Shown here piece after piece: positions 1 to 64,000 of a stretch of DNA of 64,000 nucleotides. Both the position numbers and the translations under genes were made by a program. Numbering within the stretch: position 1 is the first letter of the stretch; every line of letters starts with the position of its first letter. Origin of the DNA: Bryobacterales bacterium (GTDB taxonomy: Bacteria > Acidobacteriota > Terriglobia > Bryobacterales > Bryobacteraceae); NCBI GenBank assembly GCA_020852755.1, contig JADZAF010000020.1, positions 1-64,000 of the forward strand, read 5' to 3'. The notes below the pieces were generated by a model. That model saw only the letters and a list, made by a program, of their open reading frames with translations, had not been told where the DNA came from and did no database searches.

Positions 1-2187
1 CCCGAGAAACTGCCGCAGACCTTCGAGACCCTGGAGGCCATCGAAGCGAAGGCCGCCTGGAATTCGCTGAAGCCGCTGTCGAAGCAGGCGCAGACGCTTG
101 CGCTGTCGAACCTGCGCCAGGTGCTGCTTTCGGGCGCCGATTCCAACCTCAAGGCGGGCGACCTGTTGCTGGTTGTGCTCGGCTCAGGCAAAGCCACATT
201 CACCGTCCGGCGTGTCGAAATCGACAGCGCTGGCAACCAGACGCGCGTGATCCTCAGCGAGCAGGCTCCGCAGATTCCCGCTTTTTCCCGCACCGACCGG
301 CCGGCCGGCGTTCAAACCACCGAGAGCCTGCCCTTCACGCAGGCCAACATCGAGACGTACGTCGTGAACCGCCGCTGGCGCGAGACAGACCTCCAGAGCT
401 TCCTCACCTATCAGGGCTGGAGCGCGGACGAGCTGCTGGAGCATGTCAATCGGACCGCAAGCCCGGCCCCCCTCTCGAACGATGCCGGCCTGTTCCGATT
501 CAAGTCGCGCCTGGGCTTCTTCGGCAATAACGCGCCGCCCTACAAGAACGTCCCCAAGCCCGCGGAGGATGGCGCCACCCTGGTGTTCCGGAAAATGCAG
601 CTGGCGCCGGAGAAGGCTCCCCTGTTCTCCGACCCGGACGACTGGGACGCCGGTGGCGGGCGCGACATCTGGGAGGACTCCGGGGGACACACCTACACCG
701 GTTTCGATGTCTACCTGGAGCGGCCCGTCCCGGGGGTGCTGCCGGATTCCTGGGTGGTTTTCGAGATGGCCGGCCTGGCGAGCGCGGTTTACCGGGTGGA
801 AACGGTCACCGAGACTTCACTGGCCGACTACGCTTTGAGTGGCCGGGCGACCGGCTTGAACCTCAAGAACCCCGCCAGGAACGTCCATTTCAAGACCCGC
901 CGAACCACCGCCCACGTGGAAAGCGAGCCGCTGCGGCTGGCCGATCTGCCGGTCACGGCGCCGGTTCCTAAGGGCGACAAAGCGCTGCTGCTCGATCGCA
1001 TGGTGCTGGGTCTTTCGGCCGGGCGGAAGCTGGCTTTGAGCGGCGAATCGTACGACGCCCCCGGAGTCGCGGCCGCTGAAATCGTCGAACTCGAAGACAT
1101 CGTCCACCAGGACGGGCTGACCGAATTGCAGTTCCGCGATCCGCTGAAGAACAGCTACGTGCGGGCAACTGCGACCTTGAACGCCAACCTGGCTCCGGCC
1201 AGCCACGGCGAGAGTGTCCGGGAGACCCTGGGCAGCGGCGACGCTTCCCAGGCCAACCAGCGTTTCCTGCTGAAGAAGAACCCGCTCACGTATATCTCCG
1301 CCTCCTCGGCTTCGGGCGGCGAAAGCACGCTGGAGGTGCGCGTCGGCGACGTGCTGTGGCAGGATGCCGCCTCGCTTTACGGCCTGGGTCCCGCCGACCA
1401 CAACTACATCGTCCGCATCGACGACGACGCCGCGGCCAGTATCGTTTTCGGCGACGGGGAGAAGGGCGCCCGCCTGCCCTCCGGCCAGGAGAACGTCAAC
1501 GCCAGGTACCGCAGCGGGATCGGGCCGGACGGCGAGGTCGGCGCCGGTTCGCTGACCCTGCTCCAGTCGCTGCCGCTCGGCGTGCGCAGCGTGTCCAATC
1601 CCCTGGAAGCCTCGGGAGCGGCAGCGCCGGAGAAGCTGGATGCGGCCCGCATCAACGCTCCCCGGGTGATCCGCACGCTGGATCGCATCGTGTCCCTCAA
1701 GGACTTCGAGGACTTCGCCCGCGGCTTCGCGGGCATTGGGAAGGCGCGGGCCTCCACTGGGTGGAGCGGCGAAAAGCGGGTGGTGAAACTGGTGGTGGCC
1801 ACCGGCAGCGGCAAGAAGCTCAACGATAAGCTGTACGACAACCTCTGCAAGGCCATCGGGGCCGCGCGCGATCCCGTCCAGCCGGTTGAGGTCACTGACT
1901 ACCAGCCGGTGCCGTTCGGCATCGAAGCCGGCGTTTTCATCGATCCGGCCCATGACGGCGCCAAGGTTCTCGCTGCTGTCAGGACGGCCCTGACGGCGGC
2001 TTTCGGGTATGACCGGCGCGACATTGGTGAGATGGTCACGGCCGCTGCAATCCTGGCCGTGATCCAGCCGGTAGAGGGCGTTGTGGCCGTCGATCTGAAC
2101 CAGCCCGGCGCATTCCTCCAGGCCGGCGATAAGGACGTCCTGTTCCTCGACCCGCGCAACATCAAACTCACGGAGAAGAAGGCATGA
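1..2187 (+). CDS. Putative baseplate assembly protein (gpJ-like), 5' end cut by window
   Basis: The reading frame is open from base 1, so the true start lies upstream; 728 residues are visible. The C-terminal half has the features of the baseplate J-like proteins of phage tails and contractile injection systems: FGDGEKGARLPSG near residue 483, a following YRSGIGPDGEVGAG stretch, and a conserved segment around IRTLDRIVSLKDFEDFAR. The length and layout fit the TIGR02243-type 'putative baseplate assembly protein' rather than the shorter phage P2 gpJ. Such proteins form the wedge of the baseplate. The stop overlaps the next start as ATGA, so it is translationally coupled to the tail protein downstream. 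Seen: motifs and coupling. Inferred: it belongs to a tail-like particle and not to an intact prophage, because no phage head, integrase or lysis gene is in view; the upstream part of the locus is outside the window. Confidence 0.85.
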   Translation, partial: PEKLPQTFETLEAIEAKAAWNSLKPLSKQAQTLALSNLRQVLLSGADSNLKAGDLLLVVLGSGKATFTVRRVEIDSAGNQTRVILSEQAPQIPAFSRTDRPAGVQTTESLPFTQANIETYVVNRRWRETDLQSFLTYQGWSADELLEHVNRTASPAPLSNDAGLFRFKSRLGFFGNNAPPYKNVPKPAEDGATLVFRKMQLAPEKAPLFSDPDDWDAGGGRDIWEDSGGHTYTGFDVYLERPVPGVLPDSWVVFEMAGLASAVYRVETVTETSLADYALSGRATGLNLKNPARNVHFKTRRTTAHVESEPLRLADLPVTAPVPKGDKALLLDRMVLGLSAGRKLALSGESYDAPGVAAAEIVELEDIVHQDGLTELQFRDPLKNSYVRATATLNANLAPASHGESVRETLGSGDASQANQRFLLKKNPLTYISASSASGGESTLEVRVGDVLWQDAASLYGLGPADHNYIVRIDDDAAASIVFGDGEKGARLPSGQENVNARYRSGIGPDGEVGAGSLTLLQSLPLGVRSVSNPLEASGAAAPEKLDAARINAPRVIRTLDRIVSLKDFEDFARGFAGIGKARASTGWSGEKRVVKLVVATGSGKKLNDKLYDNLCKAIGAARDPVQPVEVTDYQPVPFGIEAGVFIDPAHDGAKVLAAVRTALTAAFGYDRRDIGEMVTAAAILAVIQPVEGVVAVDLNQPGAFLQAGDKDVLFLDPRNIKLTEKKA

Positions 2188-4046
2188 GCGACCGCTTGTA
2201 CAACCTGCTTCCGGTCGTCTACCGCCTGCGGGACGCCGAACGGGGGGAACCGCTGCGCGCCCTGCTGGCGGTGCTCGAAAAGGAGTACCGGCGGCTGGAA
2301 GCCGATATCGACGGTCTGTATGAGAACTGGTTCATCGAGACCTGCGAGGAGTGGCTGGTTCCCTACATCGGCGACCTGCTGGGCGTCAGGGGTCTGCACC
2401 CGGTCAGCCCCCGCACGTTCAGCCAGCGCGCCTTCGTCGCCAACACCTTGGCCTATCGCAGGCGCAAGGGCACCGCAGCCATGCTGGAGCAACTGGCCCG
2501 CGACGTCACCGGCTGGCCGGCGCGGGCGGTTGAGTTCTTCGAGTTGCTGGCCGCCACGCAACACCTGAATCACGTGCGGATCGAGAACACCCGCACGCCG
2601 GACCTGCGCAGGCTGCACTTCTCCGCTCCCGTGGACAGCCCGTTCGACCGATCGGCCCATACCGCGGAGGTCCGCCGTATCGCCGTCGGCCGCGGCAGAT
2701 ATAACATCCCGAACGTGGGGCTGTTCCTGTGGCGGTTGGAGAGCTACCCGTTGAAGCGGGTGACGGCCCGGGCGATCGGGGATCCGGCCGACGGACGCTA
2801 CACCTTCAACCCTCTGGGACTGGATGCGCCTCTGTTCAACCGCCCTCAGGTCGAAACCGAGATCACCCACCTCGCCGAGGAGATCAATGTTCCGGGGCGC
2901 CTGCGGCGCTGCTCATCCAGCGATCCCGGCCGCGTGCTCCAGGTCTGCCTGGACGGCGATTGGCAGCCCGCTTCCGAAATCGCCCTGTGCAACCTGGATC
3001 AGTGGCGCCGTCCTCAACATCGGAAGGCGGCGGTGGACGTGGAACTGGGGCGCCTGGCGCTGCGCGCCGGACTGCATCCGGCCGAGGTGCTGGTGAACTA
3101 CAGCTATGGCTTCAGCGGCGACCTCGGCGGTGGTCCCTATCCCCGTGCGGAAGCGGCCGATCCGGAGGCGGTTTTCCTGGTCACCGTCCGGCCGCAGGGC
3201 GCCATCCCGACACTGACCGCCGCCATCGCGCTGTGGAACCTGCAGGCCGCGGGCACCTCCGGCGTCATTACCGTGCAGGGCAGCCAGACCTTCCACGAGA
3301 GCCTGTCGATCAAGATGCCGCCCGGCAGCCGGCTCGTCATCGTGGCCGCTTCCGGCGAGCGGCCGCACCTGCGCGGAGGCATTTCGGTCGAAGCGCCGGA
3401 GGGCGGAACGCTGGTCGTGAACGGGCTGCTGATTGAAGGCGGTTTCACGGTGCTGGCCGGCTCGCTGACCGGCCTGCGTCTGGCGCACTCGACCCTGGTT
3501 CCGGACGGCGGCGGCCTGGCCGTCGAGGCGCCGAACTCCGAGCTGGTTGTCGAACTGGAGCGCGTCATCTGCGGCTCCATCACCCTGGCCGCCGGTGTGA
3601 ATGAACTGCGGCTGCGCGACAGCATCACCGGAGCGGTCAAGGCGCCCGGCTCCGCCTGCGATATTCAGACCAGCACGCTGCTCGGCGCCTGCGAGGCCCG
3701 CACGCTCGAGGCGGGCAACAGCATCTGCACCGGAACCGTGTCCAGCCTGCGCCGCCAGACCGGATGCGTCCGGTTCTGCTATCTGCCGGAAAGCTCCCGC
3801 ACACCGCGGCAGTTCAAGTGCGTGAATGCACCGGCCCCGGCGTTCGCTTCCCTGGAACACGGACAGCCGGAGTACGCCCAGTTGAGCCCGGCCTGCCCGG
3901 CTTCCATCCGCACCGGCGCGGAAGACGGCGCGGAGATGGGCGCCTTTAATTTCCTGAAGCAACCGCAGCGCGAAGCGAACCTTCGCGCCAGTCTGGAGGA
4001 ATACCTGCGGGTAGGCCTCGAGGCGGGCATCTTTTTCGTCAGTTGA
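2184..4046 (+). CDS. Phage tail protein I-like baseplate protein
   Basis: 620 aa. The N-terminal ~200 residues resemble tail protein I (TIGR02242-type): LYNLLPVVYRLRDAE at the start, then a WLVPYIGDLLGV motif and a RRRKGTAAMLEQLARDVTGW segment typical of this family. From about residue 320 to 560 the sequence turns into short hydrophobic strands with repeated G/V/L patterns, suggesting a beta-helix-like region that could form a fibre or receptor-facing part. It starts by ATGA overlap with the baseplate gene and is followed by the DUF6519-type gene, whose Shine-Dalgarno GAGGAG overlaps this stop codon. The N-terminal assignment rests on family resemblance; the C-terminal fold is a guess from pattern. 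It is much longer than phage gpI, so the C-terminal extension is the distinctive part. Confidence 0.8.
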   Translation: MSDRLYNLLPVVYRLRDAERGEPLRALLAVLEKEYRRLEADIDGLYENWFIETCEEWLVPYIGDLLGVRGLHPVSPRTFSQRAFVANTLAYRRRKGTAAMLEQLARDVTGWPARAVEFFELLAATQHLNHVRIENTRTPDLRRLHFSAPVDSPFDRSAHTAEVRRIAVGRGRYNIPNVGLFLWRLESYPLKRVTARAIGDPADGRYTFNPLGLDAPLFNRPQVETEITHLAEEINVPGRLRRCSSSDPGRVLQVCLDGDWQPASEIALCNLDQWRRPQHRKAAVDVELGRLALRAGLHPAEVLVNYSYGFSGDLGGGPYPRAEAADPEAVFLVTVRPQGAIPTLTAAIALWNLQAAGTSGVITVQGSQTFHESLSIKMPPGSRLVIVAASGERPHLRGGISVEAPEGGTLVVNGLLIEGGFTVLAGSLTGLRLAHSTLVPDGGGLAVEAPNSELVVELERVICGSITLAAGVNELRLRDSITGAVKAPGSACDIQTSTLLGACEARTLEAGNSICTGTVSSLRRQTGCVRFCYLPESSRTPRQFKCVNAPAPAFASLEHGQPEYAQLSPACPASIRTGAEDGAEMGAFNFLKQPQREANLRASLEEYLRVGLEAGIFFVS

Positions 4047-4055
4047 GGAGATCAC

Positions 4056-7000
4056 ATGCAGGGCGATTTCACCCGTCACACCTTCAAATCCGGGAAGCGC
4101 TACTCCAGCGTCCGCATGCAGCAGGGCCGCGTGCAACTGGACGCCGACTGGAACGAGCAAATCGATATCCAGGACCATCGCGAGCGCACCGCGGCGATGG
4201 ACGTGATCGGCGCCAGCGGCGCGCCCATGACCGGAGGCGGCTTCCTCGTCGGGGTCAGCGGCGACAAGAAATCCTACACCGTCTCGCCGGGCCGCATCTA
4301 CGTCGACGGGATTCTGTGCGAGTCGGATGCTCCCGCCGGCGTCCCCGTTCCCTTCCTGACCGCGGACCGCACCGATCTGGTCTACCTCGAGGTCTGGGAG
4401 CGCCATATCTCCGCGGTGGAAGATCCCGAGATCCGGGAAACCGCGCTGGGCGGCCCGGACACCGCCACCCGCACACAGGTCGTGGCCCGGGTCAGGGTGA
4501 AGGAGGACGTAGGCGACATCGCCTGCAAGGGCCCCATCCCCGGTTTTCCGCCGCCGGCGAGCGGGGGCCTGCTGACGGTGGAGTTCGAGCCCGAGCCGCC
4601 CTCGGGCGGCCCCTGCAAGCCTACACCCGAAGGAGGCTACCGCGGGCTTGAGAACCAGTTCTACCGGATCGAGATCCACACCGGCGGCGCGCTCGGCTCG
4701 GCCACCTTCAAGTGGTCGCGCGATAATGCCTCGCTGGTCACCGGCATCGGGGAGTTCGTCTCCTCGAACCAGGTGCAGGTCCGGAGCCTGGGCCGCGACC
4801 CGGTGATGTCCTTCCGCAAAGACGACTGGGTCGAGGTCCTGGACGACGCCACGGAACTGGCGCTCCAGCCCGGTACGCTCGCTCAGATCACGGACGTCAA
4901 CACCGCCACACTGATCGTCACGCTCAGCAAGCCGGTTTCGGGGTTCGACATCAACGGCCGCCCCAGGATGCGCCGCTGGGACCAGCCTTCGGACGCCATT
5001 CCCGCGACGGCCGGGCCCATCGCGATCGAACAGGGCATCCAGGTGCGCTTTTCGGGCTCGAATTTCCAGCCCGGGGATTACTGGAACTTCGCGGCTCGCG
5101 CCACAACCGGCGAGATTGAAACTCTCACTAACGCCCAGCCGCGCGGCATCCTCCGGCACTGCGCCCCTCTGGCTCTGGTCGCCTGGGCGAAGGCCGGCGA
5201 TAACACCTTCACCGCCAAGCCCACGGATTGCCGCGCGGAGTTCCCTCCCCTGACCGGCATTTGCGCCGAGGACGTCTGCTTCGAGAACACCACCTGCGGC
5301 TTCCCGGGAGCCATGACGGTGCAGGACGCCCTGGACCAGCTGTGCCGCGCGCGCGACCTCCGCTTTCACAACAAGCACCTGCACGGCTGGGGGATCGTCT
5401 GCGGCCTCAAAGTGGTGTGCGGCTCGGATCGCGAAAAGGTCGGGGTGCGGTCCGGCTACGCCATCGACTGCGAGGGCCACGACATCGAGATCGCGGAGCC
5501 CGACACCGTCGAACTGCTGGAACGCATCCGCAAGCACGACAAGGAAAACCCCAACGCTCCCCTGCTGGTGAACGGCACGGGCGATGTCTGTCTCACACTG
5601 TCCCTGGATGACAAGCGAAAACCGGCCTACGGCATCGTGAAACACGATCCCAAAAAGGACGCCTGGCGCGAACTGCTGGCCGGAACGCTCCTGATGGACT
5701 TCTACGAGAATTGCATCGGAAACATCGCCGATTTCCTTCGCGAGGAACTGAAGCCTTCACCCGGAGAAGCCGACGCGCCCGCGGGTCCGGTGCAGCAGCG
5801 GGTGGCGGCGCTCATGAACCTGGCGGCGCAGCTTGCCAACCCCAAGGCGGGCCAGCGGATCTTCGTTTCGCCCCGCGAACATAAGATCCTGCTCGATTTC
5901 TACAACGGCTTGCAGAAGGTGCTGGCGAGCGAGACCTTCTGCGCGCAGTTCGACGATGCCCGTCCCTTTCCCCAGTATCCTTTCGGAGACCTGGGCCTGG
6001 ACACCATGTTCGGGCGCGGCCGCCACGTTCGCCTGCGCATGCGTCCCGATGGCCGCGAACTCTACAGCGTGGGCCCGGGCATCAATCCATTGAAGCCCAA
6101 GACTACCGTCAACCGCTACGACCTGGAAAAGAACCGGCTGATCGCCCAGATCGATCCCCTGTCCGGCGTTCAGAACGACGGCTCCCAGGCCGACAGCGGC
6201 GCCGGAGCCGTGCAGGACGTGGCTTTTTCCGCGGACAGCAACCTGATCTACGTCATCGCCACCACCCGCAATGAAGAGAACAGCTTCTTCCGGGTGGGCC
6301 AGATCACCCCGACGGGGATCAACTGGCGGCCGGTGGTGACCATCTGCGGAGTCCGCCTCCTCACCCTGGCGGTGACCGCCGCGGACAGGAACAACGTGTA
6401 CGCCGTGGGCCGGAAGAAGTCCGGGGGCGGCGGCTTGTATCAGATCAACCCCGACGCGGTGGATCCCAACATGAAGCCGCTGAAGGAATTCATCCCGGCC
6501 GGGCATCTCAAGATCGCGCCCGACGGCCGGGCTTTCGCGACCGCCGCGGCCGCCAGCGGGGATCCCAACACGTATTTCTCGATCAAGCGGTTCCGCCTGC
6601 CGGCCGGGGTCGAGGATCCGGAGATCAAGCTGGAAGCGGGCGGCCGCGACGATCTGGCGATCGAGCCGGAGCGAGGCCTGATCTTCACGGTGATCGACGC
6701 CAAGGCCAAGCAGATCGCGGTGTACGGGATGGAAGACGCGCGGCTGAGGGCTTCGGTCCCGGCCCCCCAGTCCACCCTCCGGCTGGAACCCTACACACCA
6801 ACCGGGATGCTGATGGTGTCCATCGAAGACGCCTACGCCCTGACCCTGGTGGACATGTCCAAGCCCCAGCCGGCTCAAGGTTACCTCCTGCCCCTGCAGG
6901 TGTCGCCCATTGCCCTCGCCGCTCACGCCGCGCGGCGCCGGGCCTTCGCGCTCAACCAGGCGAGCGACACCGTATCCACCATCCAGGGCGACCTGCTCAA

Positions 7001-8252
7001 ACCTGAATTCCGCTTCGATTTCAAGACTCTGGCGGAATACCGCAAAGGGGTCCTGGAAGCTTACATGGACCTGTTCGGCCACTTCGCGCAGTATCTGAAA
7101 GACTGCTTCTGCGACCGTTTCCTGGTTGAGTGTCCGGAATGCGAAGAAGCGGACCGCCTGTACCTGGCCTGCATCAGCGTGCGCGACAATAAGGTGAAGA
7201 AAGTCTGCAATTTTTCGCGCCGCAAGTATGTGAAGAGCTTCCCCACCGTAAGTTACTGGCTCTCGGTGGTGCCGGTGATGCCCGTGCTGAAGGCCTTGTT
7301 TGAGCGCCTCTGCTGCCTGGTCCTCCCCGATCTGTTCGGGCGCTACAAGGCTCCCGAGTATCAGGAGGAAACCACTCCACCGATGGCCAACCTCAAGTTC
7401 AGCACCGTGCGCGAAAGCGCCGTCAAGGCGCAGGCCGCCGACGTGCCGTCCCGTACGCGGAAGGTCGTGAAGCAGGCCGCGGTGGCGGGAAATCTGGTGA
7501 TGGACGCGGTGCGCTCGCGCGCGGCGGAGACGTTCACGCCCAGCGCCGCGGCCGCGGCCGGCGCCGCCGTCGTCGGCCAGCCCATCGACAAGGCGGAGGC
7601 CAACCTCAAGGCCGGCGGCGTGCAGGTCAAGAGGGCCGCTTATGACCCGGCCACCGCGAAGGACCTGCCTTCCGGGGTGGCCGGCATCTTCCGCGCACCC
7701 GCGCCGGGCTCGGAAGTCACCCTCTACGAGGAGAACGGCGTGGTGCGCTACTACGCCGTGGCGCCCAAAGCGGTCTCCGGCGAAGTCCGGGCCGAGGTCG
7801 CCCAACTGGCCGAATCAGTACGCGCGCAGGAAGAGCAACTGCAAAGCCGGGTGGCCGCCCTGAGTGAAGCCGTGGGCTCCCGTGAGGTGGAAATCGCCAG
7901 GCTGAACACCGACCTGCAAGCCGCGCAGACCCGGATTGCGACGGTTCCGGCGCTGCAAGACCAGGTGGCCACGCTGGCCGAAGCGGTGCGCGCGCGCGAG
8001 GCGGAGATCGCCAGGCTGAACACCGACCTGCAGGCTGCCCAGACGCGGCTGGCCATGATCCCGGCCCTGCAAGGGCAGGTGGCCAGCCTGAACGATCAGC
8101 TCAAGGCCCGGGAGACGGACCTCCAGGCCGTCAAAACCGATCTGGGCAGCCTCCGGCAGAGCCACGACGAGGCGCTCGCCAGCCGGGACCGGGAGATCAG
8201 CGGCGTCAAGGAGCAACTCCAGAACGTGGTCCGCCGGCTGCCCCCGCGCTAG
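4056..8252 (+). CDS. Giant DUF6519-type tail-module protein with propeller, PASTA-like and coiled-coil parts
   Basis: 1398 aa. The N-terminus (MQGDFTRHTFKSGKRYSSV, then QQGRVQLDADWNEQ) is typical of the DUF6519 family found beside contractile-injection genes. After about residue 400 comes a segment with FHNKHLHGWGIVCGLKVVCG and GYAIDCEGHDIEI. Residues ~670-970 hold repeated short motifs such as VAFSADSNLIYVI and LKIAPDGRAFATA that suggest a beta-propeller. A cysteine cluster (CFC, CPEC, further C) lies near 1020-1055. A PASTA-like unit (VVGQPIDKAEANLKAGGVQV) lies near 1170-1235. The last ~150 residues are a coiled coil with a 38-aa repeat. The start is ATG 4056 with GAGGAG six bases before it. 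It is likely a structural or adhesive part of the particle; a toxin role is not supported by anything visible. No signal peptide. Confidence 0.75.
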   Translation: MQGDFTRHTFKSGKRYSSVRMQQGRVQLDADWNEQIDIQDHRERTAAMDVIGASGAPMTGGGFLVGVSGDKKSYTVSPGRIYVDGILCESDAPAGVPVPFLTADRTDLVYLEVWERHISAVEDPEIRETALGGPDTATRTQVVARVRVKEDVGDIACKGPIPGFPPPASGGLLTVEFEPEPPSGGPCKPTPEGGYRGLENQFYRIEIHTGGALGSATFKWSRDNASLVTGIGEFVSSNQVQVRSLGRDPVMSFRKDDWVEVLDDATELALQPGTLAQITDVNTATLIVTLSKPVSGFDINGRPRMRRWDQPSDAIPATAGPIAIEQGIQVRFSGSNFQPGDYWNFAARATTGEIETLTNAQPRGILRHCAPLALVAWAKAGDNTFTAKPTDCRAEFPPLTGICAEDVCFENTTCGFPGAMTVQDALDQLCRARDLRFHNKHLHGWGIVCGLKVVCGSDREKVGVRSGYAIDCEGHDIEIAEPDTVELLERIRKHDKENPNAPLLVNGTGDVCLTLSLDDKRKPAYGIVKHDPKKDAWRELLAGTLLMDFYENCIGNIADFLREELKPSPGEADAPAGPVQQRVAALMNLAAQLANPKAGQRIFVSPREHKILLDFYNGLQKVLASETFCAQFDDARPFPQYPFGDLGLDTMFGRGRHVRLRMRPDGRELYSVGPGINPLKPKTTVNRYDLEKNRLIAQIDPLSGVQNDGSQADSGAGAVQDVAFSADSNLIYVIATTRNEENSFFRVGQITPTGINWRPVVTICGVRLLTLAVTAADRNNVYAVGRKKSGGGGLYQINPDAVDPNMKPLKEFIPAGHLKIAPDGRAFATAAAASGDPNTYFSIKRFRLPAGVEDPEIKLEAGGRDDLAIEPERGLIFTVIDAKAKQIAVYGMEDARLRASVPAPQSTLRLEPYTPTGMLMVSIEDAYALTLVDMSKPQPAQGYLLPLQVSPIALAAHAARRRAFALNQASDTVSTIQGDLLKPEFRFDFKTLAEYRKGVLEAYMDLFGHFAQYLKDCFCDRFLVECPECEEADRLYLACISVRDNKVKKVCNFSRRKYVKSFPTVSYWLSVVPVMPVLKALFERLCCLVLPDLFGRYKAPEYQEETTPPMANLKFSTVRESAVKAQAADVPSRTRKVVKQAAVAGNLVMDAVRSRAAETFTPSAAAAAGAAVVGQPIDKAEANLKAGGVQVKRAAYDPATAKDLPSGVAGIFRAPAPGSEVTLYEENGVVRYYAVAPKAVSGEVRAEVAQLAESVRAQEEQLQSRVAALSEAVGSREVEIARLNTDLQAAQTRIATVPALQDQVATLAEAVRAREAEIARLNTDLQAAQTRLAMIPALQGQVASLNDQLKARETDLQAVKTDLGSLRQSHDEALASRDREISGVKEQLQNVVRRLPPR
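7834..8140 (+). repeat. 114-bp internal tandem repeat coding for a coiled coil
   Basis: Within the DUF6519-type gene, the segment containing EIARLNTDLQAAQTR occurs twice exactly 114 bases (38 codons) apart (matching bases at 7894 and 8008), and the following PALQ..QVA segment repeats with it. A third, weaker copy begins with KARETDLQAVKTDLG. Protein identity between the two main copies is high while third codon positions differ, so the repeat is old or under protein-level selection. It fits a rod whose length changes by repeat number. Confidence 0.85.
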
Positions 8253-8292
8253 GCGCCGGCCCGGTTTCGGCGGCCCGTAAGTCCCGCTCCGC

Positions 8293-8298
8293 TATACT
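8293..8298 (+). promoter_or_regulatory. -10-like TATACT just before the aminopeptidase start
   Basis: TATACT ends 8 bases before ATG 8307, which would put the transcript start at or next to the A of ATG. No Shine-Dalgarno is present and no convincing -35 hexamer is seen. One of several such arrangements in the window. Confidence 0.45.
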
Positions 8299-8306
8299 TG
8301 TAGAGA

Positions 8307-9539
8307 ATGCGGGTCTTTTGGCTTACCCTGGCGCTCTGCGCGTCCCTGTTTGCGGGACCCGAGGCCTGCCGGGCGCGCCGGGCCGAGCTGCGGAAGGCGA
8401 TCGGCGGCGGCGTGCTGGTGCTCTTCGGCCGCACCGAGAAACAACAGGGTGTCCAGGGATTCGAACAGGAACCGAACTTCTACTACCTGACCGGATGGAG
8501 CGAGCCGGGCGCCGCCCTGATCCTGGACGGCGAAGCCGACATCCTGCTGATCCCGCGCCGCGACCCGGAACAGGAGAAGTGGACGGGCAGAAAGGCCGAC
8601 CCGGCGGACCCCGGCCTGCCCGGCGCCACCGGCTTCGGTTCCGTCCTGCCGGTGGAAACGCTGGAAACCCAGGTGCGTTCCCGGCTGGAGCGGTACCCGG
8701 CCCTGTACACGTTGGGAGGAGAAGACGAGCGCAAACTGGCCGCCCTGGCGCCCCTGCGCGAGTTGAGGAATGCCGCGCCCGCCATCGCCAGGCTCCGGAT
8801 GAAGAAGTCGCCCGGCGAACTGGACCTGATCCGCAAATCGATCGAGGTCACTGTCGAGGCCCACCGGGAAGCCTGGAAGCGGGCCGCACCCGGACTGTAC
8901 GAGTACCAGATCGCGGCCTCGATGGCATCCGTGTATCTGGACCGGGGCTGCGTTCCCGCGTACACTCCCATTGTGGGTTCGGCCGGAAACGCTGCCATCC
9001 TGCACTACTCGCGCAACTCCCGGCGCGTGGACCGGCAGGAACTGGTGGTGATCGACGTCGGCGCGGCCTGCTCCGGCTACGCCGCCGACATTACCCGGAC
9101 CATTCCGATTGCAGGCAGGTTCACGCCCCGGCAGCGCGAGATTTACGAGATTGTGCTGGGGGCCCAGAAGGCGGTGCTGGCGGCCATCAAGCCCGGAATG
9201 ACGCTGGGCAAGAACTCGCCGCCCGCCACCAGCCTCTACAAGATCGCCTACGACTACATCGACTCGCACGGCAAGGATCGCGCGGGGAACGGCCTGGGCA
9301 AGTACTTCACCCACGGCCTGGGGCACCACGTGGGACTGGAAGTGCACGACGCCTCCGATCCAAACGCGCCGCTCGAGGCCGGCATGGTCGTCACGGTGGA
9401 GCCGGGCGTCTACATCCCGGAAGAGAACCTGGGGGTGCGCATCGAGGACATGGTGCTGGTGACCGAAACCGGCAGCCAGCTGCTCACCGGTTCGCTGCCC
9501 AAAGAGGCGGGGGAGGTCGAGAGAGCGCTCGCCCGTTGA
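8307..9539 (+). CDS. Xaa-Pro aminopeptidase (M24 family), exported
   Basis: 410 aa. A hydrophobic N-terminal segment ending near residue 20 (VFWLTLALCASLFAGP) suggests export. The aminopeptidase-P N-terminal domain follows (NFYYLTGWSEPGAAL), then the pita-bread catalytic domain with the five expected metal ligands: Asp in VVIDVGAA, Asp in YAADITRT, His in HGLGHHVGLEVHD, Glu in TVEPGVY and Glu in VRIEDMVLVT. It should cleave the residue before proline in peptides. The gene is preceded by a TATACT 8 bases before ATG, so it may be leaderless. The CHASE2 kinase begins 3 bases after its stop, which suggests co-transcription, although a functional link between the peptidase and the sensor is only an inference. 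Confidence 0.9.
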   Translation: MRVFWLTLALCASLFAGPEACRARRAELRKAIGGGVLVLFGRTEKQQGVQGFEQEPNFYYLTGWSEPGAALILDGEADILLIPRRDPEQEKWTGRKADPADPGLPGATGFGSVLPVETLETQVRSRLERYPALYTLGGEDERKLAALAPLRELRNAAPAIARLRMKKSPGELDLIRKSIEVTVEAHREAWKRAAPGLYEYQIAASMASVYLDRGCVPAYTPIVGSAGNAAILHYSRNSRRVDRQELVVIDVGAACSGYAADITRTIPIAGRFTPRQREIYEIVLGAQKAVLAAIKPGMTLGKNSPPATSLYKIAYDYIDSHGKDRAGNGLGKYFTHGLGHHVGLEVHDASDPNAPLEAGMVVTVEPGVYIPEENLGVRIEDMVLVTETGSQLLTGSLPKEAGEVERALAR

Positions 9540-9542
9540 CTT

Positions 9543-11384
9543 ATGCGTCGCCCGAGCCGGCACAATGCGGTCTACATCGGCCTGCTGGCGGGTTCCTTTC
9601 TCGCAGCCCTGGTAGCGGGATGGACCTCACTGGCCGTGGAGATCGACAATGCCGCCTACGACGTGATGTACCGCCTGTACCGGCCGCCGCACTGGCAGAC
9701 CCAGTCCATCCTGCTGGCCATTGACGAAGGGACACTCAAGGAATCGGGCGGCGTCAGTGCTCTGCGCCGCACTCTGGCCGAGGGTCTGGAGCGCGTGGCT
9801 TCCGCCAGGCCCCGGGCGGTGGCCATCGACATGATCCTTTCCGACCCCGGTGATCCGGCGGACAATGCGCGGCTCGAGAAAGCGCTGGCGGCGGTGCCCA
9901 ACGTGGTCCTGTCATGCGACCTGCTGCCGGGCGGGGAGGCCTGGGACGATCCGCTGCCGCGGTTCCGGCAGCGGGCCGCGGCGGTCGGCCACGTGCACGC
10001 CAACCCGGACGTTGTGAGCCGGGCGGTGCCTCTGGAGAAAGCCACTGCGCGCGACCGGCGCTGGGCGCTCGCGCTCGAAGCCTACCGCGCCGCGCGCAAG
10101 GCTGAAGTCCTGGAATCGCCCCGCGATCTGCTGGTGGGCGACCGCCTGATCCCCGCGGCCCGCTCGGACGCGCGCGCCATGCTGGTCCGCTACGTGCCTC
10201 CCGGCATGGCGCCCATCCCGCACGTTTCCGTGAAGGAGTTGAAGCAGCAGCCGGCGCTGGCGGCCCGCTTCACGGGCAAAACGGTCTTTGCGGGAGTGAC
10301 CGCCCAGACGGCCGCCCGTGACCGCATGATGACGCCCTACCAGCGATCGGCGGTGGGCCTGGAGATCCACGCTTCCGCTTTCGAGACCATCGCCCAGGGG
10401 ATGTTTCTCCGGCCGGCGCCGGAGTGGCTGGCGCTGAGCGTCTGCCTGCTGCTGGCCGCCGGGGCCGGCCTCACGTTCTTCTTCCTGGCCGGGTGGCCTG
10501 CCTACCTGGTGGCCGGCTGCATTCTGGGAGCGGCTCATCTGGCGCCATACTGGGCGTTCACCCGGAACGTCGTGCTGCCGTACTCGCCGACGGTCTCCAC
10601 CGCATGGCTCTGCCTGGTGGTGGCGGGCGGCTACCAATACCTGGCCGTGCGGCGGCGGCTGGGACGCTCGGAAGCGGAGCGCGTGCGCTATCAACAGGCC
10701 ATGCATTTCGTCACCCACGAGATGCGCACGCCTCTGACCGCCATTCAGGGCTCCAGCGAGCTGATGGGCCGCTACAACCTGCCGGAAGACAAGCGCAAGC
10801 AGATCGCCGCGTTGATCAACTCCGAATCCAAGCGGCTGGCGCGGATGATCGAGATCTTCCTGAGTGTGGAGCGGTTGGGCGCCGGACAGATGGAACTCAA
10901 GCAGGAGCGCTTCACCGCTCCGGAACTGGTAGCATCCTGTGTGGAGCGCATGCGGACGCTGGCGGATCGCAAGCAGATCCGGGTGGTCGTGGAGGCGCTG
11001 CCGGAGGCCTCCCTCACCGGGGACCGCGAGTTGATGGAATACGCCGTGTACAATCTCCTCACCAACGCGGTGAAGTACTCCCCGGCCCAGACCACGGTGA
11101 CAGTCTCGGGCAAGCGGGAGAGCGACCGCGTGTGCCTGTCGGTAAAAGATGAAGGCATCGGAATGGACCAGGCGGAGGTAAAGAAGATCTTTCAGAAGTT
11201 TTACCGGACCCGGCGGGCCGAGCAGTCGGGAGAGGCCGGAACCGGCATCGGGCTTTCGATCGTCGAACAGATCGTCTCCGAGCACGGAGGGACCGTTGAA
11301 GTGGCCAGCAGCCCGGGCCGCGGATCCTGCTTCACCGTGGCGCTGCCGGCCCAGGCTCCGGTCGCGGCCGCAGGACAGAATTGA
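9543..11384 (+). CDS. CHASE2-domain sensor histidine kinase
   Basis: 613 aa. An N-terminal membrane helix (residues ~10-30) is followed by an extracytoplasmic CHASE2 domain (~35-285, with AIDEGTLKESGG and AVAIDMILSDPGD), then about three membrane helices (~295-375). The kinase core has the H box with His392 in THEMRTPLTAI, the N box NLLTNAVKYS, and glycine boxes DEGIGM and GTGIGLSIV, with FQKFYR between them. All catalytic landmarks are present. The stop overlaps the next start (TGATG), so it is coupled to the sigma-54 response regulator, which is almost certainly its partner. The ligand of the CHASE2 domain is unknown. ATG 9543 lies directly after the peptidase stop, without a clear ribosome binding site. 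Confidence 0.93.
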   Translation: MRRPSRHNAVYIGLLAGSFLAALVAGWTSLAVEIDNAAYDVMYRLYRPPHWQTQSILLAIDEGTLKESGGVSALRRTLAEGLERVASARPRAVAIDMILSDPGDPADNARLEKALAAVPNVVLSCDLLPGGEAWDDPLPRFRQRAAAVGHVHANPDVVSRAVPLEKATARDRRWALALEAYRAARKAEVLESPRDLLVGDRLIPAARSDARAMLVRYVPPGMAPIPHVSVKELKQQPALAARFTGKTVFAGVTAQTAARDRMMTPYQRSAVGLEIHASAFETIAQGMFLRPAPEWLALSVCLLLAAGAGLTFFFLAGWPAYLVAGCILGAAHLAPYWAFTRNVVLPYSPTVSTAWLCLVVAGGYQYLAVRRRLGRSEAERVRYQQAMHFVTHEMRTPLTAIQGSSELMGRYNLPEDKRKQIAALINSESKRLARMIEIFLSVERLGAGQMELKQERFTAPELVASCVERMRTLADRKQIRVVVEALPEASLTGDRELMEYAVYNLLTNAVKYSPAQTTVTVSGKRESDRVCLSVKDEGIGMDQAEVKKIFQKFYRTRRAEQSGEAGTGIGLSIVEQIVSEHGGTVEVASSPGRGSCFTVALPAQAPVAAAGQN

Positions 11385-12697
11385 TGGAACGTTTGCTGGT
11401 AGTGGAAGACGATGCCGGCGTGCGCATGACGCTGACGACCTTCCTGGAACTGGAAGGTTACCAGGTGGACGCTGTGGCATCCACCGAAGAGGCCCTCAAC
11501 CGGCTCAACAGTTCGGTTTATCCCATCGTGATCTCGGATATCTACCTGGATCACCGCACGGGACTGGATGTGCTGGAGGCGGCGCGCCAGAAGAACCCCA
11601 AGTGCGCCGTCATCCTGATGACCGCGCGGGGAACCATGGAGACCGTGATGGCGGCCACCCGCGGCGGCGCTTTCGATTACATCGCCAAGCCGTTCGAGTT
11701 GGACCGCATCCTGGAGACTGTGAAACGGGCCGAAGCCGCGCGCGGCGAGCAGGAGGACGAGGTCGAGCCGGAGGAACTGCCGGAATCCGAGATGATCGGC
11801 AGTTCTCCGGCAATGATCGAGATCTATAAGACCGCCTGCCGGGTGGCGCCGACCGACGCCACCGTGATGGTGGAAGGCGAGACCGGCACCGGAAAAGAGC
11901 TGGTGGCTCGCATGATCCACCGCTTCAGCCCGCGCGCTGCCATGCCGTTCATCCCGGTGGACTGCGGCTCCATCGCCCCCACGCTGCTGGAGAGCGAGTT
12001 GTTCGGCGTGCTGAAGGGCGCCTACACGGGCGCCGACCGGGATCGCGCGGGCTTGTTTGAGGCCGCCCACCGGGGCTCGATCTTCCTGGATGAGATCGGC
12101 GACATCGAGTTGAATTTCCAGTTGAAGCTGCTGCGGTTCCTGCAGGAGCGGGAGATCCGCGCGGTGGGATCCTCGCGGCCCAAGCAGGTGGACGTGCGGG
12201 TGATCGCCGCCACCAACCGCAACCTGCAAAAGATGGTGGAGGAAGGCAAGTTCCGCGAGGATCTCTGGTTTCGGCTGAACGTAGTGCGGATCACGATTCC
12301 GCCCTTGCGGGAGCGCCGGGGAGACATCCTGCTGCTGGCCCGCTATTTCACGGCCAAGTACAACCAGCGGTACAACGCCGACGCCCGTTTGATGGAATCC
12401 GGCCTGAAAGCGTTGGAGGAGTGCACCTGGCCGGGGAACGTACGGCAGTTGCAGCACCTGATCGAGCGGCTGGTCATCCTGGCGCCGGGCGCGCGCCTGG
12501 ACGGTGAAGCCGTGCGCGATGCCCTGGCCGCCATGGAATCGCGCGAGCACGCCGCCGAGACTCTCGCCGAAGCGGAGGCCGAGCAGATCCGCCGGGTCCT
12601 GGCCGCCACCGGCGGCAACAAGAGCCGGGCCGCCCAAATCCTGGGCATCGAGCGCAAGACGCTTTACCGCAAGCTGGAGCGGTTCCGGCCCAACTGA
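11384..12697 (+). CDS. Sigma-54-dependent response regulator (NtrC type)
   Basis: 437 aa from ATG 11384, preferred over an upstream TTG because it gives the usual TGATG overlap with the kinase. Receiver domain with phospho-acceptor Asp52 (VISDIYLD), AAA+ domain with Walker A GETGTGKE, the sigma-54 contact loop in the variant form GAYTGA (GAFTGA in most relatives), Walker B region GSIFLDEIGD, and a C-terminal Fis-type helix-turn-helix (NKSRAAQILGIERKTLYRKL). It activates sigma-54 promoters when phosphorylated, most likely by the CHASE2 kinase. The regulon is not visible; I did not find a convincing -24/-12 site in the window. A hairpin follows the stop. Confidence 0.95.
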   Translation: MERLLVVEDDAGVRMTLTTFLELEGYQVDAVASTEEALNRLNSSVYPIVISDIYLDHRTGLDVLEAARQKNPKCAVILMTARGTMETVMAATRGGAFDYIAKPFELDRILETVKRAEAARGEQEDEVEPEELPESEMIGSSPAMIEIYKTACRVAPTDATVMVEGETGTGKELVARMIHRFSPRAAMPFIPVDCGSIAPTLLESELFGVLKGAYTGADRDRAGLFEAAHRGSIFLDEIGDIELNFQLKLLRFLQEREIRAVGSSRPKQVDVRVIAATNRNLQKMVEEGKFREDLWFRLNVVRITIPPLRERRGDILLLARYFTAKYNQRYNADARLMESGLKALEECTWPGNVRQLQHLIERLVILAPGARLDGEAVRDALAAMESREHAAETLAEAEAEQIRRVLAATGGNKSRAAQILGIERKTLYRKLERFRPN

Positions 12698-12717
12698 GCG
12701 GCCTGCATTCCCGACTT

Positions 12718-12741
12718 GCGGCGGCGGACCGGCGCCGCCGC
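12718..12741 (+). terminator. Possible hairpin terminator after the two-component operon
   Basis: Perfect 9-bp stem GCGGCGGCG (12718-12726) / CGCCGCCGC (12733-12741) with loop gaccgg, 20 bases after the regulator stop. There is no T run, so an intrinsic terminator is only possible. Confidence 0.35.
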
Positions 12742-12798
12742 TCCCGCGTGTCCGGACGAACGGGGATGGGGCATGGCGAGAACCTGCGCTGTCTCAGC

Positions 12799-12827
12799 TT
12801 GACTGGACCGGCCATGCATGGTACCAG
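12799..12827 (+). promoter_or_regulatory. Possible promoter of the lone receiver gene
   Basis: TTGACT (12799-12804), a 17-base spacer and TACCAG (12822-12827), giving a start point only a few bases before ATG 12841. A TATGGT at 12832-12837 is an alternative -10 with ATG three bases later. Supports the short start. Confidence 0.4.
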
Positions 12828-12840
12828 TACGTATGGTCCG

Positions 12841-13236
12841 ATGCCCAAGCGCTCCCGCCCCTCCGTCCTCGTGGTCGATGACGACCCCGGCGTCCTCCGC
12901 TGGCTCCACCTGGTGCTCACCGAGGCCGGCTTCGAGGTCACCCAGGCCGCGGACGGCCGCGAAGCCGAACTCCTCTACCGCGAACACCCGACCGACGTGC
13001 TCGTCACCGACCTCGTCATGCCCGACCGCGAGGGACTCCAGACCATGACCGCCTTACAGCGCGACTATCCCCGCCTGAAGATCATCGCCATCTCCGGAGC
13101 CGTGGGCGGACGGTACCTGAAGCTGGCCGGGCGGCTCGGCGCTCATGCGGTGCTCCAGAAACCGCTGGACAAACGCGAATTGCTGGACACCATCCGCCGG
13201 GCGCTGGACTCCCCGTTTCATCCCCTTCGATCCTGA
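12841..13236 (+). CDS. Stand-alone response regulator receiver (CheY-like)
   Basis: 131 aa from ATG 12841; longer starts upstream add residues with no receiver-like sequence and would overlap a plausible promoter. The protein is a single receiver: acidic pocket VVDDDPG near residues 11-17, phospho-acceptor Asp57 in VLVTDLVMPD, and the conserved Lys in AVLQKPLDKR. There is no output domain, so it must act by protein contact or as a phosphate sink. It follows the CHASE2/sigma-54 pair on the same strand but after a possible terminator, so it may be a separate unit that still shares the kinase. Function beyond phospho-relay is unknown. Confidence 0.85.
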   Translation: MPKRSRPSVLVVDDDPGVLRWLHLVLTEAGFEVTQAADGREAELLYREHPTDVLVTDLVMPDREGLQTMTALQRDYPRLKIIAISGAVGGRYLKLAGRLGAHAVLQKPLDKRELLDTIRRALDSPFHPLRS

Positions 13237-13298
13237 TTCACGGTTGCATCCGGACGCCTCGTTGAGAGAGCGTAGATCGGAGATCGGAGTCACCGTCT

Positions 13299-14639
13299 AT
13301 GAATCAGGAATCCTCCATGAACCGTCGCGATGCCGTGCGCGGCCTCGCCCTCGGCGCCGGCGGCGCCCTCGAGAGCGCCGGAAACAGCCCGGAGTACCAG
13401 CAGGCCGCCCGCGGACTGCCGCCGCTCAGGATCACGAACGTCAAGGCCATCCTGACCTGCCCGAACAACATACGCACCCTCGTGGTGGTCAAGGTGGAGA
13501 CCAGCGAGCCGGGCCTGTACGGAATCGGCTGCTCCACGGGATCGCTGAGGCCGTACGCGGTACGCTCGGCGGTGGAAGACTACTTGAAACCGTTCGCCCA
13601 GAACAAGAGCGCCGACAACATCGAAGACCTGTGGCAGAGCGCCTACGTCAGCTCCTATTGGCGAAACGGACCGGTGCTGAACTCGGCCTTAAGCGGCCTG
13701 GACCAGGCCCTGTGGGACATCAAGGCCAAGCGCGCCAACATGCCGCTCTACCACCTGCTGGGCGGAAAGTGCCGCTTCGCGGTGGATTGCTACGCGCACG
13801 CGGGAGGCCGAACGCCGGAGGAACTCGAACAGAACGTGCGCCGCTACATGGAACAGGGCTATCGCCATGTTCGCATTCAACTGGGAGGATACGGTTCGGG
13901 GCACCTCTCCAGGAACGCCCATTTTCGGGAGGCCGGCTTCGGATCTCCCGAAGACGAGCACATGGACCCCGGCCCGTATGTGCGCGCGACGCCCAAGGCC
14001 TTCGAGCACATCCGGGCCAAGTGCGGCGAAGAGGTGGAGCTGCTGCACGACATTCACGAGCGCATCCCGCCCCTGGACGCGATCAACCTGTGCAAGCGCC
14101 TGGAGCCGTACCGGCCGTATTTCATCGAAGATCCGTTCGCTCCCGAAGACATCGGCTACTTCCATCTGCTGCGGCAGCAGACGAGCACGCCGGTCGCCAT
14201 GGGGGAGCTGTTCAACAACCCGCACGAATGGACAGGACTGATCACCGGCCGGCTGATCGATTTCATCCGCATCCACATCTCGCAGATCGGGGGCCTCTCG
14301 CCGGCCATGAAGGTGGCCCGGCTGGCCGAATGGTTCAACGTCCGCACGGCCTGGCACGGCCCAGCCAACGTCTCCCCGGTGGGTCACGCCGTCAACGCCC
14401 ACATCGATCTCGCCATCCGCAATTTCGGCATTCAGGAGCGGGTGGAATTCGGAGAACAGACCCGGGAAGTTTTCTCGGGCTGCCCGGCGTTCAGGAACGG
14501 GTACCTGTTTGTGAACGAGGCGCCCGGCCACGGCGTGGACGTCAACGAGAAAGCCGCCGCGAAATTCCCCGTGCCGCGCGACCACGCCGGCTGGTGGCGC
14601 CAGGTGCGCCGCGCGGATGGAACCTCGGTCAGGCCGTAA
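13299..14639 (+). CDS. Mannonate dehydratase-like enolase-superfamily enzyme (ManD/RspA type)
   Basis: 446 aa. The order of motifs is that of the ManD/RspA group of the enolase superfamily: the N-terminal capping domain (LRITNVKAILTCP), the GLDQALWDIKAK segment, then metal-binding acids in LLHDIHERIPP, YFIEDPFAPED and VAMGELFNNPHEW, followed by TAWHGPANVSPVGHA. Known members dehydrate sugar acids such as D-mannonate; the exact substrate cannot be read from sequence. The N-terminus has a twin-arginine (NRRDAVRGLALG), but the hydrophobic stretch is short and no clear cleavage site follows, so export is uncertain. A second ATG at 13317 sits just before this twin-arginine. It ends 3 bases from the convergent phosphate transporter. 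Confidence 0.82.
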   Translation: MNQESSMNRRDAVRGLALGAGGALESAGNSPEYQQAARGLPPLRITNVKAILTCPNNIRTLVVVKVETSEPGLYGIGCSTGSLRPYAVRSAVEDYLKPFAQNKSADNIEDLWQSAYVSSYWRNGPVLNSALSGLDQALWDIKAKRANMPLYHLLGGKCRFAVDCYAHAGGRTPEELEQNVRRYMEQGYRHVRIQLGGYGSGHLSRNAHFREAGFGSPEDEHMDPGPYVRATPKAFEHIRAKCGEEVELLHDIHERIPPLDAINLCKRLEPYRPYFIEDPFAPEDIGYFHLLRQQTSTPVAMGELFNNPHEWTGLITGRLIDFIRIHISQIGGLSPAMKVARLAEWFNVRTAWHGPANVSPVGHAVNAHIDLAIRNFGIQERVEFGEQTREVFSGCPAFRNGYLFVNEAPGHGVDVNEKAAAKFPVPRDHAGWWRQVRRADGTSVRP

Positions 14640-14642
14640 GGG

Positions 14643-15659
14643 TCAGAGGCCGGTGCTCCCGGCCGCCGGAACAATCGCCCGGATCAGGAAGAAGGAAACC
14701 CACGCGATGAACGCCGAAGCGGGGATCGTAAATACCCAGGCCCACACGATGGTGGTTGCCAGGCCCCAGCGCACCGCTTTCGGCCGCTGAATCGAACCCA
14801 CGCCCGCAATCGACCCGGCGATCACATGAGTGGTCGAGACCGGCAGGTGCAGATAGGTGGCGAAGAGAATCGACGTGGCGGCCGCGGTTTCCGCCGAGAA
14901 GCCTCCGCGCGGTTTCAGACGGGTCAGCTTCATGCCCATGGTGCGGACGATCCGCCAGCCGCCGGTCAGCGTGCCCAGGGCGATGGCGGCGTGCGCGGCC
15001 AGAATCACCCAAACGGGGACAATGAACGTGTCGATCAGCCCGGAGGTGAACAGGACCCCGGTGATGATGCCCATGGTCTTCTGGGCATCGTTGGTGCCGT
15101 GGGCGAAACTGTAGGCGGCCGCCGACAGCAGCTGCAGCTTGCGGAAGTAGTAGTCCATCCGGGTCGGACTGGAACCGCGAAACAGCCAGTAGATGGAAAT
15201 CATGAGCACGTACGCCAGGCCCAGGCCGATCATGGGTGCGATCACGATGAAGGCCACGGTCCTGGGCCACTGGCCCAGAATCAGGCCGTGAAAGCCGGCG
15301 TGGGCAATCGCCGCCCCCGCATAGCCGCCGATCAGGGCGTGCGACGAGCTGGTCGGCAGGCCCCACCACCAGGTGATCAGGTCCCACACAATGGCCCCAA
15401 GCAGGCCCGCCAGGATGACGTAGGGCGTGACGTGGTCCAGGTTGACGAAGCCCTTGCCCACCGTGGAGGCCACCCCGGTTCCGAATGTGAACGCCGAAAC
15501 GAAGTTGAAAAAGGCGGCCCACACCACCGCCTGAAATGGAGTGAGCACCCGGGTGGCCACGATGGTAGCCACGGAATTCGCCGCGTCGTGAAAGCCGTTG
15601 ATGTAATCGAAAATGAGGGCTACCGTGATGATGACAACTGCCAGAACAAGAACGTCCAT
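14643..15659 (-). CDS. pit: Low-affinity inorganic phosphate transporter (Pit family)
   Basis: 338 aa from ATG 15659; the frame stays open further upstream but that part is the shadow of the DUF47 gene. The two Pit signature repeats are present: FDYINGFHDAANSVATIV at the N-terminus and SSSHALIGGYAGAAIAHAG, with a second half STTHVIAGSIAGVGS. About ten hydrophobic segments are evident. It imports phosphate (as metal-phosphate) by proton symport in the inner membrane. The start lies 5 bases after the stop of the DUF47 gene, the usual operon partner of Pit, so both assignments support each other. The length is that of the short Pit proteins. Confidence 0.93.
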   Translation of the reverse strand: MDVLVLAVVIITVALIFDYINGFHDAANSVATIVATRVLTPFQAVVWAAFFNFVSAFTFGTGVASTVGKGFVNLDHVTPYVILAGLLGAIVWDLITWWWGLPTSSSHALIGGYAGAAIAHAGFHGLILGQWPRTVAFIVIAPMIGLGLAYVLMISIYWLFRGSSPTRMDYYFRKLQLLSAAAYSFAHGTNDAQKTMGIITGVLFTSGLIDTFIVPVWVILAAHAAIALGTLTGGWRIVRTMGMKLTRLKPRGGFSAETAAATSILFATYLHLPVSTTHVIAGSIAGVGSIQRPKAVRWGLATTIVWAWVFTIPASAFIAWVSFFLIRAIVPAAGSTGL

Positions 15660-15664
15660 GGCCG

Positions 15665-16279
15665 TCAGCTGTTCTTCACTACCACGTTCTGCAGCACGTC
15701 GGCCACGTCTTCGCAGCGGTCCGTGGTCGCCTCCAGCAATTCGTACACCTCTTTGTACTTGATGATCGCAATGGGATCGCGCTCGTTCTGGAACAGGCCT
15801 TCCACGGCCAGGCGGCCGATGCGGTCGGCCTCGTCTTCCAGCCGGTTGATCTCGATGCAGTGCTCCAGCACCTTCTCGTTGCGGTGCAGCGCCTGAAAAG
15901 CCTGCATCAGGGTCCGGCAACTGGCATCGACGATCTCGGACAGCTGAATGATGGTGGGCGTGATGGGTTCCAGCCGGTAGGCGGCGATGTGGTGCACGGC
16001 GTCTTCAATGCCGTCCAGCACGTCATCCAGGCTGGAGGAAAGGGCATGGATGTCCTCGGGATCGATAGGGGTGATGAAGGTCTGGTTCAGACGGGTGAAC
16101 ACATCGTGAATGACTTCATCCCCTTTTCGCTCCAGCACCGCGATCTCTTCAGCGACCGTGGCCAGCTGCGAGTTGCCGGCCTTGACGCCCCTGGCGAGCA
16201 ACTGGCCGGCCTGTTCGATGATTTCAAGCTGTTTCAGAAACAATGCGAAGAACTTTTCTTCACGCGGCAGGAGCCTCAT
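15665..16279 (-). CDS. DUF47 / PhoU-like Pit accessory protein
   Basis: 204 aa, mostly helical, with the DUF47 pattern: FFALFLKQLEIIEQAGQLL at the start, an ELERKGDE-like segment (VLERKGDEVIHDVFTRLNQ), DDVLDGIEDAVHHIAAY, and a C-terminal EATTDRCEDVADVLQN. The family resembles PhoU and is found next to Pit transporters, where it is thought to modulate phosphate uptake. It is the first gene of the pair, with Pit 5 bases downstream. ATG 16279 is the only sensible start. Cytoplasmic; no membrane segment. Confidence 0.92.
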   Translation of the reverse strand: MRLLPREEKFFALFLKQLEIIEQAGQLLARGVKAGNSQLATVAEEIAVLERKGDEVIHDVFTRLNQTFITPIDPEDIHALSSSLDDVLDGIEDAVHHIAAYRLEPITPTIIQLSEIVDASCRTLMQAFQALHRNEKVLEHCIEINRLEDEADRIGRLAVEGLFQNERDPIAIIKYKEVYELLEATTDRCEDVADVLQNVVVKNS

Positions 16280-16372
16280 AGAACCTCAGAGCACCTCGTA
16301 GCGATCATGGGTGAGAACAAAAAAGAGAACTTCATCTTCTCACCCGGCCACACCGAGGTCAATCGGCCCATG

Positions 16373-17158
16373 TTACAGTTCGGTGACAATCGGGAAGGGC
16401 CCGGCCGGCGCCGCACGCCCGGGTTCCAGATCCAGGAAGCGCGGATCCAGCAGCCGGCCGGCATCCACGTTGCCCATGGCCGCAAGCATCTTCTCTTTCA
16501 GATGCGGATACTCTTGTTCCAACTGGGCGAACAGGCCGCGCAGGGCCCGGCGCACGGTGCCGGTCTTCTGCGAGCAGCCGCAAGGCACCACGGGCGCTCC
16601 CAGGGACGCCGTGTACGCGCTGGTGATTTCCTCGGTCACGAAGACCAGCGGACGGATCAGCCGGAACTGCCGGTCGCGCGACCAGGTGACCGGCGGCAGC
16701 GCGCTCAGCCGGCCGGTAAACAGGGTGTTTCGCAACAGCGCCTCGCAGAAATCGTCCGCGGTGTGGCCGAAGGCGATCACGTTCGCCCCCAGGCCGCCCG
16801 CCACTTCGTAAACTGCCCGCCGCCGATAGCGGCTGCACAGGTCGCAGCCATGACCCGGCTGCTCCTTCAGGAGACGGAACGAAGGAGCGTCGTGAAAGTA
16901 CGTCCAGGCCACCCCCTTGGCCGCCAGGTATTCCCGCAGCGGCTGGATGGGCCGCAGGAACTTGCCCTGCTCGATAGTGAAAGCGCAGACGGAGAATTGG
17001 ACTGGCGCGCGTTTCTCCAACAGCAGCAGGGCATCCAGAAGAGTCAGAGAGTCCTTTCCCCCGGAGAGCGCCACCGCCACCCGGTCGCCCTCGCGAATCA
17101 TCTTGAAACGGTGAATCGCTTCGCCGACGCCGCGAAGCACTCTATGTTGCGGGTCCAC
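16373..17158 (-). CDS. ttcA: tRNA 2-thiocytidine synthetase TtcA-like protein
   Basis: 261 aa from GTG 17158. Upstream frame is open but overlaps the tonB-like gene, and a perfect TATAAT sits 7 bases before this GTG, which decides the start. The PP-loop SGGKDS (residues 32-37), the pair Cys105-x-x-Cys108 in CDLCSRYRRR, and a third cysteine in VVPCGCSQ match TtcA, which uses an iron-sulfur cluster to make 2-thiocytidine at tRNA position 32. GHTADDFCEALLRN is the family's GHxxDD motif. Relatives that thiolate other tRNAs (TtuA) share the PP-loop but carry extra zinc fingers, which are absent here. It is separated from tonB by its own promoter. Confidence 0.88.
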   Translation of the reverse strand: MDPQHRVLRGVGEAIHRFKMIREGDRVAVALSGGKDSLTLLDALLLLEKRAPVQFSVCAFTIEQGKFLRPIQPLREYLAAKGVAWTYFHDAPSFRLLKEQPGHGCDLCSRYRRRAVYEVAGGLGANVIAFGHTADDFCEALLRNTLFTGRLSALPPVTWSRDRQFRLIRPLVFVTEEITSAYTASLGAPVVPCGCSQKTGTVRRALRGLFAQLEQEYPHLKEKMLAAMGNVDAGRLLDPRFLDLEPGRAAPAGPFPIVTEL

Positions 17159-17165
17159 TGTCTCA

Positions 17166-17171
17166 ATTATA
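17166..17171 (-). promoter_or_regulatory. Perfect TATAAT -10 for a leaderless ttcA
   Basis: On the minus strand TATAAT is followed after 7 bases by GTG 17158, with no Shine-Dalgarno. No clear -35 is seen at the expected distance. Confidence 0.6.
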
Positions 17172-17231
17172 CCGGCAGCGGCTCTTTCTCCCGCCGCGGC
17201 CCGTCGCCCGGCGGAAGCCCTCGAGCAGAGG

Positions 17232-18290
17232 TCAGTTCGAGGGCATGTTGTAGACGAAATTGAACTGCAGCCGCACCTGTTCGCCGGCAAACTCGCCGGG
17301 CAGCGGCGGGAAGGGGTTGGAAGCGCTGATCCCCGCCACGGCGGCGCGGTCCAGAGCATCGGTGCCCGAGGGCGCAACGATCACCAGCTTGGGCACCCGC
17401 CCGCTGCGGTTGATGGCAAACTGAATCGACACTTTGCCGCGGCGCCCGAGTTTGGCGCTCTCCGGCATCACGGCATACCAGTTGCGGCGCACGGCGCCCA
17501 GGATCTGAATCAGGTACGGCCGGAAATCGATGCCCTGGGGGTCGCTCAACAGCTCCAGGTTCGAGGCCTGGCGGCCGGGCGACGGCGGCATGTTCAAGGC
17601 CTCGCCGATGCCGCCCACCCCGCCCGTGCCCAGATCGCCCACGATCAGGCCCGCCGACCCGCCCCCGCGGGCCAGGCTGCGCACGGCCTCGCTGACCGCG
17701 CTGCCCGTGCCCGTCCGCTGGCCCAGTCCGCCTCTCGACGGCGCAGGGGGCGGAGCGGGGTTCTCCAGCGCCAGTTTCGGCTTCTCCTGGGTTTGGATCT
17801 GCGGGGGCGGCACCGGGGCGGGAGGCAGAACCTGGGCCATTTCGGTCAACTTGCCGGCTCCACCGAGGCGCGGCGCCTCCGGGAGAGCGAGAGCCGGGCC
17901 GGGCTCGGGTTGCCGGCTGGGCAGCGCCAGCACGCGCGCCCGGGGCCGGGTGGTGGAGGGCGGCGAAGGAGGAACCTGAATCCCGCGCCGGGCCAGCAGG
18001 GCTTCGGCGTTGATCTCCTTGGAAATCTTCCCCTTATTCGGCTGCGGCTGCGTCAGTTCGAAGGGCGGTGCGATCAGCGGCGTGACCGTCCGGGCAATCT
18101 CGGCGGCCTGCCGGACCACGCTCTTGGGCATCATGGCCAGCCCAAGGATGGCTGCAGCATGGATCATCAGGGACGCCAGGCCGGCCTTGCGCTCCCGCCT
18201 GCGGTCCCCTCCACCCTCCCAGAGACGGAAAACGGGTACTTCCTCCTGTTGTGTTTCCAACGGCTTCGGAGGGTGAGCTACGGTTTCCAT
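17232..18290 (-). CDS. TonB-family energy transducer
   Basis: 352 aa. A short cytoplasmic N-terminus, one membrane helix (about 38-54, LASLMIHAAAILGLAMM), a long proline-rich periplasmic stretch (~90-200), a glycine-rich linker, and a C-terminal TonB domain (~250-350) with FDFRPYL-like entry, VRRNWYAVMP, GKVSIQFAINRSGRV and a final LQFNFVYNM strand. It should transmit the proton-motive force to outer-membrane receptors. No ExbB/ExbD genes are in the window. Its ATG lies 13 bases inside the end of the upstream Gfo/Idh gene, so it is translationally coupled to the lpx operon, which is an unusual place for tonB. No receptor gene is adjacent. Confidence 0.85.
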   Translation of the reverse strand: METVAHPPKPLETQQEEVPVFRLWEGGGDRRRERKAGLASLMIHAAAILGLAMMPKSVVRQAAEIARTVTPLIAPPFELTQPQPNKGKISKEINAEALLARRGIQVPPSPPSTTRPRARVLALPSRQPEPGPALALPEAPRLGGAGKLTEMAQVLPPAPVPPPQIQTQEKPKLALENPAPPPAPSRGGLGQRTGTGSAVSEAVRSLARGGGSAGLIVGDLGTGGVGGIGEALNMPPSPGRQASNLELLSDPQGIDFRPYLIQILGAVRRNWYAVMPESAKLGRRGKVSIQFAINRSGRVPKLVIVAPSGTDALDRAAVAGISASNPFPPLPGEFAGEQVRLQFNFVYNMPSN

Positions 18291-19240
18291 CCACTTTCGA
18301 GAGCCCCTGCGACCAGCGCCGAGTGCTCTTTAATTTTATCAAGAATGTCCAGAGCGACCTCCAGGCTGCGCCTTCCTGCCGTTCCATCCACCTGCGGACA
18401 GCTCCGCCGCTCCACGCAGTCGAGGAAGGCGTCGAACTGCACCTGCAGGGGCTCGGCCGGTCCGGGCTTCAGCTCCTGGACGGAAATGCGGCGGTCTTCG
18501 CCTACCGTAAACACCACCGCCTGCTGCCGGGTGTAGTCAAGCGAAAGGTACTGGCGGGGCTGGAAAAGCCGCAGCTTGCGTACCCGCTCGGTGGAAACCC
18601 GGCTGGCCGTCATATTGGCCACGCAGCCGTTCCGGAACTGCAGGCGAACACTGGCGATATCGACCTTAGGCGAGAGCACCGAGATGCCCGCCGCCCGGAT
18701 CTCCTGGAGGCCGGAGCGGACCAGGCTCAGCAGGACATCGATGTCGTGGATCATGAGGTCCAGCACCACGTCCACGTCCAGGCTGCGGGGGCTGAACACG
18801 CTCAGGCGGTGGATCTCAAAGAACAGCGGCAGGGTTACGGCTTCGCGCAGCGCGACCACGCCGGGATTGAAGCGCTCCAGGTGGCCGATCTGCAGCACCC
18901 GTCCAGTGGCCGCGGCGGCGGAGACCAGGGCGTCGGCGGCGCCCAGATCGTGCGCGATGGGCTTCTCCACCAGCACGTCGAGCCCCGCCTCCATGAGGGC
19001 GCAGCCCGCCTCGGCGTGCGCGTGCGTAGGCAATGCAAGCACGGCCGCGTCGGCCTTCCCCGGCAGGTCCCGGTAATCGGTGAGCGCGACACAGCCGTGC
19101 GCCTCCGCCGCCTCCCGCGCCCGGGCGGCGTCGAGGTCCACCACCGCGGCCAGGTCGGCCCGCGGGGATTGCGCGATCACCCGGACGTGATTCCGCCCGA
19201 ACTGGCCGGCGCCCACCACCGCCACGCGAATCTTCTTCAC
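18278..19240 (-). CDS. Gfo/Idh/MocA-type NAD(P)-dependent oxidoreductase in the lpx operon
   Basis: 320 aa. GTG 19240 is chosen because AGGAG (19248-19252) lies 7 bases before it; a TTG seven codons earlier has no such site. Rossmann motif VAVVGAGQFGRNH at residues ~5-17, then the Gfo/Idh catalytic-lysine motif VEKPIAH, and a C-terminal alpha/beta domain. Its place after lpxA and lpxI is shared with oxidoreductases of lipid A loci; one such family, GnnA, oxidises the 3-OH of UDP-GlcNAc so that GnnB can aminate it. No GnnB-like aminotransferase is visible, so GnnA function is only a hypothesis. It overlaps tonB by 13 bases. Confidence 0.85.
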   Translation of the reverse strand: MKKIRVAVVGAGQFGRNHVRVIAQSPRADLAAVVDLDAARAREAAEAHGCVALTDYRDLPGKADAAVLALPTHAHAEAGCALMEAGLDVLVEKPIAHDLGAADALVSAAAATGRVLQIGHLERFNPGVVALREAVTLPLFFEIHRLSVFSPRSLDVDVVLDLMIHDIDVLLSLVRSGLQEIRAAGISVLSPKVDIASVRLQFRNGCVANMTASRVSTERVRKLRLFQPRQYLSLDYTRQQAVVFTVGEDRRISVQELKPGPAEPLQVQFDAFLDCVERRSCPQVDGTAGRRSLEVALDILDKIKEHSALVAGALESGWKP

Positions 19241-19261
19241 CGCCTTGCTCCTCGAAGGCAA

Positions 19262-20020
19262 CTAGATCACAACTTCGCGGCGGCAGCCCCGCACGTCCAT
19301 CTCGTACTCGATCGTAACAATGGGCGGGCGCGCGTAATACCAGGTGAGGCCCTGCAGCGCCGCGCGGCCCATGGCGGGCAACAGGAACTTCTCCAGCAGG
19401 CCGTGAACGTTGTGCACCGTGTAGATCGAGGTGGCGGTGACATCCTCCCAGCCCGCGCCCAGCTCCTGCAGGCGGCCGTTCATCAGGCCCAGCACGAAAC
19501 GCGCCTTCTCTTCGATGGCCGCCGGTGAGGTCTCGCCGCGCCGCACTACGTCGTTCGGACTCAAGGAGCCCTCCGGCAGTTCGCCCGCTCCGGCCACCAC
19601 GAAGCTGGGCGGCCAGCGCTTGCCCGTCTGTTTCCGCGCCACGGTATACGAAAAGCCGTAGAGCGCCGGTTCGGGCAACCCGCCGGCCTCCGGGGCGACG
19701 TTGGTCCGGGCCACCGGGTTGATGCCGTCCTGGAAGACGTCCCAGCTCTTCAGCACGCTGATGTAGCCGGCATTGAAGTCGGCAAATCCCTGGAACGAGA
19801 ACGGGCGCGGCGAACGCAGCTCCATGCCGCACAGCGACTGCTTCGGACGCCCCAGCGACTTGAGATGCTCGCTGACCCGCTCAAAGCCGGCCTTCAGCGG
19901 CAGCGGAGGATGCAGCCGGGCATGTTCTATTTCAAAGCCAGCCGCTGCCGAGGCCCCGGCGGAATACGGGCCGATGCCCTTGATGAACGAGTAGTTGCCG
20001 CGACGATTTTCGATCAGCAT
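19262..20020 (-). CDS. Uncharacterised protein with RidA/YjgF-like C-terminal part, in the lpx operon
   Basis: 252 aa. I do not recognise it with certainty. The C-terminal half has a RidA-like pattern: a helix with AIEEKARFVLGLMNGRLQEL, then WEDVTATSIYTVHNVH, and a final strand pair ending in VTIEYEMDVRG. The N-terminal part (IKGIGPYSAGASAAAGFEIE) also looks like a RidA-type opening. Two RidA-like halves, as in some chorismate-modifying or deaminase-like enzymes, would fit the length. It sits 12 bases after lpxI and 21 bases before the Gfo/Idh gene, so it is an operon member; a role tied to envelope sugar chemistry, for example on an oxidised intermediate, is inference. No signal peptide. Confidence 0.5.
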   Translation of the reverse strand: MLIENRRGNYSFIKGIGPYSAGASAAAGFEIEHARLHPPLPLKAGFERVSEHLKSLGRPKQSLCGMELRSPRPFSFQGFADFNAGYISVLKSWDVFQDGINPVARTNVAPEAGGLPEPALYGFSYTVARKQTGKRWPPSFVVAGAGELPEGSLSPNDVVRRGETSPAAIEEKARFVLGLMNGRLQELGAGWEDVTATSIYTVHNVHGLLEKFLLPAMGRAALQGLTWYYARPPIVTIEYEMDVRGCRREVVI

Positions 20021-20032
20021 ATCTCTTCCCTA

Positions 20033-20872
20033 TTAATTCGCTTCCGGATGCAGCATTCCTTGATCCTCCGGCAAATAGCCGGCGATGGCAATCCTGGCCT
20101 CATCCGCGGCCTGGAGCGTCTCGTCCCGGTCAAGGATCAGCGTGCGGCCGGCATCCAGCGCGGCCGCCGTGGTTCCGGTCTCGCGCATAACCCGGATGCT
20201 GTCGAGGCCGATCACCGGGACGTCGAACAGCAGGTGCTTGCGGCGCGTCGAGACCTTCACCAGAGTGAGCGGCTTTCCGTTGGCCAGATCCGCCGCCCGC
20301 CGCAGCATGGCGTCGGTTCCTTCCATGGCCTCCAGGGCCACGCAGGCTCGCTGCGAGACCGCCACGCTCTGCCCCACGTCGAAGCCGGCCAGAGCCTGCG
20401 CGATCCTGCGCCCGTACTCGATATCGGCCTGTTCGTCCCGGGTGGGTTTGCGGCGCGTCATCGGGCCTTCGTCGGCCAGCAGCGGCTTCAGCAGCGCGGT
20501 CGAGTCGGTGAGTTGGATGCCCTGGGATTCCAGGAACCGGGCCACGCCGAAGATCAGCGAATCGGTGTTCTTCTCGGGCAGCGAAAGCAGTATCTGCAGC
20601 AGGCGCCAGTCGGGACGGATGGAGGAGAAGATCCTGGCATGCTTCACTTGTCCGGCCATGACAATCTCGCGGATGCCTTCGTCCTTGAGAATCTCGACCA
20701 GGCGGCCCAGTTGCCCCAGGGAGATCCAGTAGCAGCGCGATCCGAGCGCCTCCACCTCCGGCCAGGCCTCCTCCCGGATGGCCACTACCACCACCTCATG
20801 GCCCAGCTTTCGCGCGCTTTCCAGCGCCAGGATGGGAAAGCGGCCGTTGCCGGCGATCAGTCCGTACTTCAC
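20033..20872 (-). CDS. lpxI: UDP-2,3-diacylglucosamine pyrophosphatase LpxI (DUF1009)
   Basis: 279 aa. The N-terminus GLIAGNGRFPILALESARK and the central VARFLESQGIQLTDST, with DIEYGRRIAQALAGFDVGQSVAV later, are typical of LpxI (formerly DUF1009). LpxI hydrolyses UDP-2,3-diacyl-GlcN to 2,3-diacyl-GlcN-1-phosphate at the inner membrane in bacteria that lack LpxH. The start overlaps the lpxA stop as ATGA, which is classic coupling. Together with fabZ and lpxA this shows that the organism makes lipid A. lpxB is not seen in the window, the expected neighbour being replaced here by a RidA-like and a Gfo/Idh gene. Confidence 0.93.
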   Translation of the reverse strand: MKYGLIAGNGRFPILALESARKLGHEVVVVAIREEAWPEVEALGSRCYWISLGQLGRLVEILKDEGIREIVMAGQVKHARIFSSIRPDWRLLQILLSLPEKNTDSLIFGVARFLESQGIQLTDSTALLKPLLADEGPMTRRKPTRDEQADIEYGRRIAQALAGFDVGQSVAVSQRACVALEAMEGTDAMLRRAADLANGKPLTLVKVSTRRKHLLFDVPVIGLDSIRVMRETGTTAAALDAGRTLILDRDETLQAADEARIAIAGYLPEDQGMLHPEAN

Positions 20873-21657
20873 GCCTTGGTGCGTCCCTTGATGACTCCGC
20901 GCTCGGAGCCGGCGATGAATGCAAGCAACTCGTCCAGCTCGGCGCAGGGCGCCACCTCGGCCCGGATGCGCTCCACCGCCTGGGAGGTATTCAGGCCCGC
21001 TCGCGTCAGCAGGCGGAAGGCGGTTTGCAGGCTCTCGATGGTTTCCCTGGGAAAGCCGCGGCGCTCCAGTCCGGTCCGGTTGGCGCCGAACACGCCGATC
21101 TCCCGCTGGGACACCGTCATCGAGTAGGGCATCACATCCTGCGTGACGACGCTGTAGCCGCCCACGTAGCAGTGCCGGCCCACGCGGCAGAACTGGTGCA
21201 CGCCGGTGGAAGCGCCGATGGAGGCCCAGTCGCCGACCGTCACATGCCCGCCCAGCGTCACCGCGTTCGCCAGGATCGTATGATTCCCGATCCGCACGTC
21301 GTGGGCCACGTGCACATAGGCCATCAGCAGGTTGTCATCGCCGATGCTGGTCACCAGCCCGCCGCCCTCGGTGCCGCGGTGGATGGTGACGAACTCGCGG
21401 ATCCTGTTCCGGCTGCCGATGCGTGTTTCGGCCCGCTCGCCCTTGTATTTCAAGTCCTGTGAAGCCACGCCCACCGTGGAATAAGGGAAAAAGAGGTTAT
21501 CCTCCCCGATCCAGGTGGGCCCTTCCACATAGATGCCGGCCATCAGCCGGGTGCGTTCCCCGATCTCCACATCCGGCCCGATGATGCAGTACGGCCCGAT
21601 TTCCGCGGAGCCGGCGATTCGCGCGGCAGGGTCGACCAGGGCGCTGGGGTGGATCAC
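20869..21657 (-). CDS. lpxA: UDP-N-acetylglucosamine acyltransferase LpxA
   Basis: 262 aa from GTG 21657, which overlaps the fabZ stop as GTGA; this is the same length as the E. coli enzyme, and a longer start would run back into fabZ. The N-terminus (VIHPSALVDPAARI) opens a hexapeptide left-handed beta-helix, followed by the catalytic pair His116 and His119 in YVHVAHD, then GASTGVHQFCRVG and a helical C-terminal domain. LpxA adds the first 3-hydroxyacyl chain to UDP-GlcNAc, taking it from acyl carrier protein. Whether it uses UDP-GlcNAc or the 3-amino form (which the nearby Gfo/Idh gene would hint at) cannot be read from the sequence. Confidence 0.96.
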   Translation of the reverse strand: MIHPSALVDPAARIAGSAEIGPYCIIGPDVEIGERTRLMAGIYVEGPTWIGEDNLFFPYSTVGVASQDLKYKGERAETRIGSRNRIREFVTIHRGTEGGGLVTSIGDDNLLMAYVHVAHDVRIGNHTILANAVTLGGHVTVGDWASIGASTGVHQFCRVGRHCYVGGYSVVTQDVMPYSMTVSQREIGVFGANRTGLERRGFPRETIESLQTAFRLLTRAGLNTSQAVERIRAEVAPCAELDELLAFIAGSERGVIKGRTKA

Positions 21658-22109
21658 GCGGCCGGCTCGTTCTCCGCCTTGTCGGCGAGTTTGCACAACA
21701 CTTCGGCCTCGGCCACCAGCTGGCCGTCCACGAAGGCCTTGCCGGCCCCCTTGATGACACTGGCCTTCCTTTTCAGGATGGTCAGTTCCATGCGAAGCTG
21801 ATCGCCCGGACGCACCGGCCGGCGGAACTTGGCGTATTCCACCGAGGCCAGAAGCACGACCCGGCTGGCGCGGTCCGGGACTTCCCGGAGGATCAGGACG
21901 CCCGCGGTCTGGGCCATGGCTTCGACAATCAACACGCCGGGCATGACCGGGAAATTGGGAAAGTGCCCGATGAAGAAGGGCTCGTTGAAGGTGACGTTCT
22001 TGATGCCCACGATCCGTTCCGCTTCCAGTTCGATGATGCGGTCAACCAGAAGAAACGGGTAACGATGCGGCAGGATCTCACGGATGGCGTCGATGTCCAG
22101 GATGGTCAT
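21654..22109 (-). CDS. fabZ: 3-hydroxyacyl-[ACP] dehydratase FabZ
   Basis: 151 aa. Hotdog-fold FabZ with catalytic His49 and Glu63 in GHFPNFPVMPGVLIVEAMAQ, preceded by LPHRYPFLLVDRI. It dehydrates 3-hydroxyacyl-ACP in fatty acid synthesis, competing with LpxA for 3-hydroxyacyl-ACP; the fabZ-lpxA order is widely conserved. It is the first gene of the minus-strand operon; a perfect TATAAT ends 11 bases before its ATG. The stop is shared with the lpxA start (GTGA). Confidence 0.96.
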   Translation of the reverse strand: MTILDIDAIREILPHRYPFLLVDRIIELEAERIVGIKNVTFNEPFFIGHFPNFPVMPGVLIVEAMAQTAGVLILREVPDRASRVVLLASVEYAKFRRPVRPGDQLRMELTILKRKASVIKGAGKAFVDGQLVAEAEVLCKLADKAENEPAA

Positions 22110-22120
22110 GGAGACCCGCT

Positions 22121-22126
22121 ATTATA
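22121..22126 (-). promoter_or_regulatory. TATAAT -10 of the fabZ-lpxA operon
   Basis: Minus-strand TATAAT with 11 bases to ATG 22109, giving a leader of only a few bases. No clear -35. Confidence 0.55.
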
Positions 22127-22212
22127 TCGCGGGCGCGCCCCGGCTCCTGTTCCGTGCATAATACGAGGGGGCAACACGCGCACCCGCAGCACGAAACGAC
22201 AGGAGCATTTTC

Positions 22213-23340
22213 TTGGATCCATTGCTTGCCTACGTTCAATCCAGCCGCAAGAAACTGGTTGCGCTCATTCGCGAGTTGGTCGAGTGCGAATCGCCCAGCC
22301 GCGAAGAGGCCGCCCTGGCCCGTTTCCAGGAACTCGTGGCCGACCGCCTGACCTCGCTGGCCTCGATCCGCACGCTGCCCGGCGGCCACCTGCGCTGCGA
22401 GTTCGAACTGCCGGGTAAAAGGAAGAGGGGACAAACCCTCGTGTTGGGCCATTCCGACACGGTCTGGCCGCTCGGGACCTTGGCCCGCATGCCCTACCGG
22501 GAAGCGGACGGGCGGTTGTGGGGACCGGGTGTTCTCGACATGAAGGCCGGCATCGCGTTTTTCGTCCACGCCATGCGCGGCCTGCGTGAACTGGACGTGC
22601 CCGTATCCACCCGCGTGGTCCTTCTGCTGAACACCGACGAAGAGGTGGGCAGCGATTCCTCGCGCCGCTTCACGGAAGCCGAGGCCCGGCGCAGTTCTTC
22701 GGTGCTGGTGCTGGAGCCGGGTACCGGAATGGACGGAAAGCTCAAGACGGCCCGCAAGGGCGTGGGCGGCTACAGGGTGAGGGTGCTGGGGAGGGCGGCG
22801 CACGCCGGCCTGGACTTCGAGCGCGGAGCCAACGCGGTGGTGGAACTGGCCCGCCAGATCGAGCGCATCGCCGGTTTCACCAATCTGGCGCGGGGCATCA
22901 CGGTGAGCCCCGGTATCATCGCCGGGGGCAGCCGCACCAACGTGGTCCCCGACGAAGCCCGGCTCGAAATCGATGTGCGTGTGCAGCGCCTGCGCGACGC
23001 CCCCGCGCTGGACCGCAAGTTCCGTTCCCTGCGCCCCTGCGACAAGCGCTGCCGGATCGAGGTCGAAGGCGGATTGAACCGCCCGCCCATGGAACGCCTG
23101 CCGGGGACGGTGCAACTGTTCCGCCGGGCGCGCAAGCTGGCCGCGGAACTGGGCGTCGAACTGGCGGAGTCGCTGAGCGGCGGGGGTTCGGACGGCAACT
23201 TCACCGCGGCCCTGGGGGTGCCGACGCTGGATGGGTTGGGAGCGGTGGGCGAGGGCGCGCACGCGACGCATGAAAGCATCCTGGCGGACCGCATCGACGA
23301 CCGCACAGCGCTGCTGGGCAAGCTGGTGGCGGCGCTGTAG
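22213..23340 (+). CDS. M20-family metallopeptidase (carboxypeptidase G2-like)
   Basis: 375 aa from TTG 22213, chosen because AGGAG (22201-22205) lies 7 bases before it and the sequence after it fits the family start. The binuclear zinc ligands are present: His in LGHSDTVWPLG, bridging Asp in GPGVLDMKAG, the Glu pair in NTDEEVGS, Glu/Asp in LEPGTG, and the last His in GEGAHATHES. The lid domain lies at about 180-290. The pattern is closest to glutamate carboxypeptidase/CPG2-like enzymes that remove C-terminal residues or act on N-acyl amino acids. No signal peptide is visible, so it should be cytoplasmic. It is divergent from fabZ and ends 21 bases from the convergent TIM-barrel gene. Confidence 0.88.
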   Translation: MDPLLAYVQSSRKKLVALIRELVECESPSREEAALARFQELVADRLTSLASIRTLPGGHLRCEFELPGKRKRGQTLVLGHSDTVWPLGTLARMPYREADGRLWGPGVLDMKAGIAFFVHAMRGLRELDVPVSTRVVLLLNTDEEVGSDSSRRFTEAEARRSSSVLVLEPGTGMDGKLKTARKGVGGYRVRVLGRAAHAGLDFERGANAVVELARQIERIAGFTNLARGITVSPGIIAGGSRTNVVPDEARLEIDVRVQRLRDAPALDRKFRSLRPCDKRCRIEVEGGLNRPPMERLPGTVQLFRRARKLAAELGVELAESLSGGGSDGNFTAALGVPTLDGLGAVGEGAHATHESILADRIDDRTALLGKLVAAL

Positions 23341-23361
23341 TCGCGGGGTGACAGCGCCGGC

Positions 23362-24414
23362 TTACGCCATCTGCCATTGGCGGTAGACCCGCCGCATCAC
23401 CTCCATTTTGGCGGGGTCCGAGGCCACCGCGTGCGCGGTGAACATCATCACGCCGGTAGCCCCGCCGCCCGCTCCCATCCGCAACACCCGCTCGAATTCT
23501 CCGGCCGGGATTGCGCGCGGGTCGTTGTGCGCCTGCACGATCGGCCAGATTCTGGCCTTTGAGTTCACGCGGCCCGAAAGCCATTCCACCGACTCGCCCA
23601 CCCACTCCGGGTTCCGCCGCATGCGGCCGTGGTAGACCATGGGGGAAAGCACATCCACGGCCGCGGCAAGCCGGTCAAGGTCGAGCCCCAGCACGCGCCC
23701 GAGTGCGCCGTCGTACTCCGTATCCTTCCAGGGACAGTGATAGACCCCGACCAGCGCGCCCGGCCTCCGGCGGCGCACCGCGTCGCCGATCTCACGCGCC
23801 CAGCCGAGCAGGCATTCCACCCGCCAGCGGCGCCAGGCGCGCTCGTGCCGGCCCAGGATCCATTCCGCGCGCCGCGCCGGCGTGCCGGAGGGCACCCGGA
23901 TTCCGCTGGAAGCCTGGAAGGCCGCCAGGCAGCTTTCCGAGAAGCATGTCTCGGGCAGCACCGGATCCGGGTCTTCGAACTGCGCGTGCCAGTGGAAGTA
24001 GTCCATCCAGACGCCCGCCAGGTCAAAACGCTCCAGCAGATCGTGAAGTTGCTGCATCCGGTAGGCGCGGAATCCGGGGTCGGTGGGGCAGACGCCCAGA
24101 AACCAGGTTGCGGCCGGAGCCTTCTCGCCCTTTTCGTTGAGCGGCCAGGCTTCCGGGCGCCGCTCGACGTAACCCTTCCCGTTCCATGTAGGGAACTCGG
24201 CGAAGACGCGCGCGCCCTCCTCGCCGGCCCGCGCCATCAGTTGGGATGTGATCGCGCCTCCGTGCACGAACAGTGCGTTGACGCCGTAGTCGCGAAGGTT
24301 CGCGCCTTTCTCCCAGAACGGCGCAGGATTTGAGTACATGCCGCGGATCTCCACCCGTTTCGCGCCCCTCGCGCAGGCGGGCAGGAAAAGAGAAAGCGCG
24401 CCCCTCCGAGTCAT
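23362..24414 (-). CDS. Exported TIM-barrel glycoside-hydrolase-like protein, function unknown
   Basis: 350 aa from ATG 24414; a longer frame exists, but TACAGT lies 6 bases before this ATG. The N-terminus MTRRGALSLFLPACARG looks like a short twin-arginine or lipoprotein leader (LPAC is not an ideal lipobox). The rest has a TIM-barrel pattern: YGVNALFVHGG, then FDLAGVWMDYFHWHAQFE with likely active-site acids, GALVGVYHCPW and VDVLSPMVYHGRM near the C-terminal strands. This resembles uncharacterised glycosidase-like families that act on surface or plant polysaccharides. I cannot name a family with certainty. The sugar-related neighbours (Gfo/Idh, sialidase-like protein) support a catabolic role. 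Confidence 0.6.
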   Translation of the reverse strand: MTRRGALSLFLPACARGAKRVEIRGMYSNPAPFWEKGANLRDYGVNALFVHGGAITSQLMARAGEEGARVFAEFPTWNGKGYVERRPEAWPLNEKGEKAPAATWFLGVCPTDPGFRAYRMQQLHDLLERFDLAGVWMDYFHWHAQFEDPDPVLPETCFSESCLAAFQASSGIRVPSGTPARRAEWILGRHERAWRRWRVECLLGWAREIGDAVRRRRPGALVGVYHCPWKDTEYDGALGRVLGLDLDRLAAAVDVLSPMVYHGRMRRNPEWVGESVEWLSGRVNSKARIWPIVQAHNDPRAIPAGEFERVLRMGAGGGATGVMMFTAHAVASDPAKMEVMRRVYRQWQMA

Positions 24415-24420
24415 GCTTCG

Positions 24421-24426
24421 ACTGTA
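24421..24426 (-). promoter_or_regulatory. -10-like TACAGT before the TIM-barrel gene
   Basis: Minus-strand TACAGT with 6 bases to ATG 24414; leaderless arrangement. Confidence 0.4.
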
Positions 24427-24543
24427 CCGCATCTCCGCGCCGCTTCCGGGCACGGCGAGGGTTTGTGCCGCGACCGCGGCCGCGGCCCGGTATGCACGGT
24501 CTTCCCGGCCCAGGATGATTCGCAGCGCAGCGCCGGTACGGAA

Positions 24544-25887
24544 CTAGCCGGCCGTCATGTTCTCCGGATCCCAGGTGCAGATCCGTCTTTCGAAATAGCT
24601 GGTGTTGGCCAGCAGAGCCGGTCCGGCCGCCCGGAAACCGAAGACCGCGTCCTCAAAGGCCGGCCGCCCCGCCCGGATGGCCGCATAGAAATTGCGGTGG
24701 TGCTCCTGGTGCGCCTCGTGTCCCCGGGGAGGGGTGTACCTTTCGGTCTTCTCGGGCAGCATGGTTTCCAGGCTGGCGGGCCGCTCCGGATACTTGCGCC
24801 GGTACTCGCGCAGGAACTGCTCCTGCGCGGCTTTGGAAAACGTGCCGATCGTGTACCCCGGCTCCATTTCACGCCCGGTGGTTGAAAGCGTGATGCCGGA
24901 CATGCTGGTCTGCATGACGCCCTCACTGCCCACGAAGCGGAAACCGAACTGTTCCTGGGCCACGCCGCTCTTGAAGTTCACCCGCAATGCCAGAGTGAAC
25001 TCCGGGTGGCGGCCGGCCGATCCGGGATAGTCCAGCAGCGCCAGCATCACGTCCGGCACATCGCGCCCGTCCTTCCAGTAGCGCAGCCCGCCGGTCGCGT
25101 AGATGCGGTTGGGGCCGGTCGAGTCGGTGGCCACGTGCAGCCCCGAGAGCAGGTGCACGAAAAGGTCGCCGGCCACGGCGGTGCCGTAGTCCCGGTAGTT
25201 GCGCCAGCGGAAAAGACGGACGGGCTCGAAGGGGCGTTTCGGGGCGTTGCCCAGGAAGCGGTCCCAGTCGATGTTGGCGGGAACCGCGTCCGGCGGAATG
25301 GAGTACTGCCAGGCGCCCAGCGCGGTGTTGCGGTCCAGCCAGGCCTCCACCATGTTGATCTGGCCCAGGGCGCCGGAGCGGATCAGGTCGCGCGCTTTCA
25401 GATAGACCAGTGAACTGACGTACTGGCTGCCCACCTGAAACACTTTGCCGCTTTTCCGCTGGGCCTCGATGACCGCCTTGCCCTCGCCGACGTCCTTGAC
25501 CATCGGCTTCTCGCAGTAGACATGCTTGCCGGCGTTCAGCGCTTCGATCGAGATGCGGGCGTGCCAGTGATCGGGGGTAGCGATAATGACGGCGTCCACG
25601 TCGCCGCGGGCCAGCACCTCCCGGTAGTCCCGGGTGGTGAAGATGTGATCGCCGAACAGTTCGCGGGCGCGGGTGAGACGGCCGTCGTAAATGTCGGCGA
25701 CCGCCACCAGTTGCACCCCGGGCACGTTCAGCGAGTACCGCGTGTCCCCCATGCCCATGCCGCCGAACCCGATGACCGCGATGCGGATCCGGTCGCTGGG
25801 CGAGGCTCCAGACGCCTGTCCGGCGGGGGCGCCGGCAGCGGCCGCCAGGCCGCTCGCCTGCAAGAAATGCCTGCGCGTCGTGCTCAT
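24544..25887 (-). CDS. Tat-exported Gfo/Idh/MocA-family oxidoreductase
   Basis: 447 aa from ATG 25887 (MSTTRRHFLQASGLAAAAG), a standard Tat signal with TRRHFL and a long alanine-rich core; the longer frame upstream has no coding character. The Rossmann motif VIGFGGMGMGDTRY and the Gfo/Idh signature YCEKPMVKD follow, then the C-terminal substrate domain (WDRFLGNAPKRPFEP, FRWRNYRDYGTAVAGDLFVH) typical of the large periplasmic subfamily common in Acidobacteria and Planctomycetes. These enzymes carry tightly bound NAD(P) and act on sugars or glycosides; some belong to glycoside hydrolase family 109. The substrate is unknown. A TATGAT about 28 bases upstream is a possible -10. Confidence 0.88.
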   Translation of the reverse strand: MSTTRRHFLQASGLAAAAGAPAGQASGASPSDRIRIAVIGFGGMGMGDTRYSLNVPGVQLVAVADIYDGRLTRARELFGDHIFTTRDYREVLARGDVDAVIIATPDHWHARISIEALNAGKHVYCEKPMVKDVGEGKAVIEAQRKSGKVFQVGSQYVSSLVYLKARDLIRSGALGQINMVEAWLDRNTALGAWQYSIPPDAVPANIDWDRFLGNAPKRPFEPVRLFRWRNYRDYGTAVAGDLFVHLLSGLHVATDSTGPNRIYATGGLRYWKDGRDVPDVMLALLDYPGSAGRHPEFTLALRVNFKSGVAQEQFGFRFVGSEGVMQTSMSGITLSTTGREMEPGYTIGTFSKAAQEQFLREYRRKYPERPASLETMLPEKTERYTPPRGHEAHQEHHRNFYAAIRAGRPAFEDAVFGFRAAGPALLANTSYFERRICTWDPENMTAG

Positions 25888-25956
25888 TCCGCTTTCGTCC
25901 CTTTCAGAACTATCATCATACTGGAGCGGCGCGGAAACGGCTCCTGCTGAAAGCGC

Positions 25957-25962
25957 TATCCT
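25957..25962 (+). promoter_or_regulatory. -10-like TATCCT before the sialidase-like gene
   Basis: TATCCT with 8 bases to ATG 25971; no Shine-Dalgarno. Confidence 0.4.
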
Positions 25963-25970
25963 GGTGCTCC

Positions 25971-26933
25971 ATGTTCTGCAATCGTGCATTTCTTCCGCTC
26001 CTGGTGGCCGCCGGGCTTGGGGCCCAGGAGATCGTTTCCGTCGAGCGGATCTGGGACTACGCGCCGCACAATGCTTTCACCGACCTGATCCGTTTCAAAG
26101 ACCACTGGTATTGCACCTTCCGTGAGGGCCGGGGCCACGTCTCCCCGGACGGCGCGCTGCGCGTGCTGGTCTCCCCCGACGGAAAGGAGTGGAAATCGGC
26201 GGCCTTGATCACTTCGGCGCTGGGCGACCTGCGCGACCCTAAAATCACGGTCCGCCCGGACAACCGTCTGATGCTGACTTCGGCCGTCGCCCTGTCCGGA
26301 GACTCGCCCTACAAGCACCGTTCGCTGGCCTGGTTCTCCGCGGACGGAGCCGATTGGGGCGAGCCGGTCTCCATCGGCCACCCCAATCTCTGGCTGTGGC
26401 GCGTCACCTGGCACAAGGGTGCGGCTTACAGCGTGGGATATGCCACCGCCGGGCAGAAATTCGCACGCCTTTACAGCAGCACCAACGGGGTGCAGTTCAC
26501 GCCCCTGGTTGACCGTCTCTTCGAGGAGGGGTATCCCAACGAGAGCTCAATGGTCTTCCTCAAAGACGATACTGCCTACTGCCTGCTGCGGCGGGACGAT
26601 GAAGGCGCGGTGGCGATGCTCGGCACGGCCCGCCCTCCCTACCGCGAGTGGACCTGGAAACCGCTCAACGTCCGCTTCGGCGGCCCGCACATGCTAAGGC
26701 TTCCCGACGGCCGTTTCCTGGCCGCCGGCCGTCTGTACGACGGCAAGGTAAGGACGGCCCTCTGCTGGCTCGATCCGGAGAAGGCCGTCCTGCGCGAGTT
26801 TCTGCCCTTGCCCTCCGGCGGCGACACCAGTTACCCGGGGCTGGTCCTGCACAAAGGCCAGTTGTGGGTCAGCTACTATTCCTCTCACGAGGGCAGGACG
26901 AGCATCTACCTGGCGCGCGTGAAGCTTCGCTGA
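25971..26933 (+). CDS. Exported sialidase-fold (BNR-repeat) protein
   Basis: 320 aa. A signal peptide (CNRAFLPLLVAAGLGAQ, cleavage likely after residue 18) is followed by a six-bladed-propeller pattern of the sialidase/neuraminidase type: YCTFREGRGHVSPDGALRVL contains the FRE motif near the conserved arginine, then Asp-box-like repeats (SPDGKEWK, SADGADWGE, STNGVQF). The conserved tyrosine/glutamate pair cannot be placed with certainty, so true sialidase activity is not shown. It may cleave other glycosides. The gene is divergent from the Tat Gfo/Idh gene and has a TATCCT 8 bases before ATG. Confidence 0.75.
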   Translation: MFCNRAFLPLLVAAGLGAQEIVSVERIWDYAPHNAFTDLIRFKDHWYCTFREGRGHVSPDGALRVLVSPDGKEWKSAALITSALGDLRDPKITVRPDNRLMLTSAVALSGDSPYKHRSLAWFSADGADWGEPVSIGHPNLWLWRVTWHKGAAYSVGYATAGQKFARLYSSTNGVQFTPLVDRLFEEGYPNESSMVFLKDDTAYCLLRRDDEGAVAMLGTARPPYREWTWKPLNVRFGGPHMLRLPDGRFLAAGRLYDGKVRTALCWLDPEKAVLREFLPLPSGGDTSYPGLVLHKGQLWVSYYSSHEGRTSIYLARVKLR

Positions 26934-26965
26934 GAGATCCGGCGAACCGGGGCAGCCGATTGCGC

Positions 26966-26971
26966 TATCGT
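26966..26971 (+). promoter_or_regulatory. -10-like TATCGT before the DUF3467 gene
   Basis: TATCGT with 8 bases to ATG 26980; no Shine-Dalgarno. Confidence 0.4.
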
Positions 26972-26979
26972 AGTCAGGT

Positions 26980-27270
26980 ATGATGCCGCCTTCGCCCCAG
27001 ATTCAGATGGTGAACCGCTCCGATTATCGGGAGAATTACGCCAATAGCGTGCAGATCCGCGTCAATCTCTGGGATTTCTTCCTGCTGTTCGGCCAGGTCA
27101 ATCAGACCGCGCCGGACCGCGTCTCCATCGAGAACTTCCAGGGTGTCTATCTGAGCCCGCAGCAGGCGAAGGCGCTGCTCAACGTGCTGCAGCAGAATGT
27201 CTCGCAGTACGAAGCCGCCTTCGGTGAGATTCGCCTGGAGCCCCGCCAGGGAGCGGGAGTCGTGCAGTAG
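26980..27270 (+). CDS. DUF3467 family protein
   Basis: 96 aa. The central VQIRVNLWDFFLLFGQVNQ and SIENFQGVYLSPQQAKALLNVLQQNV match the small DUF3467 family, whose function is unknown. The fold is probably a single beta-sandwich-like domain followed by a helix. No signal peptide or metal site is visible. A TATCGT 8 bases before the first of two adjacent ATGs suggests a leaderless transcript. The GT39 gene starts 7 bases after its stop, so the two may be co-transcribed. Confidence 0.75.
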   Translation: MMPPSPQIQMVNRSDYRENYANSVQIRVNLWDFFLLFGQVNQTAPDRVSIENFQGVYLSPQQAKALLNVLQQNVSQYEAAFGEIRLEPRQGAGVVQ

Positions 27271-27277
27271 CCCGTCT

Positions 27278-28828
27278 ATGCCGGTGCGCAGGCGTGTCCG
27301 CCCCGGTGTTTACCTGATGTTCTTCGCGGGCTTCGGCTGCCTCGTGCTGCTGAGCCATCTGCCCTTCCTGCGGTTGCCGTACTTCTGGGACGAACTCGGC
27401 CAGTTCATCCCGGCCGCCCTGGATCTCTACCGGGAGAGCGCCTGGGTGCCTCGCTCGGCCGTTCCCAACGTGCATCCCCCGGGATTGATGGCTTACCTGG
27501 CCGGCTTCTGGCTGCTGACCGGCCACTCAATCGCGGCCACCCGGCTGGCCATGCTGCTGCTCGCCGCGTGCGCCTTGCTGGCGGCGTTCCTGCTGGCCAT
27601 CGAACTGGGCCGCGGGACCAAGGGCACGCCGGCCTTTCTGGCCGTGACGCTCCTGTTTGCCTCGCCGCTATTCGTGGCCCAGGCGCTGCTCGCCCAGCTG
27701 GATATGCCGGCCATGCTGCTGACTTCGGCGGCGCTGCTGCTGTTCCTGCAGGAGAGGCACCGGGCGGCGGCGCTGGCTTCCATCCCGCTGGTGCTGGTGA
27801 AGGAAACCGCCGCCCTGGCGCCGCTGCTGTTCCTGCTCTGGCTGGCCGGCGAGAAACGCTTCCGGGAAGCGTCCTGGTTCCTGCTGCCCCTGGCGGCGCT
27901 GGGCGCCTGGCTCATCGTCCTGGCCCGGACGACAGGCCACGTTTTCGGCAACCCGGAGTTCACCGAGTACAACGCCTTCTACCTGCTGCACCCGGTGCGT
28001 TTCCCGTTGGCCCTGGCGCGCCGGCTGTACACCATCCTGTTCGGCGATTTTCACTGGATCGGCGTCCTGGCCGTTCTCGCCGCACTTCGGGAAGGGGCCT
28101 TCCGGGAACGGGCCTGGCGAGTCTCGTTCTCGCTGCTGGCGGGCTATGTGCTGATGCTGAGCCTTTTGGGCGGCGCGGTGCTGGAGCGCTACCTGCTGCC
28201 CGTGCTGCCGGTGGTGTACGCCGCCATGGCGATCGCGATCTCCACCCTCAGGCGCCCGCTCCGCAGGGCGGCCGGCGTCCTGTTGATCGCCGGACTGCTG
28301 GCCGGCAACTTCTGGAACCCGCCCTACCCGTTCCCCCTGGAGAACAACCTGGCCTTCACCGATTTCGTGCGGCTGCAGCAGGCCGCGGCCGGCTACCTGG
28401 AACGCGCCCACGCCGGCAGCACCGTAACCACGGCCTGGCCTTTGGCGGCTGCGCTGCGGCGGCCGGAATTCGGATACGTCTCCCGCCCGTTCCACGTGCG
28501 CAGGCTCAGGGATTTCTCGGCCCGGGGTGTGGCCGCGCTCCATCCCGCCGAAGTGCAGGTGTTCGTCCTCTATTCCCGCGACGCGGAGCCCCCCTGGAGC
28601 CTGCTGCGCCTCCCCTTCCTCCGCGAGATCCGCAGGCGGGTCTACGGCTTCGAGAGGCCGGTGACCGGGGAGGAGCTCAGGCAGCGATTCCGCCTGCGCC
28701 AGGAGATGCGCTGGGAGCGGCGCGGCCAGTGGGTGGAGATCTATGTCAAGGACCGGCAGTCCGTCCCCGGATCCAGCATTGAAGCTCGCGCCGTCTCTCC
28801 CCCTGCCGGCGCCTCCGCGCGGCTGTGA
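27278..28828 (+). CDS. GT39-type membrane glycosyltransferase (ArnT/PMT-like)
   Basis: 516 aa from ATG 27278. About ten to twelve membrane helices follow a short basic N-terminus. The first periplasmic loop holds the catalytic-type Asp-Glu motif (PYFWDELGQF) and a NVHPPGLMAYLAGFW segment, both typical of dolichyl/undecaprenyl-phosphate-dependent transferases of the ArnT/PMT superfamily. It would transfer a sugar from a lipid-phosphate carrier on the periplasmic side. The acceptor (protein, lipid A or polymer) is unknown. The gene lies between a DUF3467 gene and a sulfatase, neither of which identifies the acceptor. Confidence 0.82.
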   Translation: MPVRRRVRPGVYLMFFAGFGCLVLLSHLPFLRLPYFWDELGQFIPAALDLYRESAWVPRSAVPNVHPPGLMAYLAGFWLLTGHSIAATRLAMLLLAACALLAAFLLAIELGRGTKGTPAFLAVTLLFASPLFVAQALLAQLDMPAMLLTSAALLLFLQERHRAAALASIPLVLVKETAALAPLLFLLWLAGEKRFREASWFLLPLAALGAWLIVLARTTGHVFGNPEFTEYNAFYLLHPVRFPLALARRLYTILFGDFHWIGVLAVLAALREGAFRERAWRVSFSLLAGYVLMLSLLGGAVLERYLLPVLPVVYAAMAIAISTLRRPLRRAAGVLLIAGLLAGNFWNPPYPFPLENNLAFTDFVRLQQAAAGYLERAHAGSTVTTAWPLAAALRRPEFGYVSRPFHVRRLRDFSARGVAALHPAEVQVFVLYSRDAEPPWSLLRLPFLREIRRRVYGFERPVTGEELRQRFRLRQEMRWERRGQWVEIYVKDRQSVPGSSIEARAVSPPAGASARL

Positions 28829-28840
28829 AATAATCCGGAG

Positions 28841-30199
28841 GTGCTCCACCGCCGGCAATTCCTCTGTACCGCCGCGCTGGGCGCGGCCCGCGCCCGGGAG
28901 TCCCTGCGGCCGAACTTCGTCGTGATTGTAACCGACGACCACGGCTACCATGACCTGGGCTGCCAGGGAGCCCGCGATTTGCAGACGCCCCACCTGGACG
29001 CCCTGGCGGCTTCCGGCGCACGGCTCACACACTGGTACAGCAACGCGCCGATGTGCGCTCCCTCCCGGGCTTCGCTGCTTACCGGGCGCTATCCGGCCCG
29101 GGCCGGCGTTCCCACGAACGGCCCCGCACTGCCTCCGGGGGAACTCACCATTCCCGCGCTGCTCAAACCGCACGGGTACGCCACCGGCCTCACCGGCAAG
29201 TGGCATCTCGGTTCCGGCCCGGATACCGCTCCCAACGCCCGCGGCTTCGATTTCTTCTTCGGCTTCCATTCCGGCTGCATCGATTTCTACTCGCACCGTT
29301 ACTATTGGGGCGAGCCGCGCCGTGTGAACCACCACGATCTGTGGCGCAACCGCGCGGAGGTTTTCGAGGACGGCCGCTACATGACCGAACTGATCACCGC
29401 CGAAGCGCTGCGCTTCATTGAATCCCGGCGCTCCCGGCCGTTCTTTCTCTACGTGGCGTACAACGCCCCGCACTACCCGATGCATGCGCCGCGCCGCTAC
29501 ACGGAGCGCTTTCCGGACCTCGAGCCCGAGCGCCGCATGTACGCGGCCATGCTGGCCGCCGTGGACGACGGCGTAGGGCAGATCGTCTCGCTGTTGAAGA
29601 AACTCGGTCTTACGCGCCGGACCATGATCTTCTTCCAGGGCGACAACGGGGCCACCCGCGAGGCGCGTGCGGGTCTCAACCAGCAGCCGGCCCGGGGGGG
29701 CAGCAACGCTCCCCTGCGCGGCTACAAGTTCAGCCTGTTCGAAGGCGGCATCCGCGTGCCCGCCCTGGTGAACTGGCCGGGAACGATTCCTTCCGGACAG
29801 GTGATCGCACAGCCGGGGGCCGCCATGGACCTCCTGCCGGCCATCCTCGGCGCGGCTGGCGCTCCGCTACCCGCGGGCCGCGTCATCGACGGGCGGGATG
29901 TCCTGCCGATGTTCCGTCACCGGACCGGCTCGCCGCACGAGGCGATCTTCTGGTCGTCCGGCCGGCAGCTTGCCGTGCGCCGGGGCAGATGGAAACTGGT
30001 GCTCAACGGTATTGTGTCCGACGGCACCCCCGAGGGATCGAAGCCGCTGGCGGGCGAGGACAGCGTATTCCTTTCCGACCTGGAGAACGATCCCGCCGAA
30101 GCCGCCAACCTGAGGCGCACGGAGCCCGGCACGGCGGAGGAACTGGAGCGCCTGGCGCGCGGCTGGCTGGCAGGTTTGCAGAGCGGAACGGAGGCCTGA
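28841..30199 (+). CDS. Tat-exported sulfatase (formylglycine-dependent)
   Basis: 452 aa from GTG 28841. A short leader with twin arginine (HRRQFLCTAALGAA) precedes the sulfatase fold: FVVIVTDDHGYHDLG supplies the metal-binding Asp pair, and Cys72 in CAPSRASLLTGR is the CxPxR site that is converted to formylglycine. GKWHLG and the later GDNGATRE segment complete the active site. It should release sulfate from a sulfated sugar or aryl ester in the periplasm. The anaerobic or aerobic maturation enzyme is not in the window. The GGAG just before GTG and an AATAAT six bases upstream leave the mode of initiation open. Confidence 0.93.
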   Translation: MLHRRQFLCTAALGAARARESLRPNFVVIVTDDHGYHDLGCQGARDLQTPHLDALAASGARLTHWYSNAPMCAPSRASLLTGRYPARAGVPTNGPALPPGELTIPALLKPHGYATGLTGKWHLGSGPDTAPNARGFDFFFGFHSGCIDFYSHRYYWGEPRRVNHHDLWRNRAEVFEDGRYMTELITAEALRFIESRRSRPFFLYVAYNAPHYPMHAPRRYTERFPDLEPERRMYAAMLAAVDDGVGQIVSLLKKLGLTRRTMIFFQGDNGATREARAGLNQQPARGGSNAPLRGYKFSLFEGGIRVPALVNWPGTIPSGQVIAQPGAAMDLLPAILGAAGAPLPAGRVIDGRDVLPMFRHRTGSPHEAIFWSSGRQLAVRRGRWKLVLNGIVSDGTPEGSKPLAGEDSVFLSDLENDPAEAANLRRTEPGTAEELERLARGWLAGLQSGTEA

Positions 30200-30428
30200 C
30201 GCCGGTTGCGCGATACTCTCGGGAAAGGCGAATCCTGAGCCCATGCGCAGCGGGCGGGTAAACGCGTTGGAATGCGATCGAAGCGGGCCGGCGCGGCGAA
30301 GCTGACTGGAGGATCATTCACACCCACCAGCCGTTCCAGTGCCCGCCGGAGGAAGGTTCGGGCGGCCGGCAGTGAGCGCCCAGTGGCGCTGAAACACTCA
30401 CGGCCGGCCGCTGTTTGCGGACCTCTGC

Positions 30429-31640
30429 CTACCAGTCCACCACCGAACCGTCGTCCGGATCGAACCGCGGGCGGTACTCCATGGGCTCGCCGACCTGCGC
30501 CATCAGCTTGTTCTCGTCGATGGTGATCCCCAGCCCGGGATCGGTCAGGATCGGCCGGTGTCCATTGCGGACCGGCGGCAAGGGCTTGGCGAGCAGGTCC
30601 GAGTATTCGTTGTCGCCCCTCTCCTGAATGAGGAAATTCGGGATGCAGGCGGCGAGTTGCAGGCTGGCCGCGAGCGAGCAGGGCCCCTGCGGATTGTGCG
30701 GTGCGACCGGGGTGTAATACGCCTCGGCCATTCCCGCGATCAGCCGCAGTTCCGTGATGCCGCCGGCGTAGCAGATGTCCGGCTGGATGATGGTGGCGGC
30801 CCGCTTCTCCAGAATCTCGCGGAATCCCCACTTGGTGAAGATACGTTCCCCGGTAGCCAGGGGGATGTGGGTCTTCCTGGCGATCTCGGCCATGACGTCC
30901 ACGTTGAGGCACTGCACGACCTCTTCGTAGAACCAGGGCTGATAGGGCTCCAGAGCCTTCACCAGGAGCATCGCCGTGGGCGGCTGGACCGCGCCGTGGA
31001 AGTCGATCCCGATGTCCACATCGGGACCCACCTTCTCGCGGAGAGCCTTGAAGTTGGCTACCACTTCATCCACATACTTCTGTCCTTCGACGTACTTGAT
31101 GGCGCCCCGCCCCATACCGCGCGGGCCCGTCTTCATGGCGTTCACGCCGGTTTCCTTGCTGAGCCTCCCGTAGACCCGGATGCGGTCGCGGGTGGGGCCG
31201 CCCAGCAGCTTGTAAACCGGCACGCCGTAGACCTTGCCCTTGATGTCCCAGAGCGCCTGGTCGATGCCGCTGGAAATGGCGGTCTTGATCGGGCCGCCGC
31301 GGTAAAACGCGCCGCGATGGATGGCCTGCCAGTGGTGAACCACCCGGCAGGGGTCCTGGCCGACCAGGTAGTCGCCCACTTCCAACGCGCCCGCGGCACA
31401 GGCTTTGGCATCGTCTTTGAGCATCTCGCCCCAGCCGACGATGCCCGCGTCGGTGGAAATCTTGACGAATACCCAGGAATTCTTCAAGACAAAACTTTCA
31501 ACTTTCGTGACTTTGATTTTGTCGTTGGGCCCGACCTGGGCGGCATCGGTCGGCTTGGCGGTGAAAACCGAATCCAGGCCGAACAGGCCGGCGGCTCCGG
31601 TTAGTCCGCGAAGCCAGGAACGACGGTTGATCTGCGACAT
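30429..31640 (-). CDS. Tat-exported galactonate dehydratase-like enolase-superfamily enzyme
   Basis: 403 aa from ATG 31640, set by GGAGG (31649-31653) 8 bases upstream and by the Tat leader MSQINRRSWLRGLTGAAGLF. The protein has the capping domain (KVTKVESFVLKNSWVFVKI), AISSGIDQALWDIKGK, and metal ligands in IGIDFHGAVQPP, FYEEVVQ and LATGERIF, with PHNPQGP near the end; this is the DgoD-like pattern (D-galactonate dehydratase subgroup). The precise sugar acid is unknown. It is divergent from the UxuA-like gene across 360 bases, suggesting shared control of a sugar-acid pathway. Location in the periplasm is inferred from the leader. Confidence 0.88.
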   Translation of the reverse strand: MSQINRRSWLRGLTGAAGLFGLDSVFTAKPTDAAQVGPNDKIKVTKVESFVLKNSWVFVKISTDAGIVGWGEMLKDDAKACAAGALEVGDYLVGQDPCRVVHHWQAIHRGAFYRGGPIKTAISSGIDQALWDIKGKVYGVPVYKLLGGPTRDRIRVYGRLSKETGVNAMKTGPRGMGRGAIKYVEGQKYVDEVVANFKALREKVGPDVDIGIDFHGAVQPPTAMLLVKALEPYQPWFYEEVVQCLNVDVMAEIARKTHIPLATGERIFTKWGFREILEKRAATIIQPDICYAGGITELRLIAGMAEAYYTPVAPHNPQGPCSLAASLQLAACIPNFLIQERGDNEYSDLLAKPLPPVRNGHRPILTDPGLGITIDENKLMAQVGEPMEYRPRFDPDDGSVVDW

Positions 31641-32000
31641 AAGAAATGCCTCCATCAGAACTGTACTCCGGCCCTTGCGCGCGGGACCGGCAGGCCAGCC
31701 CCGGTTCTCCAATCATGAGGAGGGTGTCTCTTGCGGCGCAGGTCACTACTGGAGCCGAACCGGGCGCCTGCGTCCTCACAGCGCGATGATCACCTCGAGG
31801 CCGGGAACGATAGCAAAATGGCTACTGGCCGTAGACGAGTATATTGCAGTCTCCAATCCCTCCACAAGCACGCCGGTCCCGGAACCTTCCATTTTCAGGT
31901 CCTGTTAGCCGGAATCGTGGCTGTCCCGATGCGGCGGGCGTTACAATGGACAATCCCGCCAGTAGCCGGGCAGCCATCTGGCGGCCAAAGGAGGCCTGAC
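31641..32000. other. Divergent regulatory region between the two dehydratase genes
   Basis: 360 bases with no convincing gene; reading frames that cross it have no recognisable sequence. It holds the GGAGG of the minus-strand gene (31649-31653), the AAAGGAGG of the plus-strand gene (31987-31994), a plus-strand TACAAT (31942-31947) that could be the -10 of the UxuA-like gene, and an AT-richer patch around 31805-31860 with TATATT. No clear operator dyad was found. Confidence 0.5.
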
Positions 32001-33194
32001 ATGAGCAGCGAAAGCGATCGGTATAGCGGTATGCCCCAAGCCAGCCGGAGGGATTTCGGCAAACTGGCTCTGAACGGCGCGCTGGGAGGCGCCGCCCTGT
32101 TGTCGTCTTCCGGCACGGCCTCGGCCACGCTCCGGCCGATTCCTCCGGGCATCAAGATCGGCACCGGCGGAGGACGGCCGACTCCGGAGAACATGCAGTA
32201 CCTCAAGCAACTGGGGATCACCTGGCTGAGCCTCGGCGCAACCCCTGAAACCGCCACCGCCGAAGGTTTTCTGCGCATGCGCGAGGCCTGGGAGGCGGGG
32301 GGCTTCAAGATATACAACATCGGCAGCGGCGTAGGGCCCAGCGGCAGCCTCCACAACATGCCGGAGGTTACCCTCAACCTTCCCGGGCGCGATCAGAAGA
32401 TCGAGGAGTATCTGAACTACATCCGCTACCTGGGTAAGGCCGGCATCCCCTACTCCACCTACGCCCACATGGGCAACGGGATCTGGTCGAGCGGCCGGCT
32501 CATGACGGCGCGCGGCTACGAAGCCCGGGACGGCAACGCCAACAGCCCCGAGTGGCGCGGCCACTGGGCGGGCAAGGTTTACGAGCAGCCCCTCTCCCAC
32601 GGCCGCGTGTACAGCAAGGACGAGATCTGGGACAACTACATTTACTTCATCCGCAAGGTGGTTCCGGTAGCCGAGGAAGCGGGCGTGCGCATCGGGATTC
32701 ATCCGGACGATCCGCCCCAGCCCGTGCTGGCCGGAGTTCCGCGCTGCATCTTCAGCAGCTTCGAGGGCTACAGGAAAGCGCTGGAGATCGCGAACAGTCC
32801 CAACATCGGCATGTGCCTGTGCGTAGGCTGCTGGCTGGAAGGCGGGCCCCTGATGGGCAAGGACGTGGCAGAGACCATCCGCTATTTCGGCAGCCGGAAG
32901 AAACTATTCAAAGTGCACTTCCGGAACGTCAGCGCTCCCCTGCCTCATTTCACCGAGACGATGCTGGACGACGGCTACTACGACATGTACAAGGTGATGA
33001 AAGCCCTGGTGGAGGTGAACTTCGACGGAATCGCCATCCCCGATCACATCCCCGCAGTGGGCAGTATTCCCGGTGCGTCGCGCCAGCCCCGGGGAGGCGG
33101 ACAGGAGTTCCGGCCCAGCCCCGGCCTGGCCTATCTCATCGCCTACATGCGGGCTTTGCTGAATGCGGCGAATTCGGAGTTGAAGAAGGCGTAG
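32001..33194 (+). CDS. Tat-exported UxuA-like (mannonate dehydratase-family) protein
   Basis: 397 aa from ATG 32001, with AAAGGAGG ending 6 bases before it. The leader ASRRDFGKLALNGALGGAALL is Tat-like. The body is a TIM barrel with UxuA-type landmarks: RIGIHPDDPPQP, NSPNIGMCLCVGCWLEGG, LFKVHFRNVSAPL and GIAIPDHIPAVG, which carry the metal-binding His, Cys and Asp residues of mannonate dehydratase. Classic UxuA is cytoplasmic, so the Tat leader is unusual. Together with the divergent DgoD-like gene it suggests extracytoplasmic processing of hexuronates or hexonates. The exact substrate is not certain because many xylose-isomerase-like barrels share parts of this pattern. Confidence 0.82.
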   Translation: MSSESDRYSGMPQASRRDFGKLALNGALGGAALLSSSGTASATLRPIPPGIKIGTGGGRPTPENMQYLKQLGITWLSLGATPETATAEGFLRMREAWEAGGFKIYNIGSGVGPSGSLHNMPEVTLNLPGRDQKIEEYLNYIRYLGKAGIPYSTYAHMGNGIWSSGRLMTARGYEARDGNANSPEWRGHWAGKVYEQPLSHGRVYSKDEIWDNYIYFIRKVVPVAEEAGVRIGIHPDDPPQPVLAGVPRCIFSSFEGYRKALEIANSPNIGMCLCVGCWLEGGPLMGKDVAETIRYFGSRKKLFKVHFRNVSAPLPHFTETMLDDGYYDMYKVMKALVEVNFDGIAIPDHIPAVGSIPGASRQPRGGGQEFRPSPGLAYLIAYMRALLNAANSELKKA

Positions 33195-33264
33195 CTCGCC
33201 GGTGAGGCCGCCCGCCGCCGCGAGGCTGCCTGCCGCCGGCGACGCTCAGGAAAACACCGGCGGA

Positions 33265-33280
33265 GCCGGGTCTTCCCGGC
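33265..33280. repeat. Small GC-rich inverted repeat after the UxuA-like gene
   Basis: GCCGGG/CCCGGC with loop tctt inside a very GC-rich 244-base intergenic stretch (33195-33438) that holds no other clear feature. No T run, so only a weak terminator candidate. Confidence 0.25.
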
Positions 33281-33411
33281 CCGCCGCCGGCCGGTCCCCC
33301 GGCGCGCCGCGGAAACCCGGCAGCGGCCTGGAAGGGCCGCCCCGCCGGGCGGAGCCGCATTCAGAAGTGTGACTGTAAGGTGACTGCTCGAATCCTGGCC
33401 GGGCAGGCGTC

Positions 33412-33417
33412 TACAAT
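33412..33417 (+). promoter_or_regulatory. -10-like TACAAT before the HAD gene
   Basis: TACAAT with 21 bases to ATG 33439; gives a leader of about 14 bases. Confidence 0.35.
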
Positions 33418-33438
33418 GAAGAGCAGCCGCCCAACCGG

Positions 33439-34122
33439 ATGAGACAGCACCTCCTGATTGATGCCGACGATACCCTCTGGGAGAACAACATCTACTTCGA
33501 GCGGGCCTTCGAGGAGTTCGTCGCCTTCCTGAACCATTCCTCCCTCGGGCCGGCCGGAATTCGAGCCGTTTTAGACGAAATCGAGACCGCGAATGCCAAA
33601 ATCCACGGCTACGGCGCTCTGAATTTCGGACGCAACATGACCCTGTGCTACCAGCGCCTCTCCGAGAGACGGGTGAAGGAAGAAGACCTGGCCACCGTGC
33701 TGTCGTTCGCCGAGCGCATCCTGGAGTGCCCCATGGAACTGATCGCGGGGGTGGCCGACACTCTGGAGTACCTTGCGACGCGGCACGACCTGGTCCTGTT
33801 CACCAAAGGACATCCGGAGGAGCAGAAGCTCAAGATCGACCGCTCCGGACTGGGCGTCTATTTCGGCCACACGGCCATCGTGAAGGAGAAGGACGCGGCT
33901 GCCTATGAGCAACTGGTCCTGGAGATGCGCTGGCCGCGCGGCCGGACCTGGATGGTCGGCAACAGCCCGAAATCGGATATCAACCCTGCCCTCGAGATCG
34001 GCATCAACGCCGTGTTCATCCCGCACTCGCATACCTGGACGCTGGAGCGGCAGGAGATCCGCCCCGGCAGCGGACGCCTGCTGGAACTGGAACGGTTCAC
34101 GGACCTGCGACGCCACTTCTGA
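33439..34122 (+). CDS. HAD-superfamily hydrolase
   Basis: 227 aa. HAD motif I is DADDTLWEN (nucleophile Asp near residue 8, acid/base Asp two later), motif II is the Thr in VLFTKGHPEEQ, motif III a Lys in IVKEKDAAAY, and motif IV MVGNSPKSDINPA. The cap is a helical C1-type insert at about 15-85. It should be a small cytoplasmic phosphatase; the substrate is unknown, and YjjG/phosphoglycolate-phosphatase-like enzymes are the nearest broad class. The gene stands alone on the plus strand and converges on the mla operon, from which it is separated by two hairpins. Confidence 0.88.
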   Translation: MRQHLLIDADDTLWENNIYFERAFEEFVAFLNHSSLGPAGIRAVLDEIETANAKIHGYGALNFGRNMTLCYQRLSERRVKEEDLATVLSFAERILECPMELIAGVADTLEYLATRHDLVLFTKGHPEEQKLKIDRSGLGVYFGHTAIVKEKDAAAYEQLVLEMRWPRGRTWMVGNSPKSDINPALEIGINAVFIPHSHTWTLERQEIRPGSGRLLELERFTDLRRHF

Positions 34123-34145
34123 AGACGGGAGCGGGAAAACGAAAA

Positions 34146-34174
34146 GCCCTGCGAGGTGTGCGGCCTCGCAGGGC
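34146..34174 (-). terminator. Intrinsic terminator of the mla-ydjC operon
   Basis: Perfect 11-bp stem GCCCTGCGAGG (34146-34156) / CCTCGCAGGGC (34164-34174) with a 7-base loop. Read on the minus strand it is followed by TTTTCGTTTT, so it should stop minus-strand transcription. Confidence 0.75.
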
Positions 34175-34193
34175 GATGAATGAAGCTAGGTAC

Positions 34194-34220
34194 AAAGTGC
34201 CCGTAACACCTGGCACTTTT
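34194..34220 (+). terminator. Intrinsic terminator of the HAD gene
   Basis: Stem AAAGTGCC (34194-34201) / GGCACTTT (34212-34219) with a 10-base loop, followed on the plus strand by a short T run. It lies 72 bases after the HAD stop. Confidence 0.6.
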
Positions 34221-34231
34221 CCATTGTAATT

Positions 34232-35065
34232 CTAATCCGCCGATCCACGCAAATCCCGGAAATTCGCAAGCCCGGCGCCCCTCTCCTCCAGTGCCCGGCG
34301 GACTTCCGGCGCCGTCAACGCCTCCAGTTCCCGCACCCGGCTTTCCTTCAGCCGCGTGCGCGCGCCGCGCAGTTCTCCGGTGCAGAAACCGGGATGACAC
34401 ATGAATTCGGTGGAGCCGGAGGGCAGGGCGCGAATGAAGGCGGCCAGTTCGGCGGTATGGAACCGCCCGGTGGCCACGAAACCGGCGAAGTGATCGGTGG
34501 TGCGGCAGCCGTGCTCCCGGAGCACCCGGCTGAAGCGTCCCTGCAGCAGCCCCAACCCCCGGGCGGCAGCCCGCACGCGCCAGGGCGGCAGAAAGTGCGA
34601 CGCCATGCCGGGCACGTCGAACGGGCGGCGAACCCACGGAATCCCGAACTCCGCGGAGATCCGGGCCACGGCGCCAAGCACGGGCGGCGCCAGGTGGGTG
34701 TGCTTGTGCGTGTCCAGGTGGCTGGCAGGCACCCCGGCATCCAGGATCTTCCGCACCTGGGCGGCCAGCTCCGCGTAGACGTCCAGGCGTCCCCAGGCGA
34801 GGGCCTCCAGCAGATCGGGCACCCCGGCCGGCAAGTCCTGAGAGGCCTTGCTGAGGGAGCCGCCCCCGACCAGCACCAGGTGGCAGCCCACGTCCAGAGA
34901 AGGATTGCGCCGCCACAAGGCCACGGCGTGGTCGAAGGCCGCCCCGTTTGCCATCAGGGTGGCGGCGGTGACGATGCCGCGCTGGTGCGCTTCGACGATA
35001 CCCTCGTTGACGTCGCGGGTGAAACCGAAGTCGTCGGCGTTGACGATGAGCTGTGCACGGAGCAT
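34232..35065 (-). CDS. YdjC/ChbG-HpnK family carbohydrate deacetylase
   Basis: 277 aa. YdjC-fold signature: metal-binding Asp in LIVNADDFGFTRDVNEGI, His in VGCHLVLVGG, and the His cluster SHLDTHKHTHLAPPV, followed by GIPWVRRPFD. Members remove acetyl groups from chito-oligosaccharides (ChbG) or act in hopanoid-sugar synthesis (HpnK). The start ATG overlaps the mlaD stop (TGATG), so it is translated with the lipid-transport genes. That context suggests an envelope glycolipid as substrate, but this is inference. No signal peptide is seen, so the enzyme is probably cytoplasmic. Confidence 0.87.
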   Translation of the reverse strand: MLRAQLIVNADDFGFTRDVNEGIVEAHQRGIVTAATLMANGAAFDHAVALWRRNPSLDVGCHLVLVGGGSLSKASQDLPAGVPDLLEALAWGRLDVYAELAAQVRKILDAGVPASHLDTHKHTHLAPPVLGAVARISAEFGIPWVRRPFDVPGMASHFLPPWRVRAAARGLGLLQGRFSRVLREHGCRTTDHFAGFVATGRFHTAELAAFIRALPSGSTEFMCHPGFCTGELRGARTRLKESRVRELEALTAPEVRRALEERGAGLANFRDLRGSAD

Positions 35066-36138
35066 CAGAACAGGGACAGCTTGATGCGCAGGTACTTTCT
35101 GGGATCGGCCCGCACGTCCCGCACCAGCTGGTTCAGCTCCCGCGTGGCGCCGTTGAGCGATTCATAGAGCTGCGGGTTGATCGCCAGCTGTCCGAGGGTC
35201 CCCCTTCCGCTGTTGACGCCTTCCAACAGGTTGTTGAGCTGGGCGATGGCATCGTTCAGGCGGTTGTAGAACTGCTCGTCCTTGAGAAGCTTGCCCGCAG
35301 TGCCGCGGCCGGCGTTCAGGTCCTCCATCACGCGGTTGAGCTGCGCCACCGCCTTGCGGGCATCGTCGTATAAGGCCGGGTCCTTGAGGAACTTTCCGGC
35401 GCTGCCTTCACCCCGCTGGATTCCGGCCAGCACCTCGTCCAGGCGGCGTACGGGCGCGCGGATCTCCTCGTAGAGCTTGTCGTCGTAAATCAGGCGCCCG
35501 ATGGTGCCTTGTCCGGAGGTTACCGCCGCGACGGCCTTCTGGGCCTCGGCGATGGTGGCGTTCAGGCGGCGGTAGAGTTCCTCATCCCGAAAGAACTTGC
35601 CGACGTTGCCGCGTCCGGCCTCGACGTCCGCCAGGATCGCGTCGATTCGCGCGATGCTCACCTTCAACTGCTCGAGCAGGCTGCTGCTTTGCGAAACCAG
35701 CTCGGGGATATCCTGCGCCTCCAGGCTGCGGATCTCGCCGCCTTCCCTGATGTGCTGGGCACTCTTGCCCTTGGTGATGTTGATGAACTTGTCGCCTAGC
35801 AGGTTGGAAGCCGTCACGCTGGCCACCGAGTCGATGGGAATCTCGCGCAGGTACTCGGAACGGACCTCCATGGGGATCTCGACCACGCGGCGCGGGTCCT
35901 TCGAACCGGTCAGGCGCGGCTGCTTGATATTGCCGATCGGAATCCCGTTCAGCCGGACGGGGGCGCCGCTGGCCATGCCGGCCGAGTCGCTCATGAAAGT
36001 GCGTACGGTCGCCGTGGACGTGAAGACGGTGCCGGAACCGGTGAGCAGGAAGATGAGCACGGTGAGGATGATCATGGCCACCGCGGCCACGATCCCCACC
36101 CTCAATTGAGCCCACGAGACTTTTTTTTCCGAAGGCAT
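35065..36138 (-). CDS. mlaD: MlaD/MCE-domain lipid transport protein with five 34-aa repeats
   Basis: 357 aa. One N-terminal membrane helix (~13-35) anchors a single MCE domain (~38-120, with MASGAPVRLNGIPIGNI and ASNLLGDKFINIT). After a helical stretch (~135-172) come five tandem 34-residue repeats at 175-208, 209-242, 243-276, 277-310 and 311-344, each beginning GxGT/N/SxG and containing D/NxxL/FY. MlaD forms a hexameric ring that binds phospholipid between the inner and outer membranes; the C-terminal repeats would form a rod or tube extending into the periplasm. Gene order mlaE-mlaF-mlaD with gaps of 1 and 3 bases shows one operon. MlaA, MlaB and MlaC are not in the window. Confidence 0.92.
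   Translation of the reverse strand: MPSEKKVSWAQLRVGIVAAVAMIILTVLIFLLTGSGTVFTSTATVRTFMSDSAGMASGAPVRLNGIPIGNIKQPRLTGSKDPRRVVEIPMEVRSEYLREIPIDSVASVTASNLLGDKFINITKGKSAQHIREGGEIRSLEAQDIPELVSQSSSLLEQLKVSIARIDAILADVEAGRGNVGKFFRDEELYRRLNATIAEAQKAVAAVTSGQGTIGRLIYDDKLYEEIRAPVRRLDEVLAGIQRGEGSAGKFLKDPALYDDARKAVAQLNRVMEDLNAGRGTAGKLLKDEQFYNRLNDAIAQLNNLLEGVNSGRGTLGQLAINPQLYESLNGATRELNQLVRDVRADPRKYLRIKLSLF
35103..35616 (-). repeat. Five tandem 102-bp repeats in mlaD
   Basis: The 3' part of mlaD encodes five head-to-tail units of exactly 34 codons with no spacer. The DNA copies have diverged (the protein pattern GxGTxGxLxxDxxLY is what is kept), so this is an old, structurally selected array, not a recent slippage product. 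Confidence 0.85.
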
Positions 36139-36141
36139 AGT

Positions 36142-36966
36142 TTACGCTCTGCGCGCCACGAATCTCGAAATGTACGGGTCCGTCGAGGCCTCCAGTTCCT
36201 TCTGGCTCCCTCGAAAAACCAGGCTTCCCTCCTTCAGCACCATGAAACGGGTGCGAGTGCCCGGCCCCGTCCCGTTGGGGGACGGCCGGAGCCCGCCCGT
36301 GGCGGGGTCGAAACGGAAATCCGCAACCAGCCTGCCATCCTGGTAGCGATGGGTCACCATCAGAGAAGTGACGTTGCTCACATCGCGTTGTTTGATGATA
36401 ACAGCCACGATGGTGTTGGCTGTGATGGGGTCCAGCCCGGCGGTGGGCGAGTCGTACAGCACCAGCGGCGGCCGGGTGGCGATGGCCCGGGCGATACCCA
36501 CCCGGCGCCGCATGCCGCCGGAGAGTTCGCTGGGGAATTTCTCCAGGGTGTGTTCGAGTTCGACGAAGCGCAGCACTTCTTCCACCCGGCGCCGGGCCTC
36601 GTCGGGCGTGGAGTGGATGGACTTCTGGTTGAGCAGCGGGTAGGCCACATTCTCCTCGATGGTGAGGGAATCGAACAGCGCCCCTTCCTGGAAGAGCATG
36701 CCGATCCGGCTGCGAACGTCGAACAGTTCCTCCTCGCGCATGTCCGTGATGTCCTGCCCGAAAACGCGCACACGGCCCGAATCGGGCTTCAGCAGGCCCA
36801 GGGCGGTCTTCAGCAGTACCGTCTTTCCGCTGCCCGCCGTGCCGAAAATCACGCAGCTCTCCCCTTCGTTCACCGTGAAAGACACGTGGTCCAGGACCGG
36901 AGGCCCCTCGAAGGACAGGCTGACGTCCTCGAACTCGAGAACCGGGCTGCGAGTCTCCTCCGCCAT
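36142..36966 (-). CDS. mlaF: MlaF-like ABC transporter ATPase
   Basis: 274 aa. Walker A GTAGSGKT (42-49), signature LSGGM (148-152), Walker B ending in Asp172 (LVLYDSPTAGLDP) and H-loop His206 (VTHRYQDG). The residue after the Walker B Asp, normally the catalytic Glu, is Ser173, confirmed in the DNA (gac tcg). A segment of about 30 residues after the H loop (FDPATGGLRPSPNGTGP) is longer than in E. coli MlaF. It should power lipid transport with MlaE and MlaD; whether hydrolysis is slowed by the Glu-to-Ser change is open. The start lies 1 base after the mlaE stop. Confidence 0.92.
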   Translation of the reverse strand: MAEETRSPVLEFEDVSLSFEGPPVLDHVSFTVNEGESCVIFGTAGSGKTVLLKTALGLLKPDSGRVRVFGQDITDMREEELFDVRSRIGMLFQEGALFDSLTIEENVAYPLLNQKSIHSTPDEARRRVEEVLRFVELEHTLEKFPSELSGGMRRRVGIARAIATRPPLVLYDSPTAGLDPITANTIVAVIIKQRDVSNVTSLMVTHRYQDGRLVADFRFDPATGGLRPSPNGTGPGTRTRFMVLKEGSLVFRGSQKELEASTDPYISRFVARRA

Positions 36967-36967
36967 A

Positions 36968-37768
36968 TCATGGAGTCGCCAGCTTGGTGAAGATCTTCGT
37001 GAGAAAGAAGGTCAGGAAGAAGATCATCACGGAAGCCACCACAACCGCCTGCGTCGTGGAGCGGCCCACACCCTGCGTGCCTCCGGTGGTCCTCAGCCCG
37101 TAGTAACAGCCCACCAGCGAAACCGCGAAGGCGAAGACGAAGGGCTTCAGCAGGCCCTGGGCGACGTCATTCCACTCGAGCGCGCGCCAGGCCGAACTCC
37201 AGTACTCGGTGGGCGTCAGGTTGAGCAGGTAATAGGCGATGATAAACCCGCCGAAAATGCCCACGAAATCCGCAATAATCGTGAGCAGCGGCAGCACCGT
37301 GCAGGTGGCGATCATGCGCGGCGTCACCAGCTTCTGGATGGGATCGGTGCCCAGCGCCCGCATGGCGTCGATCTGCTCGGTCACCTTCATGGAACCGAGT
37401 TCGCTGGCCATGCCGGAGGAGTTGCGTCCCGCCACCATGAGCGCGGTCAGCACGGGGCCCAGCTCGCGCACCACGGCGATGCTGACCACCATGCCGGTCC
37501 TCCCTACCTGCCCGTACTGCGACAGCGCGCGGGCCATCTGCAGGGCCATTACCGCACCCGTGAAAAAACCGGTCAATATGACGATGGGCAAACTGCCGAC
37601 GCCGATAATATCCATCTGAATGAAAATATCGTCGGCGTAATGGGGCCGCCGGAAAACGTTCTTCAACGCGGCGCCAAACAGCAGGTAGAATTGCTGAACT
37701 TCAAGAACAGGCCGCTTCAGGAAATCGAGCAAGGCGTATCCACCCTGTGCTTCGATGCTACCATACAC
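36968..37768 (-). CDS. mlaE: MlaE-like lipid ABC permease
   Basis: 266 aa from GTG 37768; a TTG eleven codons in is an alternative, and neither has a strong ribosome binding site. The MlaE fold is clear: GFFTGAVMALQMARALSQYG near residue 65, RELGPVLTALMVAGRNSSGM with the ELG motif, TEQIDAMRALGTDPIQ as the coupling helix, and about five membrane segments. It extracts or inserts phospholipids in the inner membrane together with MlaF and MlaD. It is the first gene of the mla-ydjC operon and is divergent from the P1 peptidase gene across 41 bases. Confidence 0.93.
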   Translation of the reverse strand: MYGSIEAQGGYALLDFLKRPVLEVQQFYLLFGAALKNVFRRPHYADDIFIQMDIIGVGSLPIVILTGFFTGAVMALQMARALSQYGQVGRTGMVVSIAVVRELGPVLTALMVAGRNSSGMASELGSMKVTEQIDAMRALGTDPIQKLVTPRMIATCTVLPLLTIIADFVGIFGGFIIAYYLLNLTPTEYWSSAWRALEWNDVAQGLLKPFVFAFAVSLVGCYYGLRTTGGTQGVGRSTTQAVVVASVMIFFLTFFLTKIFTKLATP

Positions 37769-37809
37769 AAGAACCGCTATCGGGCCGGCCAGCCGGTTCG
37801 GATCTGAAA

Positions 37810-38778
37810 ATGCCGATGAAAGGGCTCACCGATATCGACGGCATCCGCGTGGGCCACGCCTCGGACTACGACGCGCTCACCGGGTGCACGGTGGTGTTGT
37901 GCGAGCGGGGGGCGGTGGGCGGCGTGGACATTCGCGGCTCGGCCACCGGAAGCGAGGAGATGGATACGCTCTCCCCCGGGCACGTGACCCCGGAGGTGCA
38001 CGCCGTGGTGCTGGCGGGAGGCAGCGCCTTCGGACTGGAAGCGGCTTCCGGCGTCAGGCGCTTTCTGGAAAAGCGCGGAGTGGGCTTTCGCACGGCGGCG
38101 GGGCTGGTGCCCATCGTGCCTTGCGCCATCCTGTACGACCTGGGAATCGGCAAGGCGCACGTGCGCCCGACCCGCGAAATGGGCGAAGCGGCCGCGGCTG
38201 CGGCCGGCAGCGGGCCGGTGGCGGAAGGAGCCGTGGGGGCGGGAACGGGCGCCACGGTCGGCAAGATTCTGGGGATCCGCCAGGCGATGAAGTCGGGGCT
38301 CGGATCCGCCACCGTGGAGTTGGAAGAGCGTTACGCCGGCGTTCGCGCGGCCGCCCTGGTGGTGGTGAACGCGGCCGGAGACGTCCGCGAACCGGGCAGC
38401 GGCAGGATTCTCGCGGGGGCCCGGCGCGCGCCGGACAGCCCCGACTTCGCCGACGCCGAACGCCAGGCCAAGCGCGGCCAGCGCCTGGGCTTCAGCCGCG
38501 AGAATACGACCCTGGCAGTGGTGGCCACCAACGCGCGGCTGAACAAGGTGCAGGCCGGCAAGCTGGCGCAGATGGCCCACCTTGGCCTGGCCCGCACCAT
38601 CTACCCGGTCAACACCATGAGCGACGGCGACCTGGTCATCGCGCTGTCACTGGGAGATGCGCAGGCCGACTTGACCGCCCTGGGCGTGGCTGCCGCGGAA
38701 GCCGTGGCGCAGGCCGTGCTGCGCGCGGTCCGCATGGCTCCCAGCATGGGAGGACTCCCCGGGTTGCGGGGCGCCTGA
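37810..38778 (+). CDS. P1-family peptidase (DmpA/NylC-type Ntn hydrolase)
   Basis: 322 aa from ATG 37810. Family motifs: GLTDIDGIRVGHASD at the start, GCTVVLCERGAVGGVDIRG, the glycine-rich GAGTGATVGKILG, and ENTTLAVVATNARL. P1 enzymes cleave themselves before a Ser or Thr that becomes the N-terminal nucleophile; by comparison with NylC the likely site is between Asn232 and Thr233. Known activities include release of N-terminal D- or L-residues, beta-peptides and nylon oligomers, so the natural substrate cannot be set. It ends 7 bases from the convergent RidA gene. No signal peptide. Confidence 0.9.
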   Translation: MPMKGLTDIDGIRVGHASDYDALTGCTVVLCERGAVGGVDIRGSATGSEEMDTLSPGHVTPEVHAVVLAGGSAFGLEAASGVRRFLEKRGVGFRTAAGLVPIVPCAILYDLGIGKAHVRPTREMGEAAAAAAGSGPVAEGAVGAGTGATVGKILGIRQAMKSGLGSATVELEERYAGVRAAALVVVNAAGDVREPGSGRILAGARRAPDSPDFADAERQAKRGQRLGFSRENTTLAVVATNARLNKVQAGKLAQMAHLGLARTIYPVNTMSDGDLVIALSLGDAQADLTALGVAAAEAVAQAVLRAVRMAPSMGGLPGLRGA

Positions 38779-38785
38779 CCGCCGC

Positions 38786-39172
38786 CTACGCCTTGGGCCG
38801 GTACGCCACGCAGTCGATTTCCACCTTCATGCCCGGCGCCACGAACTTCGCCTCCACGGTGGTGCGGGCCGGCTTTTGCTGGCCGAAGAACTCGGCATAG
38901 ACCTCGTTCATGGCCCCGAATTCGTTCCCGTCCGAGAGGAACACCGAGCACTTGATGACATCCGCCATGCCGGCCCCGCAGCCTTCCAGGATCCGCTGAA
39001 TATTGGACAGTACCAGCCGCGTCTGCTGCCTGATGTCGCCCAGCACCATCTGATCGGTGGCCGGGTCGATGGGACCCTGGCCGGCAACGTAGATGAAGTC
39101 GCCGGCCCGAACCGCGGGAGAATAAGGGCCGCGGGGAATCGGAACTCCGGGTGGGTTGATTCGTTCGATCAT
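38786..39172 (-). CDS. ridA: RidA family reactive enamine/imine deaminase
   Basis: 128 aa, full length for the family. GPYSPAVRAGDFIYVAGQGPID at the N-terminus, QTRLVLSNIQRILEGCGAGM in the middle, and a C-terminal ARTTVEAKFVAPGMKVEIDCVA with the conserved Arg that binds the imino-acid carboxylate, all typical of RidA. It hydrolyses reactive 2-aminoacrylate and related intermediates. The gene lies 17 bases after trxB, so the two may share a transcript. A YjgF-fold protein of a different type occurs in the lpx operon. Confidence 0.92.
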   Translation of the reverse strand: MIERINPPGVPIPRGPYSPAVRAGDFIYVAGQGPIDPATDQMVLGDIRQQTRLVLSNIQRILEGCGAGMADVIKCSVFLSDGNEFGAMNEVYAEFFGQQKPARTTVEAKFVAPGMKVEIDCVAYRPKA

Positions 39173-39189
39173 GAGCAGTTTCCTCTCTG

Positions 39190-40113
39190 TTAATGTCCTT
39201 CCGCTTCCAGGAACCGTTCCGCCTCGATGGCGGCCATACATCCGGCGCCCGCCGCGGTGATGGCCTGCCGGTAGACGCGGTCCTGCACGTCGCCGGCATG
39301 AAAGACGCCGGTGACGCTGGTGCGGGCGCCGCCCTTGGAGATGATGTAGCCGTCGGCATCCAGTTCGATCTGTCCCCGGAAAACGGAGGTGTTGGGGATG
39401 TGCCCGATGGCCACGAAGAAGCCGTCCACGGCCTGATCCCAGACCTGGCCGGTCACCGCGTTTCGCAGCCGGACCCCGGTGACCAGGTTCATGCTGACGT
39501 CGTAGATCTCCTCCACCACGGTGCTGGTGAGAAACCTGATGCGGGGGTTGCGGCGGGCGCGCTCCAGCATGATCTTGGAGGCGCGGAATCCTTCCCGGCG
39601 ATGCACCAGGAAAACTTCCTCGCCGAACCGGGTGAGGAAGTTGGCCTCTTCCATGGCCGAGTCTCCGCCGCCAACCACCATGATCTTCTTGCCGCGGTAG
39701 AAGAAACCGTCGCAGGTGGCGCAGGAGCTGACCCCGTGGCCGATCAGCTTCTGCTCCGATTCCAGACCCAGCCAGCGGGCCGAGGCGCCTGAGGCGATGA
39801 TGAGGGTGCGGGCTTCCTCCCACTGGCCCTCGATATTCAGGCGGAACGGGCGCCGGGAGAGGTCGGCCTCGGTGACGGCGCCTTCCACATATTCGGCCCC
39901 GAAGTTCCCGGCCTGCTTCTTGATATTCTCCACCAGGTCGGGGCCGTTGATTCCTTCCGGGAATCCAGGGAAGTTCTCGACCAGGGTGGTGAGCGAGAGC
40001 TGGCCCCCGGCCTCGTAGCCCTTCACGACCAGGGGTTGGAGGTTGGCCCGGGCGGTGTAGAGGGCGGCCGTATTTCCCGCACATCCCGAACCGACGATCA
40101 CGACGTTGCGCAT
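39190..40113 (-). CDS. trxB: Thioredoxin reductase
   Basis: 307 aa. FAD-binding motif VVIVGSGCAGNTAALY (a slightly unusual GCAGN version of GxGPAG), the redox pair Cys131-x-x-Cys134 in SSCATCDGFFY, the NADPH-binding motif VVGGGDSAMEEA, and the C-terminal FAD motif GVFHAGDVQD. It reduces thioredoxin with NADPH in the cytoplasm. ridA follows 17 bases later. A TACATT some 40 bases upstream on the minus strand is a possible -10. Nothing suggests a fused thioredoxin domain. Confidence 0.94.
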   Translation of the reverse strand: MRNVVIVGSGCAGNTAALYTARANLQPLVVKGYEAGGQLSLTTLVENFPGFPEGINGPDLVENIKKQAGNFGAEYVEGAVTEADLSRRPFRLNIEGQWEEARTLIIASGASARWLGLESEQKLIGHGVSSCATCDGFFYRGKKIMVVGGGDSAMEEANFLTRFGEEVFLVHRREGFRASKIMLERARRNPRIRFLTSTVVEEIYDVSMNLVTGVRLRNAVTGQVWDQAVDGFFVAIGHIPNTSVFRGQIELDADGYIISKGGARTSVTGVFHAGDVQDRVYRQAITAAGAGCMAAIEAERFLEAEGH

Positions 40114-40341
40114 GAATCAGCCTCGACAGGAGTCATCAGACTTTTCAATGTAACATCGGGCGGCGCGTAATTGGACATAACGCGCCGGGTCTCCCCTGAT
40201 CCGCGCATCGGTATGGGGAAGGCCGATCCGCACTGCACGGAGGCCGGCAGAACCGGGTCGTGCGGTCGGCGTACGGACGGACTTGGGGGTTCCGGCCGCG
40301 GAGCGGGATCCGGAAAGGCGTCAAGCCAGGCATCTTCGTGT

Positions 40342-40347
40342 TAAAAT
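40342..40347 (+). promoter_or_regulatory. -10-like TAAAAT before the MerR-TPR gene
   Basis: TAAAAT with 5 bases to GTG 40353; no Shine-Dalgarno, so a leaderless start is likely and decides the start codon. Confidence 0.45.
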
Positions 40348-40352
40348 TCAGC

Positions 40353-41276
40353 GTGTCCGGCAAGGTGACCAAGGAGATTCACACGGTTGAGGATGTCTGC
40401 CGGATGCTGCGGATCTCCCGCCAGCAGCTGCGCAGCTGGCAGCGCCTCGGCTACTTGCCCCAAAGCGATCAGTTCACCTTCTCCGACCTGATCGCGATTC
40501 GCACCCTTGAGAACCTGAAGAAGAACCGGGTGTCGGCGCGGAACATCGCCCGGGTTATCGAGAGCCTGCGGCGGCGCCTGGCGGGTGTGGAGCGGCCGCT
40601 TTCCGAGTTGCGGATCGTTTGCGACGGCAAGACCATTTCAGTCCAGGTTGCCGGCCGGAAGATGGAGGCGATCAGCGGCCAGTTCCTTTTCGATTTTGAG
40701 ACGGCGGGGCTGGATAACGTGAAGTCGCTGGCCTCAAAGCCGGCCAGAGAGGGCCGCGCCGGCCAAACCACCCTGCGGGCGCAGGCTGAGCACTGGTTCC
40801 AGAGGGGCTTGTCGCTGGAGGAGACCGGCGCACCGATTGCAGAAGCCGTCGAAGCCTACCGGAAAGCCCTCGAACTGAACCCGTCAGCCGCCGGAGCCCT
40901 GGTGAACCTGGGCACGATTTACTACCACCAGCACAAGTTCAAAGAGGCCGAGGAACACTACCTGAGGGCGGTCAAGGCCGATCCCAGATACGCCCTGGCG
41001 CACTTCAATCTCGCCAACCTCTGGGACGAACAGGGCGACCCGGTTCGAGCCCGGCAGCACTATGAGAACGCCATCCGCCTGGACCCGGGGTACGCCGACG
41101 CGCACTACAACCTGGCGCTGCTGCACGAGAAGACCGGAGATTTTCTGAAGGCGACCTACCACTGGCGCACGTATTTGAAACTGGACTCCTCCAGTTCCTG
41201 GGCCGACATCGCCAGGCGGCAGTTGGACAAACTGCGCCAGATCACCATCGTGCGCGGCGCAGGCGAGAGCAGTTGA
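40353..41276 (+). CDS. MerR-type DNA-binding protein fused to TPR repeats
   Basis: 307 aa from GTG 40353. The N-terminal ~75 residues are a MerR-like winged helix: HTVEDVCRMLRISRQQLRSWQRLG, then LPQSDQFTFSDLIAIRTLENLKKNRVSARNI. A linker domain (~75-150) precedes at least three tetratricopeptide repeats (~160-280: AEAVEAYRKALELNPSAAGA, KEAEEHYLRAVKADPRYALA, ARQHYENAIRLDPGYADA). MerR proteins usually carry a ligand-binding or dimer coil at this place; a TPR array suggests control by a protein partner. It is followed on the same strand by the DUF2760/Hsp70 genes and may regulate them, but this is only inferred from position. An inverted repeat lies downstream. Confidence 0.82.
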   Translation: MSGKVTKEIHTVEDVCRMLRISRQQLRSWQRLGYLPQSDQFTFSDLIAIRTLENLKKNRVSARNIARVIESLRRRLAGVERPLSELRIVCDGKTISVQVAGRKMEAISGQFLFDFETAGLDNVKSLASKPAREGRAGQTTLRAQAEHWFQRGLSLEETGAPIAEAVEAYRKALELNPSAAGALVNLGTIYYHQHKFKEAEEHYLRAVKADPRYALAHFNLANLWDEQGDPVRARQHYENAIRLDPGYADAHYNLALLHEKTGDFLKATYHWRTYLKLDSSSSWADIARRQLDKLRQITIVRGAGESS

Positions 41277-41328
41277 GGAGAGTGCTGTGCCCGGAGCCTG
41301 AGGGGCCGCACCTTCTCAACCCGCCCTG

Positions 41329-41344
41329 TCCCGGCTCGCCGGGA
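41329..41344 (+). terminator. Possible hairpin after the MerR-TPR gene
   Basis: TCCCGGC (41329-41335) / GCCGGGA (41338-41344), a tight dyad 53 bases after the stop, without a T run. Confidence 0.3.
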
Positions 41345-41419
41345 CGCGACCTCGCCGGCCGGGAAGAGAGCAAGTCCGGCAGTACAGGGCAGCAGGTGAC
41401 TGCAGGCGCGCCCGCGCCG

Positions 41420-41425
41420 TATCCT
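41420..41425 (+). promoter_or_regulatory. -10-like TATCCT before the DUF2760 gene
   Basis: TATCCT with 26 bases to TTG 41452; a purine-rich GAGAGAGG lies between, so this operon seems to be translated with a Shine-Dalgarno. Confidence 0.4.
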
Positions 41426-41451
41426 GGAAGTCTGGAGAGAGGTTCACTTTC

Positions 41452-41973
41452 TTGAAACGCATCCTGCTGGCTTTCCGCGGCTTTTTCGGAATCCTGTTTT
41501 CCGGAAAGCTGTCCGACGAGACCGCCGCGGCGCTGGGGCTCTCCCGCAAGGCAGACGCCCCGCCTCCCGCGCCGCCTCCCCCGCCTGCCGCCTCGGCATC
41601 CGACGGCGCTCTGCAACTGCTGGCCATCCTGCAGCGCGATTCCCGCCTGCTGGATTTCCTCATGGAAGACATTTCGGGCTACGCGGACGACCAGGTCGGA
41701 GCGGCTGTCCGGGAACTCCACGGCCAGTGCCGCGAGGCGCTGCGGCAGTACCTGAAGCTGGCGCCGGTGATCGACGGCGTGGAAGGCACATTCGCCCGAA
41801 TCCCCGCGTCGGATCCCTCCGCCGTCAAGCTGATCGGCAACGTTCCCGCCCAGCCGCCGGCGGGCGGCATCCTGCGCCACAAGGGCTGGAGAGCCGCGTC
41901 GGTGCAGCTGCCGCCGTTGAATCTTCGTCAGGATCTGACCGTGATCGCTCCGGCGGAAATCGAAATCGAGTGA
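41452..41973 (+). CDS. DUF2760 protein, first gene of the twin-Hsp70 locus
   Basis: 173 aa from TTG 41452, with GAGAGAGG about 9 bases upstream; no in-frame ATG gives a full N-terminus. An amphipathic or weakly hydrophobic N-terminal stretch (MKRILLAFRGFFGILF) may touch the membrane, then a proline-rich linker (~38-50) and a DUF2760-type domain (~52-173): LQLLAILQRDSRLLDFLMED, YADDQVGAAVRELH, GVEGTFARIPASDPSAVKLIG and a final HKGWRAASVQLP. DUF2760 is of unknown function; in my knowledge it tends to occur directly before Hsp70-like genes, as here (7-base gap to the first Hsp70). It could be a co-chaperone or client adaptor. Confidence 0.75.
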   Translation: MKRILLAFRGFFGILFSGKLSDETAAALGLSRKADAPPPAPPPPPAASASDGALQLLAILQRDSRLLDFLMEDISGYADDQVGAAVRELHGQCREALRQYLKLAPVIDGVEGTFARIPASDPSAVKLIGNVPAQPPAGGILRHKGWRAASVQLPPLNLRQDLTVIAPAEIEIE

Positions 41974-41980
41974 GGCGGCG

Positions 41981-43813
41981 GTGGCACAATTTGTAATCGG
42001 AATCGATCTGGGAACCACGAACTGCGCCCTGGCCTACATTGAAGCGGGCGAAGAGGCCCTGGCGGACCCCTTCCATCTTCCGGAAGTGAAGGTGATGCCC
42101 GTGCCGCAGCTCGTCAACCCGGGCGAGGTACGGGACGAGGGCCTGCTGCCGTCGTTCCTGTACCTGGCCGGGCCGCGCGATTTCCCGGAGGGCTCCCTGG
42201 CCCTGCCGTGGGACCCGGAAGGCAACCCGCTGGTGGGGGCGCTTGCGCAGAAACGGGGCGTCGAGAACGCCGGGCGGCTGGTGGCATCGGCCAAAAGCTG
42301 GCTGTCCTATCCCGGAGTGGACCGCAGCGCGCCCATCCTTCCCTGGCGGGCCCCGGATGGCGTGGCGAAGATTTCGCCTCTGGAAGCTTCCCGCCGCTAC
42401 CTGGATCACCTCCGCCGTGCCTGGGACTGGAAGCACCCGGAGGCGCCTTTCGCGGCGCAGCAGGTACTGGTGACCGTCCCGGCTTCCTTTGACGCCGTAG
42501 CGCGCGAGTTGACCCTCGGCGCGGCCGAGGCGGCCGGCTTTCAGAACATTACCCTGCTGGAGGAGCCGCAGGCAGCCTTCTACGCGTGGATCGAACGGCA
42601 CCCGGACTGGCGCGAGCGGGTCAAGGTGGGGGACCTGATTCTGGTGGTGGACGTCGGCGGCGGCACCACCGACTTCACCCTGATCGCGGTCACAGAACGG
42701 GAGGGCGAACTGGCCCTGGAGCGGGTTGCGGTCGGCGAGCACATCCTGTTGGGCGGCGACAACATGGACCTGGCCCTGGCCCGCTCGATCGAGCAGGAAC
42801 TGGCGGCCAAGGGCACGCGCATCGACCCGGTACAGTTCCACACGCTGTGGCACAACTGCCGGGTGGCTAAGGAGCACCTCCTGGAGCCGGGGACCAGGAA
42901 GCGCGAACAGCCGGTCACCATCCTGGGACGGGGCACCGGCCTGGTGGGAGGCACGATCCGGGCCGGCTTGCGGCGGGAGGAAGTGGACCGCATTCTGATC
43001 GATGGGTTCTTCCCGAAGGTTTCCAGCCACGACCTGCCCCAGCGCGCGCGCAGGGCGGGGCTGCTGGAGATCTCCTTGCCGTATGCCAGCGACGCCGGGA
43101 TCACCCGCCACATGGCCCGGTTCCTGCGCCAGCAGGCGGCCGCGAGCGAGCACGGCATGGTGCGCCGCGCCGCCAGCGGCCTGGCCTGCCCGACCCACGT
43201 GCTGTTCAACGGCGGCGTCTTCCGGGCCCCGGCGCTTCGCCAGCGAATCGTGGAAGTGCTGAACACCTGGCTGGAAGAGGAAGGGATGGGCGCCGTGGCC
43301 CCTTTGGCCGGGGAAAACCTGATGGAAGCGGTGGCGCGCGGCTCCGCCTACTACGGAATGGCCCGCTTGGGCAGGGGCGTACGCATCCGTGGCGGAGTGC
43401 CGCGCAGCTATTACGTGGGCATCGAAACCGCCATGCCGGCCGTGCCGGGCGTCCCCAACCCGCTGAAGGCCCTGACAGTGGCCCCCTTCGGCATGGAGGA
43501 GGGAACCCAGGCGCGGATCCCCGGCCAGGAGTTCGGCCTGGTCGTGGGCGAACCGGCCGAGTTCCGGTTCTACTCCTCGAGCGTCCGTAAAGACGATCAA
43601 CCAGGGACCATCATCGAGGACCTCGGTGAGGAACTCCAGGAGTTGTCTCCGATCGAGGTGGCCCTGCCGGCCGGCGCTGACTCCAGCGAGGTGGTGCCGG
43701 TTTCTTTTGAGACGGTCGTGACCGAGACGGGAATGCTGCAACTCTGGTGCGTGGCGCGGGACGGCCGCCGGTGGAAGCTCGAGTTCAACGTCCGCGAGCG
43801 CGTGGAAGCATGA
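41981..43813 (+). CDS. Divergent Hsp70-family ATPase (first of two)
   Basis: 610 aa from GTG 41981. Hsp70 ATPase landmarks: phosphate-1 loop GIDLGTTNC (7-15), VTVPASFDAVARELT, EPQAAFYAWIE, phosphate-2 loop DVGGGTTDF at ~224-232, GGDNMDLALA, and NGGVFRAPALRQRI. The C-terminal part (~430-610) looks like a beta-type substrate domain (VPRSYYVGIE, VAPFGMEEGTQ, FRFYSSS) but the helical lid and the EEVD-type tail of DnaK are missing. The stop overlaps the next gene as ATGA, so both Hsp70 proteins are made together. No DnaJ or GrpE gene is nearby. It is clearly not housekeeping DnaK; relatives form an uncharacterised group. Confidence 0.9.
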   Translation: MAQFVIGIDLGTTNCALAYIEAGEEALADPFHLPEVKVMPVPQLVNPGEVRDEGLLPSFLYLAGPRDFPEGSLALPWDPEGNPLVGALAQKRGVENAGRLVASAKSWLSYPGVDRSAPILPWRAPDGVAKISPLEASRRYLDHLRRAWDWKHPEAPFAAQQVLVTVPASFDAVARELTLGAAEAAGFQNITLLEEPQAAFYAWIERHPDWRERVKVGDLILVVDVGGGTTDFTLIAVTEREGELALERVAVGEHILLGGDNMDLALARSIEQELAAKGTRIDPVQFHTLWHNCRVAKEHLLEPGTRKREQPVTILGRGTGLVGGTIRAGLRREEVDRILIDGFFPKVSSHDLPQRARRAGLLEISLPYASDAGITRHMARFLRQQAAASEHGMVRRAASGLACPTHVLFNGGVFRAPALRQRIVEVLNTWLEEEGMGAVAPLAGENLMEAVARGSAYYGMARLGRGVRIRGGVPRSYYVGIETAMPAVPGVPNPLKALTVAPFGMEEGTQARIPGQEFGLVVGEPAEFRFYSSSVRKDDQPGTIIEDLGEELQELSPIEVALPAGADSSEVVPVSFETVVTETGMLQLWCVARDGRRWKLEFNVRERVEA

Positions 43814-46461
43814 AGATCGGCATCGACCTCGGAACCACCAATTCCGCCCTGGCCTACATCGATCCGGACGAGGCCGGCGATCTGGATTTTCCGCCCATTC
43901 ACATCTTCGAAATACCCCAGATGGTGGCGCCCGGACGAGTGGAACCGCGCCGCGTCCTGCCCTCTTTCCTGTTTCTCGAGGACGGGCAGCCGGTCGGCGA
44001 GTATGCGCGGGAGCAGGGCGCGCTGGTGCCCACCCGGCTCGTGCATTCGGCCAAGTCCTGGCTGTCGAACGCCGAGGTGGACCGCACGGCGCGGATTCTT
44101 CCCTGGGATTCCCAGCAGCGGGTTCTGTCGCCGGTTGAGGTGTCGGCGCGGTTTCTGAGAAAGTTCCGCGAGGAGTGGGACCGGGCACAGCCGGACCGCC
44201 CGCTGTCCGGGCTTCCGGTGGTGCTTACGGTTCCGGCCTCCTTCGACGAGGAGGCGCGCGAGCTGACCGTGCAGGCGGCTCAGGATGCCGGTCTGACCCT
44301 GCAAACCCTTCTGGAAGAGCCGGCTGCGGCCTTCTACGCCTGGATCGCCAACAACCTGGCCCGCTCCCGCAAGGCCCTGCACGACGGGCAACTGGTGCTG
44401 GTGTGCGATGTCGGGGGCGGCACCAGCGATTTCAGTCTGATTCGTGTATCGCGGCAGGACGACCGGGTGGATTTCACCCGCACCGCCGTAGGCCGGCACC
44501 TCCTGCTGGGCGGGGACAACCTGGACCTCACCCTGGCCTGGCTGGCCGAAACCAAGCTCGGCAAGCCGCTCTCGCTGCGGCAGCGGAACGGCCTTCGCAG
44601 GCAGTGCGCGGCAGCCAAGGAGCGGCTGCTGTGCGATCCGAATCTGCCCGCCGTCGAGATCACCGTGCTGGGAACCGGCACTTCGCTCATCGGCGGCGCT
44701 CTGAAGACCTCCGTCAGGCGGGAAGAGGCGCTGGAACTCGCGCTGGAGGGTTTCCTGCCGTTCACGGAACGCGGCGAGCGGCCCAAGGAGGAAAAGCGCA
44801 GCCTGTTCCGCGAACTGGGCTTGCCGTACGTTTCCGACCCGGCCATCACCCGTCATCTGGGCGCCTTCCTGGAGGACTCCGGACAGCCCGGCCCGGACGC
44901 CATCCTGTTCAACGGCGGGTTCTTCATCCCCGAAGTGTGCCGGCAGCGGGTAGCGGACGTGGTGGAGCGCTGGTACGGCAAAAGGCCGGAGGTGTTCGAG
45001 AACCGGGACCTCGACCTGGCGGTGGCGGCCGGAGCCGCCTACTATGCTTACGCTCGCACGACCGGCAGCGGCGTGCTGGTGCGCGGCGGGCTTCCGCGGG
45101 CCTACTATCTGGGCATCGGGGAGCCCGAGCCCGACAAGCTGACCACTGTCTGCCTGGTGCCCCGCGGAACCGAGGAAGGGGTGACGCTGGGACTGGAACG
45201 GGAGGGCCTGCAACTGGTGGCCAACCGCCCGGTCGCTTTCCGCCTCTACAGCTCGCTGACCCGCGTCGAGGACCGGTTGGGCGAGGTGGTCGAGTTCAGC
45301 CCGGGCGACGACAGCCTCCACACCCACGCTCCTTTGCATGCTGTCATCCGGTTCGGCAAGCGGGCCGAAGAACGGCTGATTCCGGTGACCATCGGCGCGC
45401 GGTTGACCGAGGTCGGGACGCTGGAGACCTGGTGCCAGTCCAAAGTCAGTGAGAACCGCTGGCGGCTGCAGTTCCAGCTTCGCAAAAGCGCGGATACGGC
45501 TGCGGTGCGCGCCCGGCCCGCGGCGGTGATTTCCGACGCCGCCCAGAAGCAGGCGCTGGATTTGGCTGCGGCGGTGTTCTCTCCCACCGGGAAGTCGCCG
45601 ATCGAGCCCGAGGAACTGCCCTCGCGCCTGGAGCAGGTCCTGGGGCTCGGGAAGAATTCGTGGCCTTTGAATACCATCCGGCAGATGGCCGACGTCTTCC
45701 TGGCCGCGGCGGCCGGGCGCAGAAAAAGCCCGGCTTACGAGATCCGCTGGCTCAACCTGGGCGGTTTCTGCCTGCGGCCCGGCTTCGGGTTTCCCGGCGA
45801 TGACTTTCGGATCGAGCAGGCCCGCAGGATCTATGCAGCCGGGCTGCAGTTCGGCAACCAGGTGCAGTGCGAAATCGAGTGGTGGATTTTCTGGGGGCGG
45901 GTCGCGGGCGGGCTGAACCGCAACCAGCAGATCGACATCTTCCAGCGCCTCTCGCCGGCGCTGCTGCCGCGTGCGCCCCGCAAGCAGCGGATCAACACCA
46001 GCCTGCTGCGGGAAATGTGGCGAACGGCGTCCAGCCTGGAGCTGTTGCCGCTCCAGACCAAGATGGAGCTGGGCGACACGCTGATCCGGGCGGTGAAGGC
46101 CGGATCCGCGAAGCAGACCGAAGTGTGGTGCCTCTCGCGGCTGGGCGCGCGCCAGTTGTTCTACGGCCCTGTCAACCAGGTGGTCCCACCGGCGGCGGCC
46201 ACCCGCTGGGTGGAGGCACTGCTGGGCGTGCCGGCGGCGGGCGAAGCCCTGGCATCGATAGCGCGGCTGACCGGGGACCCCACCCGCGACCTGGCGCCGC
46301 CGGTCCGCGAAGCGGTGCGGCGGAAACTCGAAGCCTTGCCCGACGCGGAACGGGTGCTGGCGGCGTTGGAGGGCGAGGAGGAACGCGACGCCCGGGCCCT
46401 GGAAAGGATCTTCGGCGAGGAACTGCCTTCGGGGCTGGTGATTGGGGAGCCGGGTGGATAA
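43810..46461 (+). CDS. Divergent Hsp70-family ATPase with large C-terminal extension (second of two)
   Basis: 883 aa from ATG 43810 (ATGA overlap). Hsp70 domain: GIDLGTTNS (4-12), VLTVPASFDEEARELTVQAA, EEPAAAFYAWI, DVGGGTSDF at ~200-208, GGDNLDLTLAWL and LFNGGFFIPEVCRQR, then a beta-type domain up to about 560. The last ~300 residues (from about 583, LDLAAAVFSPTGKSPIEPEEL onwards) are an extra mostly helical domain with SWPLNTIRQMADV, YEIRWLNLGGFCLRPG and a WWIFWGRVAGGLNRNQQ segment; I believe this is the DUF3731 region. The pair of Hsp70 proteins is similar in plan, suggesting duplication followed by fusion and possible heterodimer formation. Function unknown. Confidence 0.9.
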   Translation: MKIGIDLGTTNSALAYIDPDEAGDLDFPPIHIFEIPQMVAPGRVEPRRVLPSFLFLEDGQPVGEYAREQGALVPTRLVHSAKSWLSNAEVDRTARILPWDSQQRVLSPVEVSARFLRKFREEWDRAQPDRPLSGLPVVLTVPASFDEEARELTVQAAQDAGLTLQTLLEEPAAAFYAWIANNLARSRKALHDGQLVLVCDVGGGTSDFSLIRVSRQDDRVDFTRTAVGRHLLLGGDNLDLTLAWLAETKLGKPLSLRQRNGLRRQCAAAKERLLCDPNLPAVEITVLGTGTSLIGGALKTSVRREEALELALEGFLPFTERGERPKEEKRSLFRELGLPYVSDPAITRHLGAFLEDSGQPGPDAILFNGGFFIPEVCRQRVADVVERWYGKRPEVFENRDLDLAVAAGAAYYAYARTTGSGVLVRGGLPRAYYLGIGEPEPDKLTTVCLVPRGTEEGVTLGLEREGLQLVANRPVAFRLYSSLTRVEDRLGEVVEFSPGDDSLHTHAPLHAVIRFGKRAEERLIPVTIGARLTEVGTLETWCQSKVSENRWRLQFQLRKSADTAAVRARPAAVISDAAQKQALDLAAAVFSPTGKSPIEPEELPSRLEQVLGLGKNSWPLNTIRQMADVFLAAAAGRRKSPAYEIRWLNLGGFCLRPGFGFPGDDFRIEQARRIYAAGLQFGNQVQCEIEWWIFWGRVAGGLNRNQQIDIFQRLSPALLPRAPRKQRINTSLLREMWRTASSLELLPLQTKMELGDTLIRAVKAGSAKQTEVWCLSRLGARQLFYGPVNQVVPPAAATRWVEALLGVPAAGEALASIARLTGDPTRDLAPPVREAVRRKLEALPDAERVLAALEGEEERDARALERIFGEELPSGLVIGEPGG

Positions 46462-46477
46462 AACTCGCGGAAGGCGG

Positions 46478-47338
46478 ATGCGGCTGCGGTCGTCGGAGTG
46501 GGTGATCGCGGCCTACTTCAGCTACGCCGCCCTGCTGGCCTGGCTGCTCCCGGTGCCGCGCCGGGTGGCCGCTGTCACGCTGGTTCTGAACCTCACCATC
46601 CTGGCCGGCCTGCTGCTTCTGGCCTACGCCGATTCATTTCGGCAGGGGCGCTTTCTGGGGACGGTGCGGGACTGGTTCCCTCTGCCGCTCATGCTGCTCG
46701 GCTACCGGGAAATGGGGTGGTTCGCGCCCCAAGTCCACCGCTTCCACTGGGAGATGATCTGGGTCCAGTGGGACCGCGTCCTGCTGCGCGAGTGGGGGCT
46801 GAAGGCGGCCATCGAGTCCCTCGGCCCGCTGCTGCCTTCGGTGCTCGAGATCTCCTACTCCCTGGTCTACACCACGGCCGTGTTCTCCCTGGCCATGCTT
46901 TACGCCTACGGCCGCCGGAAGCGCGCCGCCAGCTTCAATTTCACCTTTCTGCTGGGCATCTACCTGGCCTACGCGCAGTTCCCGTTCTGGCCCAGCGAAC
47001 CACCCCGGACCGTCTTTCCGGGCGAGGATTTCCCCGCCTACTTCACCGTTTTTCGGAAGTTCAACTGGTGGCTGCTGGGAGGTTATGGAATCCACACCAG
47101 CGTGTTTCCCAGCGCGCACACGGCAGGCGCTTTTTCGGCCGCCTTCGCCATGCGGCGCCTCCTGCCGGAGAAACCCTGGGTGGGCCGGTTCCTGCTGACC
47201 CTGGCGGTCCTGATTGCCACCGCGACGGTCTACGGGCGCTACCATTACGCAGCCGATGCAGTGACCGGCCTCGCAGTGGCGGCCGCGGCCGAGACCGTCA
47301 GGCGGGTTTTGGCGCGCTCTTCGACTCGGCCGGTTTAG
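46478..47338 (+). CDS. PAP2-type membrane phosphatase/phosphotransferase
   Basis: 286 aa from ATG 46478, with AAGGCGG just upstream; in-frame GTG 46454 and TTG 46442 overlap or touch the Hsp70 stop and are alternatives. Six to seven membrane helices with PAP2-like motifs: FWPSEPPRTVF, VFPSAHTAGAF (PSxH motif with the catalytic His) and YGRYHYAADAVTG (His and Asp of the last motif). The plan resembles the Aur1/Ipt1-like inositolphosphotransferase branch. It should act on lipid phosphates. It lies 16 bases after the second Hsp70 gene, so it may be part of the same transcript. Its 3' end overlaps the convergent FmdB-like gene by 41 bases. Confidence 0.85.
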   Translation: MRLRSSEWVIAAYFSYAALLAWLLPVPRRVAAVTLVLNLTILAGLLLLAYADSFRQGRFLGTVRDWFPLPLMLLGYREMGWFAPQVHRFHWEMIWVQWDRVLLREWGLKAAIESLGPLLPSVLEISYSLVYTTAVFSLAMLYAYGRRKRAASFNFTFLLGIYLAYAQFPFWPSEPPRTVFPGEDFPAYFTVFRKFNWWLLGGYGIHTSVFPSAHTAGAFSAAFAMRRLLPEKPWVGRFLLTLAVLIATATVYGRYHYAADAVTGLAVAAAAETVRRVLARSSTRPV

Positions 47339-47606
47339 ACGTATCCGAAGCGGACTTGCCGGATTCGTCGTTCTTCTTTCCGGACCCGTTCTCCCCCTGT
47401 GCCCGAGAGGCAGACCCGTTGGAAGAACCGCGGGCATAGTCGGTTACGTACCAACCCGTACCTTTGAACTGCAGCGCCGGAGGCGAGAGGAGGCGCTCAA
47501 CCGAACCGCCGCAGCCCTCGTGAGAGGTTAGCGGGGCATCGGAAAACCGCTGAAGGACTTCGAAAGTCTTGTCACACAAACGGCACTTGTACTCGTACAG
47601 AGGCAT
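47298..47606 (-). CDS. FmdB-family zinc-ribbon protein, one cysteine pair incomplete
   Basis: 102 aa. The N-terminus MPLYEYKCRLCDKTFEVLQ is the FmdB family signature. The second metal knuckle, usually CPxC, is replaced by HEGCGGSVERLL, so one cysteine is missing and a histidine stands close by; zinc could still be bound as C2HC. The C-terminal ~40 residues are low-complexity (Ser, Lys, Asn, Pro). Members are small regulatory or adaptor proteins of unknown role. The gene overlaps the convergent PAP2 gene by 41 bases at the 3' ends. Confidence 0.83.
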   Translation of the reverse strand: MPLYEYKCRLCDKTFEVLQRFSDAPLTSHEGCGGSVERLLSPPALQFKGTGWYVTDYARGSSNGSASRAQGENGSGKKNDESGKSASDTSKPAESKSAPKPA

Positions 47607-47726
47607 CCTTGCTACTTCCCATGAATCAAAATCTGAGTCTCATTATAGCAGCCCTGGACCCGGGGAACGAAGAGGCGCAAAAAACTGCTAACCGGAGGCT
47701 CCGAACTCCGTCTGAAGAAGTGAACC

Positions 47727-47939
47727 ATGCGGCGGACGATCACAGTGCTGGCATTGGCGGCCGGGCTCAGCCTTGTGGCCGGAGCCGGGCGGTGTCTGCC
47801 ACACAACGCAGGCGGACGTTTCGCGAAATACTCCGCGGCGCTCGGCAGCACCGACGTAGGGGTGAACCCGCTGCAGCGCTTCTTCCTGAGCCTGGTCCTG
47901 GCCCAAACCGAACCCCGCGACGACAACCCGACGATGTGA
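47727..47939 (+). CDS. Possible small secreted protein
   Basis: 70 aa. A basic start and hydrophobic core (MRRTITVLALAAGLSLVAGAG) with a plausible cleavage near residue 20 look like a signal peptide; the remaining ~50 residues match nothing I know. It lies between the FmdB-like gene and a convergent TPR gene, with a weak purine stretch before ATG. It may be a real small exported protein or chance coding; codon bias alone cannot decide it. Confidence 0.4.
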   Translation: MRRTITVLALAAGLSLVAGAGRCLPHNAGGRFAKYSAALGSTDVGVNPLQRFFLSLVLAQTEPRDDNPTM

Positions 47940-47972
47940 GGAGGCGGGCGGCAACGCCCCCCCACTCGCAGT

Positions 47973-49337
47973 CTACTTCTTCTTCCGAGTGACGGCCTTC
48001 TTGGCCGCCTTCCTGGCAGGCGGCGCGGGAGCCGGCCAACCGCTGATCTTGGAGGTCTCGTCCACGTCCAGCGTGAGCATGAAAGGCTCCTTCTGGAACT
48101 CCGCGACCACGCCTTCGAACTCGATGGCCGTGCCGGGCTCGGCCTTCCCCCGCAGCGGGTTCTCCAGCCGCAGCGTCACTTCAGGCGTGTTCTCGTCGGT
48201 GATGCCAAGAACCAGTTCCTTGGGATTGGCGGCGGGCTTCTGGGAGATCAGCGCGCCGCGGAACTTCTGCACGCCCTGGGCGCCGCCCGGAATAGCGGCA
48301 TGCTTCAGATTGCTCTCGAAGTACTGCTGGCCGTTCTCGCCGGTGAGTTCCTTCTTCAAGGTCATCCACATGGCCATGGCCGGGTTCTTCTTGCGGAATT
48401 CCTCTTCGTTCTCGGCCTGGATCTCGTAAATGTTCTTGATCTTGAAGCCTTCGGGCGGAAACGCGTTCTCGCGGGCGGTCTTGTGCAGATCCGCGAGACC
48501 CTGCTCGTCCTTCCCGTGGTACCGCGTGTAGGCGTTGGTCAGGTAGGTCTCGATGGTCTTGCGCGCTTCCGGCGCCAGCGCACCCTGGCCGTCATAGGCG
48601 GCCGCCCGGGCAAAGTGGTAGAGGGCCTCGCCCTGCTTCTCCGGCTTCTTTTGAGCCAGCATCACCAGACCCAGCCAGTACGAGGCTTCCGCGTTGTTGG
48701 CATTCAGCTGCAGGCTCTTGATGAATGCCTGCTCGGCCTGCTCGTTCTGCTTGCGCTGCATGGCGATCCAGCCCAGCGTCTTGTGCCCCAGCGACTCGGC
48801 CTCCACCCGGGCCTTCTTCCAGGCGTCTTCGGGCGTATTGGCCGGTTTCTTTTCGGCGGCGAAGGTGGCGTCCAGGTTGGCCAGCATGCCATTGGCCGAC
48901 TTCTCGCCCAGGTCCAACGCTTCCGGAGGCGGCGCCGACGCGCTGTACAGGCTGGGCGTCAGCAGGGTGATCCAGTAGAGCGCGGTGAACTCCTTCGGGT
49001 CGTCCGCGATCATCTCCTTGGCAACCTCGACCATTTTGGCGGGCTGGTTCAACTGTTGGTAGGTGGCCAGCATGAGCTGGTTGCGTTCGAGCTTGAAGTC
49101 CGAACCCGGGTACTTCTGCTTCCACTGCTCGAGCAGCGCCAGTTTCTTGTTGGCGTCGGTCTCCTTGACCGAATTCACGTAGAGGTCGTATTCGACCTGG
49201 TCTTTGGGTTGCTTCTTGGGCGCCTGCGCCTGCGCGAACGCCGCGCTCACCCCCAGGACCGCAACCACTGCCATGGATAAGAGGGATTTGCAGAGTGGAT
49301 TCCGCACGTTGCCGCCTCCTGATTTCTTGTCACTCAT
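47973..49337 (-). CDS. Exported TPR-like protein with lysine-rich tail
   Basis: 454 aa from ATG 49337. A signal peptide (LLSMAVVAVLGVSAAFAQAQ) ends near residue 37. The central part (~45-270) has helical repeats that resemble TPR units (LALLEQWKQKYPGS, AEQAFIKSLQLNANNAEASY, ALYHFARAAAYDGQGAL). The last ~120 residues form a beta-rich domain (GTAIEFEGVVAEFQKEPFMLTLDVD) and end in an alanine/lysine-rich tail (PARKAAKKAVTRKKK). The same overall plan is frequent in acidobacterial periplasmic proteins of unknown function. The basic tail could bind nucleic acid, acidic polymer or the envelope. No neighbour defines its role; the divergent gene is an SSS symporter. Confidence 0.7.
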   Translation of the reverse strand: MSDKKSGGGNVRNPLCKSLLSMAVVAVLGVSAAFAQAQAPKKQPKDQVEYDLYVNSVKETDANKKLALLEQWKQKYPGSDFKLERNQLMLATYQQLNQPAKMVEVAKEMIADDPKEFTALYWITLLTPSLYSASAPPPEALDLGEKSANGMLANLDATFAAEKKPANTPEDAWKKARVEAESLGHKTLGWIAMQRKQNEQAEQAFIKSLQLNANNAEASYWLGLVMLAQKKPEKQGEALYHFARAAAYDGQGALAPEARKTIETYLTNAYTRYHGKDEQGLADLHKTARENAFPPEGFKIKNIYEIQAENEEEFRKKNPAMAMWMTLKKELTGENGQQYFESNLKHAAIPGGAQGVQKFRGALISQKPAANPKELVLGITDENTPEVTLRLENPLRGKAEPGTAIEFEGVVAEFQKEPFMLTLDVDETSKISGWPAPAPPARKAAKKAVTRKKK

Positions 49338-49510
49338 TTAAATGTTTCAGTGTGAACTGCTGAATCGTGTTTCATCGAAGCGGCCTCGATGGAATCATGG
49401 CCGCGGACACTTGGGGAGTATAGCCGAACAGCAGGATCACCGCAACTACAGGTGTGACGGCTGGAACCCCCGTCCGGTTCCCCGAAACTAGCCATCATAT
49501 CGCCCTGTGC

Positions 49511-49516
49511 TAGAAT
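49511..49516 (+). promoter_or_regulatory. -10-like TAGAAT before the SSS symporter
   Basis: TAGAAT with 10 bases to ATG 49527; near-leaderless arrangement without a Shine-Dalgarno. Confidence 0.45.
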
Positions 49517-49526
49517 TCGCCAAGCC

Positions 49527-50984
49527 ATGCGCTTGCTCGATTTGGGCATCATCCTGGTCTACCTGATCGCCATCACCCTGTTCGGAGCCCAGTTCCGCCG
49601 CAGGCAGCGCGACCTCAAGGACTACTTCCTGGGGGGACGCACCGCGCCCTGGTGGGCCATCGCGCTGTCGATCGTCTCGGCCGAGACCAGCACCCTGACC
49701 ATCATCGGAACCCCGGCCCTGTCCTTCGCCGGCAATCTGGGATTTTTGCAGGTGGTATTCGGATATTTCCTGGCACGGCTGGTCATCTCCTTCATTTTCC
49801 TGCCCCAGTACTTCCGCGGCGAGATGTTCACCGCCTACGAGCTGATGCGCCGGCGGTTCGGGGAACGCATCCGGCGGCTCACCGCCCTGACCTTCCTGGT
49901 GACCCGGGCGCTGGCCGAGGGGGTGCGCGTCTTCGCCATCTCGATCGTGGTGTCGATCGTCCTGGGTTGGGGTGAAATCGGGTCCATTATTCTGATTGTC
50001 TGCCTGACCCTGTTCTACACCTTCGAAGGGGGAATGACGGCCGTGATCTGGACCGACGTCGTGCAGATGTTCCTCTACATATTCGGAGCCGCCTTCAGCT
50101 TCTGGGTGATCCTCCAGGAAATTCCCGGAGGGTGGGGACACGTCTGGAGCACGGCGGCGGAATTGGGCAAGTGGCAAGTCTTCGATTTCCGCTTCTCGGC
50201 CACTCCCGAGTTCTTCGCCCGGACGTACACCTTCTGGGCCGGACTGGCGGGGGGCTGCTTCCTGACCATGGCCAGCCACGGCACCGACCAGCTTATGGTG
50301 CAGCGCCTGTTGGCCGCCCGGACGCAGGCGGAAAGCCGAACCGCGCTGATCGCCAGCTGGCTGGTGATCTTCGTCCAGTTCTCGCTGTTCCTGGTGATCG
50401 GGGTGATGTTGTTTGTGTTCTACTCCGACGCCGGCCTGGCCGCTCCCCGGCCCGCCGACCGCATCTATCCGGAGTTTGTCTGGAAGCACCTCCCGGCCGG
50501 GACCGCGGGCATCGTGATCGCCGCCATCCTGGCCGCCGCCATGGCCAACATCAGCGCGGCCCTCAATTCCCTGGCCTCCACCACGATCGTGGACTTCTTC
50601 CGGCCGCTGTCGCGTCGCAGCCGTACGGAAAGCGACTACCTCAAACTGGCGCGCGCGGCAACCGTGTTCTGGGGGGCGGTGCTGCTGGGCATCGGCATCC
50701 TGGCGCGCAAGTGGGGCTCCGTGCTGGAGGCGGGCCTGGCCATCGCGTCCATCCCCTTCGGGGCGCTGCTGGGAGTTTTCCTGCTGGGCGTGCTGACCCG
50801 CCGGATCGGAGAAAACGCGGCCATCGCCGGCATGGTAACAGGACTGGCCATCATGACCTACGTGCGTTTCTTCACCTCAATAGCCTGGACGTGGTACGTA
50901 CTAATCGGCGCCTGCGTCACCTTCGGCGCCGCCTGGGTGGCCGCGCTGCTCACGGGAAGCCGCCATGAGGAGGCCGCCCGATGA
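49527..50984 (+). CDS. Sodium:solute symporter family protein
   Basis: 485 aa with about 13 membrane helices in the SSS pattern: LKDYFLGGRTAPWWAIALS near the N-terminus, VSAETSTLTIIGTPALSF, EGVRVFAISIVVSI, GGMTAVIWTDVVQMF and ASHGTDQLMVQRLLAARTQAE, the last being the conserved sodium-solute symporter signature. The substrate (sugar, amino acid or acetate-like anion) cannot be told. The stop overlaps the APC permease start as ATGA, so two secondary transporters are made from one transcript, followed by a truncated DapA-like fragment. Inner membrane. Confidence 0.93.
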   Translation: MRLLDLGIILVYLIAITLFGAQFRRRQRDLKDYFLGGRTAPWWAIALSIVSAETSTLTIIGTPALSFAGNLGFLQVVFGYFLARLVISFIFLPQYFRGEMFTAYELMRRRFGERIRRLTALTFLVTRALAEGVRVFAISIVVSIVLGWGEIGSIILIVCLTLFYTFEGGMTAVIWTDVVQMFLYIFGAAFSFWVILQEIPGGWGHVWSTAAELGKWQVFDFRFSATPEFFARTYTFWAGLAGGCFLTMASHGTDQLMVQRLLAARTQAESRTALIASWLVIFVQFSLFLVIGVMLFVFYSDAGLAAPRPADRIYPEFVWKHLPAGTAGIVIAAILAAAMANISAALNSLASTTIVDFFRPLSRRSRTESDYLKLARAATVFWGAVLLGIGILARKWGSVLEAGLAIASIPFGALLGVFLLGVLTRRIGENAAIAGMVTGLAIMTYVRFFTSIAWTWYVLIGACVTFGAAWVAALLTGSRHEEAAR

Positions 50985-52336
50985 CCGAATTGAAGCGCGA
51001 CCTGGGTGCCTGGGGGGCCGCCTCCATCGTGGTGGGCACCATTATCGGCAGCGGCATTTTTCTGGTGCCGAAATCCATGGTGCAGCACGTGGGCTCCGCC
51101 GAGATGGTGGCCCTGGTCTGGGTGGCCGGAGGATTTCTTTCCCTGTTCGGCGCCCTCACCTACGCGGAACTGGCGGCCGCCATGCCGGAAGCCGGCGGGG
51201 AATACGTTTACCTGCGGGAAGCGTACGGCCCGTTCTGGGGCTTCATCTACGGCTGGACGCAAATGTGGGTGGCCAAGAGCGGCTCCATCGCCACCCTGGC
51301 CACGGGCTTTTTCTACTACCTCGCCAACTTTCTCCCGCAACTGGAGCAGGTGTGGGGCACGGTTCCGCTGCCGCTCGGTACTGGCGGAGGGCCGCTGGAG
51401 TTGCGCTCCGGGCAGTTCCTGAGCGTGGCCCTGATCCTGGGCCTGGCCCTGGTGAATTATTTCGGCGTCAAGGTGGGCGGGGGAGTTCAGGTGGCGGTTA
51501 CAGCGCTCAAGATAGTGCTCATTCTCTTCATCATCGGGGCCGGTGTGCTGTGGCGCGGCGCGGCCTCGGGAGCCGCGGCGCCGGTGGCGGCCACCGGCGG
51601 AATGGCGGGATTCTTCGCGGCCCTGGTGGCGGCCCTGTGGGCCTATGACGGCTGGAACAATCTCAGCATGGTGGCGTCCGAGGTGCGGGCCCCGCAACGT
51701 AACCTGCCGCGCGCCCTGATCTGGGGAACCGCCGCGGTAATGCTGATCTATTTATCCGCGAATTTCGCCTATTTTCACGTGCTCTCGGCCGGTGAAGTGG
51801 CCGCCACCGAGCGGGTGGCTTCGGAGATGATGCGCCGCGTTCTCGGCTCCTGGGGGGCCGACGCGGTTTCCCTGGCGGCCATGATCTCCATCTTCGCCGC
51901 GCTGAACGGCACCATCCTGAGCGGCTCGCGGGTCCCCTACGCGATGGCGCGCGACGGGTATTTCTTCCGCAGCCTGAAAACCGTGCACCCGCAACATCAC
52001 ACCCCGTCCGTTTCGATCCTCGCTCTGAGTGTGTGGGGCGCCGTGCTGACGCTCTCGGGGCGTTTCGAGCAGCTGTTCACCTACGTGATTTTCGCCAGCT
52101 GGATTCTGTACGGCATGACGGCGGCATCCGTGATCGTGCTGCGCCGCAAGCGGCCGGACCTTGTGCGCCCCTATCGCACTCTAGGATATCCAGCCGTTCC
52201 AGTACTCTTTGTACTAGCGGCTTTAGGCCTAGTACTTTCGACATTATTTATGTCGCCGCGTGAATCTCTGCTGGGTTTGGCGATTATTTTTGCGGGATTG
52301 CCCTTTTATTTTTATTGGCAAAAACGCCGCTCGTGA
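50981..52336 (+). CDS. APC-family amino acid permease
   Basis: 451 aa, about 12 membrane helices. GAASIVVGTIIGSGIFLVPK is the APC signature of helix 1, and LVAALWAYDGWNNLSMVASE the helix 6 unwound region; the protein resembles the LAT/serine-threonine exchanger group. The last ~50 codons (from about 52190) use unusual AT-rich codons (cta, tta, ttt, att) compared with the rest of the gene, although the protein still ends sensibly. The stop overlaps a GTG that opens the DapA-like remnant (GTGA). The substrate is an amino acid or polyamine. Confidence 0.92.
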   Translation: MTELKRDLGAWGAASIVVGTIIGSGIFLVPKSMVQHVGSAEMVALVWVAGGFLSLFGALTYAELAAAMPEAGGEYVYLREAYGPFWGFIYGWTQMWVAKSGSIATLATGFFYYLANFLPQLEQVWGTVPLPLGTGGGPLELRSGQFLSVALILGLALVNYFGVKVGGGVQVAVTALKIVLILFIIGAGVLWRGAASGAAAPVAATGGMAGFFAALVAALWAYDGWNNLSMVASEVRAPQRNLPRALIWGTAAVMLIYLSANFAYFHVLSAGEVAATERVASEMMRRVLGSWGADAVSLAAMISIFAALNGTILSGSRVPYAMARDGYFFRSLKTVHPQHHTPSVSILALSVWGAVLTLSGRFEQLFTYVIFASWILYGMTAASVIVLRRKRPDLVRPYRTLGYPAVPVLFVLAALGLVLSTLFMSPRESLLGLAIIFAGLPFYFYWQKRRS

Positions 52337-52479
52337 TAATATGGGGCCGGACGCTGTTCCGGCCGTATATCGCCCGGGCCGTTATCACTCCGTTTTTCGA
52401 GAACGGCTCTATTGAATTTTCGGCGCGCATGGAGCAGGCAAGCCAGTGGGTGCCCGGGTGCCGGGGTGAGGGCTGTTAG
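52333..52479 (+). pseudogene. Truncated DapA/NAL-family fragment coupled to the APC permease
   Basis: 48 aa from GTG 52333 (GTGA overlap with the permease stop) to TAG 52477-52479. Residues 15-30 (RAVITPFFENGSIEFS) match the N-terminal strand of dihydrodipicolinate synthase / N-acetylneuraminate lyase family proteins, where AxVTPF followed by DGSIDF is diagnostic. The frame then breaks into unrelated sequence, so about 250 residues are missing. The region is less GC-rich than its surroundings. I infer a 5' remnant of a deleted dapA-like gene that once followed the permease. Confidence 0.45.
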
Positions 52480-52532
52480 CCAGATATGCGGGTCCGTCCG
52501 GGGATGGCCGGTCTATTTTTTCAGGACACGAT

Positions 52533-52739
52533 ATGGATGTCACGAAAATTCTGGCGGAACTCCGTCAGGAACGCGAACAGATTGAAGAGGCGATTCTAAG
52601 CCTGGAGAGGCTCGCCAGAGGCCGCGGACGCCGCCGGGGAAGGCCGCCGGCCTGGATGGCTGCCGTCACGAAGAAGCGGGGACGCCCGCCGGGGAGCAAG
52701 AACAAGACACTGGCCGCCACCAAGGCCGCCGTAGCGTAA
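52533..52739 (+). CDS. Small basic protein with two AT-hook motifs
   Basis: 68 aa from ATG 52533. An N-terminal helix (MDVTKILAELRQEREQIEEA) of about 28 residues, acidic-basic and suited to a coiled coil, is followed by two AT-hook cores: RRRGRPP (33-39) and KRGRPPGSKNK (48-58), ending in an Ala/Lys tail. AT-hooks bind the minor groove of AT-rich DNA. Small proteins of this plan are probably nucleoid-associated or xenogeneic-silencer-like, but I know of no characterised example that fits exactly. It converges on ccmH, with the two stop codons inside one hairpin. Confidence 0.75.
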   Translation: MDVTKILAELRQEREQIEEAILSLERLARGRGRRRGRPPAWMAAVTKKRGRPPGSKNKTLAATKAAVA

Positions 52740-52745
52740 CGCTAC
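52731..52745. terminator. Dyad containing both convergent stop codons
   Basis: GTAGCG (52731-52736) - TAA - CGCTAC (52740-52745). The loop TAA is the stop of the AT-hook gene, and the right arm contains the complement of the ccmH TAG. No T run; it may slow polymerase on both strands. Confidence 0.3.
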
Positions 52746-53110
52746 GCCGGCGTGGGCGCCCGCCACCTGCGAAGAACGCGGATGACCAGCAGCAGCCCGA
52801 GCAGCAGGACTGCCACCGGAATGGTGTGAAGCCAGATCCGGCCGGCGCCCTCGGGTTCGGCCAGCACCCGCGCTCCGTAACGGGCCTTATAGGTGTCCAG
52901 GATTTCACGGTCGCTCTTGCCCGCCATCACCCAGGCGGCGATTTCCTTCTGCATCTGTACCGCGACCTCGCTGCGGTGCCGGGCCACGTTTTCCGTATAG
53001 CAGCAAGGGGCCAGCAGCATCTTCTCCAGTTGCTGGATGCGCGCGGACTGCCCGGCGGCCGGGGGAACGGCGGCCTGGCTCAGCGCCAGGACAAGCAATA
53101 GCGGGAACAC
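52742..53110 (-). CDS. CcmH-like cytochrome c maturation protein with Cys-Cys site
   Basis: 122 aa. A signal peptide (~1-20) precedes the CcmH/CycL domain: QQLEKMLLAPCCYTENVARH, then VAVQMQKEIAAWVMAGKSDREILD and a YGARVLAEP motif; a C-terminal membrane helix (~95-113) and a basic tail follow. Classical CcmH carries LRCxxCQ, but here Cys36 and Cys37 are adjacent (APCCY). It normally helps reduce apocytochrome c before haem attachment. No other ccm genes are nearby; it is the last gene of the MurJ run, 12 bases after the zinc-ribbon gene. Confidence 0.82.
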   Translation of the reverse strand: MFPLLLVLALSQAAVPPAAGQSARIQQLEKMLLAPCCYTENVARHRSEVAVQMQKEIAAWVMAGKSDREILDTYKARYGARVLAEPEGAGRIWLHTIPVAVLLLGLLLVIRVLRRWRAPTPA

Positions 53111-53122
53111 AGTGGAATCTCT

Positions 53123-53881
53123 TTAGGTTTGATCGGCGGCGGGGGCGGGCTCGCCGGTTAGATCTTCAAAGCTCTGGGGCGGGTTGTGGTACAGCAATCG
53201 GCCGCAACTCTCGCAGTACATGATCTGATCGCCTTTGTTCAGGTCCTGCAGCAGCTGCAGCCGCAGGACAATGTGGCACTGCGAGCAGCGGCCGTCGACT
53301 ACTTCCGCCACGGCCACGCCGCGCCGCAGCTTGCGAATTCGCTCGTAGGTGGAAAGCACCGCCGGGTCCATGCCCCGGACCAGTTCGGACCGTTCGGCCT
53401 TTAACTCCTCCAGCTGCTTCCGGTCCCGCTCGGTCCTCTCGCGCGCCGCCGACTTCTCGCGCTCCACCTGGGCCCTCTCGATCTTGAGCGCCTCCTCGGC
53501 CGCCTTCACGTTCTTCTCCAGCGGTTCCGATTCGGCCATCTGGTCCAGAATCCTGTCTTCGGCCTTGCGGATTTCGTCTTCGCAGAACTGGATCTCATGC
53601 TGGAAGGCCCGGTACTGCTCATTGGTCTTGGCCTGCAGCATCTGGTCTTTCAACTTGGAGATCTTTTGTTCCTGGGCCTGAATATCGCTTTCAAGCTTGC
53701 GGCGATCGCGCTGATTAGCGGCCAGCGCCGCCCGGTCGGCCTCGAGCTTACGCTGGTGAGAGTCGAGCTTTTTTTCAATCCCGGCGGTGTACTTGGGAAG
53801 CGCGGCAATCTCTCGCGTCAGCTCGGCGACTCGCGCATCCAGTTCCTGCAGCCGGATCGCCAGCTTGACATCGGAATGCAT
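53123..53881 (-). CDS. Coiled-coil protein with C-terminal C4 zinc ribbon
   Basis: 252 aa. Residues ~5-180 form a long coiled coil (RLQELDARVAELTREI, LEADRAALAANQRDRRKLES, LKDQMLQAKTNEQYRAFQHE). The C-terminus has GRCSQCHIVLRLQ and YCESCGRLLYHNP, a CxxC/CxxC zinc ribbon. This is the widespread 'C4-type zinc ribbon domain' family, conserved in many phyla and often near RNA/peptidoglycan genes; its function is poorly defined, with nucleic-acid or ribosome contact being most likely. It starts 13 bases after murJ. Cytoplasmic. Confidence 0.9.
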   Translation of the reverse strand: MHSDVKLAIRLQELDARVAELTREIAALPKYTAGIEKKLDSHQRKLEADRAALAANQRDRRKLESDIQAQEQKISKLKDQMLQAKTNEQYRAFQHEIQFCEDEIRKAEDRILDQMAESEPLEKNVKAAEEALKIERAQVEREKSAARERTERDRKQLEELKAERSELVRGMDPAVLSTYERIRKLRRGVAVAEVVDGRCSQCHIVLRLQLLQDLNKGDQIMYCESCGRLLYHNPPQSFEDLTGEPAPAADQT

Positions 53882-53894
53882 CTCAAGGGCCAGT

Positions 53895-55529
53895 TTAGCA
53901 TGCGGGCCCCGGGCGCCGCGAGAAAGGGCCGGGCAGCGCCCGCCGGGCGGCTTCCAGTTCCTCCACCCTGAGCAGGCGGCACACGGCGTAATAGATCACG
54001 ATGCCCAGCGGGATCGTGAGCGCCAAGTCCGCAAGCCGGGCGGAATTCGATTCTCCGAGCCTTGCCAGGACGGCCCGGCTGGCAAAGGCCACCGCCAGAC
54101 CCATCGCCAGCGAAGCAGCGGCGATCTTCACTGTGCTGGCCGCCAGGGCCCGCCCGCGAATGCCTCCCAGGCGCGCGCGCAGCAGCAGCAGCTGCGCCAC
54201 GCAGCCGAACCAGGCCACCGCCGAGGTGGAGAGGGCCAGGCCCACGTGTCCGATGGCGAAGTGCCGCACCATGCTGAAAGCCACTGCGTAATTGACGCCG
54301 ATCGACGCCAGGCTGATGAACATCGGAGTGCGGGCGTCACCCAGCGCGTAGAAGGCCGGCGCCAGCACCTTCAACGCGGCGTACCCGGCCAGTCCGACCG
54401 CATAGAAGGTAAGCGCGCGGGCGGTCTGCTCGGTCGCCGCGGCGCTGAAAGCGCCTCGCTGGTAGATGGCTCCGATCATCGGCTCGCCCAACACCGCCAG
54501 CCCGACCGAAGCAGGCAAAGTCAGCAGCAGCACCATGCCCAGCGAACGGGAGAGCGTACCGCGAAACGCTTCCAGATCCGATGCCGCGGCGCTTCGGGAG
54601 ATGGCGGGGAGGGTGGCCGAGGCGATGGCCACGCCGAACAACCCCAGGGGCAGTTGCATGAACCGGAAGGCGTAACCCAGCCAGCTCACCGGCCCGTCGA
54701 TCACGTGCCCCGCGGCATCGGTGATGGACGAGGCGAAGTTGGTGTTCACCATCACGTTGATCTGCACCGCGGCGTTTCCCAGGATGGCCGGTCCCATCAG
54801 ATGCAAAATCTGCCGCAGACCGGGGTGGGACCAATCGAGCCGCGGACGGAAGACGAATCCGGCGCGCACCAGGCTGGGCGCCTGGCTCAGCAGTTGCAGC
54901 ATCCCGCCGAGCACGACGCCCCAGGCCATTCCCGCAATGGGATCCAGGCCCAGCCTCGGGCCCAGCCAGAATCCCAGCAGCAGCCCGAAAACCACCGAGC
55001 CGACGTTGAAGTAGGAGGAAGCCAGGGCGGGCACTCCGAAACGGTCGCAAGCGTTCAAAACCCCCATCGCCTGGGCCGCCAGGGCGACCAGCAGCAGGAA
55101 CGGGAACATCACCCGGGTGAGGTTCACCGCCAGCTCGAATTTGCCCGGGACTTCGGCGAAACCGGGCGCCAGCAGCCGGACCAGTTCCGGGCTGAAGATC
55201 ATCCCCAGCAAACAGAGGGCGCCCACGATGAGGACGAGGGCGGTGGCAACCAGATTGGCCAGTTCGGCCGCCTGGCGCCGGCCGCCGGTCTGGAGCACCC
55301 GCGTGAAGGTGGGAACGAACGCCGAGGAGAGGGCGCCCTCCGCGAACAGGTCGCGGGCCAGGTTCGGTATCCGGAAGCCCAGCAGGAAAGCGTCGTAAGC
55401 CTGGCCGGCTCCGAAGAACCGGGCCATCACCATCTCACGGGCCAGGCCGGTCAGGCGGCTCAGGGCGATGGCCGCCGAGACGACGCCGGCCGACCGGAGC
55501 ACGCTGCGATGAGAGTGTGGGGAGGACAC
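53895..55529 (-). CDS. murJ: Lipid II flippase MurJ
   Basis: 544 aa from GTG 55529, just after the pfkB stop; the longer frame upstream lies in pfkB and lacks family sequence. MviN/MurJ pattern: SAAIALSRLTGLAREMVMARFFG at the N-terminus, PNLARDLFAEGALSSAFVPTF, then fourteen membrane segments with PASVGLAVLGEPMIGAIYQRG in helix 9-10. It flips lipid II across the inner membrane for peptidoglycan synthesis. It lies between pfkB (10 bases) and the zinc-ribbon gene (13 bases), clearly one transcript. Confidence 0.95.
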   Translation of the reverse strand: MSSPHSHRSVLRSAGVVSAAIALSRLTGLAREMVMARFFGAGQAYDAFLLGFRIPNLARDLFAEGALSSAFVPTFTRVLQTGGRRQAAELANLVATALVLIVGALCLLGMIFSPELVRLLAPGFAEVPGKFELAVNLTRVMFPFLLLVALAAQAMGVLNACDRFGVPALASSYFNVGSVVFGLLLGFWLGPRLGLDPIAGMAWGVVLGGMLQLLSQAPSLVRAGFVFRPRLDWSHPGLRQILHLMGPAILGNAAVQINVMVNTNFASSITDAAGHVIDGPVSWLGYAFRFMQLPLGLFGVAIASATLPAISRSAAASDLEAFRGTLSRSLGMVLLLTLPASVGLAVLGEPMIGAIYQRGAFSAAATEQTARALTFYAVGLAGYAALKVLAPAFYALGDARTPMFISLASIGVNYAVAFSMVRHFAIGHVGLALSTSAVAWFGCVAQLLLLRARLGGIRGRALAASTVKIAAASLAMGLAVAFASRAVLARLGESNSARLADLALTIPLGIVIYYAVCRLLRVEELEAARRALPGPFSRRPGPAC

Positions 55530-55539
55530 GGCGAGGCAA

Positions 55540-56466
55540 TCAGGCGTCGCGCACTTCCACCTGCTTGTATACCTCCTCGGCCTGCTCAAGGGAGGCGAAG
55601 CTTACGCCGGGCAGGCGGGCCGAAGCCGTGCCGGCGGCGACTCCCCAGCGGACCGCATCCGGGAAATCGCCCTTGCGGCGCATCGACCAGGTGAAAGCGG
55701 CGGCCAAAGCGTCGCCGGCGCCGATGGGGCAGACCACGTCGACCGGAGGCGGGATCGCCTGGATGGTTCCGGAACCGTTACTGGCCACCGCACCCTGGCT
55801 CCCCAGCGACAGCACCACCGCCTCGGCGCCCAGGGAGCGTATCCGGGCCGCCGCTTCCGCCACCTGGGTGCGGGTAATCAACACGGTGTTCAGAAGGCGC
55901 TCGGCCTCGGGCTGGTTCGGAGCGACTACCGTGGGATGCGCGCGCAGCCCTTCGCGCAAGGCTTCGCCGTCGGTGTCGAGCAAGGTCTTGACCCCCTCCC
56001 TCCGCGCCTCCACGATCAGCCGCGCGTAGAAGTCGGCGGGCACGCCCGGCGGGGTGCTGCCGCACATCATCAGCCAGCTCGCTCCGGGCAGCTTGGCGAT
56101 GACCGCCTCCTGCACCCGCTTCACCTCCTCCTCGTCCATGGCCGGGCCATGTTCGTTCAGCTTGATCGTCAGCCCCTGCCGGTCCGAGATCGTGAGGTTG
56201 GTGCGGATCTCATTCTGCACCGGCACCACCACAATCGGAAAGCCGCAGCAGTTCAGCATGGCTTCCAGGCGGGCGCCGGCGGTTCCGCCGGAGGTCAGCA
56301 GGGCCAGGGTCTTCGCCCCGAAGGCGTGAATCACGCAGGACGCGTTAATCCCGCGCCCTCCGGGCGAATCGTGCTTGGAGGTGATATAGGCCCGGTCCTC
56401 GAAAGCCAGGCGGTCGGCCGTAAGATTCCGGTCGATGGCCGGATTTATGGTCAGGGTCAGAATCAA
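55540..56466 (-). CDS. PfkB-family sugar kinase (1-phosphofructokinase-like)
   Basis: 308 aa from TTG 56466. LTINPAIDRN at the start, SPGGRGINASCVIHAFGAK (GG binding), a central SWLMMCGSTPPGVPADFY, and the C-terminal CPIGAGDALAAAFTW with the catalytic Asp are those of the hexose/tagatose-6-phosphate or fructose-1-phosphate kinase group. The TTG is set by TAGAAT 6 bases upstream and by the lack of a better start. It follows the receiver gene (9 bases) and precedes murJ, which is an unusual neighbour for a sugar kinase. Confidence 0.87.
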   Translation of the reverse strand: MILTLTINPAIDRNLTADRLAFEDRAYITSKHDSPGGRGINASCVIHAFGAKTLALLTSGGTAGARLEAMLNCCGFPIVVVPVQNEIRTNLTISDRQGLTIKLNEHGPAMDEEEVKRVQEAVIAKLPGASWLMMCGSTPPGVPADFYARLIVEARREGVKTLLDTDGEALREGLRAHPTVVAPNQPEAERLLNTVLITRTQVAEAAARIRSLGAEAVVLSLGSQGAVASNGSGTIQAIPPPVDVVCPIGAGDALAAAFTWSMRRKGDFPDAVRWGVAAGTASARLPGVSFASLEQAEEVYKQVEVRDA

Positions 56467-56472
56467 AACTAT

Positions 56473-56478
56473 ATTCTA
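56473..56478 (-). promoter_or_regulatory. -10-like TAGAAT before pfkB, containing the receiver stop codon
   Basis: Minus-strand TAGAAT with 6 bases to TTG 56466. Its first three bases are the TAG stop of the upstream receiver gene. Confidence 0.4.
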
Positions 56479-56880
56479 CTGAATGGGGTCCGGAACAGCC
56501 TGGGAATTCACTTGCGGAAGCGGAAACATCCGCTGGACGACCTCGGCCAGCGTGCTCGGGCTGTAAGGTTTCTGCAAAAACTCGGCCTGGTCCCTGCGGG
56601 TCAGGAGCAGGCGCGAGGCATCGAACGGATAGCCGCTCGAGATCACCAGCCGCAGATCGGGGTTGAGCTGCAGCATGCGGTTGGAGAGTTCTTCTCCGGA
56701 GATGCCGGGCAGGTTCAGATCCATGACCACCAGGCCGAAACAGGCCGGTTCGGCCCGGAATCGGGTCCAGGCCTCCTGCGGGCTGGTCAGGGCCAGGACG
56801 TCATAGGCCAGGCGTTTCAGGTAGTATTCCAGCAGGCGCAGCAATCCCGCTTCGTCGTCCACCACCAGAACCTTTTTCAT
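56476..56880 (-). CDS. Stand-alone response regulator receiver
   Basis: 134 aa from ATG 56880; a TTG five codons upstream is less likely. Single receiver domain: acidic cluster VVDDEAG (7-12), phospho-acceptor Asp54 (LVVMDLNLPGISG), Ser/Thr in ISSGYP and Lys in EFLQKPYSP. No output domain, though a ~15-residue tail follows. It lies 28 bases after the barrel gene and just before pfkB, with no kinase nearby, so its partner is unknown. It is one of two lone receivers in the window. Confidence 0.88.
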   Translation of the reverse strand: MKKVLVVDDEAGLLRLLEYYLKRLAYDVLALTSPQEAWTRFRAEPACFGLVVMDLNLPGISGEELSNRMLQLNPDLRLVISSGYPFDASRLLLTRRDQAEFLQKPYSPSTLAEVVQRMFPLPQVNSQAVPDPIQ

Positions 56881-56908
56881 TTCACCGCAAGCCAACCGTC
56901 GCCACCTC

Positions 56909-58294
56909 CTACCACAGCGTCAGCGGGATTTCTCCCGGGCTGAAGGTCACTCCCAAGGTGACCCGGTAGATCACCCGGTCGAAGTCGGGACGCAGCGAAT
57001 TTCCGACGATGTACTTGCGCCCGTCCAGCCGTGCGTTCAGGTGGGTGGACTCGAACATTCGATACGTCGCCCCGATACCCGCGTGGTAATTCTCGTACTT
57101 CCCCAGAGTCAGGGTCAAGCTGTTGTAGGAACTGTAGCCGGCCCTCAATTGCAGACCCCATCTCCGGATGCCGTTGTAGTGGTAGGAAACGTCACCGCCC
57201 TCCCGCACCGAGGTCAGGTAGAGGCCGTTGCCCGGAGTCACGCCCCGGGTATAGCCGAAGGTCAGGTTGGCGCGGCGGAATGCGCGGGTGAGTTTGAGCT
57301 TGGCGTTGGGGACATAGTTGACCAGGTGCGCGGTGCGGATGCCCACGGATCGCCCGATGATGGCCGCAATGGCCGGATCCAGCTGCACCCGGGCCACACC
57401 CAGGGTTTCCACCCGCGACCCGCCCAGCAATAGCGAGTATTCCCAGAAGCGGCCCAAGCGGTGCGCATGCAGCAGGCCCACGGTGTGGACGTCGGTTCCG
57501 CCGAATGCCTTGGTGAAAGCGTAGTGGTCGAAACTATAGCTTGCGCCGATCGTCCCCATGCGGCTGTAGCGGTATGCCACGTCGCCGCGCGCCCGCCCGC
57601 CGGTGACCCCGAACAGCGAACTCGAGCGGTGCCGCACCAGGAAGTAGTCGCCCCCCAGGTTGAAGGACAGGCGCGCCGTCTTCTGCCAGGTGAGGTCGCC
57701 CAGCGTGTTCAGGTAGTAGACCCGCCCGTCAAACAGTTCGTCCTGCGGCACGTTGGCGAAAAGCGGATCGACGAAGTTGAAAGCGCTCGAGACAAAGAAA
57801 TTCCGCGCGTAGGTGCCGGCCGCCTCGCGGATGGAAAACGTCAGGCGCGGGCTGAGGCGGTGCGACACTCCCAGGCTCAACAACTGGTCGGTGCCGTCGT
57901 AGTAGGTATCGCGCGTGTAATGGCGGTACCGGCCCTGATAGTTCAGCCCCACCACCGTCCGCTTCCAGGGACGGTACCCGTAAACACCGGCTTCAGCTTC
58001 GACGCCATACAGGTCTTTACGCTGCAGGTTCCCCTGCTCATCGGTGGAAATCGACATCAGGCCGGTGTCGTAGATGCCGTTGACGCCTACGTACGGGCGG
58101 AAACGGATGGCCTCGCCCGGAGCGCTGATACTGGGACCGCCGCCCCGGCTCAGGATGGCCGGTCCCCCATACTCCTCGGGCTGCTCCGTCGACGTGTCCT
58201 GCCGGGTCTCCTGGGCGGACAGGGCGGAAGCCAGGACCACCGCGGCGGCACAACGCAACAATCTCAAGATAGACCTCCCTCCCGATTGGGACAT
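56909..58294 (-). CDS. Outer-membrane beta-barrel protein
   Basis: 461 aa from ATG 58294. A signal peptide (ILRLLRCAAAVVLASALSAQ) ends near residue 28. Then comes a short linker (~29-60), and a series of amphipathic strands with alternating hydrophobics and aromatic residues, such as RFRPYVGVNGIYDTGLM, RTVVGLNYQGRYRHYTRD, VAYRYSRMGTIGASYSFDHY and the closing VIYRVTLGVTFSPGE. The chain ends in Trp (LTLW), the terminal aromatic of BAM substrates. No plug domain or OmpA tail. Its function is unknown. It is the first gene of the minus-strand operon with the receiver, pfkB, murJ, the zinc ribbon and ccmH. Confidence 0.82.
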   Translation of the reverse strand: MSQSGGRSILRLLRCAAAVVLASALSAQETRQDTSTEQPEEYGGPAILSRGGGPSISAPGEAIRFRPYVGVNGIYDTGLMSISTDEQGNLQRKDLYGVEAEAGVYGYRPWKRTVVGLNYQGRYRHYTRDTYYDGTDQLLSLGVSHRLSPRLTFSIREAAGTYARNFFVSSAFNFVDPLFANVPQDELFDGRVYYLNTLGDLTWQKTARLSFNLGGDYFLVRHRSSSLFGVTGGRARGDVAYRYSRMGTIGASYSFDHYAFTKAFGGTDVHTVGLLHAHRLGRFWEYSLLLGGSRVETLGVARVQLDPAIAAIIGRSVGIRTAHLVNYVPNAKLKLTRAFRRANLTFGYTRGVTPGNGLYLTSVREGGDVSYHYNGIRRWGLQLRAGYSSYNSLTLTLGKYENYHAGIGATYRMFESTHLNARLDGRKYIVGNSLRPDFDRVIYRVTLGVTFSPGEIPLTLW

Positions 58295-58475
58295 ACCTTC
58301 CGACGAGCCGTCCGGCCGGCCACCACCAAACCCCGCTCAGGAATGTTTCCGCGCGGGTGATTGCGGCCCTGCCGTTGCGGCGGAGGGGCGCAAAGTTAGC
58401 AGTCTGACGCCTTGCCGGACGCTGTGTCAAGCCGCAAGCCTCCAACGGGCCCGCCCCCGGCGCGCTCGCGTACAG

Positions 58476-58481
58476 TATCAT
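58476..58481 (+). promoter_or_regulatory. -10-like TATCAT before the YjbQ gene
   Basis: TATCAT with 7 bases to ATG 58489 (TACAGT overlaps just upstream); no Shine-Dalgarno. Confidence 0.45.
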
Positions 58482-58488
58482 CCCCGGT

Positions 58489-58902
58489 ATGCGATTCCAT
58501 ACCGAATACCTCACCTTTCGAACCTCCCGGCACCGCGAGTACCTGAACATTACACCGCAAGTGGAGGCCGCCTTGCGCAAAAGCGCGATCCAGGAGGGTA
58601 TGATCCTGATCTCCGCTATGCACATTACGGCCGGAGTGTGGGTCAACGATGCCGAAGACGGCCTGATCGCCGACATCGACGAATGGCTGGAGAAGCTCGC
58701 GCCCTTTCGCCAGGACTATCGCCATCACCGCACCGGCGAGACCAACGGCGACTCGCACCTCAAGAGCCTGCTGGTACACCACCAGGTGGTAGTGCCGGTC
58801 ACCGCCGGCAGGCTGGACCTCGGCCCCTGGCAGCAGATCTACTACGCCGAGTTCGACGGGCAGAGAGCCAAGCGCGTGATCATCAAGGTGATGGGGGAGT
58901 GA
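58489..58902 (+). CDS. YjbQ/UPF0047 family protein
   Basis: 137 aa. Family motifs: [60 protein letters not shown] and the final [13 protein letters not shown]. YjbQ proteins have a weak thiamine-phosphate synthase activity in vitro and can complement thiE mutants, but their real role is unsettled. No signal peptide. The gene precedes a DUF4139-type gene by 42 bases and is divergent from the barrel operon. Confidence 0.92.
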
Positions 58903-58944
58903 CGTCGCAGGAACCGGGTCCCCGGAACCGCCGTCTATAAGCCC

Positions 58945-60966
58945 ATGCGACGCGCCGTTGTATTCCTTACTGTTTTGCCAGGCCTCGCCTGGACCGCTGA
59001 GCTGCCGGTGAGAAACGTAGTCCTCTACAAGCACGGCGTTGGCTACTTCGAACGCGCCGGACAGCTGGGGCCCGGAGAATCGGCCCGCCTGGAGTTCAAA
59101 GCCGCGGAAATGAACGATGTGCTGAAATCGCTCACCGTGGAGGAGAAAGGGGGAGGCAGGATTACCGGCCTGCGCTACGATTCGGCCGAGCCGTTCGAAC
59201 GCAGACAGGGTGATTTCCCGTTCAAAATCGGAGAGGCCCAGCCCCTGAGCACCGTCCTGGACCAGCTAAAAGGCCGGCGCGTGGAGCTGAAAATGGGCTC
59301 CCAGTCCGTGTCCGGAACCATCGTCGGGGCGCGTGTGGTTCCCGGGGGGGAGAACCGGCCCGAGCAACAGCAGGTCACGCTGCTGCTGGATTCCGGCGAG
59401 GTGCGCGTGTTCGATCTCGGGACCGTCACCGCGCTGCGGTTCCCCGATCCGGTCCTCGAGGCTCAGTTCAAGGATTACCTTGCGGCTCTCGCCGCCTCGA
59501 GTTCCAAGGAAAGCCGCAGCGTCTACATCGACTCCACCGACGCCCGGGCCCGCGAGATCGTTCTCGGCTACGTCATCCCCACCCCGGTCTGGAAGTCCAG
59601 TTACCGCCTGATCTTCGGCCAGGGAGACAGCGCCGTCCTGGAGGGCTGGGCCATTGTGGACAATACGACCGGCGAGGACTGGACCAAGGTGCGGCTGGCC
59701 CTGGTCTCCGGCCGCCCCATCTCATTCGTGAGCCCGCTGTTTGAGCCACGCTACGTGGAGCGCCCGGTGGCCGGATTGCCGGAAGACCGCGCTCGCGGCC
59801 CCATCGTGCACGCCGGGGCGCTGGAGTCCGCCAAGGAAGCGGACACCGCAGCCGAAGGCGCCGGCGGCGTGGTTGGCGGGGTGATCGGCGGGGTGGCGGG
59901 CGGCAGGTTCAGAACCATGGCCGCCCCCCCTCCGCCCCCGCCTTCGGCCAAGGCGCCCTCCCGGGCCCAGCTGGCGAGTTCTGTTGGTCCCGCGGCCGCC
60001 ACTCGCGAGGTGGGCGAGTTGTTTGAATACCAGATCGCGGCGCCGGTCACCGTCCGCAAGGGCGAGTCGGCCATGCTGCCGTTCATCCAGCAGAAGATCG
60101 AAGCCCGCAAGCTGCTGATCTACGCCGACCAGTCCACCGAGAATCCCATGAACGCCGCCGAACTGACCAACGCCACGGGGAAGACCCTGGATGGCGGCCC
60201 GATCACCGTGTTCGATGCCGGGGCCTACGGCGGCGAGGCGCTGATGGCCACCGTGAAGTCAGGAGACCGTCGGCTGATCAGCTACGCGGTGGACCTCGGA
60301 ACCCGCATCAGTACGCAGTTCGACTCCCGCGCCGACATGGTTCGGGAGATTCACCTGCGCCGCGGCGTCCTGACCACCCGCAGCGCGGCCGTCGAAACCC
60401 GCATGTACACAATTCGCAACGTGGATCAGAAAGCCAAGACGCTGATCGTCGAGCACCCCGTCCGGCCGCAGTTCACTCTGCTCGATCAGAAGCCCTGGGA
60501 AACCACGCCGGCGGCCTACCGCTTCCAGGTCAAGCTGGCGCCGGGCGCCACCGAGAAGTTCCCGGTGCGGGAAGAGCGGCTGTTCGAGACGACGTTCGCC
60601 GTCGTCGACATGACGCCCGACGTGCTGGCCACCTATGTCCAGAACAAGGCCTTGAGCCCCGCCGGCCGGAAGCAGCTCGAGCAGATCCTGGCGCAGAAAC
60701 GCGTGCTGGCGGAAACCGAGGCGGAGATCCGCTCCACCGAGACGCAGTTCAACGACCTGACCCGCGACCAGGAACGCCTGCGCAAGAACATCGAGAGTCT
60801 GAACCGGGTGAGCGGCCAGCAGACCCAGGTGCAGGACTATGCGCGCCGCCTGGCCGACCAGGAAGCGCGCCTGGCCTCCCTGCGAGACCGCATCGCCGAA
60901 CTTCAGAAGAAGCGCGACGCGCTCCGCCGCGACCTTGCGGACCTGATCGAAAAGGCGGATTTCTGA
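58945..60966 (+). CDS. Exported DUF4139-type protein with C-terminal coiled coil
   Basis: 673 aa. A signal peptide (RRAVVFLTVLPGLAWTAEL) leads into a beta-rich N-terminal domain (VVLYKHGVGYFERAGQL, GRRVELKMGSQSVSGTIVGA), followed by the DUF4139-like segment PTPVWKSSYRLIF and LEGWAIVDNTTGEDWTKV, a low-complexity glycine/valine run (GGVVGGVIGGVAGG, near residue 307) and a proline run (PPPPPP). From about 580 onwards the chain is a coiled coil (LAETEAEIRSTETQF, LASLRDRIAELQKKRDALR). It is probably periplasmic or outer-membrane associated. Function unknown. It is followed by a strong GC hairpin. Confidence 0.75.
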   Translation: MRRAVVFLTVLPGLAWTAELPVRNVVLYKHGVGYFERAGQLGPGESARLEFKAAEMNDVLKSLTVEEKGGGRITGLRYDSAEPFERRQGDFPFKIGEAQPLSTVLDQLKGRRVELKMGSQSVSGTIVGARVVPGGENRPEQQQVTLLLDSGEVRVFDLGTVTALRFPDPVLEAQFKDYLAALAASSSKESRSVYIDSTDARAREIVLGYVIPTPVWKSSYRLIFGQGDSAVLEGWAIVDNTTGEDWTKVRLALVSGRPISFVSPLFEPRYVERPVAGLPEDRARGPIVHAGALESAKEADTAAEGAGGVVGGVIGGVAGGRFRTMAAPPPPPPSAKAPSRAQLASSVGPAAATREVGELFEYQIAAPVTVRKGESAMLPFIQQKIEARKLLIYADQSTENPMNAAELTNATGKTLDGGPITVFDAGAYGGEALMATVKSGDRRLISYAVDLGTRISTQFDSRADMVREIHLRRGVLTTRSAAVETRMYTIRNVDQKAKTLIVEHPVRPQFTLLDQKPWETTPAAYRFQVKLAPGATEKFPVREERLFETTFAVVDMTPDVLATYVQNKALSPAGRKQLEQILAQKRVLAETEAEIRSTETQFNDLTRDQERLRKNIESLNRVSGQQTQVQDYARRLADQEARLASLRDRIAELQKKRDALRRDLADLIEKADF

Positions 60967-60985
60967 GAGCCACGAGCCGGAACAC

Positions 60986-61022
60986 GCGCCGGCGGGGCCG
61001 GGCCTTCCGGCCCCGCCGGCGC
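60986..61022. terminator. 16-bp GC-rich hairpin between convergent genes
   Basis: Perfect inverted repeat GCGCCGGCGGGGCCGG (60986-61001) / CCGGCCCCGCCGGCGC (61007-61022) with a 5-base loop gcctt, between the DUF4139-type gene and the xylose isomerase-like gene. No T run; suited to stop polymerase from either side. Confidence 0.6.
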
Positions 61023-61087
61023 CGTTGCGGCGGTCCGGAACGGCGGTCCCAATCTGTCAGGCGGCGGCAGGCGTGCCGCCACCAGCA

Positions 61088-62326
61088 TCAAAGCGCGTAG
61101 GTTCTTCCCCGATGCTGTCCGATCAGCACCTGGAAAATTCGATGCGCGATCAGTTCGTGCAGTGTGAGCAATTCCCGGTTGGCGGCAACCACCGCGTCCA
61201 CATCCAGCGCATCGGCCGCGCCGCCTCCGGCTTTCAGCGCTTCGACAGCCTCGCCGATCACCGGGTCGGAGATCAGATCCCCCGCCATCTCCCACAGCGT
61301 GATGAAGCGGTCCACGGCGGTGGGGAAGCTCACCGTGAAGACGCCCCACTTGCTGGTGGTCCGCGGCGGCTTGTAATCCAGGTTGAAGGGCCCGTTGTAA
61401 CCGTGGCTGCGTAACAGCACCAGGACATTCAGCCAGTCCAAAGGGTTCACCAGCCCGATGGCGATATCCACGTCGTGCTTGAGTCGGTAGCCGTCGTTGA
61501 TGTCGAAGTGCCACAACTTTCCGGCCAGCAGGGCCCGCGCCAGGGCCGCCCGGGGAGCGCCGCCCCACATCAGCTCGTGCAGATATTCCGGATTCAGTCC
61601 CACCATTTCCGGGTGCTTCAGAAGTCCGGAATGAATGAAGGCCAGCATGGCGTCGGAGGTGGGCAGCAGGATCTCGGCCTGGGGCTCGAAGGGCTTCGCT
61701 TCCAGGCAGTGCTTGAGCGTGGGCCGCCCGCGGTGCTTCGCCACTTCGATGTCCATCTCGCAGGCGGCATTCAGGCCGTCGGCGTACCAGCGCAGCGTCT
61801 GGGTCTCGTCAATGGCGCCCTGAACCTGGTAGCCCAGCGAACCGGGCCAGTAGACGGCGAACTGCGCGCCCAGTTCGTGGCCGATCTTGACCGTGTTCTT
61901 GAGCCGCCAGGCCGCGTAGTCGCGGATCTCGGGCGATTCGGCGGCGGGGCTGGCCGCGAACACGGCGTGGTGGAAGGACTCCGTGGTCACCATGGAGCAT
62001 TTGAGACCGTTGTCGGCCAGGGCCTTTGCTATACGCTCGCAAATGGCCCACTGCTCCTCTTTGCCGAGGCTCGCGGTGGGGATCACGTCGGTGTCGTGCG
62101 TGGCCCAGTAGGGGATGCCGATCTCGGCGTACTTGCGGATCACCTCTTCGAAGCCAGCAGCCTCGCGGGTCGGGGCGTGGAACAGCGCCTGGCCTTCATA
62201 GGCCGCGGCCCACTGGGGGCCCGAGATAAAGTATTTGCGGCGCGACTCCGGGCTGTAGGATCCTCCGCAGGCTGCCAGGAGGCGTGCAACGAGTTCTTGT
62301 TGGCGGTTGGCTGGGATTGGGTTCAT
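61088..62326 (-). CDS. Xylose isomerase-like sugar isomerase
   Basis: 412 aa from ATG 62326 (MNPIPANRQQE); two further in-frame ATG codons upstream are possible starts. The TIM-barrel pattern is close to class I/II xylose isomerase: YWATHDTDVIP with the catalytic-type His, TLKHCLEAKPFEPQAEILL supplying metal-binding Glu, VGLNPEYLHELMWGG, LWHFDINDGYRLKHDVDI with Asp ligands, and FNLDYKPPRTT. The sequence differs enough (LEAKPFEPQ) that the substrate may be another aldose such as rhamnose-like sugars. It would act in the cytoplasm; no leader is seen. It stands alone. Confidence 0.83.
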   Translation of the reverse strand: MNPIPANRQQELVARLLAACGGSYSPESRRKYFISGPQWAAAYEGQALFHAPTREAAGFEEVIRKYAEIGIPYWATHDTDVIPTASLGKEEQWAICERIAKALADNGLKCSMVTTESFHHAVFAASPAAESPEIRDYAAWRLKNTVKIGHELGAQFAVYWPGSLGYQVQGAIDETQTLRWYADGLNAACEMDIEVAKHRGRPTLKHCLEAKPFEPQAEILLPTSDAMLAFIHSGLLKHPEMVGLNPEYLHELMWGGAPRAALARALLAGKLWHFDINDGYRLKHDVDIAIGLVNPLDWLNVLVLLRSHGYNGPFNLDYKPPRTTSKWGVFTVSFPTAVDRFITLWEMAGDLISDPVIGEAVEALKAGGGAADALDVDAVVAANRELLTLHELIAHRIFQVLIGQHRGRTYAL

Positions 62327-62396
62327 GATTCTATCCGACACAGTCATCATAAGGCAGGCGCGAGCCATCCAACAGCGGCCCGCCGGACCCAATCGC

Positions 62397-62402
62397 TATG
62401 AT
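62397..62402 (+). promoter_or_regulatory. -10-like TATGAT before the DinB-like gene
   Basis: TATGAT, 23 bases before ATG 62426; here GGGAGG (62416-62421) is present, so translation is Shine-Dalgarno led. Confidence 0.4.
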
Positions 62403-62425
62403 AGGGAAGGGGCAAGGGAGGAATC

Positions 62426-62905
62426 ATGGCAACCAGCGACCGTGCTCTGCGCGAGCACCTGCTGTACCTGTTACGGGGCGGAGGGGCGCACCTGGATTTC
62501 GAATCGGCGGTCAAGGACCTGCCGGAGGAGTTGCGCGGCAAGCGGCCAGCCCGGGGTCCGCATTCGCCCTGGGAGATCCTGGAGCACATGCGAATCGCCC
62601 AATGGGACATCCTGGAATTCAGCCGCAAGCCGGCCCACGTTTCGCCGGATTTCCCGTCCGGCTATTGGCCGCGGGAGCAGGCCCCGCCCAGCCGGGAAGC
62701 CTGGAACGAGACGATCCGGGCCTTCCAGGACGATCTCAAATCCATGCAGAAGCTGGTGGAGGATGAATCCAGGGACCTGTTTGCGAAGATTCCGCACGGT
62801 GAGGGACAGACCCTCCTCCGGGAGGCGCTGCTGGTGGCGGATCACAACGCCTACCATCTGGGCGAACTTGTATTAGTGCGCCGCCTGTTGGAGGCGTGGG
62901 GGTGA
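62426..62905 (+). CDS. DinB-like (four-helix bundle) protein
   Basis: 159 aa from ATG 62426, with GGGAGG 4 bases before it. Helices and motifs of the DinB/YfiT superfamily: [39 protein letters not shown] with the first metal-type His, and [18 protein letters not shown] with the paired His residues near the C-terminus, which in this family form a metal site. Members are metal-dependent hydrolases or bacillithiol/mycothiol transferases; the thiol partner here is unknown. It converges on the RRM gene across a strong hairpin. Confidence 0.88.
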
Positions 62906-62913
62906 AACGGATG

Positions 62914-62943
62914 GGGAACGCCGCCGCACGCGGCGCCGTTCCC
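62914..62943. terminator. Hairpin between DinB-like and RRM genes
   Basis: GGGAACGCCGCCGC (62914-62927) / GCGGCGCCGTTCCC (62930-62943), 14-base arms with one mismatch. It starts 8 bases after the DinB-like stop and lies 15 bases from the RRM stop; no long T run. Confidence 0.55.
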
Positions 62944-62958
62944 TCTAAATGACAGCGC

Positions 62959-63282
62959 TTACCAGCGCGGCTCGCGCCGCTGGCGGCCCGAACCGCCGCG
63001 GCCGGCGCCGGCTCCGAAGCCGCCGCCGCCCCGCTGCTCTCTGGGCCGGGCTTCGTTGACGTTCAGCGCGCGGCCGTTCAACTCGCGGCCGTTCAAGGCC
63101 TGGATAGCCTTCTCCGCTTCGCCGTCACTGGGCATTTCCACGAATGCGAAACCGCGCGACTGGCCGCTATCCCGGTCGCGTACCACCGATACGCGGTCCA
63201 CGGTCCCGAACGCGGCAAAGGCGGCCTCAAGCTCGCTTTCGGTTGTCTGATAAGACAGGTTTCCCACAAAAATGTTTTTCAT
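62959..63282 (-). CDS. RRM-type RNA-binding protein
   Basis: 107 aa. RNP2 is IFVGNLSYQTTESELE (from residue 4) and RNP1 is GQSRGFAFVEMP; the C-terminal ~25 residues are Gly/Arg-rich (RGGGGFGAGAGRGGSG) like other bacterial glycine-rich RRM proteins. AAGGAG lies ~7 bases before ATG 63282. The leader seems long: a TATGAT on the minus strand at 63408-63413 would give more than 100 bases, as in cold-shock-type genes. It probably acts as an RNA chaperone. Stands alone. Confidence 0.92.
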   Translation of the reverse strand: MKNIFVGNLSYQTTESELEAAFAAFGTVDRVSVVRDRDSGQSRGFAFVEMPSDGEAEKAIQALNGRELNGRALNVNEARPREQRGGGGFGAGAGRGGSGRQRREPRW

Positions 63283-63476
63283 CGATTCTCCTTAAAGGTT
63301 GCTGCCATGGGGCAGTTTTCTCACTGGCGAGCTAATCTAGGCCGGACACTCAACAAGGCAGGCGAAGCTAACACGCAGAATATGCCACCTCAACGAGGCA
63401 CACAACTATCATAACGTGGAAACCGCTCGGTCCGCCCGCAATTTTTGCCCGAAATGCAAAAAACCGCACATCGCGG
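63283..63476 (-). promoter_or_regulatory. AT-richer leader/promoter region of the RRM gene
   Basis: 194 bases without a gene, less GC-rich than the rest. It holds the Shine-Dalgarno AAGGAG, a short inverted repeat CTGCC/GGCAG (63302-63315) next to it, and minus-strand TAGATT (63334-63339) and TATGAT (63408-63413) as possible -10 sites. Confidence 0.45.
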
Positions 63477-64000
63477 TCAGGCTGTGCCGATCACCACCAC
63501 TTCGTGGTCCAGAATCGAGGGCACCTCGAAACTCCCCCAGCCCCGGCTGATGGACAGGCTCCCGGCGGCGCCGGAAACCAGGAATCGCAGGCCGCGTCCG
63601 GATTCCTGCGGCAGTCGTACCCGGACCTTCAGCGGACCGATCCGGATGAGTTCATCCATTGGGGCCCTCCAGGTCCCCGCGCTGGTCAGATTCACGAGGT
63701 GCAGAACCAACCGGCCCGGCTGGGCGTACAGGTTGCATTCGACGAGGCCGGAGCCCTGTATTTCCAGCGGGATCCGGCCGTCCGCCGCCCAACGGACGAG
63801 GTTGGCCAGCAGATCGGCGTGGTCCGGCAGATGGTCGCGGCCGTAGCGCCGGTCGAGATCCGCCGGCAGGTAGGCGATGCGGCTGTTGCCTCGCGTGGAT
63901 AGAACCATCCCGGGGAGGTCCGTCGCCGGCTCCCGCATCCAGGCGGTTTCCGGCGGATAGACCGGGAAGGCAGGCACGAAAGTCAGCGGGACCTCCGCTC
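63477..64000 (-). CDS. C-terminal end of a large glycosidase-like protein, cut by window
   Basis: The frame runs without a stop from 64000 to the end at 63477, so about 174 C-terminal residues are visible and the start lies beyond the window. The sequence has RIAYLPADLDRRYGRD, LLANLVRWAADGRIPLEIQG and RLVLHLVNLTSAGTWR, then a beta-rich end (LKVRVRLPQESGRGLRFLV). This resembles the C-terminal and trimerisation parts of large exported beta-galactosidase or related glycosidase-like proteins of Acidobacteria and Planctomycetes. The catalytic domain is not seen, so the family is only suggested. No helpful neighbours. Confidence 0.55.
   Translation of the reverse strand, partial: AEVPLTFVPAFPVYPPETAWMREPATDLPGMVLSTRGNSRIAYLPADLDRRYGRDHLPDHADLLANLVRWAADGRIPLEIQGSGLVECNLYAQPGRLVLHLVNLTSAGTWRAPMDELIRIGPLKVRVRLPQESGRGLRFLVSGAAGSLSISRGWGSFEVPSILDHEVVVIGTA

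Follow-up and report, generated by a model that had tools for sequence, protein, structure and literature searches.

The Hsp70 cycle is usually regarded as dependent on J-proteins, on a conserved linker and, in most cases, on a lid. In DnaK, J-domain docking and allostery work through residue R167 and the linker. The E. coli protein YegD has no lid, and the eukaryotic Hsp110/Sse1 and Ssz1 are divergent Hsp70s that belong to unlike pairs, one member of which has an extended or altered C-terminus. Tim44 and the membrane J-proteins are membrane-attached adaptors that recruit Hsp70.

In Vibrio cholerae, at least two genes of the unit VC1373-1375 have been called DnaK-related (PMC5816637; PMC9201469). 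The unit came out of a screen for biofilm-repressed genes (PMC9201469), and the VC1375 promoter is a target of HapR, which activates it in vivo as well as in vitro (PMC10328515). Papers on DUF2760 or DUF3731 by those names were absent from the literature searched, a body of work that excludes most subscription journals. VC1375 is presumably a DUF2760 protein. The original prediction regarded the locus reported here, a DUF2760 gene followed by two divergent Hsp70 genes, as the best candidate for an undescribed system. This holds insofar as the papers searched give it no function, but the genes themselves are already known, since their families are present in Pfam and NCBI annotates them as Hsp70 family protein and DUF2760 protein.

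Results

The locus lies within the window, by which we mean the whole 64,000-nucleotide stretch of DNA that was analysed. Its features are as follows:

40260..41276, plus strand: MerR-type HTH and TPR protein (PF13411 and TPR family matches), upstream of DUF2760
41452..41973, plus strand: DUF2760 protein, TTG start, stop codon at 41971-41973, 173 aa
41981..43813, plus strand: HspA, GTG start, 610-aa divergent lidless Hsp70 with an ATPase domain and an SBD-beta-like C-terminus
43810..46461, plus strand: HspB, ATG start, 883-aa divergent Hsp70 with a C-terminal helical extension
43810..43813, plus strand: ATGA start/stop overlap of HspA and HspB, read from the sequence

DUF2760, HspA and HspB follow one another head to tail, with a gap of 7 nt between the first two; upon re-reading of the sequence, the three plus-strand genes with their 7-base and ATGA junctions were recovered at the coordinates first given for them. 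The TTG start of DUF2760 is supported by its homologues, which open with M-x-R-I-x-L-A-F-R-x-F-F. In Pfam, the DUF2760 protein matches PF10816 (E 2.2e-40, 137.8 bits, cut-off 25), HspA and HspB match PF00012 weakly at 55 and 66 bits, both above the cut-off, and residues 640-877 of HspB match PF12531 (E 7.6e-74), far above the Pfam cut-off, so that the C-terminal domain provisionally assigned to DUF3731 does belong to that family. Promoter and terminator scans of the locus gave no signal beyond chance level.

Two neighboring genes were considered as further members of the system and rejected. The MerR-TPR gene is immediately upstream in just 17 of the 65 loci with sufficient upstream DNA, and it is a lineage-specific neighbor whose product possibly regulates the operon. 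A gene for a PAP2-family membrane phosphatase (46442-47338), whose first 20 nt overlap HspB, is absent from the related loci (the best 80 of 592 matches, all close relatives) against which the neighbors in the window were searched. Elsewhere in the window (9543-11384), a CHASE2-domain histidine kinase is encoded.

HspA matches the DnaK-family profile with 99.7% probability over the ATPase domain, where HspB matches likewise; both also match the MreB family weakly. In a residue alignment of 93 proteins (50 HspB and 43 HspA), the equivalents of DnaK D8, T11, K70, E171, D194, T199 and D201 are invariant throughout, in agreement with the expectation that both Hsp70s keep the ATPase loops. The equivalent of N170 is E in all 93, that of R167 is replaced in 88 by T, V, I, M or A, and the DnaK-type LLLD linker is present in none. 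With both the R167 equivalent and the linker changed, ordinary use of a J-protein looks unlikely, and the retention of the arginine at the R167-equivalent position in 5 of the 50 HspB counts against J-independence.

Orthology of the two Hsp70s to DnaK or HscA had been set as a refuting test. In a tree with E. coli DnaK, HscA and HscC as well as the source genome's own two DnaKs as comparators, all HspA and HspB fall within one clade of their own, on a long stem with 100/100 support. Left out of the final tree were YegD, owing to its long branch, and the Hsp70-like sequences of contigs C89 and C257; the short match on contig C89 of the source genome reads as MreB-like. With the NCBIfam models of DnaK and HscA, whose cut-offs exceed 600, HspA and HspB reach 39-93 bits (73 and 93 bits, respectively, for the HscA model). 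The separate clade and these curated model scores together reject ordinary DnaK/HscA duplicates. The PRK11678 chaperone model, which we take to be that of YegD, gives 37 bits for HspA and 27 bits for HspB with a cut-off of 331. HspA constitutes a single clade, and HspB may be paraphyletic (p-AU 0.03, with long branches).

The homology between the two Hsp70s extends over the full length of HspA (profile E 6e-169). As HspA aligns end to end with HspB, the latter is equivalent to HspA plus a C-terminal helical domain, and the predicted extra domain of ~300 aa corresponds to ~300 aa of helices that replace the lid. The DnaK helical lid is indeed absent: HspA stops directly after its SBD-beta-like region, and in HspB DUF3731 is found there. 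The AlphaFold2 model of HspB (pLDDT 81.7) comprises an ATPase domain (1-421), an SBD-beta-like domain (430-556) and a helical extension (576-867) including DUF3731 (640-877). Its ATPase domain aligns with that of DnaK with a Z of 37.4 over 349 residues at 2.9 A. When the model is compared with a lid-deleted DnaK, 441-446 residues align versus ~346 for the ATPase domain alone; we read the ~100 further residues of the model as probable SBD-beta, and the sequence profile match ends near the first SBD-beta strands. A conserved FGE-LP-GL motif is located in the low-confidence tail of HspB (window 46415-46445).

The DUF2760 protein has the N-terminal sequence KRILLAFRGFFGILFSGK, and its AlphaFold2 model (pLDDT 89.2) shows an N-terminal helix at about aa 2-17 that is hydrophobic and amphipathic, a Pro-rich linker (about aa 34-48) and a helical/beta core (49-154) with helices at 49-71 and 79-100 and short strands. 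The core yielded no convincing match among solved structures (best Foldseek E 0.8, best Z 4.4 over 57 residues), which does not in itself establish a new fold. Among 78 DUF2760 proteins, Pfam matches were confined to PF10816, with neither the J-domain PF00226 nor GrpE PF01025 detected. The C-terminal tail, APAEIEIE, contains a motif that is near-invariant in homologues, APAE(I/L/V)E (window 41935-41970). By analogy to EEVD, this tail and the HspB FGE-LP-GL motif are possible docking motifs. Across the family, the amphipathic N-terminal helix is followed in most members by a Pro-rich stretch. Two Bradyrhizobium DUF2760 proteins have two strong N-terminal hydrophobic spans, with a best Kyte-Doolittle 19-residue mean of 2.9, whereas in the Acidobacteriota proteins the N-terminal helix does not stand out as a membrane span (its best hydropathy averages 1.25, and 6 of 73 reach 1.6). 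The proposal of a membrane location is thus upheld by the two clear spans in Bradyrhizobium and is less certain for the amphipathic helix found elsewhere. That the N-terminus varies yet stays hydrophobic throughout, while the core is fixed, speaks for attachment to the membrane.

The triplet is kept by almost every Bryobacteraceae genome and is also found on plasmids of distant relatives. Its co-occurrence had been chosen beforehand as a refuting test of the original prediction. When the phylum is sampled evenly with 247 genomes, DUF3731 is present in 6 and DUF2760, above the cut-off, in the identical 6 (Fisher p ~3e-12), and among 200 genomes of the family DUF2760 is present in 177 and DUF3731 in 179, with both in 170, DUF2760 only in 7, DUF3731 only in 9 and neither in 14 (p 6e-11), these p-values overstating independence because the genomes are related and some are fragmented. 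In five family genomes lacking both DUFs, HspA is absent too. Coupling, whose conservation was likewise to be checked, recurs elsewhere: HspA and HspB are spaced at -4 in 19 of the 45 loci compared, and the distance from DUF2760 to the next gene, HspA included, is below 20 nt in most. No DUF2760-Hsp70 gene fusion, which would be evidence of contact, was found in related loci.

A survey of 72,556 plasmid records identified DUF2760 in 11, from Burkholderia, Caballeronia, Comamonadaceae, Bradyrhizobium and Thiodictyon. The best HspA/HspB matches among plasmids come from the same 11 records and lie at most a few kb from DUF2760; in the annotated copies of Comamonadaceae and both Bradyrhizobium, the order is DUF2760, Hsp70, Hsp70. 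Two plasmid copies are on conjugative plasmids. The Thiodictyon plasmid encodes a DUF2760-HspA pair with no adjoining HspB. This pair adjoins several genes annotated as anti-phage along with a TIR gene, and on the Bradyrhizobium CB82 plasmid groES and groL follow the triplet (15851-17895 of the locus). A record titled as a Bordetella parapertussis MAG contains a Bryobacterales-like locus and is probably mislabelled.

The three genes are not always together. HspA lies between DUF2760 and HspB in 36 of the 58 loci where those two share a strand, and is missing from that position in the other 22. The adjacency of DUF2760 and HspB persists after the loss of HspA from between them, with seven changes on the HspB tree, at least six of which are forced by well-supported branches. 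A search of 10 genomes without an intervening HspA located it elsewhere in 4 (61-74% identity); in the other 6, all of them members of the family and at least 90% complete, DUF2760-HspB is present and HspA was undetected anywhere in the genome. Since HspA can be lost while DUF2760-HspB is kept, the stable unit is DUF2760 together with one Hsp70 of this lineage. In one genus, a divergent DUF2760 is encoded without HspA or HspB (1483-2043 in one of three loci); a reading of the ORFs places it next to a gene for a sigma54-type activator and one that resembles a radical SAM maturase.

Neither a J-domain nor a GrpE gene was found on the contig of the window. In six carrier genomes, no J-domain was found on the triplet-bearing contigs, and GrpE was on the triplet contig in one, ~11 kb away. 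The claim that the system has no J-protein or exchange factor is therefore true of the locus but not of the genome, which elsewhere has seven J-domain matches and one GrpE. The source genome also encodes two DnaK-type proteins (contigs C36 and C294), each with an adjoining J-domain match, strong at C36 and below the cut-off at C294. Conceivably, J-proteins elsewhere in carrier genomes could help HspA and HspB in trans.

Discussion

The gene order, coupling, co-occurrence, ATPase residues, missing linker and lid and membrane-type N-termini described above are drawn from sequences and structural models. What we infer is that DUF2760 contacts the Hsp70s, that they work at the membrane and independently of J-proteins, and that they act as chaperones on clients. 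The reading that we tentatively favor, and consider a serious possibility, is that of an Hsp70 module tethered to the membrane, in which DUF2760 rather than a J-protein is the dedicated partner. Such a module would act on the inner surface of the cytoplasmic membrane, to which DUF2760 would attach by its N-terminal amphipathic helix or, in some bacteria, by two membrane spans. The flexible proline-rich linker may then present the DUF2760 core and its fixed C-terminal tail to the ATPase/SBD-beta body common to HspA and HspB. DUF2760 would fill the role played for ordinary Hsp70s by a membrane J-protein or by a Tim44-type adaptor. HspA and HspB would be active ATPases whose lidless binding domain holds polypeptides that are associated with the membrane or inserting into it, and in HspB the helical DUF3731 domain might substitute for the lid. 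Several observations count against this module: the lack of a clear membrane span in Acidobacteriota, the arginine kept by five HspB, the J-proteins of carrier genomes that could act in trans, the genus having a lone divergent DUF2760 and neither Hsp70, and the SBD-beta assignment, which leans on a fold model.

A bolder proposal, to which we would give a real but minor share of the probability, is that DUF2760 is the first member of a third class of Hsp70 partners, distinct from J-proteins and exchange factors alike: an adaptor of undescribed fold, anchored in the membrane and driving lidless Hsp70s with a rebuilt J-binding surface and linker, with DUF3731 as a new type of lid.

The original prediction had paired HspA with HspB as a heterodimer. 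In its obligate form, HspB would be a putative exchange factor or regulator of HspA, in the manner of Hsp110/Grp170 or Ssz1, with DUF2760 as an accessory. The tight translational coupling of the two genes, their full-length homology as one long and one short partner, the large extension of HspB at the position of the lid and the presence of both Hsp70s in the majority arrangement would all be in keeping with such a pair. However, the six HspA-less genomes and the Thiodictyon plasmid without an adjacent HspB weaken the obligate form, since what commonly recurs is DUF2760 together with a single Hsp70 of this type; moreover, all tested ATPase residues are found in both partners and no degenerate regulatory partner is evident. 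We therefore deem an obligate heterodimer unlikely.

DUF2760 could also be a dedicated client, a small membrane protein which the Hsp70s fold, insert or keep soluble. Its N-terminus (KRILLAFRGFFGILFSGK), which has Arg/Lys on either side of hydrophobic residues, is similar to the peptides that Hsp70s classically bind, it is strictly co-inherited with the Hsp70s, it stays when either Hsp70 is missing, and it stands alone in one genus. Nevertheless, ~4.5 kb of ATPase genes for a single small client would be unusual, and the strongly conserved core and C-terminal tail suggest a partner surface, not a passive substrate, which leaves this role quite improbable. We are just as skeptical of a nucleotide-driven membrane switch or scaffold, an Hsp70/actin-type ATPase without chaperone activity that might serve, for example, envelope or cell-surface organisation: the weak MreB matches, the lack of a DnaK-type allosteric linker and the membrane-type DUF2760 N-terminus would suit it, but profile and fold favor Hsp70 over MreB and the model includes an SBD-beta-like domain. 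A mobile defence or stress island is hinted at by the plasmid copies (two of them conjugative), the anti-phage neighbors in Thiodictyon and the patchy distribution in the phylum, but it is very improbable given the near-universal presence in Bryobacteraceae, a PADLOC result limited to a weak partial match of the ATPase domain to PDC-M61B (23 bits) and the fact that no DUF2760 relative was confirmed in viral contigs. A phage origin was rejected on the same viral-contig result and because the phage matches listed were partial and of ATPase-domain length only.

If the membrane-tethered module is correct, a widespread Hsp70 lineage that has the ATPase, lacks the linker and lid and is accompanied by a membrane-type protein of unassigned fold where a J-protein would be expected could serve to test what is indispensable in the Hsp70 cycle. 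DUF2760 and DUF3731 would gain a function, and the retention of a three-gene unit by almost the whole family would be explained.

When set beside known systems, the locus exhibits both parallels and distinctions. Like DnaK of the DnaK/DnaJ/GrpE system, HspA and HspB have the ATPase fold and the same catalytic residues, and the HspB model suggests an SBD-beta-like domain; unlike DnaK, they have neither lid nor LLLD, their R167 and N170 equivalents are changed, they form a separate clade, DUF3731 is added in HspB, and the triplet locus has no J or GrpE gene. As with HscA/HscB and HscC/DjlC of E. coli, a specialised Hsp70 is encoded next to its own partner, although their partner is a J-protein and here it is DUF2760, which lacks a J-domain match. 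YegD is similarly a short divergent bacterial Hsp70, but it is ~450 aa in length and has no DUF2760 or DUF3731 neighbor. HspA and HspB resemble Hsp110/Sse1 and Ssz1 in being a pair of unlike Hsp70s, except that either bacterial member can be missing and both keep the ATPase residues. Finally, DUF2760 has no Pfam match to Tim44 or the membrane J-proteins and its core has no convincing solved fold, whereas its proposed role as a membrane adaptor would be analogous to theirs.
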